From assembly GCA_015484845.1 (NCBI GenBank), contig WFUT01000039.1, forward strand, positions 1-38,920: a stretch of DNA of 38,920 nucleotides, given 5' to 3'. The stretch's first letter is position 1. Each line of letters begins with the position of its first letter. Source of the DNA: Desulfobulbaceae bacterium. GTDB taxonomy: Bacteria > Desulfobacterota > Desulfobulbia > Desulfobulbales > Desulfobulbaceae. The notes below the pieces were generated by a model. That model did no database searches, was not told the origin of the DNA, and saw nothing but the letters and a program-made list of their open reading frames with translations. A program made the translations under genes and the position numbers. This document shows, piece by piece, positions 1 to 38,920 of the stretch.

Positions 1-353
1 CACTAAAACTGCTCACACTCTCGCCTCCAGACAGGGGCAGCCCCGGCCGGGACCTGCAGGGCACCGGGCCGCAGCATACCGCACCGGCCTTACAGGGATC
101 TCTCCCGGTCGGTTACAGTCGAAAAAAAGGTATCTGAAATCTCGTGTCAGGGTGTGCGGACGGCAGGAAGCAGGGAGTGCAGCGGCTGCCGACCTGGGGA
201 TGTGTCGCACAATCTCCCGTGCCGCCATTGCCGGGTTGTGTCGCCATGGCAGCGGTCGTGGCAGCCAGGGTCCGGCTGCCGTCTTCCTGCCGCGCGGTCA
301 GCAACGGGCACCACTTGGCGCTGCCGCCGCAGGGACAACCTGGGCGGGGAGAT
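1..353. other. Non-coding stretch downstream of cheY
   Basis: No open frame here has a convincing start, ribosome binding site or recognisable protein. The short frames on both strands look like by-products of high G+C. A run of seven A at 123-129 would read as a T-run for minus-strand transcripts leaving cheY, but I could not draw a strong G+C hairpin before it, so I do not call a terminator. Confidence 0.5.
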
Positions 354-725
354 TCACATGAAGGGTCCGAGGACCTCGCTCACCTTGTCCGGGGTAAAGG
401 GCTTCTTCAAGGCCCCGACAGCACCGAGGCTCTTGGCCTCGCCGATGATATCATCACCTGTTTCCGTTGAAATCATGAACACGGGGATATCCTTGATGGC
501 GTCGCGGGTACTCTTTTCACGGAGAAACTCGATACCGTTCATATTGGGCATGTTGATATCGCTGAGCACGATATCAACATTTTCCTTCTCCAGGACGTCC
601 AGTGCCTCAAGCCCGTCCCCGGCCTCGAAGATATCGCCGAAATCGAGTCCGGCCTGGCGCAGCGAACGGCTGACGATCTTCCGCATGGTGCTCGAGTCAT
701 CCACCAGTAATACGTTTTTTGCCAT
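354..725 (-). CDS. cheY: CheY-type single-domain response regulator
   Basis: A 123-residue stand-alone receiver domain with no output domain. The acidic pocket is D9/D10, the phospho-acceptor is D56 in the LSDINMPNMNG block, the switch Thr is near 87 (MISTE), and the conserved Lys is K108 in KKPF. It is expected to take phosphate from a CheA kinase and bind FliM at the flagellar switch in the cytoplasm. The ATG start has a clear GGGAGGAAT ribosome site 5 bases upstream on the minus strand. It lies 280 bases downstream of the CheA-like gene on the same strand, and the flagellar cluster is next door. Its role in chemotaxis is inferred from family and context; a non-motility receiver is possible but less likely. 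Confidence 0.93.
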   Translation of the reverse strand: MAKNVLLVDDSSTMRKIVSRSLRQAGLDFGDIFEAGDGLEALDVLEKENVDIVLSDINMPNMNGIEFLREKSTRDAIKDIPVFMISTETGDDIIGEAKSLGAVGALKKPFTPDKVSEVLGPFM

Positions 726-1005
726 GAGTCATTCCTCCCGTATGAATAAACCAGCGTGGCCGGGCCATCTCCTGGCCGGGGACACGACGAGGTACACTTG
801 TGAAAACCGGTCCCGGCAGGGCACCTGGCGGCCATTGTCCGAAAAGGTTCGGGTTCCCGGGTCACAGCCACGACAGGCCATAACAATGCCGCCGGCCGCC
901 GCACCCTGTTCCGGGGTTCCGGCCCTGTCGGGGCCATGGCCAGCCGCCCTGCCGTATGTCCATAATATCAAAAAAATACCGGAGACGAAGAAATAAATTC
1001 TTTTT
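726..1005. other. 280-base spacer between the CheA-like gene and cheY
   Basis: No gene is supported here. The spacer contains A/T runs just after the upstream stop codon (T-run 1001-1007; A-run near 970-976) but no strong hairpin before a T-run on the minus strand. I found no sigma-54 or sigma-28 motif facing cheY, so cheY may be read from the upstream gene or from a promoter I do not recognise. Confidence 0.4.
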
Positions 1006-2235
1006 TTACCCACCCATCGACCGGGCGATATCCCCGGCCTGCCTGAGGATCCTGTCGACGACCTGCTCCAGCGATCCGTCCATGCCGGCCCGGTGGCCTT
1101 CCAGCAGGGCGATGTGATCGAGAAGGGCACGCAGTTGTTCCCTGTCCACCGTGACACGGGCGGCGGCTGCCGGCGGCTCCCCGGTCGCGCCCCGGTCCGG
1201 GCTGTCGGCGTTCTCCGGCCCCGGCCGCGGAGCCTGGCCCACGGGACAGGCCCGGCCGGTCCTGATGGCCCGGTCCACCTCTTCCGAGCTGACCTCACCC
1301 ATGGCCACCAGCAGGTCACCGAGCCGCTTGGGCGTCTTCTTTTTTGCCCGCGCCTGCTTCTGGATCCTGAGCGCCTCCTCTACGGCCTGGGGATCGACCA
1401 GGCCGGCCTCGACCAGCAGCTGGCCAATGGGCTGCCGCATGATGGCCCGGAGCGCCTCGAGATGCTCCTCGATCTTGGGAACAAGACCATCTCCTCCCGC
1501 GGCAATGGCATCGATCCCTTCATAGAGGACGTCCACCAGTCCCAGGAAGACCTTGTCCGGATATTCGCCCTGGAAGACCTCGCCGCCATAAAATCGCCTG
1601 AGTACGTTGGCCATTGCCCCGCAGATCCGCTCCAGGTCGGTGTATCCCCGGTCGGAAAAGAGTCCTTTCAGTTCCTCCAGGCCCGCGATGAGCTCCTGCA
1701 GTCGTCCGGGATCCACCGATGTCGCGTCCCAGAGCAGCAGCTCCCGCTCCACCCACTGCATCAGTTCATCCACCTGGCTGACGAACTCCTCCAGGCTCTC
1801 GTGGTCCGGCCCCGGGACACCGGCCGGGGCAGGGGTAGGCAACAGCCTGCCGATCAGCTCATCGGCGGCCAGGACAAGCTGTTCGTCGGTGCCGGTACTC
1901 CGGATGTGGTCGAGCCCCTGCCGGAAAAAAAGGCAGGTCTCGTGGAGGAGAAGGAGATCCTCCGGCTCAACCTTCCCGGGCGCGGCCCCCAGGCCGGTGG
2001 CAAACTGTTCCACCGCATCGGCGACCCCGGCCAGGCAGTGAAAACCGAGAAAACCGGCGCCGCCCTTCAGGGAATGGGCAAGGGTGGAACAGGCTGCCAG
2101 GGCACCGGCAGGGTCTCCATGGTGCCTGCCGGACCGCACCAACTCCCTGACAACAGGTTCGACCCGTTCGAGCATCCGGAGTGTTTCCTCGAAAAAACTC
2201 GTGCGTATGGCCTGATCAGAGGTCGATTCAGTCAC
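1006..2235 (-). CDS. CheA-like Hpt protein lacking kinase domains
   Basis: A 409-residue protein, GTG start. The N-terminal Hpt domain has the phosphorylatable His at about 54 (HSLKGGAGFLG). A second Hpt-like helical region (about 147-265) keeps the KG pair at 190-191 but has Glu187 where the His should be. Residues about 268-326 hold two copies of a short motif of the kind seen in type II/IV secretion ATPase N-termini (IGQLLVEAGLV and LGDLLVAMGEV). The last 50 residues resemble the start of a CheA P3 dimerisation helix. The ATP-binding P4 and CheW-like P5 domains of a full CheA (600+ residues) are absent: the frame ends at a TAA inside an A-run and no such sequence follows. It could be a phosphorelay intermediate or phosphate sink feeding the adjacent cheY, or a decayed cheA. 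Confidence 0.75.
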   Translation of the reverse strand: MTESTSDQAIRTSFFEETLRMLERVEPVVRELVRSGRHHGDPAGALAACSTLAHSLKGGAGFLGFHCLAGVADAVEQFATGLGAAPGKVEPEDLLLLHETCLFFRQGLDHIRSTGTDEQLVLAADELIGRLLPTPAPAGVPGPDHESLEEFVSQVDELMQWVERELLLWDATSVDPGRLQELIAGLEELKGLFSDRGYTDLERICGAMANVLRRFYGGEVFQGEYPDKVFLGLVDVLYEGIDAIAAGGDGLVPKIEEHLEALRAIMRQPIGQLLVEAGLVDPQAVEEALRIQKQARAKKKTPKRLGDLLVAMGEVSSEEVDRAIRTGRACPVGQAPRPGPENADSPDRGATGEPPAAAARVTVDREQLRALLDHIALLEGHRAGMDGSLEQVVDRILRQAGDIARSMGG

Positions 2236-2439
2236 GGTATGTCCTGCCTGCGAGGTAATCTGTGGGCGGCCGGATGCAGGAGGCCGCGTTCATGGTCTGC
2301 GGGTCTGTCACGGGAATGGTCCTCCCTCTTTCACCTGGTTCCTGCAGGATTCCGGTGTGAATGCCAGGGCGGAAAGAGCCCCGGGGATCCGCTCCGGGTC
2401 CCTGCCGGCAGGGCCCGGACACATCCCCTTCTCTGTTCT

Positions 2440-2467
2440 ATTATATGGAAAAGAGATCACCTGTCCA
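2440..2467 (-). promoter_or_regulatory. Sigma-70-like promoter for the CheA-like/cheY pair
   Basis: On the minus strand TGGACA (-35, 5/6 match) is followed after 16 bases by a perfect TATAAT (-10, at 2440-2445). It points at the GTG start at 2235 and implies a leader of about 200 bases. It is the best housekeeping-type promoter I found in the window. Confidence 0.55.
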
Positions 2468-2546
2468 TGTAAAATACACGGTATCCACATGTGAGCACCC
2501 GCCGGCAGGAGAACAAGAGTCAAAATTCCGTCAGCAGGCTTCAACT

Positions 2547-2654
2547 CCCCTGCCCGGCCAGGGGCAGCCACCATGGCGACACCGCCGAGCAGGTTCCCCG
2601 GGCCATCGCCGGAGCATGGAATGTATATTGCTTGTCTCCCCTGAGCAGGGGAGA
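2547..2654. repeat. Two CCCCTG/CAGGGG hairpins in the divergent spacer
   Basis: A stem CCCCTG...CAGGGG (2547-2564, 6-base loop) and a perfect palindrome TCTCCCCTG-AG-CAGGGGAGA (2635-2654) lie 70 bases apart between the divergent CheA-like and NTF2-like genes. They share the same arm sequence. Neither is followed by a T-run on either strand, so they are not typical terminators. They could be operator half-sites or RNA structures. Confidence 0.5.
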
Positions 2655-2762
2655 AAATAAACAGCAGAGCCCTGGCCTTTTGGATCCCGGGGCCGTCCCG
2701 ACGTGAGGGAGAAACAGGCCGCACAGGCCGTCACAACCCTTCACAGCCTTTACCGCGAGCAC

Positions 2763-3116
2763 ATGATGACACAGGCATCAGCAAGGAAGTTTTCGGAAGA
2801 ATGGCAGCAATCCTGGAACGATCATGACATTGACAGCATAATGAACCACTATGCTGAAGACATTGTCCTGGTGTCACCGGTTGCTGAAAAACTCCTGGGA
2901 TACCCGAAAGTTGAGGGCACCGAAGCTGTAAGAGAATATTTCATGAAGGGCCTGCGGGCCTACCCGGACCTGCGCTTTGCTGTCGTGGACATACTCTGCG
3001 GAAACCAAAGCATCGTCCTGCTGTATGTGAACCAGGACGGCGTACAATGCGGTGAATTCATGGAGTTTGATGCCAGGGGAAAGATCAGCAGGATGTACGC
3101 CCATTACAGTCGATAG
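2763..3116 (+). CDS. NTF2/SnoaL-like small protein
   Basis: A 117-residue protein with the single-domain NTF2-like pattern: an N-terminal helix ending WNDHDIDSIMNHYAEDI, then strand-rich sequence and a C-terminal KISRMYAHY strand. Family members include ketosteroid isomerase-like enzymes and ligand-binding proteins, so no substrate can be named. A GTG start at 2703 is also open, but the fold begins after the ATG at 2763. The ribosome site is weak. Codon use is visibly more A/T-tolerant than in the flagellar genes, which suggests a separate origin. It sits upstream of, but does not look part of, the flagellar operon. Confidence 0.75.
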   Translation: MMTQASARKFSEEWQQSWNDHDIDSIMNHYAEDIVLVSPVAEKLLGYPKVEGTEAVREYFMKGLRAYPDLRFAVVDILCGNQSIVLLYVNQDGVQCGEFMEFDARGKISRMYAHYSR

Positions 3117-3138
3117 GACACTCTAGTCACGCGGCCCC

Positions 3139-5577
3139 ATGACCCTGTTGTTGCGCAACATCTTTCTCGCGACCCTGCTTCTCCTGCTGCCCTTGCAGGT
3201 GCGGGCCCACGCCACCGCTGTCCTGCAGAAGGTCACCTCCACCGGCGAGAAGGCACGGCTGCAGATATTCCTGCGCCTCTCCACCCTGCCCGGGCACGTC
3301 CTGGACACCACCGGGCGACGGGTGGACCTGGTCCTGAAGGACACCGTGGCGGCGGCCGATTTCACGCCCCTGCCCGGCGACGACCGGATGATCAAGATGA
3401 TCGTCAGGAAGAAGGCGGCGGACACGGTTCTGTCATTCTACTTCCGCTACCCGCCCCAGAACGTCACTGTCGACGAGAACAGGGAGACCGGCTCCCTGAT
3501 GCTGGACATCCTGACCGGCAACCCCTTTTCTGCCGCCTACCCGGACCTGAGCTCCCGCCTCAAGGGGGTCACCCTCCTGCACCGCAACGAGGTGGATTAC
3601 ACCAACCCGGTGAACCTTTCACCCTACGCCGGCCGCTGGCGGGCCCTGTTCAGGGAGTACGAGACACCGGTCACCATCAGGCCCGCCGTCCGCCTGACCC
3701 TGCCCCCCTTTCCCCTGGCCGTCTACCTGGCGCCCAGGACCGCGGCCGCGAAATGGCTGACCCCGGAGGTCATGGCCCTGGCAGGAGGGAAGAAATGGGA
3801 ACTGATCTACCGGGAGGTGCGGCAGCAGCTGGAGACCGAGAAGAACAACGACCGGAGGAACCGGCTCCTGCTCACCTATGCCGAGGCCCTGGTACGGGCC
3901 GGCGAATACGAGGAACCCTACCAGCTCCTGCAGCAGATCGTGCTCAGCTATCCCGACACCAGGCTCGCCCGTTTCGCCAGGCTCCTCTTCATCTACCTCC
4001 AGGCCGAGAAGGAAGACGCCTTCCTTGCCTCTGTCGAGCTCGATTCCCTGGTCCACAAGCTGGGGGACGCCAATCCCTTTGCCGCCTACACGACGATCCT
4101 GCAGGCCGAGCTCGCCATCCAGACGGACCGGTACAAGGATGCAAAGACCTTCCTGGGCCGCGACGACATCGCCTACAGCGGCCGGGCCGAGCTCCTGCGC
4201 CTGCTGCGCCAGGCAGACACCGCCTACGGCCGCGGACGGATGATCCGGGCCCTGGTCGCCTACCTGCAGCTGGCCAGGCGCTCGGACATCATCCGTTCCC
4301 ATCCCCGTTCGCTGGCCAACTTCAGCGATACGCTCTACACGCACCAGCGGTATGGCGATGCGGCCAGGCAATACCAGCGCCTCTCCGACCTGCTGGCCGA
4401 CCACCGGCTTCGCGACCTGGCCCTGTTCCGGCTGGCCATGAGCCAGCTCAGGAGCGGCAGCAGGCCACGCCAGGTCATGCCCCTGCTCCTGCAGATCCAG
4501 GGCGCCTATCCCGACACGGAGGGGGCCTTCCGCGCCAGCCTGAAGCAGACGGATCTCCAGTACCTGGCAGGCAGCCTTAGCAGTGAAAAGGCCGCCCGGG
4601 CCTACCACCGGGTATCGGAAAAGGGCAACCGGATCGAGCTGCGGGAGGAGGGGGCGGTCAAGGAGGCCGTGGTCTACGCCCTGGCCGGTGACAACCAGCG
4701 GGCCATCGCCCTGGCCATGGTGATCCTGCGCGATTTCCAGAGCGGCAGGCTGCGGGTGACCACCCAGGCGCTGGTCATCGAACGTCTGCCCCGGGTCCTG
4801 AAAAAACTGATCAGCAAGGGGCAGTACGTCAAGGCCCTGGTCCTTGCCAAGCAGAACCGGGAATACTTTGCCCGCGGCTGGCTCAAGACCGACCTGCTCT
4901 ACGATCTTGCCCGGGCCTACTCCAGGCTCGGCGTCTATGACCGGGCCGTGCGCACCTACCAGTATATCTTCGATGTCAGCGACGGCGCGGAGCGGGAGAA
5001 AGTCTACCTGCCGCTTCTCAAGGCGCTTTTCGAGGAGGACAGGTATGACCTGGTGGAAGACTATGCCGACCGCTTCTTCTTCCGCTACCCGGACAGCCCG
5101 GATGCGCCACGGGTCTTTCTCTACCGGCTCAGGGCCCTGCGCAGTTCCGGCCGGCTCGACCTGGCGGCCCGCCTCCTTGACAGGAAGGATCGGCCCTCGT
5201 CCAGGAAGATCGACCTGGTCGCGGCCTCGATCTACGCGGATCTCGGCCGCTGGCAGGACGTTATCCGCATCCTGTCCAGGCCCGAAATGGCCGCGGCAAC
5301 GGCAGGTGGCGAACATGCCTACGAGCTGGCCGAGGCCTACTTCCAGACAGGAAAATATGATCGTGCCAGGCCCATCTATGAACGGCTGCAGCAGGAGGAT
5401 AACTTTCGTGAACTGGCCATGTTCCGGCTGGCGCGGATCGACCTGCAGCGCGGCCGGAAGAAACAGGCCCTAAACGAGTTCAGGCAACTGGCCGAAAAAG
5501 GTAAAGATCCCCTCTGGATCAAACTGGCAAAAGAGGAGATCAGGATCCTGGAGATGGAGCCGGAGATCCAGAAGTAA
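3139..5577 (+). CDS. Secreted AMIN-like/TPR protein at the head of the flagellar cluster
   Basis: An 812-residue protein. It begins with a signal peptide (basic start, leucine-rich core, probable cut after VRAHA at about 25). A beta-rich segment of about 90 residues follows, reminiscent of AMIN envelope-targeting domains. The rest, from about residue 215 to the end, is helical TPR-like repeats with recurring AEAL..AGEYEEPYQLL, AYSRLGVYDRAV and AEAYFQTGKYDRA type units. It is predicted to be periplasmic. It precedes flgB on the same strand with a 132-base gap. It probably helps assemble or anchor the basal body, or links it to the cell wall; that is inference from context. The precise family is unknown to me. 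Confidence 0.8.
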   Translation: MTLLLRNIFLATLLLLLPLQVRAHATAVLQKVTSTGEKARLQIFLRLSTLPGHVLDTTGRRVDLVLKDTVAAADFTPLPGDDRMIKMIVRKKAADTVLSFYFRYPPQNVTVDENRETGSLMLDILTGNPFSAAYPDLSSRLKGVTLLHRNEVDYTNPVNLSPYAGRWRALFREYETPVTIRPAVRLTLPPFPLAVYLAPRTAAAKWLTPEVMALAGGKKWELIYREVRQQLETEKNNDRRNRLLLTYAEALVRAGEYEEPYQLLQQIVLSYPDTRLARFARLLFIYLQAEKEDAFLASVELDSLVHKLGDANPFAAYTTILQAELAIQTDRYKDAKTFLGRDDIAYSGRAELLRLLRQADTAYGRGRMIRALVAYLQLARRSDIIRSHPRSLANFSDTLYTHQRYGDAARQYQRLSDLLADHRLRDLALFRLAMSQLRSGSRPRQVMPLLLQIQGAYPDTEGAFRASLKQTDLQYLAGSLSSEKAARAYHRVSEKGNRIELREEGAVKEAVVYALAGDNQRAIALAMVILRDFQSGRLRVTTQALVIERLPRVLKKLISKGQYVKALVLAKQNREYFARGWLKTDLLYDLARAYSRLGVYDRAVRTYQYIFDVSDGAEREKVYLPLLKALFEEDRYDLVEDYADRFFFRYPDSPDAPRVFLYRLRALRSSGRLDLAARLLDRKDRPSSRKIDLVAASIYADLGRWQDVIRILSRPEMAAATAGGEHAYELAEAYFQTGKYDRARPIYERLQQEDNFRELAMFRLARIDLQRGRKKQALNEFRQLAEKGKDPLWIKLAKEEIRILEMEPEIQK

Positions 5578-5709
5578 AATGCAGGCCGTCTCCGGAACGG
5601 CCCGCATCGATGCGCCATGGAGCAACACCATGCCCCGTGGCCACGACAGCAATGAAAGCAGAAGCACGGAGAGGCCGGCGCCCGGCCATCCCCGGCCAAG
5701 GAGAGTCCC

Positions 5710-6123
5710 ATGCCCTTTATCCAACAGTTTGACCCCACCCTGGCCATGTTGCAGAAGGTCCTGGACCTGCGGGCCGAGAACCAGCAGGTCATCAGCTCCA
5801 ACATCGCCAATGCCGACACCCCCGGCTATGCGCCGGCCACGCTCGACTTCGAGAAGGAGCTGCACAACGCCGTGTTCGGCGGCGGCCTGCGACCGGTGGT
5901 CACCCAGCCCGATCACATCCGGATCACGCCGGCGGATGTCTCGCAGGTGAGCGGCACCATCCGTCGCCACCCGGACACCACCGGCATTGGCGACGAAAAC
6001 GGTGTCAGCGTTGACAAGGAGATGGTCCGGTTATCGGAAAACCAGATCCTCTACGAGGCCGCCGTCACCATGCTCAATAAGAAGCTGGCCATGCTGAAAT
6101 ACGTTGCCGGTGATGGCAGGTAA
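5710..6123 (+). CDS. flgB: Flagellar proximal rod protein FlgB
   Basis: A 137-residue protein, normal family length. It carries the rod-family N-terminal signature SSNIANADTPGYAP (about 29-42) and the amphipathic C-terminal helix EMVRLSENQILYEAAV, both used for rod packing after export through the type III apparatus. It starts at an ATG preceded by CAAGGAGAG, a good ribosome site. I found no convincing sigma-54 or sigma-28 site in the 132 bases upstream, so it may be read from the TPR-like gene. Its last codons carry the sigma-54 promoter for flgC. Confidence 0.97.
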   Translation: MPFIQQFDPTLAMLQKVLDLRAENQQVISSNIANADTPGYAPATLDFEKELHNAVFGGGLRPVVTQPDHIRITPADVSQVSGTIRRHPDTTGIGDENGVSVDKEMVRLSENQILYEAAVTMLNKKLAMLKYVAGDGR

Positions 6124-6129
6124 CTTGCA
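6114..6129 (+). promoter_or_regulatory. Sigma-54 (-24/-12) promoter for the flgC-flgE block
   Basis: TGGCAGGTAACTTGCA has GG and GC exactly 12 bases apart, with the TGGCA and TTGCA elements both intact. It overlaps the flgB stop codon (TAA at 6121-6123). The predicted transcript start is near 6140, about 115 bases before flgC. A sigma-54 RNA polymerase needs an enhancer-binding activator of the FleQ/FlrC/FlgR type, which is not encoded in this window. Confidence 0.75.
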
Positions 6130-6254
6130 TGAACAATGACACATCCCGGCAAGATCCTGACAAAGAGCGGCAGAGAGGAGCCATCGACCTCGCCGCGGGC
6201 GCAAATCACCGCGGCTTCCCTCTCCTGGCTCCCGACTTCTGACAAGGAGATACC

Positions 6255-6686
6255 ATGGACCTGTTCACGACTTTTGAGATCGCATCCTCGGCCCTGAAGG
6301 CCCAGCGCATCCGCCTCAACACCATCAGTTCCAACATCGCCAACGCCGAGACCACTTCCACGCCCGAGGGTGGGCCGTACCGAAAGAAATCGGTCTACTT
6401 CGAGTCCACCAACATCCCCTTCAGGGACCAGCTGAACGCGAGCATGAAGGACGCGGCGCACGGAGTCAAGGTGGCGCGCATCGTCGAGGATACCGGGCCG
6501 GGCCGCAAGGTCTACGACCCGTCCAACCCCGATGCCGGCAAGGACGGATACGTGGAGATGCCCAACATCAGCGTCCTCAAGGAGATGGTGGACATGATGT
6601 CCGCCACCCGCTCCTACGAGGCCAACACCACAACCATCAAGTCGGCCAAGCGCATGGCGCTCAAGGCCCTTGAGATCGGGAGGTAG
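6255..6686 (+). CDS. flgC: Flagellar proximal rod protein FlgC
   Basis: A 143-residue protein matching FlgC length. N-terminal FEIASSALKAQRIRLNTISS followed by NIANAETTSTP is the rod signature, and the C-terminal EMVDMMSATRSYEANTTTI helix is the partner element. It forms part of the axial rod above the MS ring. The ATG has an AAGGAGAT ribosome site. It is the first gene after the sigma-54 promoter and is followed directly by fliE. Confidence 0.97.
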   Translation: MDLFTTFEIASSALKAQRIRLNTISSNIANAETTSTPEGGPYRKKSVYFESTNIPFRDQLNASMKDAAHGVKVARIVEDTGPGRKVYDPSNPDAGKDGYVEMPNISVLKEMVDMMSATRSYEANTTTIKSAKRMALKALEIGR

Positions 6687-6690
6687 ATAG

Positions 6691-6984
6691 ATGCAACCCC
6701 TCCAGGGACTTGCCCCCGTCGGCCTGGCAAAACCTGATGCCGGCTCCGCGGCCGACAAGGTGGAGCAGAGCTTTGCCAAAATTATGACAGACATGGTCTC
6801 CCAGGTCAACGACCAGCAGCAGGCAGCGGACCGTGCCGTGCAGGAGGTGCATGCCGGTGGGGCCAAGAACCTGCACGAGGCCATGATCGCGCTGGAAGAG
6901 GCGGACATCTCGCTCCGCTTCCTGGTCCAGGTCCGTAACAAGGCCATGGACGCCTACCAGGAGATCATGCGGATGCAGGTCTGA
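6691..6984 (+). CDS. fliE: MS-ring/rod junction protein FliE
   Basis: A 97-residue protein, typical for FliE, which adapts the MS ring (FliF) to the rod. It has the family pattern of a variable N-terminus, the SFAKIMTDMV helix, and the conserved C-terminal block DISLRFLVQVRNKAMDAYQEIMRMQV-like segment at about 72-97. It starts 4 bases after the flgC stop, with GGGAGG in the flgC tail as ribosome site, so the two are translationally linked. Confidence 0.96.
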   Translation: MQPLQGLAPVGLAKPDAGSAADKVEQSFAKIMTDMVSQVNDQQQAADRAVQEVHAGGAKNLHEAMIALEEADISLRFLVQVRNKAMDAYQEIMRMQV

Positions 6985-7063
6985 CCGGGCGCTGACACAG
7001 ACCCCTTTCCCGGCCCGGACCGGCCAACCAAAATGATAATCACGGACAGATTCGGCAAGCGCC

Positions 7064-8671
7064 ATGGCAGAAGAACAAAGCACAGCCCCGCAGGAGAACC
7101 AACCCGCCAACGGCTGGCAGGTGCTGGTCAACCAGATCCGGCAGTGGCCCCTGTCACGCAAGATCGCCCTCGGGGTCGTTGCCGCCCTTTCCATCGCCCT
7201 GTTCGCCTTCATCATCATCCAGGCCAGGACCGCCGACTACCAGCTTCTCTATGGCAACCTCAACGAGTCGGACGCGGCCGAGATCGTGAACTGGCTCAAG
7301 AGCAAGAACATCCCCTACCAGCTCAAGGACAACGGCCACTCCATCCTGGTGCCGGCGGAGACGCTCCACGAGACCCGGCTCAGCCTGGCCTCGGCAGGCC
7401 TGCCCCAGGGCAGCGGAGTCGGCTACGAGATCTTTGACAAGCAGTCCTTTGCGCTCACCGACTTTGTCCAGAAGGTCAACTACACCCGTGCCCTGCAGGG
7501 CGAGCTGGCCCGGACCATTGCCTCGCTCGGCCCGGTGGAGTCGGCCCGGGTCCACCTGGCCCTGCCGGAAAAGCGGTTGTTCAAAAACCAGCAGAAACCT
7601 GCCACCGCATCTGTTATTATACGACTGAAGCCCGGCCGCCGGCTCAACGAGTCACAGGTGCAGGGGATCGTCCACCTTGTCTCCAGCGCCGTCGAGGGTC
7701 TCAGCCCGGAGCACGTCACCGTGATCAACCAGAACGGCAACGTGCTCACCCGGACATCCGGGGAAGGAGTGGCCGGCAACCTGTCACCGGACATGCTGGA
7801 CTACCAGCTCCAGGTGGAACGTCACCTGGAGGAACGTGCCCAGGCCCTGCTGAACAAGGCCCTGGGCGACAAGAAGTCCATGGTCCGGGTCACGGCCCAG
7901 CTCGACTTTGCCCGTTTCGAGAAGACCGAGGAACTCTACGATCCCGAGGAACCGGTCATCCGCAGCGAACAGGTAAGCGAGGAGAAGACCGGCTCCGAGA
8001 TCGTCGGCGGCATTCCCGGCGTCCAGTCGAACCTGCAGGGCAACACCAGCCAGGCCGCCGGGTCCACCCCACCCTCCAGCCGCTCCAAGCGGACCGTCAA
8101 CTACGAGATCAGCAAGGTGGTCTCCAAGACGGTGAACCCGGTGGGCACGATCAAGCGGCTCTCCGTGGCCGTGCTGGTGGCCGACAAGGTCATACCGGCG
8201 CGGGGCAAGGAGCCGGCAAAAACCGTGCCCCGCAGCAAGGAGGAACTGGACTCGCTGAAGAACATGATCAGCTCCGCCCTGGGTATTGACAAGGCCCGCG
8301 GCGACAAGATTGAAGTGACCTCCATGCCCTTTACCGAAACAGGGCAGGGAAAAGAGGCCAAGGGAGTTACAGGAACCTCGGTGTACGAATACATGCCGCT
8401 CATCCGCTACGGCCTGCTCCTGGTGGCAGGGCTCCTGATCTACCTGCTCATGGTCAGGCCCCTGATCAAGACCCTGCGGCAGGACGTGACCCAGCACTTC
8501 AAGACCGTGCAGGAGCTCGAGGCCGAGCAGCAGCGGGCCAAGGAGGCCCGCAGGGAGAAGGAACAGCGGGCCATGGCCCAGGATCCGCTCCTCAGGATCC
8601 GCAAGGACATAGAAGAGAACCCGGTCTTTGCCGCGCACGTGCTGAAGAACTGGATCCACGAGAAAGGCTGA
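7064..8671 (+). CDS. fliF: Flagellar MS-ring protein FliF
   Basis: A 535-residue inner-membrane protein. Transmembrane helices lie at about 34-53 and 448-468. Between them is the secretin/YscJ-like ring-building region (YQLLYGNLNESDAAEIV, then SQASAGLPQG-type and VNYTRALQGELARTI blocks). The C-terminal cytoplasmic tail (RIRKDIEENPVFAAHVLKNW) is the FliG-binding element. It forms the platform on which the rotor and export gate are built. It lies between fliE and fliG, with a 9-base gap to fliG. Confidence 0.97.
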   Translation: MAEEQSTAPQENQPANGWQVLVNQIRQWPLSRKIALGVVAALSIALFAFIIIQARTADYQLLYGNLNESDAAEIVNWLKSKNIPYQLKDNGHSILVPAETLHETRLSLASAGLPQGSGVGYEIFDKQSFALTDFVQKVNYTRALQGELARTIASLGPVESARVHLALPEKRLFKNQQKPATASVIIRLKPGRRLNESQVQGIVHLVSSAVEGLSPEHVTVINQNGNVLTRTSGEGVAGNLSPDMLDYQLQVERHLEERAQALLNKALGDKKSMVRVTAQLDFARFEKTEELYDPEEPVIRSEQVSEEKTGSEIVGGIPGVQSNLQGNTSQAAGSTPPSSRSKRTVNYEISKVVSKTVNPVGTIKRLSVAVLVADKVIPARGKEPAKTVPRSKEELDSLKNMISSALGIDKARGDKIEVTSMPFTETGQGKEAKGVTGTSVYEYMPLIRYGLLLVAGLLIYLLMVRPLIKTLRQDVTQHFKTVQELEAEQQRAKEARREKEQRAMAQDPLLRIRKDIEENPVFAAHVLKNWIHEKG

Positions 8672-8680
8672 CAGAACCCC

Positions 8681-9691
8681 ATGGCGTCGCTTGACAAACT
8701 GAAAGGGACCACCCGGGCCGCCATCCTGCTCATGTGCCTGGGCGAGGATCTGGCGGCCAAGGTCATGCGTGAGCTCTCCGACGAGGAGATCTTCAAGGTG
8801 ACCAGGGCCATGGCCGAGATCGAACATATCCCCGAGGACGTGCGCAAGCGGGTGCTGGAGGACTTCGAGCTCGACACCGAGTCCCAGGCCGGCATGGTCG
8901 TCAAGGGCCAGGAATTCGCCAAGAAGACCATTGCCGCCACCGGCAGCGAGGAGCGGGTCAAGAGCCTGATGCGCCAGTTCATCACCGGCACCGAGTCCAG
9001 GCCGCTGGAGACCATTGCCAAGATGCAGCCGGTCATGGTGGCGGGTCTCCTGGAGCGCGAGCATCCCCAGACCGTGGCCCTGATCCTCTCCACCCAGACC
9101 GCTGCCCACGCCAGCGCCATCATCGCCCACCTGCCCGAGGACCGGCAGGCGGACATCGTCTACCGCATCGCCACCATCGACAAGGTCTCGCCCGGGGTCA
9201 TCGACCGGATCGAGGACGCCCTGAACCGCGAGATCGGGGTCGTGGTCGGCGACCAGGACCAGCGCCAGGTGGGCGGCATTCCCAAGGTGGTGGAGATCCT
9301 GGACAACATGGAGAACAACCTGGATGCGGATATCCTGGACAGCCTGGAGGAGGTGGACCCGGACATGGTGGAGGACATCCGCAAGCAGATGTTCACCTTC
9401 GAGGACCTGGCCAACCTGGACGGCCGTTCCCTGCAGATGATCCTGCGCGAGGTCAACAACGACTCCCTGACCATGGCCCTGAAGACCGCCTCCGAGGAAC
9501 TGAAGGAGAAGATCTTCTCCAACATGTCGGCCCGGGCCGCCGACATGATCCGTGACGACCTGGAGGCCCTGGGCCCGGTCCGTCTCTCCGAGGTCGAGGC
9601 CATGCAGCAGACCATCGTCAAGATCGCCATGAAGCTCGAGGAGGAAGGCAAGCTGGTTCTCGGCAAGGGAGGCGGCGATGAGTTCGTCTAA
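8681..9691 (+). CDS. fliG: Flagellar motor switch protein FliG
   Basis: A 336-residue rotor protein of normal length. It shows the N-terminal FliF-binding domain, the EHPQTVALILS motif (127-137) of the middle ARM domain that contacts FliM, and the C-terminal torque domain with charged helices (RAADMIRDDLEALGPVRL), ending in GGGDEFV. It converts stator force into rotation and sets direction together with FliM and CheY. The 3' end overlaps fliH by 14 bases. Confidence 0.98.
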   Translation: MASLDKLKGTTRAAILLMCLGEDLAAKVMRELSDEEIFKVTRAMAEIEHIPEDVRKRVLEDFELDTESQAGMVVKGQEFAKKTIAATGSEERVKSLMRQFITGTESRPLETIAKMQPVMVAGLLEREHPQTVALILSTQTAAHASAIIAHLPEDRQADIVYRIATIDKVSPGVIDRIEDALNREIGVVVGDQDQRQVGGIPKVVEILDNMENNLDADILDSLEEVDPDMVEDIRKQMFTFEDLANLDGRSLQMILREVNNDSLTMALKTASEELKEKIFSNMSARAADMIRDDLEALGPVRLSEVEAMQQTIVKIAMKLEEEGKLVLGKGGGDEFV

Positions 9692-10508
9692 GGTCTTCAA
9701 GGACGACCCCTCCTTCACCCCCATCACCCTCATCCAGGAAGAGATCCGGACCCCCGGCGTGCAGCAGGATGCCAGCGGAGGCGAGGAACCTGCCACCCCG
9801 GAGCCCGGCCCGGCGGAGGCAGGCGACCGGGAGACGCCGCCGGCCGCACAACCGGATGCCGCCCCGCCGGCCGGCCCGGAACCGGTGGAGGTCGACATCG
9901 AGGCCCTCCGGCAGGAGGCCTACGACCAGGGCGTCCGGGACACCCAGGAACAGAACCGCGACGAGGTGCGGCAGGTGCTCTCCGCCTTCCGCCAGGCCTG
10001 CCAGGACCTGGTCCGCCTGCACAGCTCGATCCTGGAACAGAGCCGGGGCGACATGATCAACCTGGTCATCGCCCTGAGCCGCAAGATCATCGGCCGGGAG
10101 CTGGCCACGGGCCGCGACACCATCGCCGCCACCCTGCAGGCGGCAGTGGACCACGCCATTGCCAGCGACGAGTACGTCATCACCCTGCATCCCGACGACC
10201 TGGCCCTGGCCCGGGAGATGGAGCCGGACCTGGTCGAATCGGTCCGCGGTCTCAAGCACATCGTCTTCCGCACCTCGGCCGGGATCACCCGGGGAGGCTG
10301 CCGCCTGGAGTCCAATACCTGTGCCGTGGACGCCACCATCGAGGCGCAACTGGAGTCGGCAGGCGAATTCCTGGAACAGGAGGTCTCCAACCTGGAGGGC
10401 CTGCTGCCCGACCCTGACGACCATCCCGCGCCGCCACCTGCCGACGAGACCGGGCTGCCGCCGGACCAGGCCGCCGGACAGGCCGCCCCACCTGAGCCCA
10501 GCGACTGA
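9678..10508 (+). CDS. fliH: Flagellar export ATPase regulator FliH
   Basis: A 276-residue cytoplasmic protein. The first 75 residues or so are Pro/Ala/Glu-rich and probably disordered. The FliH-type region follows with EALRQEAYDQGVRDTQEQ, a coiled segment and the C-terminal FliI-binding domain (LVIALSRKIIGRELATG, then YVITLHPDDLALA). A second Pro/Asp-rich tail (about 245-276) is an extra. FliH holds the FliI ATPase and links it to the C ring. The start codon lies inside fliG. Confidence 0.93.
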   Translation: MSSSKVFKDDPSFTPITLIQEEIRTPGVQQDASGGEEPATPEPGPAEAGDRETPPAAQPDAAPPAGPEPVEVDIEALRQEAYDQGVRDTQEQNRDEVRQVLSAFRQACQDLVRLHSSILEQSRGDMINLVIALSRKIIGRELATGRDTIAATLQAAVDHAIASDEYVITLHPDDLALAREMEPDLVESVRGLKHIVFRTSAGITRGGCRLESNTCAVDATIEAQLESAGEFLEQEVSNLEGLLPDPDDHPAPPPADETGLPPDQAAGQAAPPEPSD

Positions 10509-10563
10509 CCAGTTCGCCGGCAAAGCGGGCCAGCAAGGGGCAGAAGGATGGCGGGAAGGCAGG

Positions 10564-10614
10564 AGAAAATTTTTTCTTCATTTTCAAAGTGCAGGATGTA
10601 GGTGCAAAGTGCAG
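10564..10614. repeat. Direct repeat and A/T palindrome in the fliH-fliI spacer
   Basis: CAAAGTGCAG occurs twice (10585-10594 and 10605-10614), exactly 20 bases apart, close to two helical turns. Just upstream lies the perfect A/T palindrome AGAAAATTTTTTCT (10564-10577). This is the only markedly A/T-rich spacer inside the first block. It could be a regulator site or an attenuator, or simply a small local duplication. Confidence 0.4.
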
Positions 10615-10628
10615 AATCGAGGAGCCAG

Positions 10629-12002
10629 ATGAACGCGCTGCCCGAGGCCGTTGCCGACCTGTCACTGATCCGTGTCTACGGCAAGGTGCGCCGCATCGTC
10701 GGCCTGGTGGTGGAGGGCCACTGTCCCCGCTCCTCCATCGGTTCGCTCTGCGAGATCACCCCCCTGGAGGGCGGGCCGCTGGTGCCGGCGGAGATCGTGG
10801 GCTACAACAACGACCAGGCCCTGCTCATGCCGCTGGGCGAACTGCGCGGCCTGGGCCCGGGCAGCCTGATCCGGGTCAGGAAGGAGAGCGCCTCCATCAA
10901 GGTGGGCGAACAGCTCCTGGGCAGGGTCATCGACGGCATGGAGTGCCCCCTGGACGACGGGCCGGCGCTGCACCTGCAGCAGGAAATGCCTCTCTATGGC
11001 CTGCCGCCCGGCCCCATGCAGCGGCGCACCATCAGCGAGCCCATCGACCTCGGCATCCGGGCCATCAACGGCCTGCTTACCTGCGGCCTCGGGCAGCGGA
11101 TGGGGATCATGGCCGGCTCCGGGGTGGGCAAAAGCGTGCTCCTGGGCATGATGGCCAAGTACGCGACCGCGGATGTCAACGTGATCGCGCTCATCGGGGA
11201 GCGGGGCCGCGAGGTGCGCGAGTTCATCGAACGGGACCTGGGGCCCGAGGGACTGCGCCGCTCGGTCATCGTGGTGGTGACCTCGGACCAGTCGCCCCTG
11301 CTGCGCATGCGCGGCGCGTTTGTCGCCACCGCCATTGCCGAATTCTTCAGCGGCCAGGGCAAGAATGTCCTCCTGATGATGGACTCGGTCACCCGCTTTG
11401 CCATGGCCATGCGCGAGATCGGCCTGGCCGTGGGCGAGCCCCCCACCACCAAGGGCTACACCCCGTCGGTCTTTGCCACCCTGCCCAAGCTCCTGGAACG
11501 GGCCGGCAGCTTCAGGGGCAAGGGGTCGATCACCGGCCTCTACACGGTGCTGGTGGACGGCGACGACCTGACCGAACCGGTGGCCGACGCCGTCCGCTCC
11601 ATCCTGGACGGCCATATCGTCCTGTCCCGCGATCTCGCGGCCAAGAACCACTACCCGGCCATCGACGTCATGATGTCCACCAGCAGGGTCATGCGCGACA
11701 TCGTCCGGCCCAGGCATATCGAGCTGGCCGGCAAGATCCGCAACGTGATCGCCGTGTACCGGGATTCCGAGGACCTGATCAACATCGGCGCCTATGCCGA
11801 GGGCAGTAACCCCAAGATCGACTATGCCATCTCCAGGATCGATGCCATCAATGCCTTTCTCCGGCAAGGGTTCGATGAATCCTGCTCCCTGGAGGAGACC
11901 ATCCGCCAGATGGGGGGCCTGGTCAGCGACCGCAGGGGCAGCGACCGCAGGCGGGCGCCGCGCAAGGGCAGGGACAGGCGCCGCCAGGACCGCGCCGGCT
12001 GA
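10629..12002 (+). CDS. fliI: Flagellar export ATPase FliI
   Basis: A 457-residue F1-beta-like ATPase. Walker A is AGSGVGKS (about 162-169), followed by the type III-specific RGREVREFIE block and Walker B NVLLMMDSVTRFAMA. Later motifs are GEPPTTKGYTPSVFA and ISRVMRDIV-like. It energises substrate unloading at the flagellar type III export gate, held by FliH and FliJ. I chose the ATG at 10629 over the GTG at 10602 because GAGGAG sits just upstream of it. The last 25 residues are Arg-rich (RRAPRKGRDRRRQD), an unusual basic tail. Confidence 0.97.
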   Translation: MNALPEAVADLSLIRVYGKVRRIVGLVVEGHCPRSSIGSLCEITPLEGGPLVPAEIVGYNNDQALLMPLGELRGLGPGSLIRVRKESASIKVGEQLLGRVIDGMECPLDDGPALHLQQEMPLYGLPPGPMQRRTISEPIDLGIRAINGLLTCGLGQRMGIMAGSGVGKSVLLGMMAKYATADVNVIALIGERGREVREFIERDLGPEGLRRSVIVVVTSDQSPLLRMRGAFVATAIAEFFSGQGKNVLLMMDSVTRFAMAMREIGLAVGEPPTTKGYTPSVFATLPKLLERAGSFRGKGSITGLYTVLVDGDDLTEPVADAVRSILDGHIVLSRDLAAKNHYPAIDVMMSTSRVMRDIVRPRHIELAGKIRNVIAVYRDSEDLINIGAYAEGSNPKIDYAISRIDAINAFLRQGFDESCSLEETIRQMGGLVSDRRGSDRRRAPRKGRDRRRQDRAG

Positions 12003-12080
12003 GTCATGGCACTGCCCGGCACGCCGGTACCGGGATCCTGTCACCCGCCGTGATGTCCCCCCAACACCCGGAGAGCAACA

Positions 12081-12509
12081 ATGAAACCGTTTACCATGGA
12101 GTCGGTGCTCACCTACCGGCAGCAGCTCGAGGATGCGGCCCGGCAGGAACTCTTCAAGGCCCTCGAGCAGGAGACCGCGGTCCGCAGGCAACTGGAGGAG
12201 GTGGAGCAGGAGCTGGCCACGCTCTACCACGGCCTGGAACAGGAGCGGCACTCCACCACGGCCGAGCGGCTGATCCTCTACGAGCGCCGGATGGATATCG
12301 TCCGCGGCCAACTCGCCGAACTGCGGGAAGAGCTGTCCCGCCGGCAGGAGCAGGTCCGGCGGCGGCGGCGACACCTGCTCAAGGCCAGCCAGGAACGAAA
12401 GGTCCTGGAAAAGCTGCGTGAACAGCAGAACAGGAACTACCGCAACTATCTCGACAGGAAAGAGGCCCTGATGCTCGACGAGATCGCGGTCCTCTTCCAC
12501 GAACGCTGA
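12081..12509 (+). CDS. fliJ: Flagellar export chaperone/stalk protein FliJ
   Basis: A 142-residue protein that is almost wholly charged and helical, the coiled-coil pattern of FliJ (VLTYRQQLEDAARQELFKAL, then repeated EQ/ER heptads). FliJ forms the central stalk of the FliI hexamer and contacts FlhA. Length and position directly after fliI support the call; primary sequence in this family is poorly conserved, so the identification leans on context. Confidence 0.88.
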   Translation: MKPFTMESVLTYRQQLEDAARQELFKALEQETAVRRQLEEVEQELATLYHGLEQERHSTTAERLILYERRMDIVRGQLAELREELSRRQEQVRRRRRHLLKASQERKVLEKLREQQNRNYRNYLDRKEALMLDEIAVLFHER

Positions 12510-12546
12510 CCACTCCCCTGCCCCGACCATGCCAGGAGCCTCTGCC

Positions 12547-13080
12547 ATGTCCCGAACACTCCTTTGCCTAGCCGTCCTGCTCTCTCTTCTTCTGCCCGCC
12601 ACCCTTCCCCGGGCCGGCCAGAAAACGCCGGTGACGACGAAAGCGGCCGCAAAGGCGGACAGCGGTGAGCCGAAGTACAGCTCCGTGGAGGAACGGCGCC
12701 TGCTCGTTGCCCTGCAGCAGGAACGGCAGAACCTGGTCAATGAGCGCCAGGCCCTGGAGCTGAAGAAAAAGGAACTAAAGAGATTACAGGCCGAGGTCGA
12801 TAAGAAACTTGACCAACTGAAACAGGAACGGCTGCGCCTGGAAAAGCTGCTCGCGGAGAAGGACGCGGCGGAACAGAAAAGAATCCGCGAGCTCAGCAAG
12901 ATGTACGAAAAGATGTCGCCGGCAAAGGCCGCCAGGATCTTTGCCGATCTCGACCAGGACCTGGCCATCTCGCTCCTGGCGAACATGAAGACCAAGGCAG
13001 CGGCCAAGATCCTCAACAACATGAACGGAGACGCGGCGGCCCGATTGACCACCGCCTTCTCTTCCCTTGACGGCAAGTAG
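12547..13080 (+). CDS. MotE-like periplasmic/membrane protein with MgtE-N-like end
   Basis: A 177-residue protein: a signal or anchor segment (LLCLAVLLSLLLPATL), a long coiled coil rich in Gln/Glu/Lys/Leu (about 45-115), and a C-terminal MgtE N-domain-like repeat region (YEKMSPAKAARIFADLDQDL). This architecture is that of MotE-type proteins found in flagellar clusters of alpha- and deltaproteobacteria, where they act as stator or basal-body chaperones. The start at 12547 has AGGAG upstream; an ATG at 12529 is also open. It sits between fliJ and fliK, 8 bases before fliK. Confidence 0.78.
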   Translation: MSRTLLCLAVLLSLLLPATLPRAGQKTPVTTKAAAKADSGEPKYSSVEERRLLVALQQERQNLVNERQALELKKKELKRLQAEVDKKLDQLKQERLRLEKLLAEKDAAEQKRIRELSKMYEKMSPAKAARIFADLDQDLAISLLANMKTKAAAKILNNMNGDAAARLTTAFSSLDGK

Positions 13081-13088
13081 GTTATACC

Positions 13089-14648
13089 ATGCAAGCGATG
13101 CCCGCCATACCCGCCGATACACAGGCCCCGCCGGCCCGTACCGACCAGGCAGCGCCCGCGCCCGGCAGTGGCTCCACGTTCCGGAACCACCTTGCCGCGG
13201 CGACCGGAAAACAGCAAGGGAAACAGCCAAAGACCGAAGACAACAGGCAGCCGGCGGCCGGCAGCCACGCGGCCACTGCCGGGCAGGAAAGCAGGGAACG
13301 GCCCCGGGTCGGCGGGCGCGGGCACGGCGGCAGGAAAAAACATTCCCCCCGCGAGGCGGCAGCCGGGAAAACAGCCGAGCAGGCCGCCGAACAGGTGAGC
13401 GGCCCCACCCCGCCGGCCGGCGGGCAGGAAGGACCCTCCCTGGCAGCAATCGTTGCCACCCTGAGCGGCGGGAAGACCGGCAAGGGGTTGACGCCGCAGG
13501 CCCGGGCCGCGGACAACGGTTCGGCAGCCCCGCAGCAGGCAGACCGGTTACCCGCCGGCGTGGCGGCGCTGCTGCAGAAAAACGGGGCCGCCGCCCCCGC
13601 CGGGCCGGACACGCCGGGCAAGGCCGGCGCGGGGCTCCCGCTTGCCGACGCGAAGGCAACAGACGCCACGCCGGCGCCGGCAGGAGAGACAAAGACCGGT
13701 CCGGGCACGGGCAAGGTGGTGGTGGAGCACTGGTCCGCCACCTTCTCCGGCCGGATGGCCGCGGCCGCGGACGGGAAAAAGAACGGCAACGCCCCCCCTG
13801 CCTCCGGCAACGGCTCCACCATCGGCAAGACCCTGGTGAGCGTGCAGCGGATCCCGGAAAACGAGGAGATGCTGCCGCCCCCGCCCGCCGGTGCCAAGGG
13901 GCCACAGGTGAACACCGGTGGCCAGCGGCAGGATATCAACAGCTCCTACATCCATGCGAACCTGCCCAACCAGGCGAGCCCGAAGAGTCCAGCCGGTAAC
14001 GGCAATGGCCAACAGCCCGGTGGCGACAGGAAGCAGAACGGCCACGAACAACTCCAGGCCGGGGACCAGGTACGGCAACAGCAGCGGACATCGCCGGCCC
14101 CCGGTGACCAGCCGCTGGTCTTCTCCCTGGACCAGGCCGGCGGCGTCAACGCCGGTACCGCGCACCAGGCAGCCGCGCCGGCCGCCCCCCTGCACCAGGC
14201 CCCCGGCCTGCCGGTCAGCGAGGCCCATGTCATGGACCAGGTGATCCACCGCTTCACCGGCCACCGCCAGCTCGAATCAGGGACCGTGGTCCTCAGGCTG
14301 CACCCGCAGGAGCTCGGCGAACTGCGCATGGAGATCAAGGTGGAACAGGACAATATCAAGGCCCATATCACCACCAACAACCCGCAGGTCCAGGACATCC
14401 TCGACCGGCACCTGCCGCGCCTGCGGGATGCCCTGGAACAGCAGGGAATGAACCTGGAACAGATGCAGGTAACGGTGGCCCCGGGCGACAACGGCAACAC
14501 CCAGCTCTTCCAGGAGCACCGGGGCCGGCAGCAGGCGCGGCGCCCGCTGCGGGCCATCGGCTCGAGCCAGCCGGTGTTCACCATCCCGGACGAGGAACGG
14601 AAACCCGTCCTGCACGCCGATGACCGGAGCCTGAGCATCCTGGCCTGA
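13089..14648 (+). CDS. fliK: Flagellar hook-length control protein FliK
   Basis: A 519-residue secreted ruler protein. The first 380 residues or so are low-complexity, rich in Ala/Gly/Pro/Gln, as expected of the flexible ruler. The conserved C-terminal Flg_hook domain (about 398-470) has VVLRLHPQELGELRMEIKV, then the LRDALEQQGMNLEQMQVTV block. It measures the hook and triggers the FlhB-mediated switch from hook to filament export. Its place directly before flgD and flgE fits. Confidence 0.93.
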   Translation: MQAMPAIPADTQAPPARTDQAAPAPGSGSTFRNHLAAATGKQQGKQPKTEDNRQPAAGSHAATAGQESRERPRVGGRGHGGRKKHSPREAAAGKTAEQAAEQVSGPTPPAGGQEGPSLAAIVATLSGGKTGKGLTPQARAADNGSAAPQQADRLPAGVAALLQKNGAAAPAGPDTPGKAGAGLPLADAKATDATPAPAGETKTGPGTGKVVVEHWSATFSGRMAAAADGKKNGNAPPASGNGSTIGKTLVSVQRIPENEEMLPPPPAGAKGPQVNTGGQRQDINSSYIHANLPNQASPKSPAGNGNGQQPGGDRKQNGHEQLQAGDQVRQQQRTSPAPGDQPLVFSLDQAGGVNAGTAHQAAAPAAPLHQAPGLPVSEAHVMDQVIHRFTGHRQLESGTVVLRLHPQELGELRMEIKVEQDNIKAHITTNNPQVQDILDRHLPRLRDALEQQGMNLEQMQVTVAPGDNGNTQLFQEHRGRQQARRPLRAIGSSQPVFTIPDEERKPVLHADDRSLSILA

Positions 14649-14691
14649 AGCAGGGAAGGCAGGCCGACGACGAGCAAGAGGAACGCGAACC

Positions 14692-15546
14692 ATGACCTAC
14701 ATACCAGGCATCTCACAGGGATACACGGCGGCAGCGGCAGCAGACCGGCAAAAGGGCGACGACAAGGGCGACAAGCTGGGCCTGGACAACTTCCTGACCC
14801 TGCTCGTGGCCCAGCTCAAGAACCAGGATCCGCTCAACCCCACCGATGCCACCAAGTTCACGTCCCAGCTGACCCAGTACAGCCAGCTCGAGCAGTCCAT
14901 CAACATGAACAAGAACATGAAGGAGCTCCTGGATATCCAGAAGAGTTCCGACCGGCTCTCGGCCCTGTCGCTCATCGACAAGCAGGTCCTGGTCCAGGGT
15001 TCTTCCTTCCGGCTCGAGGAGGGCGGCGCCAGGATCGGCTACCAGGTCAACGGTGATGTCAGCGACCTGACCATAACGATCCGCAACCAGGGCGGCAGCA
15101 CGGTGGCCACCCTGCACCCGTCGGATCTGGGGCCCGGCAATCATACCATCACCTGGGACGGCCTGGACCGAAACGGCCAGCCCCTGCCCGCCGGGACCTA
15201 CGAGATCAGCGCCACTGCCCCCGGCAGCGGCGACGACAGCAAGAGCACCGTGGTACCGCTGGTATACGCCGATGTCACCGGCGTTGACATGAGCGGCTCC
15301 GAGGCCCTGCTCCTGACCAGGAACGGCGACTTCAAGCTGTCGGCCGTACAGGGGGTCTACGAGCAAAAAAAGAGGCAACCATCCGAGCCAGGGGAAGGCG
15401 AGGAGCAGTCGCCGGATGCACCAGTCAGTGACACAACTGTCTCCACTGCAACGGACGGCGAGGGGAGAACGGCAGCAAGCGCAGGATCCGGCGGTCTGCA
15501 GGATCTCGCGGCAACCGAAATCACGGGCGGCCAGGCCGCGCAGTAA
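14692..15546 (+). CDS. flgD: Flagellar hook cap/assembly protein FlgD
   Basis: A 284-residue protein. The N-terminal motif LDNFLTLLVAQLKNQDPLNP (about 27-46) with TSQLTQYSQLEQ is diagnostic. An Ig-like/Tudor-like core follows, including NHTITWDGLDRNGQPLPAG and ending near residue 222. FlgD caps the growing hook and is shed on completion. Residues about 224-284 form a Glu/Ser/Thr/Ala-rich extension beyond the usual 220-230 residue length. Ribosome site AAGAGGAA lies upstream of the ATG. Confidence 0.95.
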   Translation: MTYIPGISQGYTAAAAADRQKGDDKGDKLGLDNFLTLLVAQLKNQDPLNPTDATKFTSQLTQYSQLEQSINMNKNMKELLDIQKSSDRLSALSLIDKQVLVQGSSFRLEEGGARIGYQVNGDVSDLTITIRNQGGSTVATLHPSDLGPGNHTITWDGLDRNGQPLPAGTYEISATAPGSGDDSKSTVVPLVYADVTGVDMSGSEALLLTRNGDFKLSAVQGVYEQKKRQPSEPGEGEEQSPDAPVSDTTVSTATDGEGRTAASAGSGGLQDLAATEITGGQAAQ

Positions 15547-15681
15547 CGCCCTGGCGCCGATTCTTCTCAAGTGAAAATGGCCGGACAGGGAAACAGGGCC
15601 GCTGTCACTTCGCCACGGGCGGAGGATGGCCGGCCCCTGCCCCCGGTCCCTGTTTTCTGATACCCAACGCAGGAGGTTGTA

Positions 15682-16965
15682 ATGGGCATTCAAAGTGCGA
15701 TGTTCAGCGGAGTCAGCGGACTCAACACCAACGCCCAGGCCATGAGTGTCATCGGCAATAACCTGGCGAACACCAACACCATCGGGTTCAAGGGAGCGCG
15801 GACGGTCTTCTCCGACCTGCTCTCCAGCACCATCAGCGGCTCCGGCGGCATCTCGCAGGTCGGCCGCGGCGTCAACGTCTCGGTGGTCGACAACATCTTC
15901 AGCCAGGGGACCTTCGAGACAACATCCTCCTCCACCGACGTGGCCATCGAGGGCGACGGCTTCTTCCTCCTCAAGGAGCCGGGCAACGATACCACCTTTT
16001 ACAGCCGGGCCGGCGCCTTCCGCTTCAACGAGGACGGCTACCTGGTCAACCCGGAAGGGTACCACGTCCAGGGCAAGGCCTACGACAAGGACGGCAACCT
16101 GATCCCGGCCGACCCCACCGACATCTTTGTCCCCAACGCCGGCCTGGTTCCGGCCAAGGCCACCGACGAGATGACCTACAACACCAACCTGGACGCGGCC
16201 TCGGAGATCCCGGCCGGCGGCTGGCCGGCATGGGACCCCAACGATACCGGCACGTTCAACTATACCGCCTCCACCCAGGTCTTTGATTCCCTGGGCGAGC
16301 CGCACATCGTCTCCATGTACTGGCGGATCAACGACCCGGCCACCAACACCTGGGACTGGTTCTACGAGGTGCCCGACGCCAACGGCGGAGCAGGCCTGCA
16401 GGGCCAGGGCGCGCCGCAGCTCGTCTTCAACGCCGACGGCACCCTGCCCGATACCGACGGCGACGGCAACCCGGACCCGGTGGTCGGCGCGCTGCCCGCC
16501 ATTGACTGGCAGAACGGCTCCGATCCCAGCAACATCACGGTCAACCTCGACTGCACCCAGTTCGACTCCGACTCGGTGGTCATTGCCCAGGATCAGAACG
16601 GCTACGCGGCCGGCAACCTGACCAGTGTTGACATCAACAGCGAGGGCGTGGTCCTTGCCTCCTACTCCAACGGCGAGCAGGTCAAGATCTCCAGCCTGGT
16701 GCTGGGCAAGTTCAAGAACCCCAACGGCCTGTCCCTGGCCGGCTCCAACCTCTACACGGCCACCTCGGATTCGGGTACACCCCGCGTCGGCCTGCCCGGC
16801 CCCGAGCTGGGCAACATCTTCACCAACTCGCTGGAGCAGTCCAACGTGGACATGGGGCAGGAGTTTGTCAAGATGATCACCATCCAGCGCGGCTTCCAGG
16901 CCAACTCCAAGATCATCTCCACCGTGGACCAGCTCCTGGGCGAGCTGATCAACCTCAAGCGCTGA
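15682..16965 (+). CDS. flgE: Flagellar hook protein FlgE
   Basis: A 427-residue axial protein with the N-terminal MFSGVSGLNTNAQAMSVIGN/NLANTNTIGFKG signature, a variable surface region rich in Asn/Asp/Gly in the middle, and the C-terminal SNVDMGQEFVKMITIQRGFQ helix that packs with the N-terminus. It forms the universal joint. A strong AGGAGG ribosome site precedes the ATG, as expected for a highly made structural protein. A 135-base spacer separates it from flgD, and a terminator follows 26 bases after its stop. Confidence 0.97.
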   Translation: MGIQSAMFSGVSGLNTNAQAMSVIGNNLANTNTIGFKGARTVFSDLLSSTISGSGGISQVGRGVNVSVVDNIFSQGTFETTSSSTDVAIEGDGFFLLKEPGNDTTFYSRAGAFRFNEDGYLVNPEGYHVQGKAYDKDGNLIPADPTDIFVPNAGLVPAKATDEMTYNTNLDAASEIPAGGWPAWDPNDTGTFNYTASTQVFDSLGEPHIVSMYWRINDPATNTWDWFYEVPDANGGAGLQGQGAPQLVFNADGTLPDTDGDGNPDPVVGALPAIDWQNGSDPSNITVNLDCTQFDSDSVVIAQDQNGYAAGNLTSVDINSEGVVLASYSNGEQVKISSLVLGKFKNPNGLSLAGSNLYTATSDSGTPRVGLPGPELGNIFTNSLEQSNVDMGQEFVKMITIQRGFQANSKIISTVDQLLGELINLKR

Positions 16966-16990
16966 CCCGGGGTCAAAAAACCGACACCAG

Positions 16991-17030
16991 GGCCATGCAC
17001 CGGCAGCCGGTGCATGGCCTGCTGTTTTTT
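16991..17030 (+). terminator. Rho-independent terminator after flgE
   Basis: A perfect 13-base stem, GGCCATGCACCGG (16991-17003) with its complement at 17007-17019, closes a 3-base CAG loop and is followed by TGCTGTTTTTT. It ends the flgC-flgE transcription unit and insulates the motA promoter downstream. Confidence 0.93.
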
Positions 17031-17125
17031 CCGATTTTCCTTTCCCCGGCCGGCGGCCTGCCTGCCGCCGGTCCCCCCTTTGTCCCTCCTGTTGCCGATC
17101 CTCCTTCCCCTGGTCACCGGATCCC

Positions 17126-17141
17126 TGGCATTTTACTTGCA
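17126..17141 (+). promoter_or_regulatory. Sigma-54 (-24/-12) promoter for motA-fliR
   Basis: TGGCATTTTACTTGCA has TGGCA and TTGCA elements with GG to GC spacing of exactly 12 bases. The predicted start is near 17152, giving a leader of about 140 bases before the TTG at 17292. It lies about 100 bases downstream of the flgE terminator, so it should begin a new transcript. The rest of the 16966-17291 spacer holds no gene. Confidence 0.78.
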
Positions 17142-17291
17142 GAGTTCCGGTTGACACATTGACGGGCTGTCGGAAAATGCTGTAAACTTCAGTTGACACC
17201 GTATGGATCGGTGTCTCGGGCTTCCCCCCTTTCTTCCCGACAGCACCTGCGCCGACAGGCCCTCTTTTCCGTCAACAAGGGAATAACAGAC

Positions 17292-18059
17292 TTGGATATT
17301 GCAACCATAATCGGTATTGCCGCCTCGTTCGGCCTGATGTTCATGGCCATCCTCCAGGGTGGCAACCTGGGCATCTTCATCGACGTCCCCTCCATGCTCA
17401 TCGTTTTTGGTGGCACGGCCGGCGTGATCCTGATCAACTACCCCCTGTCGGACGTCCTCAGCATGGCCAACGTGGTCAAGAAGACCTTTCTCTTCAAGGA
17501 GGAGGACACCAACAAGCTGATCGCCCAGCTCATGGAATTCGCCAACAAGGCGCGCAAGGAGGGCATCCTCTCCCTGCAGGGATCCATCGACTCGGTGGAG
17601 GACCAGTTCCTGGTCAAGGCCCTGCAGATGGCGGTGGACGGCCAGGAACCCGACGACCTCAAGTCCATGCTCAACACCGAGATCGACTACATCCAGGAGC
17701 GGCACAGCCTGGGCTCGGAGATCCTGGCCACGCTGGGCACGATCTCCCCGGCCATGGGCATGGTGGGCACCCTGATCGGCCTGGTACAGATGCTGCAGAA
17801 CATGAGCGACCCCTCCTCCATCGGACCGGCCATGGCCGTCGCCCTGCTGACCACGTTCTACGGGGCCGTGCTGGCCAACGTCCTCTTCAATCCCATGGCA
17901 GGCAAGCTCAAGACCCGTTCCAGGACAGAGCTCCTGCAGAAGACGCTTATCGTCGAAGGGATGGAGTCCATCCTCTCGGGCGAGAATCCCCGGGTCATGG
18001 AGCAGAAGCTGCACGCCTACATAGCGCCCAAGCTCCGCGAGTCGGTCTTCAACAAGTAA
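17292..18059 (+). CDS. motA: Flagellar stator protein MotA (PomA-like)
   Basis: A 255-residue membrane protein. The upstream open frame reaches 17193, but the family N-terminus (DIATIIGIAASFGLMFMAIL) begins at a TTG codon at 17292, with AAGGGAATAA about 9 bases before it, so I call a TTG start. The conserved late membrane segments appear as LGTISPAMGMVGTLIGLVQM and AVALLTTFYGAVLANV. The length and N-terminus are closer to the short PomA type than to enteric MotA (295 residues). It forms the stator ion channel with MotB and pushes on FliG. Confidence 0.94.
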   Translation: MDIATIIGIAASFGLMFMAILQGGNLGIFIDVPSMLIVFGGTAGVILINYPLSDVLSMANVVKKTFLFKEEDTNKLIAQLMEFANKARKEGILSLQGSIDSVEDQFLVKALQMAVDGQEPDDLKSMLNTEIDYIQERHSLGSEILATLGTISPAMGMVGTLIGLVQMLQNMSDPSSIGPAMAVALLTTFYGAVLANVLFNPMAGKLKTRSRTELLQKTLIVEGMESILSGENPRVMEQKLHAYIAPKLRESVFNK

Positions 18060-18071
18060 GGCGGGAACACC

Positions 18072-18821
18072 ATGGCGAAAAAAGAACAGGAATGCCCCGA
18101 AGGCGCCCCCATGTGGATGGTCACCTTCAGTGACCTGGTGACCCTGCTGCTGACCTTTTTCGTCCTCCTGCTCTCCATGGCCTCCATGGACCCGGTGAAG
18201 TTCATCCAGGCCAAGACGTCCATCAAGGATGCCTTTGGCTGGCGGACCACGGCAGCGCCGACCAAGTTCAGCCTGCCCATCCTGCCCGCGCCGCCCAAGG
18301 GTAAATTCTCGCCCATTCCGCAGGAAACCGCCATCAAGTACTACAAGCGGATCAAGACCGATATCGAGATGACCAAGATCGACGACGAGGTCGATGTCCT
18401 CAAGCGGGACCACGATTCCATCGTGCTCAGGATCAACGATTCCGTGCTCTTCGATCCGGGCAAGGCGACCCTGAACCCGTCTTCCTACCCGATCCTGCGC
18501 AAGATCGCCGATATCGTCCGCCCGCTGCCCATGAGCATGCGCATCGAGGGCCATACCGACGATAGGCCGGTCAGGTCCGGCACCATGTCCAACTGGGATC
18601 TTTCCGTGGCCAGGGCCGTGGCGGTCATGCGTTTCTTCAACCGGGGCAGGCTCTTTTCCCTGGACCGCATGTCCGCGGTGGGATACGGCGATACCCGGCC
18701 GGTGGTGCCCAACACCAGCGAGGAGAACCGGGCCAAGAACAGGCGGGTCGACTTCGTGCTCAGCAGCAACCGGATCCCGGCGGCGGCCGGAGGCGGCAAG
18801 GGGCCCAGCCTGCCCTTCTAG
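18072..18821 (+). CDS. motB: Flagellar stator protein MotB (PomB-like)
   Basis: A 249-residue protein. The single N-terminal membrane helix (about 13-35) reads GAPMWMVTFSDLVTLLLTFF, with the ion-carrying Asp at 21. The C-terminal OmpA-like peptidoglycan-binding domain includes IEGHTDDRPVRSG at about 158 and NRRVDFVL near the end. It anchors the stator to the cell wall. It starts 12 bases after motA. The membrane-segment context resembles PomB, which conducts sodium, but the coupling ion cannot be settled from sequence alone. Confidence 0.95.
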   Translation: MAKKEQECPEGAPMWMVTFSDLVTLLLTFFVLLLSMASMDPVKFIQAKTSIKDAFGWRTTAAPTKFSLPILPAPPKGKFSPIPQETAIKYYKRIKTDIEMTKIDDEVDVLKRDHDSIVLRINDSVLFDPGKATLNPSSYPILRKIADIVRPLPMSMRIEGHTDDRPVRSGTMSNWDLSVARAVAVMRFFNRGRLFSLDRMSAVGYGDTRPVVPNTSEENRAKNRRVDFVLSSNRIPAAAGGGKGPSLPF

Positions 18822-18879
18822 GTCCCGGCGGGACAAGCGAGCGACCGACACAAGGCAACAATCTGCAGGGAGACAGCAA

Positions 18880-19392
18880 ATGGCTGACAAGGAGACAGGC
18901 GGCAACCAGTCCGGCGAAGGCGGCAAGAGCAAGAAGCTTCTCATCATTATCATCGCCGCGGCCGTGGTGCTGCTGCTCGGCGCCGGTGCAGCGGTCTACC
19001 TCCTGGTCCTCAAGAAGGAGCCGCCGCCCAAGGACAAGACGCCGGAACAGGTCAAGATGATCGAGCCCGCGGCCGAGGAACAGACCGACATCGGCCCCAT
19101 GCTCAACATCGACGAGTTCATCGTCAACATCATCAGCCAGGACAGCAGCCACTATGTCAAGGCCTCCATGACCCTGGAGCTGAGCAACGAGAAGGTGCTG
19201 GAGGAGGCCAAGAAACGGATGCCCCAGATCCGGGATGCCATCCTGCTCCTGGTCGGCAACAAGACCTTTGAAGAGCTGCAGGACCTGCAGGGCAAGAAAC
19301 AGCTGAAGGCGGAGCTGAAGAGCAAGATCAACTCCTTTCTCAAGACCGGCCGGGTAAAGAATATCTACCTGACCGACTTCGTGGTGCAGTGA
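18880..19392 (+). CDS. fliL: Flagellar basal-body protein FliL
   Basis: A 170-residue protein with one membrane helix (about 19-44, LLIIIIAAAVVLLLGAGAAV) and a periplasmic FliL domain (IGPMLNIDEFIVNIIS, then VKASMTLELSN and the terminal VKNIYLTDFVVQ). FliL rings surround and support the stator units. Typical length. It lies between motB and fliM, with a GCAGGGAGA ribosome site before the ATG. Confidence 0.95.
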   Translation: MADKETGGNQSGEGGKSKKLLIIIIAAAVVLLLGAGAAVYLLVLKKEPPPKDKTPEQVKMIEPAAEEQTDIGPMLNIDEFIVNIISQDSSHYVKASMTLELSNEKVLEEAKKRMPQIRDAILLLVGNKTFEELQDLQGKKQLKAELKSKINSFLKTGRVKNIYLTDFVVQ

Positions 19393-19402
19393 GGCCGACA
19401 CC

Positions 19403-20464
19403 TTGGAACCGATTCTCAGCAAGGAGGAAATAGCCGACCTGCTCGCGGCCATCCGTTCCGGCCGGGTCTCCACCGACGTCATTGACGAGGGCGGCCGCGG
19501 CGCGGCCCCTGCCAAGCCGGCGGAAGAGATCGACATCTTCCAGGTCTATGTCCATGACCAGGACAAGGGGGGCATGCGGATCCCCAACCTGGACATCATC
19601 CTGGACACCTTTACCCGCAACTTCGGCACCACCCTGACCAACCAGCTGCAGCGCACCTTTTCCGTGCACCGGGAGGAGATCACCACCACCTCCTTCCAGA
19701 ACAGCCTGCTGGACCTGAAAAACCAGGGCGCCATCGGCATCTACAGCACCGATCCCCTCAAGTACGGCTGCCTGTTCCACCTCGACGCCCTGCTCGCCTT
19801 CACCCTGCTCGAGATCATGCTCGGTTCGGCGATCATCAGCGAGTCCCATGCCCTGGCCAGGAACCTGACCACCATCGAGATCAATATCCTCAAGAACATG
19901 ATGCAGGGCATCTGCAAGGACCTGCAGAAGGCCTTCAGGCCGATCATCACCATGCGGCCGAGCCTGCTCAAGGTGGAGAACAACTTCCGCCTGGTCAACA
20001 TCGTCGATGCCGAGACCGAGGTCCTGGTGACCAGCTTCAGCTTCATGATCGCCGGCAAGAACGCCGGCTCCATGCGCCTCATCATCCCCTACCTGACCCT
20101 GGAACCGCTGCGGGAGAAGTTCAAGGAGATCGTCACCGTGGCCCAGGCCTCCTACACGTGGGGCAAGGTCCTGGCCCGGGAGACCCTGGAGATGGAGGCC
20201 ACGGTGATCGCCCGCTCCGGCCTGCTGGAGATGAGCATCCGCCAGATCCTCGACATGAAGGCCGGTGATATCATCGAAATTGGATACGACCCGGACCAGC
20301 CCCTGACCATCGTCGTGGAGGACAAGCCGAAGTTTCTCGCCGTTCCCGGCGAGCGCAACGGCAAGAAGGCCTTCCACGTCACCGGGCTGTACAGTGAACG
20401 AAACGGCCGTGGGAACGCGCCGGCACCCCTGCCGGAGCAGGAGCCGCTCGCCGGCGCCGGCTGA
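19403..20464 (+). CDS. fliM: Flagellar motor switch protein FliM
   Basis: A 353-residue C-ring protein with a TTG start; no ATG is available ahead of the conserved CheY-binding N-terminus EPILSKEEIADLLAAIRSG. The CheC-like middle domain carries GSMRLIIPYLTLEPL, and the SpoA-like C-terminal domain follows (ILDMKAGDIIEIGYDPDQPL). It binds phosphorylated CheY and changes rotation sense. The last 30 residues are an Arg/Pro/Glu-rich tail. It begins 10 bases after fliL. Confidence 0.96.
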   Translation: MEPILSKEEIADLLAAIRSGRVSTDVIDEGGRGAAPAKPAEEIDIFQVYVHDQDKGGMRIPNLDIILDTFTRNFGTTLTNQLQRTFSVHREEITTTSFQNSLLDLKNQGAIGIYSTDPLKYGCLFHLDALLAFTLLEIMLGSAIISESHALARNLTTIEINILKNMMQGICKDLQKAFRPIITMRPSLLKVENNFRLVNIVDAETEVLVTSFSFMIAGKNAGSMRLIIPYLTLEPLREKFKEIVTVAQASYTWGKVLARETLEMEATVIARSGLLEMSIRQILDMKAGDIIEIGYDPDQPLTIVVEDKPKFLAVPGERNGKKAFHVTGLYSERNGRGNAPAPLPEQEPLAGAG

Positions 20465-20509
20465 TTCCCGGCCAGGCCCGCGGGCCGAGCGCCGGCAAGG
20501 AGAAAACTG

Positions 20510-20896
20510 ATGGAGACAAACGAAGCCATGGAGCCAGGAACAGGACAGGAAAAACTGCAACCGGAAGAGACCGCGGAACTGCTGGAAGAGACCGGGCCGG
20601 TGCACACCGGGGAAAAGGAGCAGGAGGACACCCTTTCGCGCGAGCTGGAGTTTCTCTTTGACGTACCGCTCCAGGTCTCCGTGGAGGTGGGCCGGGCCCG
20701 CATCCTGCTCAAGGACCTGCTGCAGATGGGCGAGGGGTACGTGGTCGAGCTGGACAAGCTGGCCGGCGAGCCCCTGGATCTCTACGTCAATTCCAGGCTC
20801 ATCGCCCGGGGCGAGGCCGTCAAGGTGGGCGACCGGTTCGGCATCAAGCTGACCGAGGTGGTCAGCCAGTCCGACCGGATCAAGCGGCTGGGCTGA
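20510..20896 (+). CDS. fliN: Flagellar motor switch protein FliN
   Basis: A 128-residue protein. The first 40 residues are acidic and variable. The SpoA domain begins at about 45 (FLFDVPLQVSVEVGRARILL) and includes GEPLDLYVNSRLIARGEAV and the C-terminal KLTEVVSQSDRIK. It forms the base of the C ring and docks FliH. A CAAGGAGAAAA ribosome site precedes the ATG. Its stop overlaps the fliO start (TGATG arrangement). Confidence 0.96.
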   Translation: METNEAMEPGTGQEKLQPEETAELLEETGPVHTGEKEQEDTLSRELEFLFDVPLQVSVEVGRARILLKDLLQMGEGYVVELDKLAGEPLDLYVNSRLIARGEAVKVGDRFGIKLTEVVSQSDRIKRLG

Positions 20897-21279
20897 TGGC
20901 ACCCACGGCAAGCGCGCTGCTGCTCGGCATCCTCCTCCTGGTCCCGGCCCCGGCCGGTGCGGCCGAGGATCTTTCCATGGGCAGCGCCGTCCTGCAGATG
21001 GCCTGGGCCCTGGCAGTGGTGGTGGGGCTGATCCTGATCATCTATGCCCTGGCCCGGCGGCGCTTCGGGCCCGCCGTCCTGCGCGGCGGCGCCATCAGCA
21101 TCGTCGAGCTGCGCCACATCATGCCCAAGACCAGCCTCGCCCTGGTCGAGGTGCGGGGGCGCGAGCTGCTGCTTGGCGTCAGCGCCGGCAACATCACCCT
21201 GCTGGCCGACCTCTCCGGGCAGCCCCGGCCCGGTGGGGAGACGCCGGACTTTGAACAGGTTCTGCAGGAAAAATCGTGA
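20896..21279 (+). CDS. fliO: Flagellar export accessory protein FliO
   Basis: A 127-residue protein with a hydrophobic N-terminal segment (LLLGILLLVPAPAGA), a transmembrane helix at about 38-55 (AVVVGLILIIYALA) and a cytoplasmic FliO domain (ISIVELRHIMPKTSLALVEV, then LLLGVSAGNITLLADL). FliO is a scaffold for FliP assembly in the export gate. The start overlaps the fliN stop and its own end overlaps the fliP GTG by 4 bases, so fliN-fliO-fliP are translationally coupled. Confidence 0.94.
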   Translation: MAPTASALLLGILLLVPAPAGAAEDLSMGSAVLQMAWALAVVVGLILIIYALARRRFGPAVLRGGAISIVELRHIMPKTSLALVEVRGRELLLGVSAGNITLLADLSGQPRPGGETPDFEQVLQEKS

Positions 21280-22016
21280 AACGGATCCTCCTGCCCACAT
21301 TGCTGGCCCTTCTCTTGCTGGCCACCAGCGCCGGTGCGGTCAACCTGCCCACCGTCTCCCTGGGGATCAAGAACGCCGCCGGTCCGCAACAGGTCTCCAC
21401 GGCCCTGCAGGTGCTCTTCGTCCTCACCATCCTCTCGGTGGCCCCGGCCATCCTGCTGATGACCACCGCCTTCACCAGGATCGTCATCGTGCTCGGCTTT
21501 GTCCGCCAGGCCATGGGCACCCAGAACATGCCGCCCAACCAGATCATCATCGGCCTGGCCCTGTTCCTGACGTTTTTCATCATGTCGCCGGTCATCAACC
21601 GCATCAACACCACGGCCTACCAGCCCTACATGGCCAAAAAGATCAGCGAACAGCAGGCCCTGGACCGTACCGTGGAGGCCATGCGCGGCTTCATGTTCTC
21701 CCAGGTCCAGGAAGACGAGCTGCAGCTCCTCATCGAGATAACCGGCAAAAAACAGCCGCGGGACAGGAACGACATCTCCACCATGATCCTGATTCCCGCC
21801 TTCATGCTCTCGGAGCTGAAACTGGCCTTCCAGATGGGCTTCATGATCTACGTGCCCTTCCTGGTCATCGACATGATCGTGGCCAGCGTGCTCATGTCCA
21901 TGGGCATGATGATGCTGCCGCCCATCATCATCTCCCTGCCGTTCAAGCTGCTGCTCTTTGTCCTCGTGGACGGCTGGAACCTGGTGGTGGGCTCGCTGAT
22001 GAAAAGCTTCGGATAA
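21276..22016 (+). CDS. fliP: Flagellar export gate protein FliP
   Basis: A 246-residue polytopic protein with a GTG start inside the fliO stop (GTGA). It has a signal peptide-like start, then the conserved MTTAFTRIVIVLGFVRQAMG, NMPPNQIIIGLALFLTFFIM and DMIVASVLMSMGMMMLPP segments. It builds the pentameric core of the export pore. Its family length is 240-250. It is followed by an unusual 174-base gap that holds a palindromic repeat. Confidence 0.97.
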   Translation: MKRILLPTLLALLLLATSAGAVNLPTVSLGIKNAAGPQQVSTALQVLFVLTILSVAPAILLMTTAFTRIVIVLGFVRQAMGTQNMPPNQIIIGLALFLTFFIMSPVINRINTTAYQPYMAKKISEQQALDRTVEAMRGFMFSQVQEDELQLLIEITGKKQPRDRNDISTMILIPAFMLSELKLAFQMGFMIYVPFLVIDMIVASVLMSMGMMMLPPIIISLPFKLLLFVLVDGWNLVVGSLMKSFG

Positions 22017-22086
22017 ACCAGCACGGCTGGACCGGATTTTCAGGTCACGGCCACAACAAACCACGCCAGTGGGCAGCAGCCCTTAC

Positions 22087-22130
22087 GTGACACCGTGACA
22101 CCGCGGAGCGGTGTCACGAGGTTGAGGCGG
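22087..22130. repeat. Palindromic repeat between fliP and fliQ (copy 1)
   Basis: A perfect 10-base inverted repeat, GTGACACCGC (22095-22104) GGA GCGGTGTCAC (22108-22117), is preceded by a partial duplicate GTGACACC (22087-22094) and followed by GAGGTTGAGGCGG. The same core and the same right flank recur at 38543-38580. It looks like a dispersed REP-like element. It lies in the transcribed fliP-fliQ spacer, where its hairpin could affect RNA stability or termination. Confidence 0.8.
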
Positions 22131-22190
22131 CGGTCGAAGCGTGAGGCAGGACCTGGATTTTCTGATCAACCGTTCAATGGAGGAACCCCC

Positions 22191-22460
22191 GTGAGCCCGG
22201 AAACTGTTGTCCACATCGGCAGGAAGGCGGTGGAGACCGTGCTGCTGGCCTCCGGCCCCATGCTGATCGCCGCCATGGTCGTCGGCCTGATCATCAGCGT
22301 GTTCCAGGCCGCCACCCAGATCAACGAACAGACCATGACCTTCATCCCCAAGATCGTTGCCGTGTTCGTCACCCTGCTCATCTTCGGGCCCTGGCTGATG
22401 AACCTGCTCATCACCTTCACCACCGGCATCATCGGCGGCATCGCCACCATCGGCCACTGA
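22191..22460 (+). CDS. fliQ: Flagellar export gate protein FliQ
   Basis: An 89-residue protein with two membrane helices: VLLASGPMLIAAMVVGLIIS and IVAVFVTLLIFGPWLMN. The family signature FQAATQINEQTMTFIPKI lies between them. The start is GTG at 22191 with TGGAGGAA upstream; the frame open to 22095 adds only repeat-derived sequence. FliQ packs around the FliP-FliR core of the export gate. Confidence 0.96.
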   Translation: MSPETVVHIGRKAVETVLLASGPMLIAAMVVGLIISVFQAATQINEQTMTFIPKIVAVFVTLLIFGPWLMNLLITFTTGIIGGIATIGH

Positions 22461-22482
22461 CCGGCAACGCGACCCCGGGATC

Positions 22483-23262
22483 ATGGATATCCAGCTCATT
22501 CCGGTCCAGCAGTTCCAAAACTTCCTGCTCTGCCTGTCCAGGGTGGCGGCCCTGCTTGCCGCCATACCGGTCTTCAACAGCCGCCAGGTGCCGCCGCAGC
22601 TCAAGGTGGGGTTGAGCTTTGCCACGGCCCTGGTCCTTTTCCCCCTCATGGCCCCCTACACCCCCAAGACCTCGTTCACCCTGGTCGACTTTGGCCTGCT
22701 CATGGTCAACGAGGCCCTCATCGGCCTGATGCTCGGCCTGATCGCGCAGCTTATCTTTACGGCGGTCAGCTTTGGCGGCACCATCATCGGCTACCAGATG
22801 GGCTTTGCGGCCGCCAACATCTTTGATCCCCAGACCACCCAGCAGCTCTCGCTCATGAGCCAGTTCCAGAACGTGCTCGCCATCCTCCTCTTCCTGGCCC
22901 TTGACATCCACCACATCTTTTTCCGCGCCATTGTCGAGTCCTACATCCTCCTGCCGCCGGGCCACCTGGATTTTTCCGGCAATGCCGTGCCCATGCTCAT
23001 GCACCTGGGCAGCAACATGTTCCTGCTCGGCATCAAGTTCAGTGCCCCGGTCCTGGCCCTGCTCCTGATCTCCAACATGGTGCTGGGCATCCTGGCCCGG
23101 GTCTTTCCCCAGCTCAATGTCTTCATGCTCTCCTTTCCCATGAACATCGGCATCGCCTTCCTGGTCATCGGCCTGACCCTGAACATGATCCTGCTCATCC
23201 TGCGTCGTGAATTTGACACCATTGGCACCAACTTTTTCCAGCTCCTGCAGATGCTGCGCTAA
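22483..23262 (+). CDS. fliR: Flagellar export gate protein FliR
   Basis: A 259-residue polytopic protein with QFQNFLLCLSRVAALLAAIP, PPQLKVGLSFATALVLFP, NEALIGLMLGLIAQLIFTAV and YQMGFAAANIFDP blocks, then VLGILARVFPQLNVFMLSFP near the C-terminus. All are standard FliR features. It is a structural part of the export gate and partner of FlhB. It begins 22 bases after fliQ. Confidence 0.97.
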   Translation: MDIQLIPVQQFQNFLLCLSRVAALLAAIPVFNSRQVPPQLKVGLSFATALVLFPLMAPYTPKTSFTLVDFGLLMVNEALIGLMLGLIAQLIFTAVSFGGTIIGYQMGFAAANIFDPQTTQQLSLMSQFQNVLAILLFLALDIHHIFFRAIVESYILLPPGHLDFSGNAVPMLMHLGSNMFLLGIKFSAPVLALLLISNMVLGILARVFPQLNVFMLSFPMNIGIAFLVIGLTLNMILLILRREFDTIGTNFFQLLQMLR

Positions 23263-23310
23263 CTCCCCGGATTGGCGCAGACAGCTGCCGGTCCTGCCGG
23301 TCGGATGTTC

Positions 23311-23326
23311 CGGCCTGCAGCTTGCA
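23311..23326 (+). promoter_or_regulatory. Possible sigma-54 promoter before flhB
   Basis: CGGCCTGCAGCTTGCA keeps the GG and GC pairs exactly 12 bases apart and has a full TTGCA element, but the -24 box is CGGCC rather than TGGCA. It lies in the 157-base fliR-flhB spacer, with a predicted start about 80 bases before flhB. It is weaker than the flgC and motA sites. Confidence 0.4.
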
Positions 23327-23419
23327 TGACGTCCCACGAGGCCCGCGAAAAACGCGCAACCGGGCTCCTGCAACCCGGGCGGACCGGAACCCGCCACCAT
23401 CCCCTGAACCGCTGCTGCC

Positions 23420-24526
23420 ATGGCTGAAGAGACCCCCACCGGCGAACGTACTGAAGCGCCTTCGGCGAAACGAAGGGAAGACTTCAGGAAAAAGGGCCAG
23501 GTCGCCCAGAGCAGGGAGGTGCAGACCGCGGCCATGTTCACCATCCTGCTCCTGTTCTGGATCTTCTATGCCCCCTTTTTCTGGCGCGAGATGACCATGC
23601 TCGTCACCTCGGTATGGGGCCACAGCGGCGACCGTCCCCTGACCCCCGCCATATTCATGCAGTTCACCTTCTACCTCTTCCGCGAGCTGGGCATCCTCAT
23701 GGGGCCGCTCTTCCTGGTCGCCATGGTGGTCGGGTTCCTGTCCACGGTGATGCAGATCGGCTGGCTCTTCACCACCCAGCCCCTGGTGCCGGACCTGGCC
23801 AAGCTCGATCCCATCAAGGGCATGGGGCGCTTCTTTTCCAAGCGCTCCCTGGTGGAGGTGGTCAAGTCCATCCTCAAGGTGCTGCTCATCGCCTGGGTCT
23901 CCTACGAGACCGTGGCCGGCGAGTTTAACAGGGCCCTGCTGCTCGGTGACATGGCCGTGGGCCAGACCATTTCCTTCCTCGGCCACACCACCACCCTGGT
24001 GATGGCCAAGGTCTGCGCGGTCATGATCTTCCTGGCCATCCTGGACTACGGCTTTGTCCGCTGGGAGATGGAGGAAAAGATGAAGATGACCAAGCAGGAA
24101 CAGAAAGAGGAGATGAAAGACACCGAGGGTGACCCGCACATCAAGTCAAAAATCCGTTCCATCCAGCAGCAGATGGCCAAGCAGCGGATGATGGCCGCGG
24201 TCCCCGGCGCCGACGTGGTGATCACGAACCCCACCCGCATCGCCGTGGCCCTCAAGTATGACAACCAGACCATGGATGCCCCGATAGTCCTGGCCAAGGG
24301 CCGTGACCTGGTGGCCGGCAGGATCCGGGAGCTGGCCCGGGAGCACGGTGTCCCCCTGGTCGAGAACCCGCCAGTGGCAAGATTATTGCATTCCAAGGTG
24401 GAGATCGGACAATCGATTCCCGAGGAGCTGTTCAAGGCCGTGGCCGAGATCCTGGCCTATGTCTACTCGCTCAGGGGAACCCCGGAGACGCAGGCCCGGC
24501 AGGCGGACCGCGGCGAACAGCAATAA
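23420..24526 (+). CDS. flhB: Flagellar export switch protein FlhB (NPTR variant)
   Basis: A 368-residue protein. The N-terminus ETPTGERTEAPSAKRREDFR with KKGQVAQSREV is standard. Four membrane helices follow, then the cytoplasmic domain. The autocleavage motif, NPTH in nearly all characterised FlhB proteins, reads NPTR here (N270-R273, codon CGC at 24236-24238) within VVITNPTRIAVALKYDNQT. Cleavage between N and P lets FliK switch export from hook to filament subunits. Asn and Pro, the residues directly used, are kept. The C-terminal lobe looks intact. Confidence 0.96.
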   Translation: MAEETPTGERTEAPSAKRREDFRKKGQVAQSREVQTAAMFTILLLFWIFYAPFFWREMTMLVTSVWGHSGDRPLTPAIFMQFTFYLFRELGILMGPLFLVAMVVGFLSTVMQIGWLFTTQPLVPDLAKLDPIKGMGRFFSKRSLVEVVKSILKVLLIAWVSYETVAGEFNRALLLGDMAVGQTISFLGHTTTLVMAKVCAVMIFLAILDYGFVRWEMEEKMKMTKQEQKEEMKDTEGDPHIKSKIRSIQQQMAKQRMMAAVPGADVVITNPTRIAVALKYDNQTMDAPIVLAKGRDLVAGRIRELAREHGVPLVENPPVARLLHSKVEIGQSIPEELFKAVAEILAYVYSLRGTPETQARQADRGEQQ

Positions 24527-24550
24527 GGCGAGATTCAACAAAAAAAGTAG

Positions 24551-26650
24551 ATGGAACAGGCAGAGCAGCAGAGCTTCCTTGGCCAGATCCGGATCCGGGA
24601 TCTGCTCCACCGCAGTGATATCTGGGCCTCGCTGGGACTGATCGGCATCCTGATGCTGATGATCATCCCGCTGCCGCCCATGGTGCTGGATCTCTGCCTG
24701 TCCATGAACATCACCCTGGCCATCCTGATCCTGATCATCAGCCTGTACACGGACAAGGCGGTGGAGTTCTCCATCTTTCCCTCCCTGCTCCTGGCCACCA
24801 CCCTGTTCAGGCTCTCGCTCAACGTGGCCTCCACCCGCCTCATCCTCCTGCACGGCAACGAGGGGCCGCGGGCCGCCGGCTCGGTGATCATGGCCTTTGG
24901 CCAGTTCGTGGTCGGCGGCTCCTACGTGGTCGGCCTGGTCATCTTCGTGATCCTGGTGATCATCAACTTCATCGTTATCACCAAGGGCGCCGGCCGCATC
25001 GCCGAGGTGGCGGCCCGCTTCACCCTGGACGCCATGCCGGGCAAGCAGATGGCCATTGACGCCGACCTCAATGCCGGCCTCATCGACGAGGCAGAGGCCC
25101 GCCGCCGCCGGGAGGAGATATCGGCCGAGGCCAACTTCCACGGCGCCATGGACGGTGCCTCCAAGTTCGTGCGCGGCGATGCCATCGCCGGCATCATCAT
25201 CACCCTGATCAACATCGGCGCCGGCTTTGTCATCGGCGTGCTCCAGAAGGGCATGCCCATGGCCGAGGCGGCCCAGAACTACACGATCCTCACCATTGGC
25301 GACGGCCTGGTGGGCCAGGTCCCGGCCCTGATCATCTCCACGGCCGCCGGCATGCTGGTGACCCGCTCCTCGGGCCGGGAGAACTTTGGCGACGAACTGC
25401 TCAAGCAGTTTGTCCGCTACACCAAGGCCCTGTGGGTGGTGGCCGGTATCCTGCTGCTCTTCGCCCTCATCCCGGGCCTGCCGGTGATCCCCTTTCTCAT
25501 CATCTCCTCGGCGCTCGCCTTTGCCGCCTACCGGCTTGACAAGGCGGAGCGGAAGGCCGCGGCCGAGGCCAGGATCGAACGGCCCGAGCCCGCGGTCAAG
25601 GCAGAGGAGGATTACGAACAGATGCTCACCGTGGACCTGGTCGAGCTGGAGGTGGGATACGGCCTGATCCCCTTTGTCGACGCGGCCCAGGACGGCGAGC
25701 TGCTGGCCCGGATCCAGTCCATCCGCAAGCAGTTCGCCCTGAGCTCGGGCTTCATCGTGCCGCCGATCCACATCAAGGACAACCTGCAGCTCAGCCCCAA
25801 CCAGTACGTCATCAGTCTCAAGGGCGTCCAGATCGCCACCGCCGAGATCATGCCCGGCTACTACATGGCCATGGATCCGGGCACGGTGACCGAGACCATC
25901 CAGGGCATTCCCACCCGCGAGCCCGCCTTCGGCCTGCCCGCCATCTGGATCACCGAGGACAAGCGCGAACAGGCCCAGATCGCCGGCTACACCGTGGTCG
26001 ACTGCACCACGGTCATGGCGACCCATATCAGCGAGGTCATCAAGCAGCACGCCCACGAGCTGCTCGGCCGCCAGGAGACCCAGAACCTGCTGGACAACCT
26101 GGCCAAGACCTATCCCAAGCTGGTGGAGGAGCTGGTGCCCAACATCCTCAACCTGGGCACCATCATGCGGGTCCTGCAGAACCTGCTCCGCGAGGGGGTC
26201 TCCATCCGGGACCTGCGCACCATCCTGGAGACCATGGCCGATTACGCGCCCATGACCCAGGACACCGACGTCCTGACCGAGTATGTCCGCCATGCCCTGT
26301 CCCGCAGCATCTCCCAGGCCCACGCCCAGCCCGACGGCACCATCCCGGTGATCACCATGGACCCCAGGGTGGAGGAGATCATCCAGAACTCCATCCAGCA
26401 CCGCGAGCATGGCAGCTACCTGGCCCTGGACCCGCAGGTGGCCCAGAAGATCCTGGACAGCCTCTCCACCCTGCTCTCGTCCTTTCCCGGCGGCCAGCAG
26501 CCGGTCCTGCTGGTGGTACCGCAGATCAGGCCGCACGTCCGCCGCCTGACCGAGCGCTACTTCCCGAGCCTGGCCGTGCTCTCCCACAACGAGATAGCCT
26601 CCAACATGAAGATCAAATCCCTCGGAACGGTAACCATTGATGCAGGTTAA
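24551..26650 (+). CDS. flhA: Flagellar export gate protein FlhA
   Basis: A 699-residue protein. About eight membrane helices occupy the first 330 residues, including LGLIGILMLMIIPLPP. The FHIPEP-family loop at about 155-215 includes FTLDAMPGKQMAIDADLNAG and ANFHGAMDGASKFVRGDAIA. The C-terminal cytoplasmic domain forms the nonameric ring that receives chaperone-substrate complexes. The ribosome site is weak. The last codons overlap the flhF start by 11 bases. Confidence 0.97.
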   Translation: MEQAEQQSFLGQIRIRDLLHRSDIWASLGLIGILMLMIIPLPPMVLDLCLSMNITLAILILIISLYTDKAVEFSIFPSLLLATTLFRLSLNVASTRLILLHGNEGPRAAGSVIMAFGQFVVGGSYVVGLVIFVILVIINFIVITKGAGRIAEVAARFTLDAMPGKQMAIDADLNAGLIDEAEARRRREEISAEANFHGAMDGASKFVRGDAIAGIIITLINIGAGFVIGVLQKGMPMAEAAQNYTILTIGDGLVGQVPALIISTAAGMLVTRSSGRENFGDELLKQFVRYTKALWVVAGILLLFALIPGLPVIPFLIISSALAFAAYRLDKAERKAAAEARIERPEPAVKAEEDYEQMLTVDLVELEVGYGLIPFVDAAQDGELLARIQSIRKQFALSSGFIVPPIHIKDNLQLSPNQYVISLKGVQIATAEIMPGYYMAMDPGTVTETIQGIPTREPAFGLPAIWITEDKREQAQIAGYTVVDCTTVMATHISEVIKQHAHELLGRQETQNLLDNLAKTYPKLVEELVPNILNLGTIMRVLQNLLREGVSIRDLRTILETMADYAPMTQDTDVLTEYVRHALSRSISQAHAQPDGTIPVITMDPRVEEIIQNSIQHREHGSYLALDPQVAQKILDSLSTLLSSFPGGQQPVLLVVPQIRPHVRRLTERYFPSLAVLSHNEIASNMKIKSLGTVTIDAG

Positions 26651-27929
26651 AGTCTTTGAAGCCGACGACATGGCCAGCGGCCTGAAGATGGTCAAGGAGG
26701 CCCTGGGCCCGGACGCCCTGATCCTGTCGACGCGGACCGTGCGCCGCGGCAGGCTGGGGATGATGGGCCGGCCGATCATGGAGATCACCGCCGCCGTCGA
26801 CACCACCTGGGACGAGCGGCCCACGCCGGCCCGCCCTGGGCCGGCGCGGCCCGCGCCGGTCCGGCAGGAGCCGCGCCGGCCGGCAGCGTCACCGCAGCCG
26901 TCCCGGTTCGCGGCCGTAGGCGATGACGATCTGACCTATGAACAGATATGGAACCAGCCGGAACATACGGAGCCGGAACGCCCCCCGGCCGGCAGGGAGG
27001 GCGAGGACATCAGGGACGAGATCACCGAGCTGCGCAGCCTGGTCCAGAGCCTGAGCAGCCGCCTGGCCGGCATGGAACAGCCGCCGCCGGCCGGTGTCAG
27101 CACCCCGGCCGGACCCGCCCGGGGGGGTGGCTACGATCCGGCCCTGCGCCTGCTCCGGGCCCGCGGCCTGGACGAACAGACCGCGGCCCTGGTAGTCCGG
27201 GCCGCCCGGCAGGAGACAGGAGACCCGGGCAGCCTGGCGCCTGGCCGCCTGGCGGCCCTGCTCAGCCGGCAGATCGCCTCCCTTCTGCACGTGGACAGCG
27301 ACCTGCTCAGCAGGCGGCAGGGCCGGCAGCGGCGCATCGCCCTGGTCGGGCCCACCGGCGCCGGCAAGACCACCACCATCGCCAAGATCGCGGCCAACTA
27401 CCTGCACCGGTTTGGCGGCAGGGTCGCCCTGGTCACCATCGACACCTACCGCATCGCCGCCGTGGAGCAGCTCAAGGTCTACGGCGAGATCATGCGGCTG
27501 CCGGTGGAGGTGGTCATCAGGCCGTCCCAGCTCAGGGAGGCCCTGCGCAAGCACCGGGACTGCGAGCTGATCCTCATCGACACCGCCGGCCGCAGCCCGA
27601 GAAACGAGCACGAGCTGCAGGACATGGTCCCGTTTCTCGAGCCATCGCTGGGCATCGAGACCCACCTCCTGCTCTCGGCCACCACCAGGGAATCGGAACT
27701 GCTGGACACCATCAGGCGGTTCGGCCACCTGGAGATCAGCAGGTGCATCTTCAGCAAGATCGACGAGTGCGGGCAGCTGGGCGTGCTCCTCAACGTCCAC
27801 TGCGCCAACAGGACGCCGATCTCCCTTGTCACCAACGGGCAGCGGGTGCCGGAGGACATCATCGTGCCGGAGCCGGAAACCCTGGCAGGCCTTATCATGA
27901 ACGACCACAGGACTGGAAGCAATGGTTGA
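26640..27929 (+). CDS. flhF: Flagellar SRP-like GTPase FlhF
   Basis: A 429-residue protein. The N-terminal domain (VKVFEADDMASGLKMVKEAL, LILSTRTV) is followed by a Pro/Arg/Glu-rich linker (about 58-165) and the NG domain. The P-loop is GPTGAGKTTTIAKIAA (from about 237), with DTYRIAAVEQLKVYGEI and the G3 motif DTAGRS at about 312. FlhF marks the cell pole for flagellar assembly. The ATG at 26640 is preferred over the adjacent TTG. It overlaps flhA upstream and flhG downstream, so the three are translationally coupled. Confidence 0.96.
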   Translation: MQVKVFEADDMASGLKMVKEALGPDALILSTRTVRRGRLGMMGRPIMEITAAVDTTWDERPTPARPGPARPAPVRQEPRRPAASPQPSRFAAVGDDDLTYEQIWNQPEHTEPERPPAGREGEDIRDEITELRSLVQSLSSRLAGMEQPPPAGVSTPAGPARGGGYDPALRLLRARGLDEQTAALVVRAARQETGDPGSLAPGRLAALLSRQIASLLHVDSDLLSRRQGRQRRIALVGPTGAGKTTTIAKIAANYLHRFGGRVALVTIDTYRIAAVEQLKVYGEIMRLPVEVVIRPSQLREALRKHRDCELILIDTAGRSPRNEHELQDMVPFLEPSLGIETHLLLSATTRESELLDTIRRFGHLEISRCIFSKIDECGQLGVLLNVHCANRTPISLVTNGQRVPEDIIVPEPETLAGLIMNDHRTGSNG

Positions 27930-28818
27930 TCAAGCTCTCCGCCCCGACCAGGCAACAACCCTGCGGGCAATGAACCACGACCCTGGCACCGGGGCGCCTG
28001 CCCGCCAGCACGCCACCAGGGTCTTTTCGGTCACCTCGGGCAAGGGCGGGGTCGGCAAGACCGCGGTCGTGGCCAACACCGCGGTCCTGCTCGCCCGGAT
28101 GGGCAAGCGGGTCCTGATCCTGGACGCCGACCTGGGCCTGGCCAACATCGATGTCGTCTTCGGCCTGGCGCCGGGCTACAACCTGAACCACTTCTTTGCC
28201 GGCGACCACGATCTCTCCTCCATCCTCATCGAGGGGCCCGAGGGGATCAGGATCCTGCCGGCCGGTTCCGGGGTGCAGCGGTTCACCCGGCTGGACTCGC
28301 AGCAGAAGATGCGGCTGCTGGAGGCCCTGGACGCCATGCACAACGATTTTGACTTTGTCCTCATCGACACCGAGGCCGGCATCTCGGAGAACGTGACCTA
28401 CTTCAACACCGCGGCCCAGGAGATCCTGGTGGTGACCACGCCCGAGCCCACGGCCATCACCGACGCCTATGCCCTGATGAAGCTCCTGTCCAACCAGTAC
28501 CACGAGAAACACTTCAACCTCATTGTCAACTTCATCAGGAACGAGGAAGAGGCCCTGGACGTGTACCGGAAACTGACCATGGTGGCCAACCGCTACCTGG
28601 ACATCTCCATCGACTACATGGGCTCCATTCCCCGCGACAAGCTGATGGTGGAGGCCATCCGCAAGCAGAAGGTCATGGTCCAGCTCTACCCGGACTCCAG
28701 GACCAGCAGCGCCTTTGCCGCCCTGGCCCGGACCATCGTCCGGGAGCCGGAACACGTGGAACCCAAGGGCTCGATCCAGTTCTTCTGGAAACGGCTGCTG
28801 GATATCGGCGCCAGGTGA
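27922..28818 (+). CDS. flhG: MinD-like flagellar number regulator FlhG
   Basis: A 298-residue ParA/MinD ATPase. The deviant Walker A is SGKGGVGKT (39-47), followed by LILDADLGLANIDVVFGL and DFDFVLIDTEAGIS. The first 30 residues are a variable leader that may carry the FlhF-activating segment, although a clear DQA.LR motif is seen right at the start (DQALRPDQATTLR). It restrains flagellar number by stimulating FlhF GTPase. It overlaps flhF by 8 bases. Confidence 0.95.
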   Translation: MVDQALRPDQATTLRAMNHDPGTGAPARQHATRVFSVTSGKGGVGKTAVVANTAVLLARMGKRVLILDADLGLANIDVVFGLAPGYNLNHFFAGDHDLSSILIEGPEGIRILPAGSGVQRFTRLDSQQKMRLLEALDAMHNDFDFVLIDTEAGISENVTYFNTAAQEILVVTTPEPTAITDAYALMKLLSNQYHEKHFNLIVNFIRNEEEALDVYRKLTMVANRYLDISIDYMGSIPRDKLMVEAIRKQKVMVQLYPDSRTSSAFAALARTIVREPEHVEPKGSIQFFWKRLLDIGAR

Positions 28819-28899
28819 CGGGCCGCGGGCGGGCGCCATTGCCCTGTTCCGGCGGACCGGGCCGCCATCACCATTCACTAAACGAACTGTCAGCAGACG

Positions 28900-29640
28900 A
28901 TGTATCCACCAGTACCACCACTCGATGACCGTTCCCAGCTGATCAGGGACCACATGCCCCTGGTCGAGCTGGTGGTGCAGCGCATGGTGCCCCAGGTGCC
29001 GTCCTTCATGAACAGGGACGACATGACCAGCGCCGCCATGGTGGGACTGATCGACGCGGCCAACAAGTTCGATCCCGACAAGGGGGTCAAGTTCAACACC
29101 TTTGCCGAGTACCGCATCCGCGGCGCCATCCTGGACGAGATGCGCAAGCTGGACTGGTTCTCCCGTTCGCTGCGGGAGAAGCAGAACCGTCTCTCCCAGA
29201 CCATGCTCCGCCTGGAACGGAAGCTGGGCCGCTCCCCGGAAGAGGAGGAGATGGCCGAGGCCATGGACCTCACCCTGGACGAGTACCACGACCTGCTGGG
29301 CAAGGTCAGCCACCTGGGCTGCGTCAGCCTGCACGAGGCCCTGGACCACACCGAGGAGGGCCGGAATTTTCTCGACAACCTGGAGGATGCGGGCGGTGGC
29401 CCGACGCCGCTGGAGATGATCGAGAACCAGGAGATCACCGCCATCATCGCCGATATCCTGGAAGAACTCTCGGAAAAGGAACGGCTGGTCATCTCCCTCT
29501 ACTACTACGAGGAACTGACCCAGAAAGAGATCGCCGAGGTCATCGGCGTCTCCGAGGGCCGGGTCTCCCAGCTCCACAGCCAGGCCCTGGTCAAGCTCCG
29601 GGTCAAGATGCTCAACGCCGACCTCTGGACGGAAGAATAG
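28900..29640 (+). CDS. fliA: Flagellar sigma factor FliA (sigma-28)
   Basis: A 246-residue group 3 sigma factor. Region 2 carries MTSAAMVGLIDAANKFDPDK, FNTFAEYRIRGAILDEMRKL and DWFSRSLREKQNRL. Region 4 carries KERLVISLYYYEELTQKEIA and SEGRVSQLHSQALVKLR. It directs late flagellar and chemotaxis promoters such as those before 37007 and flgK in this window, and is held by FlgM until hook completion. It sits 81 bases after flhG with no clear promoter of its own, so it is likely read through from upstream. Confidence 0.97.
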   Translation: MYPPVPPLDDRSQLIRDHMPLVELVVQRMVPQVPSFMNRDDMTSAAMVGLIDAANKFDPDKGVKFNTFAEYRIRGAILDEMRKLDWFSRSLREKQNRLSQTMLRLERKLGRSPEEEEMAEAMDLTLDEYHDLLGKVSHLGCVSLHEALDHTEEGRNFLDNLEDAGGGPTPLEMIENQEITAIIADILEELSEKERLVISLYYYEELTQKEIAEVIGVSEGRVSQLHSQALVKLRVKMLNADLWTEE

Positions 29641-29703
29641 CGGCATCCCGGCAAGCCGGCCGGAATGCCTTTGTCAACAACCTCAACCGCGACAGGAAAA
29701 GCC

Positions 29704-30108
29704 ATGACAGCGACAACTCTTTTCTCCTGGAGCCTTCCCTTTCTGTTCCTCCTCCTGGCCGGGATGCTGACCCGGTCCTTTCTCCGGCGGCGGGCCTCCA
29801 GGAAAGAATCCGAGAAGATCAGGATGCTGCAGGACAAGATCAAGGCCGTGCTCGAGGAATCGACCGTCTCCTTTGACGCCTCCCTGCAGGAGTCCCTTAC
29901 CCGGGCCCGCGGGGGCGCCCGGCCCGGGAAACCGGAGCAGCTTGCCCGGCGGAGCATGGCCGGGGACGCGCCGGAGAAATACAGGATCCTGACCAAGATG
30001 GCGGCCAGGGGCATGTCGGCCGAGGAGATCGCGGCCATCCTGGGCATCTCCACCACCGAGGCCGGGCAACTGGTGACCCTGAGCAACATGGCGGGCTGGA
30101 ACAGCTGA
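29704..30108 (+). CDS. Small membrane protein with helix-turn-helix-like C-terminus
   Basis: A 134-residue protein. The N-terminal membrane segment is FSWSLPFLFLLLAGML. A basic and helical linker follows (RRRASRKESEKIRMLQDKIK), and the C-terminal segment KMAARGMSAEEIAAILGIS with TTEAGQLVTL reads like a helix-turn-helix. The layout resembles DUF2802/DUF6115-type proteins found in flagellar clusters; I cannot confirm the family. The ATG at 29704 has ACAGGAAAAG upstream; an earlier ATG at 29665 lacks one. It lies directly between fliA and flgF on the same strand. Confidence 0.7.
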   Translation: MTATTLFSWSLPFLFLLLAGMLTRSFLRRRASRKESEKIRMLQDKIKAVLEESTVSFDASLQESLTRARGGARPGKPEQLARRSMAGDAPEKYRILTKMAARGMSAEEIAAILGISTTEAGQLVTLSNMAGWNS

Positions 30109-30115
30109 AAATCGG

Positions 30116-30143
30116 TAAAGAAAAACCGCCCGGCTGCCGAAGT
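30116..30143 (+). promoter_or_regulatory. Weak sigma-28-like site before flgF
   Basis: TAAA (30116-30119) is followed after 16 bases by GCCGAAGT (30136-30143). It has the same spacing as the two strong FliA-type promoters in the window but only five or so of eight -10 matches. It could give FliA-dependent boosting of flgF-flgJ, or be chance. Confidence 0.3.
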
Positions 30144-30197
30144 AAGACTAGGGCCCCCGCCGGAGGCCGATGATCACGGAAACAAGGAGCAGACCGC

Positions 30198-30935
30198 ATG
30201 GTTTCGGGAAAGTACAGCGCGCTCAGCGGCGCCGTGGCCAGGGAACAGGCCATGGCCAATATCGCCAACAACCTGGCCAACGTCTCCACCACCGGCTTCA
30301 AGAGGGACCGGATCAGCTTCGAGTCCATGCTGCGCGGCAGCAGGCAGATCCGGCAGACCAGGGGAATCAACTACAACCGCATCCGCCGGATCGGGACCGA
30401 CTTCAGCCAGGGCGGCCTGCGCCACACCGGCCGTCCCCTGGACGTGGCCATTGATGGCCAGGGCTTTTTCAAGATCCGCAGCCAGGGCAAGATCTTCTAT
30501 ACCCGCCAGGGCAGCCTTGCCCTGGACCAGGACGGCATCCTGAAGACAACGGCCGGCTACCCGGTTCTCGGCGACTCCGGCCAGACCATCCAGCTGCCCG
30601 CCACCCAGGGCAGGGCCATATCCATCGATGAACAGGGCAACATCGCCATCAACGGGGTGGCCGCCGGCGCCCGCCTGCAGGTCTTTACGGTCAGCGACAC
30701 CAGCAAGCTGAAAAAGGTCGGCAACAGCCTCTTTACCCTGGAAGCCGGGGCCACGGACCAGGTCGCCGAATCGGCACGGATCGTCCAGGGCAGCCTGGAG
30801 ACCTCCAATGTCAACATGATGGAGGAGATGGTCCGGATGATCGACACCCAGCGCAAGTTCGAGGCCCTGCACAAGGTACTCAAGAGCTACTCCACCCTGA
30901 GCGAACGGCAGAACGAACTCGGTACCGTCGGCTGA
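30198..30935 (+). CDS. flgF: Flagellar proximal rod protein FlgF
   Basis: A 245-residue rod protein with the signature AMANIANNLANVSTTGFKRD near the N-terminus, TGRPLDVAIDGQGFFKI, and the C-terminal SNVNMMEEMVRMIDTQRKFE helix. It is paired with flgG and shares about the same architecture. A good AAGGAG ribosome site lies upstream of the ATG at 30198. It starts the rod/ring section of the cluster. Confidence 0.95.
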   Translation: MVSGKYSALSGAVAREQAMANIANNLANVSTTGFKRDRISFESMLRGSRQIRQTRGINYNRIRRIGTDFSQGGLRHTGRPLDVAIDGQGFFKIRSQGKIFYTRQGSLALDQDGILKTTAGYPVLGDSGQTIQLPATQGRAISIDEQGNIAINGVAAGARLQVFTVSDTSKLKKVGNSLFTLEAGATDQVAESARIVQGSLETSNVNMMEEMVRMIDTQRKFEALHKVLKSYSTLSERQNELGTVG

Positions 30936-30978
30936 TCCCGGCGGCACATCGATCAACACTTCAGACGAGGAAAGGCAG

Positions 30979-31761
30979 ATGCGATCACTGTGGACTTCAA
31001 CAACCGGCATGAGCGCCCAGAACCTGAACCTGGACGTCATCGCCAACAACCTGGCCAACGTCTCCACCACCGGGTTCAAGAAGAGCCGGGCCGATTTCCA
31101 GGATCTCATCTACCAGGTGATCAAGGTGCCGGGCAGCCCGACATCCTCCGACACCAGGTCGCCCACCGGCATCCAGGTCGGGCTGGGTGTCCGGCCGGGC
31201 GCGGTCACCAAGATCTTCACCGAGGGCGACATCGTGCAGACGGGAAACGACCTGGACGTGGCCATCGAGGGCGACGGTTTCTTCCAGGTCGAGCTGCCGG
31301 ACGGCAATCTCGCCTATACCAGGGCCGGGGCCTTCAAGCGCGACGGCGACGGCCGGGTGACCACCTCGGACGGCTATCCCATCATCCCCGAGATCACCAT
31401 CCCGGAAAACGCGCGCCAGATAACGATCTCCGAGACCGGCGTGGTCAGCGCCATCCTGGGCGACGACACCGAGTCCACCGAACTGGGCACCTTTGACCTG
31501 GTCACCTTTGTCAACAACTCCGGCCTGCTGTCCATCGGCCGCAACCTCTACCGGGAGACCGAGGCCTCCGGCACTCCCACCATCGGCACACCGGGTTCCG
31601 ACGGCTACGGCACCCTGCTCCAGAAGTACCTGGAGAACTCCAATGTCAACATGGTGGAGGAGATGTCCAACATGATCACCACCCAGCGTGCCTTTGAGAT
31701 CAATTCCAAGGTGGTCTCCACCTCGGACGAGATGATGCGGACCACCACCAACATGGTGTAG
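30979..31761 (+). CDS. flgG: Flagellar distal rod protein FlgG
   Basis: A 260-residue protein, the canonical FlgG length. The N-terminus MRSLWTSTTGMSAQNLNLDV with ANNLANVSTTGFKKSRADFQ is diagnostic, as are EGDGFFQVELPDG and the terminal NMVEEMSNMITTQRAFEINS. It forms the distal rod that passes through the P and L rings. A GAGGAAAGG ribosome site precedes the ATG. Confidence 0.97.
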   Translation: MRSLWTSTTGMSAQNLNLDVIANNLANVSTTGFKKSRADFQDLIYQVIKVPGSPTSSDTRSPTGIQVGLGVRPGAVTKIFTEGDIVQTGNDLDVAIEGDGFFQVELPDGNLAYTRAGAFKRDGDGRVTTSDGYPIIPEITIPENARQITISETGVVSAILGDDTESTELGTFDLVTFVNNSGLLSIGRNLYRETEASGTPTIGTPGSDGYGTLLQKYLENSNVNMVEEMSNMITTQRAFEINSKVVSTSDEMMRTTTNMV

Positions 31762-31768
31762 TCAGACA

Positions 31769-32722
31769 ATGAAACACCCCGTCCCGCTCTTCCTGCTCAT
31801 TGCCGCCTTCCTGCTGGCACCCCTGGCCGCCGCGGCCACGGAGGTCGTCTTCCATGACCGGGCAACGGTCTCCGGCCGCAGCGTCACCCTGGCCGACATT
31901 GCCGATATATCGCCCGCCGGGCTGCAGGCCGAGCGGCTGGCCCGGATCGAGGTTGCCCTGGCGCCCGCGCCCGGCACGGACAGGGAGCTGCAGGCGGTCT
32001 CCATTATTGCGCAGCTGCGCAACGCCGAGGCGGCCAGGGGCGTCATATGGAGGGGTTCGGAGAGGATCTCGGTGCATCGCAAGGGCACCCGCATCGACCG
32101 GGACCGGCTCCGGCAGATCATCACCGGTTTTATCGCCGACAACAGGGACCGGCTGCCCAAAGCCGACTACCGCTTCACCTCCATCCAGGCGCCGTCGGAG
32201 ATCGTCCTGCCCACGGGCAGCCTGAGCTGGACCGTCACCCCGTCGCGGCCGGAGATCCTGGGCAGCTCCAGCTTCTCGGTCGTCTTCCGGGTGGACGGCA
32301 GGACCGTCAGGAACTGCACGGTGCGCGGTCACCTGCAGGCCCTGGCCCCGGTGGTCACGGCCACCGCCAACCTGAAAAAGGGGACCATCATCCAGCCCGA
32401 CCAGGTCACCATGGCCCGGCGCGACATCACCGGCCTGCAAGAGCCGGTGCAGGCGCTGAACAAGGTGGTCGGCATGCAGGTCAGGCGGAGTATCCACTCG
32501 GGCAGGGCCATTGAACAGCGCTACCTGGAACAGCCGCCGGTGATCCACAAGGGCGACGTGGTGAAGATCTTTGCCATCAAGGGACCCATGCGTATCTCGA
32601 CCACCGGCATCGCCGCCCGGGACGGCCGGACCGGCGATATGATCCGGGTGAAGAACATCAGTTCCAGCAAGTATGTCTACTGCCGGGTGGATGCCCCGGG
32701 GATTGTCTCAGTGGAGTTTTAG
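31769..32722 (+). CDS. flgA: P-ring assembly chaperone FlgA
   Basis: A 317-residue periplasmic protein. The signal peptide is HPVPLFLLIAAFLLAPLAAA. The C-terminal SAF-type domain has ATANLKKGTIIQPDQVTMAR, VVGMQVRRSIHSGRAIEQRY, and the late KGDVVKIFAI and DMIRVKNISSSKYVYCRV strands. It is required for FlgI polymerisation around the rod. It starts 7 bases after flgG and is followed 2 bases later by flgH. Confidence 0.94.
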   Translation: MKHPVPLFLLIAAFLLAPLAAAATEVVFHDRATVSGRSVTLADIADISPAGLQAERLARIEVALAPAPGTDRELQAVSIIAQLRNAEAARGVIWRGSERISVHRKGTRIDRDRLRQIITGFIADNRDRLPKADYRFTSIQAPSEIVLPTGSLSWTVTPSRPEILGSSSFSVVFRVDGRTVRNCTVRGHLQALAPVVTATANLKKGTIIQPDQVTMARRDITGLQEPVQALNKVVGMQVRRSIHSGRAIEQRYLEQPPVIHKGDVVKIFAIKGPMRISTTGIAARDGRTGDMIRVKNISSSKYVYCRVDAPGIVSVEF

Positions 32723-32724
32723 CC

Positions 32725-33411
32725 ATGAACCGACGATGGATTCTCCTGCCCCTGCTTTTCCTGCTCCTGGCCGGCTGCGCCCGGAAGCAGCCCGAGGTCG
32801 TCAAGGTGCCCGAACCCCTTGAACCGGCCATGGTCAAGGAGCCTGTTCCCCAGTCGCCGGGGACCATCTGGACCGGCGACCAGGGTAACTGGCTGGCCGA
32901 TCTCAAGGCCCACCACGTGGGCGACATCGTCACCGTCATCATCAAGGAGAAGGCCAGCGCCACCAAGGAGGCCTCCACCGAAACGGGCCGGGATTCCAGC
33001 ATGACCGCCGGTATCCCCACCCTGTTCGGCTACGAAAAGGTCCTGCAGGAGAACAATCCCCGCCTGAACATGTCCGAGCTGGTCAAGGCCGATTTCACCA
33101 ACAAGTTCAAGGGCAGCGGCAAGATCACCCGCAAGGAGGACCTGGTCGCCACCCTGACCACCCAGGTGATCAAGGTCTATCCCAACGGCAACATGAAGAT
33201 CCGCGGCGGCAAGTCGGTCATTGTCAATAACGAGAACCAGATCATCTACCTGACCGGTATCGTCCGGGCCCATGACGTGACAGCCGACAACACCGTCGAC
33301 TCGGGCAATATCCTCAACGCCCAGATCGCCTATACCGGCAAGGGAGCCATCTCCGACAACCAGAAACCGGGCTGGCTGATGCGGATTCTCGACAACGTCT
33401 GGCCCTTCTGA
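32725..33411 (+). CDS. flgH: Flagellar L-ring lipoprotein FlgH
   Basis: A 228-residue outer-membrane lipoprotein. The signal has a clear lipobox LLAGC with the lipidated Cys at 18. FlgH blocks include GTIWTGDQGNWLADLKAHHV, GDIVTVIIKEKASA and the C-terminal GNILNAQIAYTGKGAISDNQ. It forms the L ring, which is direct evidence of an outer membrane. It is adjacent to flgI. Confidence 0.97.
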   Translation: MNRRWILLPLLFLLLAGCARKQPEVVKVPEPLEPAMVKEPVPQSPGTIWTGDQGNWLADLKAHHVGDIVTVIIKEKASATKEASTETGRDSSMTAGIPTLFGYEKVLQENNPRLNMSELVKADFTNKFKGSGKITRKEDLVATLTTQVIKVYPNGNMKIRGGKSVIVNNENQIIYLTGIVRAHDVTADNTVDSGNILNAQIAYTGKGAISDNQKPGWLMRILDNVWPF

Positions 33412-33440
33412 TCCAGAACTCCATGCATCACGCTGATTCG

Positions 33441-34562
33441 ATGAACAACAGGCAACACACCATCCTCGCCATCCTGCTGGCAGCCGCGCTCCTCTTCTCC
33501 GCCGGGGTCGCGCGGGCCGCCCGGATCAAGGACATCGCCGACCTGGAGGGCGTGCGCTACAACCAGCTGCTGGGCTATGGCCTGGTCATCGGTCTCAACG
33601 GGACCGGCGACGACATCAAGAAGGCGGTCTTCACCAAGCAGGCCATGATCAACATGATCAAGCGGCTCGGCCTGTCCATCACGCCCGACGTCTTCCGGCG
33701 GATGAAGACCGACAACGTGGCCGCGGTCATGGTGACAGCGGAGTTGCCGCCCTTTGCCCGGCCCGGATCCAAGATCGATGTCATGGTCTCCTCCATGGGC
33801 GACGCCACCAGCCTGTCCGGCGGCACCCTGCTGATGACCCCGCTCAAGGGGGCGGACGGCAAGACCTATGCCGTGGCCCAGGGTCCCCTGGCCGTGGGCG
33901 CCATCGCCTTTGGCGGCAAGGCGGCCAAGGTGCAGAAGAACTTCCCCACCGCCGGCCGCATCGCCGACGGCGCCCTGGTGGAGCGCAGTGTCGGCTATCA
34001 CCTGCCGCCCAGCGGCGACCTGCTCTACCAGCTGCGGAACACCGACTTCACCACCGCGGCCCACATGGCCGAGGCCATCAACCGCCGCTTCGGTCCCAAT
34101 ACCGCCCACTCCATCGACTCCGGCTCGGTAAAGGTCCTGATGCCCCAGGATTACAAAAACGACCTGGTCACCTTTATCTCGGACCTGGAAAACATCGACG
34201 TCCAGGTTGACGTCCCGGCCCGGATCGTGGTCAACGAGCGGACCGGGACCATCGTCATGGGCAAGGACGTGCGGATCTCCAAGGTGGCGGTCTCGCACGG
34301 CAACCTGAACCTGATCATCTCCGAATCCACCGTGATCTCGCAGCCCAACCCCCTGGCAGCGGGCCAGACCGTGACCGCGCCGCAGACAACGGTCGAGGCG
34401 GTGGAGGACGAAGGCAACCTGGTGGTCCTGGACATGGGGGTCAGCATCAACGAGATCGCCAAGGCCCTCAATGCCATCGGCGCCACGCCGCGTGACCTGA
34501 TCGCCATCTTCCAGGCCATCAAGGCGGCCGGCGCCCTGCAGGGCGAACTGATCATCCTGTAG
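33441..34562 (+). CDS. flgI: Flagellar P-ring protein FlgI
   Basis: A 373-residue periplasmic protein. The signal peptide ends near ARA (about 26), followed by the FlgI signature RIKDIADLEGVRYNQLLGYG and LVIGLNGTGDD. The late NERTGTIVMGKDVRISKVAV and ALNAIGATPRDLIAIFQAIK are also diagnostic. A start at 33423 is open, but the ATG at 33441 gives a standard signal peptide. It encircles the distal rod in the cell wall. Confidence 0.96.
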   Translation: MNNRQHTILAILLAAALLFSAGVARAARIKDIADLEGVRYNQLLGYGLVIGLNGTGDDIKKAVFTKQAMINMIKRLGLSITPDVFRRMKTDNVAAVMVTAELPPFARPGSKIDVMVSSMGDATSLSGGTLLMTPLKGADGKTYAVAQGPLAVGAIAFGGKAAKVQKNFPTAGRIADGALVERSVGYHLPPSGDLLYQLRNTDFTTAAHMAEAINRRFGPNTAHSIDSGSVKVLMPQDYKNDLVTFISDLENIDVQVDVPARIVVNERTGTIVMGKDVRISKVAVSHGNLNLIISESTVISQPNPLAAGQTVTAPQTTVEAVEDEGNLVVLDMGVSINEIAKALNAIGATPRDLIAIFQAIKAAGALQGELIIL

Positions 34563-34628
34563 CCGGCAGACCCTCTCCGGCCGGCAGGCAAGAGACCATC
34601 ATCAGACCAAACCCCTGGAGGAACAAGC

Positions 34629-35003
34629 ATGCACCTCGCCATCGACCCCAGCGCCGCCACGGAGCAGGTGAACGCGGCCACGGACAGCAAACGGGCCCGG
34701 GCGGCCCGCGCCCTGAAACGTTCCTGCCAGGACTTCGAGGCCATCTTCACCCAGTCCATGTTCAAGGCCATGCGCAAGAGCATCCCGGACGGCGGCCTGT
34801 TCGAACGGGACACGGCCCACGAGATCTACCGCGACATGCTCGACGCGCAGGTGGCCTCCGAGATCTCCAGGCAGCAGGGCCTGGGCCTGGCCGACCAGAT
34901 GTACAGGCAGATGGAGAAGTACCTGCCCCCTGACGACCGGCAAACAGGGGGAAAACCGGCCGAGCAGGGGACAGGTCGCGGCAAAGGGGATATCAGACCC
35001 TGA
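34629..35003 (+). CDS. flgJ: Rod-binding protein FlgJ (short, no muramidase domain)
   Basis: A 124-residue protein equivalent to the N-terminal rod-cap half of enteric FlgJ (about 310 residues). It has the conserved [20 protein letters not shown] and [20 protein letters not shown] blocks. The C-terminal glucosaminidase domain is absent, as in many non-gammaproteobacterial clusters, so a separate cell-wall hydrolase must open the peptidoglycan. CTGGAGGAACA precedes the ATG. Its 3' end overlaps the convergent receptor gene by 11 bases. Confidence 0.92.
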
Positions 35004-36630
35004 ACTTCAAACTGATTGCACGCAACTCCTCTGCCAGTTGAGAAAGATCTTGAACACTCTGCCGCACCTGGCCACTGGCCTCTGCCATCTCGTGGGCAGC
35101 GCCATTGACTTCCAGGATATCGCGGGCGATCTCACCGGAAACACTTGAACTCTGGGCCACGTTCTCCGTGACCTCCTGCAGTCCCACGGTTGCCTGGTTC
35201 ATATTGGCGGAGATCTCCTGTGTGGTCGCTGTCTGTTCCTCCACCGCAGCGGCAATGGTGGAGACGATGGCGTTGATCTCGTTGATCACCGAGGAGATGC
35301 GGCTTATCTGATCCACCGTGCCCCGGGTTGACTCCTGGATACCGTTGATCCTGGTCCGGATTTCCCCGGTGGCCTCCGCGGTCTGCTTGGCCAGTTCCTT
35401 GATCTCGTTGGCCACCACGGCAAATCCCTTGCCCGCCTCGCCGGCACGCGCCGCCTCGATGGTCGCATTGAGCGCCAGCAGGTTGGTCTGATCCGAGATC
35501 TCCGTAATCGTCTCGGTCACCTTGCCCACCTCGGTGGCCGCGATCCCCAGCTCACCAACCTTGTCCGAGGCATCCTCCACATCAGCCACGGCCGTGGTGG
35601 TTATCTTGCTGGCCTTGGCCGTATTCTTGGCAATCTCGTTGATGGCTCCCGTCAGCTCGTCCGTGGCCGTGGCAACGATACTGACATTGGTGACAGCCTC
35701 CTCGGTGGCAGCAGCTACCGTGTTCATGTTGGCGCTCATTTCCTCGGCAGCGGTGGCCACGGTCTCGGCCCTTGCCGTGGTTTGCTCCGCGCCGGAGGCT
35801 ACCTGCTCAGAGATGGCGGACAACTCGGTTGCCGAGGAGGCCAGCGTCTCGATCCCCGTGGTGATATTACCGATCATGCCGCCGACGTTATCGACAATCC
35901 GGTCCATGGAGGCAGCGAGCTGGCCCGCCTCGTCCTTCTGGTCCAGGCCGATCTTCCTGGTAAAGTCTCCGGTGGCCAGGTTGTCGGCAAAGGTCGCACA
36001 GCGGATAATGGGATTTTTCACAGCAGAGGTCAGCAGAAAGCTCAGGACTGCGCTCAGAAAGACGCCGATCATGGCACCGACCACAAGGGCGGTCCGTGCC
36101 GAACGGGCGACCCGGACATTCTCAACTGCGGTCTGTTCGAGCCGCTTTGTGGCCTTTGCAGACATGGCATTGCTCAGAGCAATGATCTTGTCCCCGGTCT
36201 TCTCGGCCCGAAGCAGGAGTGACTTGTCATGCTGTTCATGCAGCCTGCGGTAGTCCTGTTCATATCCTGCCAGCAGCTGCGCCATTTGCGCCACATTATC
36301 GCGCTGCTCCTTGAGTTCAGGATAGCGGCCGACCAGTTGTCTCAGATTGTCGAGGTCATCTTTCACCTCCTTCAGGCGGTTCCGTCCTTCCCGCATGTAC
36401 TCCATCTTCCGCTCGGCGCCATATAACAGGAATCTGGTCCGTGCCCTGGCAAAATCAGTGGCAAGCTCCTTTGAACCGGACACCGCCGGGATAAATGTAT
36501 TCTTTTGATCCTGTGCGTTGCCGATCATCCTCAAGATGGAGGTACCATTGGAAATAGCGAGAACAACCATTACGGCAACAATCAAGGAAAAAGCGATACC
36601 CAATTTATAGGAAAGTTTCATGTTTTTCAT
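34993..36630 (-). CDS. Methyl-accepting chemotaxis protein
   Basis: A 545-residue transmembrane receptor. Membrane helix 1 lies at about 10-30, and a four-helix-bundle-like sensor at about 31-180. Helix 2 is at about 181-203 ([20 protein letters not shown]), followed by HAMP. The signalling domain's hairpin tip at about 378-405 contains [20 protein letters not shown]. No NWETF-type CheR tether is seen at the end. The ATG at 36630 has AAAGGAAA upstream. The ligand is unknown. It is convergent with flgJ and overlaps it by 11 bases. No sigma-28 site was found upstream, and only a poor sigma-70-like candidate (TACAAT near 36730). Confidence 0.95.
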
Positions 36631-36905
36631 TTTATTTCCTTTAGTTACAACAATTCATTGCAGTCAGAAAAAAGACTACATCGCAGGCTAACCGAGTTAA
36701 AAAAATCTTTTCTTGGCCAACGAAGATATTGTATGAGAGGGTGACAAAATTGTACAGGCAGATATCCCAAAAAAAACAATCCACGGCCTCCTCCCATTTT
36801 CTCATGCAATATATTCCATATAAAATCAAGATGTTGCCAGCTTCATCGATATTTACATCGCGGATCCGCCTTTTTTGTTTTTTTTAAAAAAACATAATGT
36901 GACGG
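36631..36905. other. A/T-rich divergent spacer
   Basis: This spacer between the receptor gene and the flgM operon is clearly richer in A+T than anything else in the window, with several A- and T-runs (near 36698, 36770, 36875). The short frames in it look spurious. It must hold the receptor promoter, which I could not assign confidently. Confidence 0.5.
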
Positions 36906-36933
36906 TAAAGATTCCCGGTTCTGCTGCCGATAA
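36906..36933 (+). promoter_or_regulatory. Sigma-28 (FliA) promoter for the unknown gene-flgM-flgN operon
   Basis: TAAA (36906-36909), 16 bases, then a perfect GCCGATAA (36926-36933). The predicted start is near 36940, about 65 bases before the ATG at 37007. FlgM under FliA control gives the usual negative feedback. The spacing is one base longer than the enteric consensus and identical to that of the flgK promoter here. Confidence 0.85.
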
Positions 36934-37006
36934 AAAGATAACAGGAAAAGTATCCTGGTTGCGTCGAGGCACGGATGCCCGCGGACCACTGCAGGGAGGC
37001 AGGAAC

Positions 37007-37579
37007 ATGTTAGATAGTATCAGCTCCGGTCATCAGGCTTACAGTACCCTCAACTTCCACCAGGCCTTCAGCCTGGAAATAACGGCTGGCCAGGAGGTGG
37101 AGAACGGCGAAGGCGGCAGTGCCACGGTCGTGGACAGGATCACGATCCGGCGGGAGACCAGCTTCGCCCTCACCTACTCCGGCGTCCTGCCGATCGAGAT
37201 GGACGAGGAGGCGGGGTACAGAAAGCTGCAGGACCTGGTCACCAACCTGCTCAAGGAACAGGGCATCGCCACCACGGTGGATACCGGTGACGCGACGGTC
37301 GACCTGGCCGCTCTCACACCTGGCACGGCACGGGAACTTGTTGCCGAGGACGGATATTTTGGTGTAGAAAAGACATCGGACAGGATCGTCGAGTTTGCCA
37401 AGGCCACCGCGGGCGGGGATCCGTCCAGGATCGACGCCATCCGGGAGGGAATCAGCCGGGGATTCGACGAGGCAAGGAAGGCCTTTGGCGGCCGGCTTCC
37501 GGACATCTCCCGGGAGACCTATGATGCGGTGATGGACAAACTGGACCAGTGGGTCTCGGAAGCAAAGGCCGCGGCATAG
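37007..37579 (+). CDS. Unknown protein heading the FliA-dependent flgMN operon
   Basis: A 190-residue soluble protein with no signal peptide or membrane helix. The N-terminal 65 residues are polar and strand-prone (FHQAFSLEITAGQEVENGEG). The C-terminal half is helical and contains GYFGVEKTSDRIVEFAKATA, then GISRGFDEARKAFGGRLPDI and a final DKLDQWVSEAKAAA helix. This end is reminiscent of the DUF5610 family, but I cannot verify that. The ATG at 37007 has AGGGAGGCAGGAA upstream; an open frame reaches back to 36875 across the promoter and is rejected. Its promoter and neighbours point to a late flagellar role (export partner, filament-related or regulatory); none is demonstrated. Confidence 0.75.
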   Translation: MLDSISSGHQAYSTLNFHQAFSLEITAGQEVENGEGGSATVVDRITIRRETSFALTYSGVLPIEMDEEAGYRKLQDLVTNLLKEQGIATTVDTGDATVDLAALTPGTARELVAEDGYFGVEKTSDRIVEFAKATAGGDPSRIDAIREGISRGFDEARKAFGGRLPDISRETYDAVMDKLDQWVSEAKAAA

Positions 37580-37605
37580 GCCGGGCGTAAGCAGAGGTGA
37601 TCGTC

Positions 37606-37896
37606 ATGACAGTTGAATTTTTAGGTATCCGCGGTTTTGGCCAGGTCGGCGGTGTCGGCAAGACAGGCAAGACCGGCAATACCCAAAAGACAGACAAGGC
37701 CGGCGGCGCCGAGGGCGCGAGTTTCTCTTCGGCCCTCCATGGTGCGAACCAGATGCAGGCGGCAAGCCAGACCGACCAGGCGGAACGGGCGGCGCGGGTC
37801 CAGGCCCTGAAAGAACAGGTCGCCAACGGTTCCTACGAGCCAGACCTGAACAAGGTCGCCTCCAGCCTACTGAAATTTCTTGTCGAGGAAGGATAG
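37606..37896 (+). CDS. flgM: Anti-sigma-28 factor FlgM
   Basis: A 96-residue protein. The first half is Gly/Lys/Thr-rich and probably disordered (VGGVGKTGKTGNTQKTDKAG). The C-terminal FliA-binding part has RVQALKEQVANGSYEPDLNK and ends VASSLLKFLVEEG, the standard FlgM pattern. It holds FliA inactive until exported through the completed hook. The ATG at 37606 has AGAGGTGAT 5 bases upstream; a GTG at 37597 is the alternative. It is followed 4 bases later by flgN. Confidence 0.93.
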   Translation: MTVEFLGIRGFGQVGGVGKTGKTGNTQKTDKAGGAEGASFSSALHGANQMQAASQTDQAERAARVQALKEQVANGSYEPDLNKVASSLLKFLVEEG

Positions 37897-37900
37897 GGCA

Positions 37901-38254
37901 ATGACACGGGATGATGTCCGTGAACTGATGATCGAACTGCGTGATCTCCTGCTCCAGGAGCGACAGCATGCCAGGGAGCTGGATATCCGGGCCATGGCCG
38001 AGGACACCAAGCGCAAGGAAGCCCTGCTGCAGGCCCTGAACCGGGTGGAGACCATCCATCCCGAGGATCGCAGGTACGCGGAAGAGATCAAGCGGGAAAA
38101 TCTCCGCAACGCCTACCTGTACAAGGCCACCCTGAACTGGATCCAGGAGACCATGGAATTCTTCGGCAAGAGGAGTGTGCCCACCACCTATGGCCAGACC
38201 GGCATGACCATGAGCCACACGGTCAATGGCAGGCTGCTCTCCGGCAGGATCTGA
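37901..38254 (+). CDS. flgN: Flagellar export chaperone FlgN
   Basis: A 117-residue, mostly helical protein (LMIELRDLLLQERQHARELD, TKRKEALLQALNRVETI) with the FlgN-type C-terminus TYGQTGMTMSHTVNGRLLSG. It chaperones the hook-filament junction proteins FlgK and FlgL, and flgK is the next gene. The ATG at 37901 has AAGGATAGGG upstream. The order flgM-flgN-flgK supports the call, as the family is weakly conserved. Confidence 0.88.
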   Translation: MTRDDVRELMIELRDLLLQERQHARELDIRAMAEDTKRKEALLQALNRVETIHPEDRRYAEEIKRENLRNAYLYKATLNWIQETMEFFGKRSVPTTYGQTGMTMSHTVNGRLLSGRI

Positions 38255-38711
38255 TCTCTCCACCACGCCATCCCGCTCCGCACCTCCTCGCCGGCCCCCA
38301 TTTCTTTCCGGCCGAAAAGTCCACGCCGGCACCGCGCCTGCCGCCCGCGGCCCACGGCCGCCAAGGCGCGATTTCCCCTTCCTTCGCCGCCGGGCATCCC
38401 CATCCCTCTTGCCCCTGTTGCCGGAAGAAGCCTCTTCTTAGCCCGGGATTCCCGGCAGAACCGTCGATAAAAAGGGAGATACGCACCATCTCGCCATCCC
38501 CCATCCCGCCCACAGGCACAAAAAATGGACAGGAGCCACTACGTGACACCGCAGAGCGGTGTCACGAGGTCGAGGTGGTGCCTGGAGGTTGAGGTGGTGC
38601 CCGGAGGTTGAGGTGATTGCCCGGAGGGTGGGGAGAGCCCAAAGGGTGGTTGCCCTTGTTGTACCGCTCAGCGGTGCAACACCTCTCCAGGCGCTCTGCG
38701 CCATTTTCGGA
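38255..38711. other. Non-coding repeat-bearing spacer between flgN and flgK
   Basis: No open frame here has a credible start or composition. Besides the repeats listed separately, it holds a small palindrome CCGGGATTCCCGG (near 38444-38456) and GGCGC-TCT-GCGCC (38690-38702). I saw no T-run after a hairpin that would make a clear terminator for the flgMN operon. Confidence 0.5.
38541..38680. repeat. Palindromic repeat (copy 2), tandem array and related palindrome
   Basis: GTGACACCGC (38543-38552) AGA GCGGTGTCAC (38556-38565) is the same element as at 22095-22117, with the same left (ACGTGACACC) and right (GAGGT.GAGG) flanks. It runs into a short tandem array of 19-20 base units based on GAGGTTGAGGTGGTGCCCG: 38566-38584, 38585-38603, 38604-38623 and a degenerate 38624-38641. 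A related imperfect palindrome, GTTGTACCGCT-C-AGCGGTGCAAC, follows at 38658-38680. It looks like a dispersed, non-coding genomic repeat family. Confidence 0.8.
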
Positions 38712-38739
38712 TAAAGTCCCGTCTCCGACAGGCCGATAA
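38712..38739 (+). promoter_or_regulatory. Sigma-28 (FliA) promoter for flgK
   Basis: TAAA (38712-38715), 16 bases, then a perfect GCCGATAA (38732-38739). The predicted start is near 38746, about 100 bases before the flgK ATG. It starts a separate late unit for the hook-filament junction genes. Confidence 0.85.
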
Positions 38740-38843
38740 GAAATACAGGACAATGGAATTTCTTCCGGTGGCATGACAGCAGCCGGCCGTCGCCCCGCCG
38801 ACGGCCCCCACCGGCAACCACGGACACCAGGGACAGGGTACAG

Positions 38844-38920
38844 ATGGGTGGTCTTCTCACAGCACTGAACGCAGGCAAAACCAGCCTCTCCACCAACCAG
38901 AAGTCCATAGAGATCGTTGG
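38844..38920 (+). CDS. flgK: Hook-filament junction protein FlgK (N-terminal fragment)
   Basis: Only the first 25 codons lie in the window: MGGLLTALNAGKTSL followed by STNQKSIEIV. This matches the FlgK N-terminus (S.LLSALN.GK.SL..NQ.AIEV.GNNIAN), and the frame is open to the window edge. GGGACAGGG precedes the ATG. Position after flgN and a sigma-28 promoter supports it. FlgK would join hook to filament; the rest of the gene is not visible. Confidence 0.85.
   Translation, partial: MGGLLTALNAGKTSLSTNQKSIEIV

Follow-up and report, generated by a model that had tools for sequence, protein, structure and literature searches.

A DUF5610-related gene heading a flgM-flgN operon, with a putative CsrA-type two-site leader, in Desulfobulbaceae

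Described CsrA–FliW systems and the operon in the window

CsrA–FliW control is known best on flagellin mRNA. The hag leader of Bacillus subtilis carries two CsrA sites, one of them over the Shine-Dalgarno sequence, and FliW acts as the antagonist (PMC7652899). Similarly, Campylobacter jejuni flaA is bound by CsrA and forms two stem-loops with ANGGA loops, the second over the ribosome site, as supported by compensatory changes; in gel shifts of the same study, as given in its available sections, flgM mRNA was among the other messages bound (PMC4894983). In Geobacter sulfurreducens, flgM, flgN, csrA and fliW lie together in a flgJKLMN-csrA-fliW operon, and CsrA binds FliW in a manner that needs Asn55; the available part of that paper, on biofilms, names no DUF5610-like gene (PMC13407953). 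CsrA targets in this bacterial group were called unknown until 2025 (PMC11934962). Our literature search, with most subscription papers outside its reach, found no paper that names DUF5610 or joins Desulfobulbus with CsrA.

Here we describe a leader of the same two-site layout as those of hag and flaA, with putative binding read from the sequence; the gene behind it is not flagellin but a DUF5610-like gene (hereafter the DUF gene) that precedes flgM and flgN. It lies near the end of the 38,920-nucleotide stretch of DNA analysed here (the window), which is one contig (G000:C39) of a draft genome. The features are listed in Table 1. The open reading frame, its promoter and the good ribosome site (GCAGGGAGG) named in a preliminary description of the locus were all confirmed, with an ATG start and an exact sigma-28 match, as was the tight coupling to flgM and flgN: the gaps are 26 nt from the DUF gene to flgM and 4 nt from flgM to flgN, and both neighbours score above their Pfam cut-offs (45.3 bits for FlgM). 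That description missed the CsrA-type leader separating promoter and start codon. The B. subtilis operon runs yvyF-flgM-yvyG-flgK-flgL and thus also has an extra gene immediately upstream of flgM; homology to YvyF is not suggested, as the window protein had no match to any NCBIfam family at E ≤1. A convergent MCP gene (MCPsignal, 34993–36630, minus strand) separates flgJ from the DUF-flgM operon in the window, and flgJ lies close upstream of the DUF gene in many relatives.

Table 1. Coordinates of the operon features in the window
Feature	Position	Strand	Basis
Sigma-28 (FliA) type promoter	36906..36933	+	TAAA and GCCGATAA, 16-base spacing; exact match
Predicted leader, promoter to start codon, 73 nt	36934..37006	+	sequence, RNA fold
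Putative CsrA site 1, hairpin GGC-ACGGAU-GCC	36968..36979	+	ANGGA-loop hairpin comparison
Putative CsrA site 2 over Shine-Dalgarno, CUGC-AGGGAG-GCAG	36989..37002	+	leader fold, conserved frame
190-aa DUF5610-like gene, putatively late flagellar	37007..37579	+	ATG start; ORF list, Pfam profile
Codons 1–63, predicted disordered N-terminal region	37007..37195	+	AlphaFold2 pLDDT <50, residues 1–63
Codons 64–190, predicted ordered, mostly helical domain	37196..37576	+	AlphaFold2 models; DUF5610 at codons 140–181
flgM (anti-sigma-28)	37606..37896	+	Pfam FlgM and NCBIfam FlgM equivalog, both over cut-off
flgN (export chaperone)	37901..38254	+	Pfam FlgN, 32.2 bits vs cut-off 30.5
Second exact sigma-28 site, upstream of flgK	38712..38739	+	pattern search
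flgK start, truncated by contig end	38844..38920	+	same first 25 residues as flgK on contig C179

Protein family, distribution and linkage to flgM

By profile comparison, the window protein is a remote relative of Pfam DUF5610 (PF18433). The preliminary description had hinted at this family and pointed in the right direction, although the match, at 24.5 bits (E 4e-05), falls just short of the curated cut-off of 26.4. Homology is detectable in the C-terminal domain, where the match spans profile positions 69–116; the first part of the profile is unmatched. Among 58 aligned relatives, 48 match DUF5610 at E ≤0.1 (best 3.1e-07). Consistently, a protein from a genome of the same phylum (G248) exceeds the DUF5610 cut-off at 55.4 bits and is also found by the family's own profile (E 1.8e-06), made from an alignment (A2) without loci L079, L090 and L091. 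Eleven residues are invariant over the 58 members, in or around DGYFGV, T..R, GF..A and LP.IS. A search of 297 genomes of the phylum with the family profile gave 14 at E ≤0.001, so the family is narrow.

AlphaFold2 predicted residues 64–190 to form a single, mostly helical domain, with the last helix at 166–189 and a mean pLDDT of 91.8 when the domain was modelled alone, in agreement with the helical C-terminal half and terminal helix expected earlier. Foldseek, run with the full model and with the isolated domain, returned nothing at E ≤0.001, and three PDB searches gave no sequence relative (best E 0.31 and 0.48 in two of them, nothing at E ≤1 in the other). The best VIA-align rows, at Z 7.6 in one run (CV_1783, rmsd 2.3 over 67 residues; Bak, rmsd 2.7 over 68) and Z 7.8 in a second (Bak, rmsd 2.5 over 65 residues), were not accepted as relatives, as such Z values are within the common range for helical bundles. 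A single PHROGs match (E 0.045) was taken as chance. For a small helical bundle, the lack of a standout structural relative says little, and it excludes no family.

Homologues were found in 37 of 96 genomes of the order, all of them carrying flagellar rod genes: of the 76 genomes with such genes, 37 had one, vs 0 of the 20 without (p 1.3e-05, kinship ignored). In genus g2, four genomes have both homologue and rod genes and three have neither. No homologue match was found in the other 39 flagellated genomes of the order. In 17 of the 37 homologue-bearing genomes, the gene immediately precedes an FlgM match, both being on one contig and one strand. In the other 20 it was not seen beside flgM, a count that includes draft genomes with flgM on another contig and two genomes (G006, G090) with no FlgM match; these are mostly of a more divergent subfamily. 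The preliminary description had named orthologues scattered away from flagellar genes, or in non-motile genomes, as evidence against a flagellar role; the scattering is thus in part real, whereas no genome lacking rod genes carried a homologue.

Among named loci, DUF-flgM-flgN linkage also proved partial: this order occurs in 37 of 57 (58 less L079, whose start was not found), and 20 are unlinked. The linked loci bear the names Desulfobulbaceae, Desulfocapsaceae, Geopsychrobacteraceae and Desulfuromonadaceae, families that we take to belong to the orders Desulfobulbales and Desulfuromonadales. The nearest named relative, at 81% identity, is from Desulfobulbus sp. HyVt-437. In the tree, the linked state needs three changes, and 11 unlinked rows form a separate, divergent clade, of which one copy (L085) comes after fliS-fliT-flaG; one unlinked locus (L068) falls inside the linked clade. 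A UBA2273 genome has two divergent copies, L082 and L085. A further homologue, on a long branch, lies in a contig labelled Defluviitaleaceae (Bacillota; L077), whose 12 kb yielded none of the flagellar genes searched for.

Promoter, leader and regulators

Exact matches to TAAAG-N(14–16)-GCCGATAA occur twice in the window (Table 1) and in none of 100 shuffles, and the DUF gene has one of them, a consensus FliA-type promoter, ending 73 nt upstream of its start codon. Among relatives, sigma-28-like sites with ≤2 mismatches and no more than 450 bp from the start precede 35 of 37 linked and 7 of 20 unlinked named loci, against backgrounds of 0.14 and 0.07 per 450 bp, respectively. With the spacing fixed at 16 bases and the distance at ≤130 bp, such a site still precedes 34 of the 37. 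Few were seen among 14 scanned homologue loci away from flgM (L019–L031, 13 loci, plus a full-length copy of L019). The earlier suggestion of a late, FliA-class gene is supported by the exact promoter, the flgM-flgN linkage and the restriction to rod-gene genomes, and we infer that the DUF gene is FliA-dependent and expressed late in flagellar assembly.

Two putative CsrA sites are arranged in the leader as in known CsrA targets. AGGGAG at 36993–36998 places an ANGGA motif over the Shine-Dalgarno sequence, and an ANGGA hairpin loop lies upstream (Table 1); RNAfold narrows that loop to CGGA by an extra A-U pair. An ANGGA loop with three or more closing Watson-Crick pairs is present in 25 of 44 distinct linked leaders, where shuffles lead one to expect 1.5, and is absent from 19. 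This count left out duplicates and leaders shorter than 60 nt (L017, L034, L045, L070, L072, L074), some of which stem from a start codon placed too far upstream. Most Desulfuromonadales leaders are without the first hairpin, L071 being an exception, and CANGGAGG is absent from 5 of the 44, all of the Desulfuromonadales branch. A five-base loop with CAGGA(U/A/C)G, the form given for the CsrB repeats (PMC7652899), is seen in seven of the hairpin rows, mostly from Desulfobulbus and its relatives.

Covariation was scored for hairpin 1 in alignment A4, 17 rows preselected for a hexaloop and at least three Watson-Crick pairs, so that the inner pairs are paired by selection and the outer ones are not. 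In these rows the score was 0.417 vs 0.135 in shuffles, with none of 500 shuffles as high, and 26 cells were changed on both sides vs 11 in shuffles; two of five measures (pairs with such a change; pair types) did not exceed shuffles. Covariation in the second hairpin is weak, with 25 of 500 shuffles reaching its score, the fold of the window leader is no stabler than that of shuffles (z −1.06), and Rfam gave two sub-threshold matches, on the other strand only. Around the ribosome site, GCA-N-GGAGGC is nearly fixed in 27 rows, and N is G in 18, T in 8, A in 5 and C in 4 of 35 rows, a freedom expected for ANGGA. ANGGAG is absent from 5 of 40 rows, in one of them due to a misplaced start codon. 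Alignment A6 omits these five as well as five Desulfuromonadales rows that have ANGGAG; alignment A3, which entered no count, omits L045, L049, L055 and L056.

At neighbouring starts these motifs are rarer. CANGGAGG lies upstream of 24 of 30 DUF genes vs 4 of 304 starts of twelve neighbouring flagellar or csr genes, and the looser ANGGAG upstream of 25 of 30 vs 37 of 304, nine of the latter being flgM. Of 37 DUF starts, these 30 satisfied the start rule; a script chose the starts, except that L032, L034 and L045 were reset by hand, the L045 reset being off. The bare two-site pattern is not specific, as a search of the window's own genome returned 23 matches vs 6 for a reversed control pattern.

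The regulators themselves are at hand. In the same genome, csrA (80 aa, with Asn55 as in G. sulfurreducens) and fliW are adjacent behind flgK-flgL on contig C179. Within the sequence available for the 37 linked named loci, both genes were detected in 21, a single one in 2 and neither in 14; the last group comprises 11 loci with less than 4.2 kb of downstream sequence and 3 with more. Two Geopsychrobacter loci (L066, 4427–5115; L067, 4285–5045) have the csrA and fliW genes ahead of the DUF gene, following flgJ. CANGGAGG is present at the ribosome site of both flagellin genes of the window's genome (L116 and L117, C179), and each has a sigma-28-like site that carries two mismatches and is weak on its own, so the DUF gene and the flagellins appear to be under the same two control levels. 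The second (L117) also has a hairpin, GGC-AAGGAT-GCC; its leader escaped the two-site pattern search because its gap exceeds the 24-base limit of that pattern. Of four copies of CANGGAGG in the 6.2 kb around the flagellins, two are upstream of flagellin starts. As judged from these motifs, the flagellin of this genome is probably a CsrA target. The added result of our analysis is a recurring CsrA-type leader that, in its sequence, treats the DUF gene, at the head of the flgM-flgN operon, like flagellin.

Export, proposed role and alternatives

The composition of the protein bears on its destination. The 37 linked members contain no cysteine in 7,015 residues, and the 20 unlinked members four in 3,715. 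At the same loci, cysteine is similarly rare in FlgG (0.03%), FlgK (0.04%), FlgM (0.05%) and FlgF (0.08%), all exported by the flagellar apparatus, and more frequent in FlgH (0.66%), FlgA (0.72%) and other long ORFs (1.39%), which together span 0.66–1.83%; the control ORFs were picked by length alone, and false frames may be among them. Avoidance of cysteine is suggestive only, since FlgN (0.26%) and FlgI (0.21%) are also low and FlgJ, exported in Salmonella, stands at 0.86%. The predicted N-terminal disorder (pLDDT <50, residues 1–63) would provide the flexible N-terminus of an export substrate, and residues 1–60 of the linked members are rich in Ser, Thr, Gln and Asn. Export by the flagellar apparatus is described for FlgM and the hook-filament junction proteins (PMC7911332). 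The missing cysteine, the predicted disorder and the flagellin-like signals favour an exported product, without proof. As to the roles proposed earlier, none of our findings indicates a chaperone or a partner of FliA.

We therefore propose, as an evenly balanced proposition, that the DUF gene encodes an accessory late flagellar protein that is transcribed with flgM and flgN from the FliA promoter, restrained by CsrA and FliW, and exported. CsrA on the leader hairpin and ribosome site would probably hold translation down, and FliW would probably free it again, in both steps as for flagellin. The cysteine-free chain would then probably leave through the flagellar type III exporter, disordered N-terminus included, and act on or near the filament or the hook-filament junction. 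This would assign the DUF5610-like family a definite position within late flagellar gene expression. A wider version, which we consider quite unlikely, makes these proteins a second CsrA–FliW client beside flagellin, exported and filament-associated, with a cytoplasmic level balanced or sensed together with that of flagellin; FlgM, FlgN and FliW would then be one secretion-coupled circuit headed by the DUF gene.

The protein might instead stay in the cytoplasm as a regulator or co-chaperone whose helical domain would adjust the late checkpoint by binding to FlgM, FlgN, FliW or CsrA, a possibility that is somewhat unlikely in our judgement. Its place upstream of flgM-flgN in 37 of 57 named loci would suit such a role, as would csrA and fliW nearby in 21 of 37 and a small helical domain rich in Asp and Glu, and low cysteine is shared by FlgN; however, neither a total absence of cysteine nor a long disordered N-terminus is needed for it, and copies away from flgM exist.

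A flagellated genome of the same family bears on what the leader serves. In G083 (L105), which has rod genes and flgM and gave no DUF homologue match, an exact sigma-28 site stands upstream of flgM. After 60 nt, as compared with 57 nt in the window, this site is followed by the DUF gene's ribosome motif, GCAGGGAGGC, for which no start codon was placed there. With promoter and motif kept, gene loss is likelier there than insertion, as far as one genome can tell; G083 has thus probably lost the gene, which would then not be needed for keeping flagellar genes. The same arrangement fits a leader that serves FlgM control; the DUF gene would then be translated as a coupled prelude to flgM, the protein made from it being of minor importance. 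The 26-nt gap to flgM, the gel-shift binding of C. jejuni flgM mRNA (PMC4894983, available part) and the looser ANGGAG at 9 of 37 flgM starts agree with this reading. It is nevertheless improbable: flgM has its own ribosome site, CANGGAGG occurs at 0 of 37 flgM starts, 11 residues of the DUF protein are invariant over 58 members, and L068 keeps the hairpin, CANGGAGG and a sigma-28-like site (two mismatches) away from flgM. The patchy presence of the gene, with no match in 39 of 76 flagellated genomes, could also mean that it is unconnected to flagella and sits in the operon by chance. This is very improbable, as many relatives share the gene order, the promoter and the leader motifs, and every homologue-bearing genome in the sampled order is flagellated. 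Our preferred reading remains an exported accessory protein under CsrA–FliW restraint.

Two further observations were made by eye downstream of flgN. Several near-copies of a GAGGTTGAGGTGGTGCC-like stretch lie in the flgN/flgK interval (38560–38640), and the flgK leader of the window (38740–38843) has CACGGAC and CAGGGAC close to the start codon.
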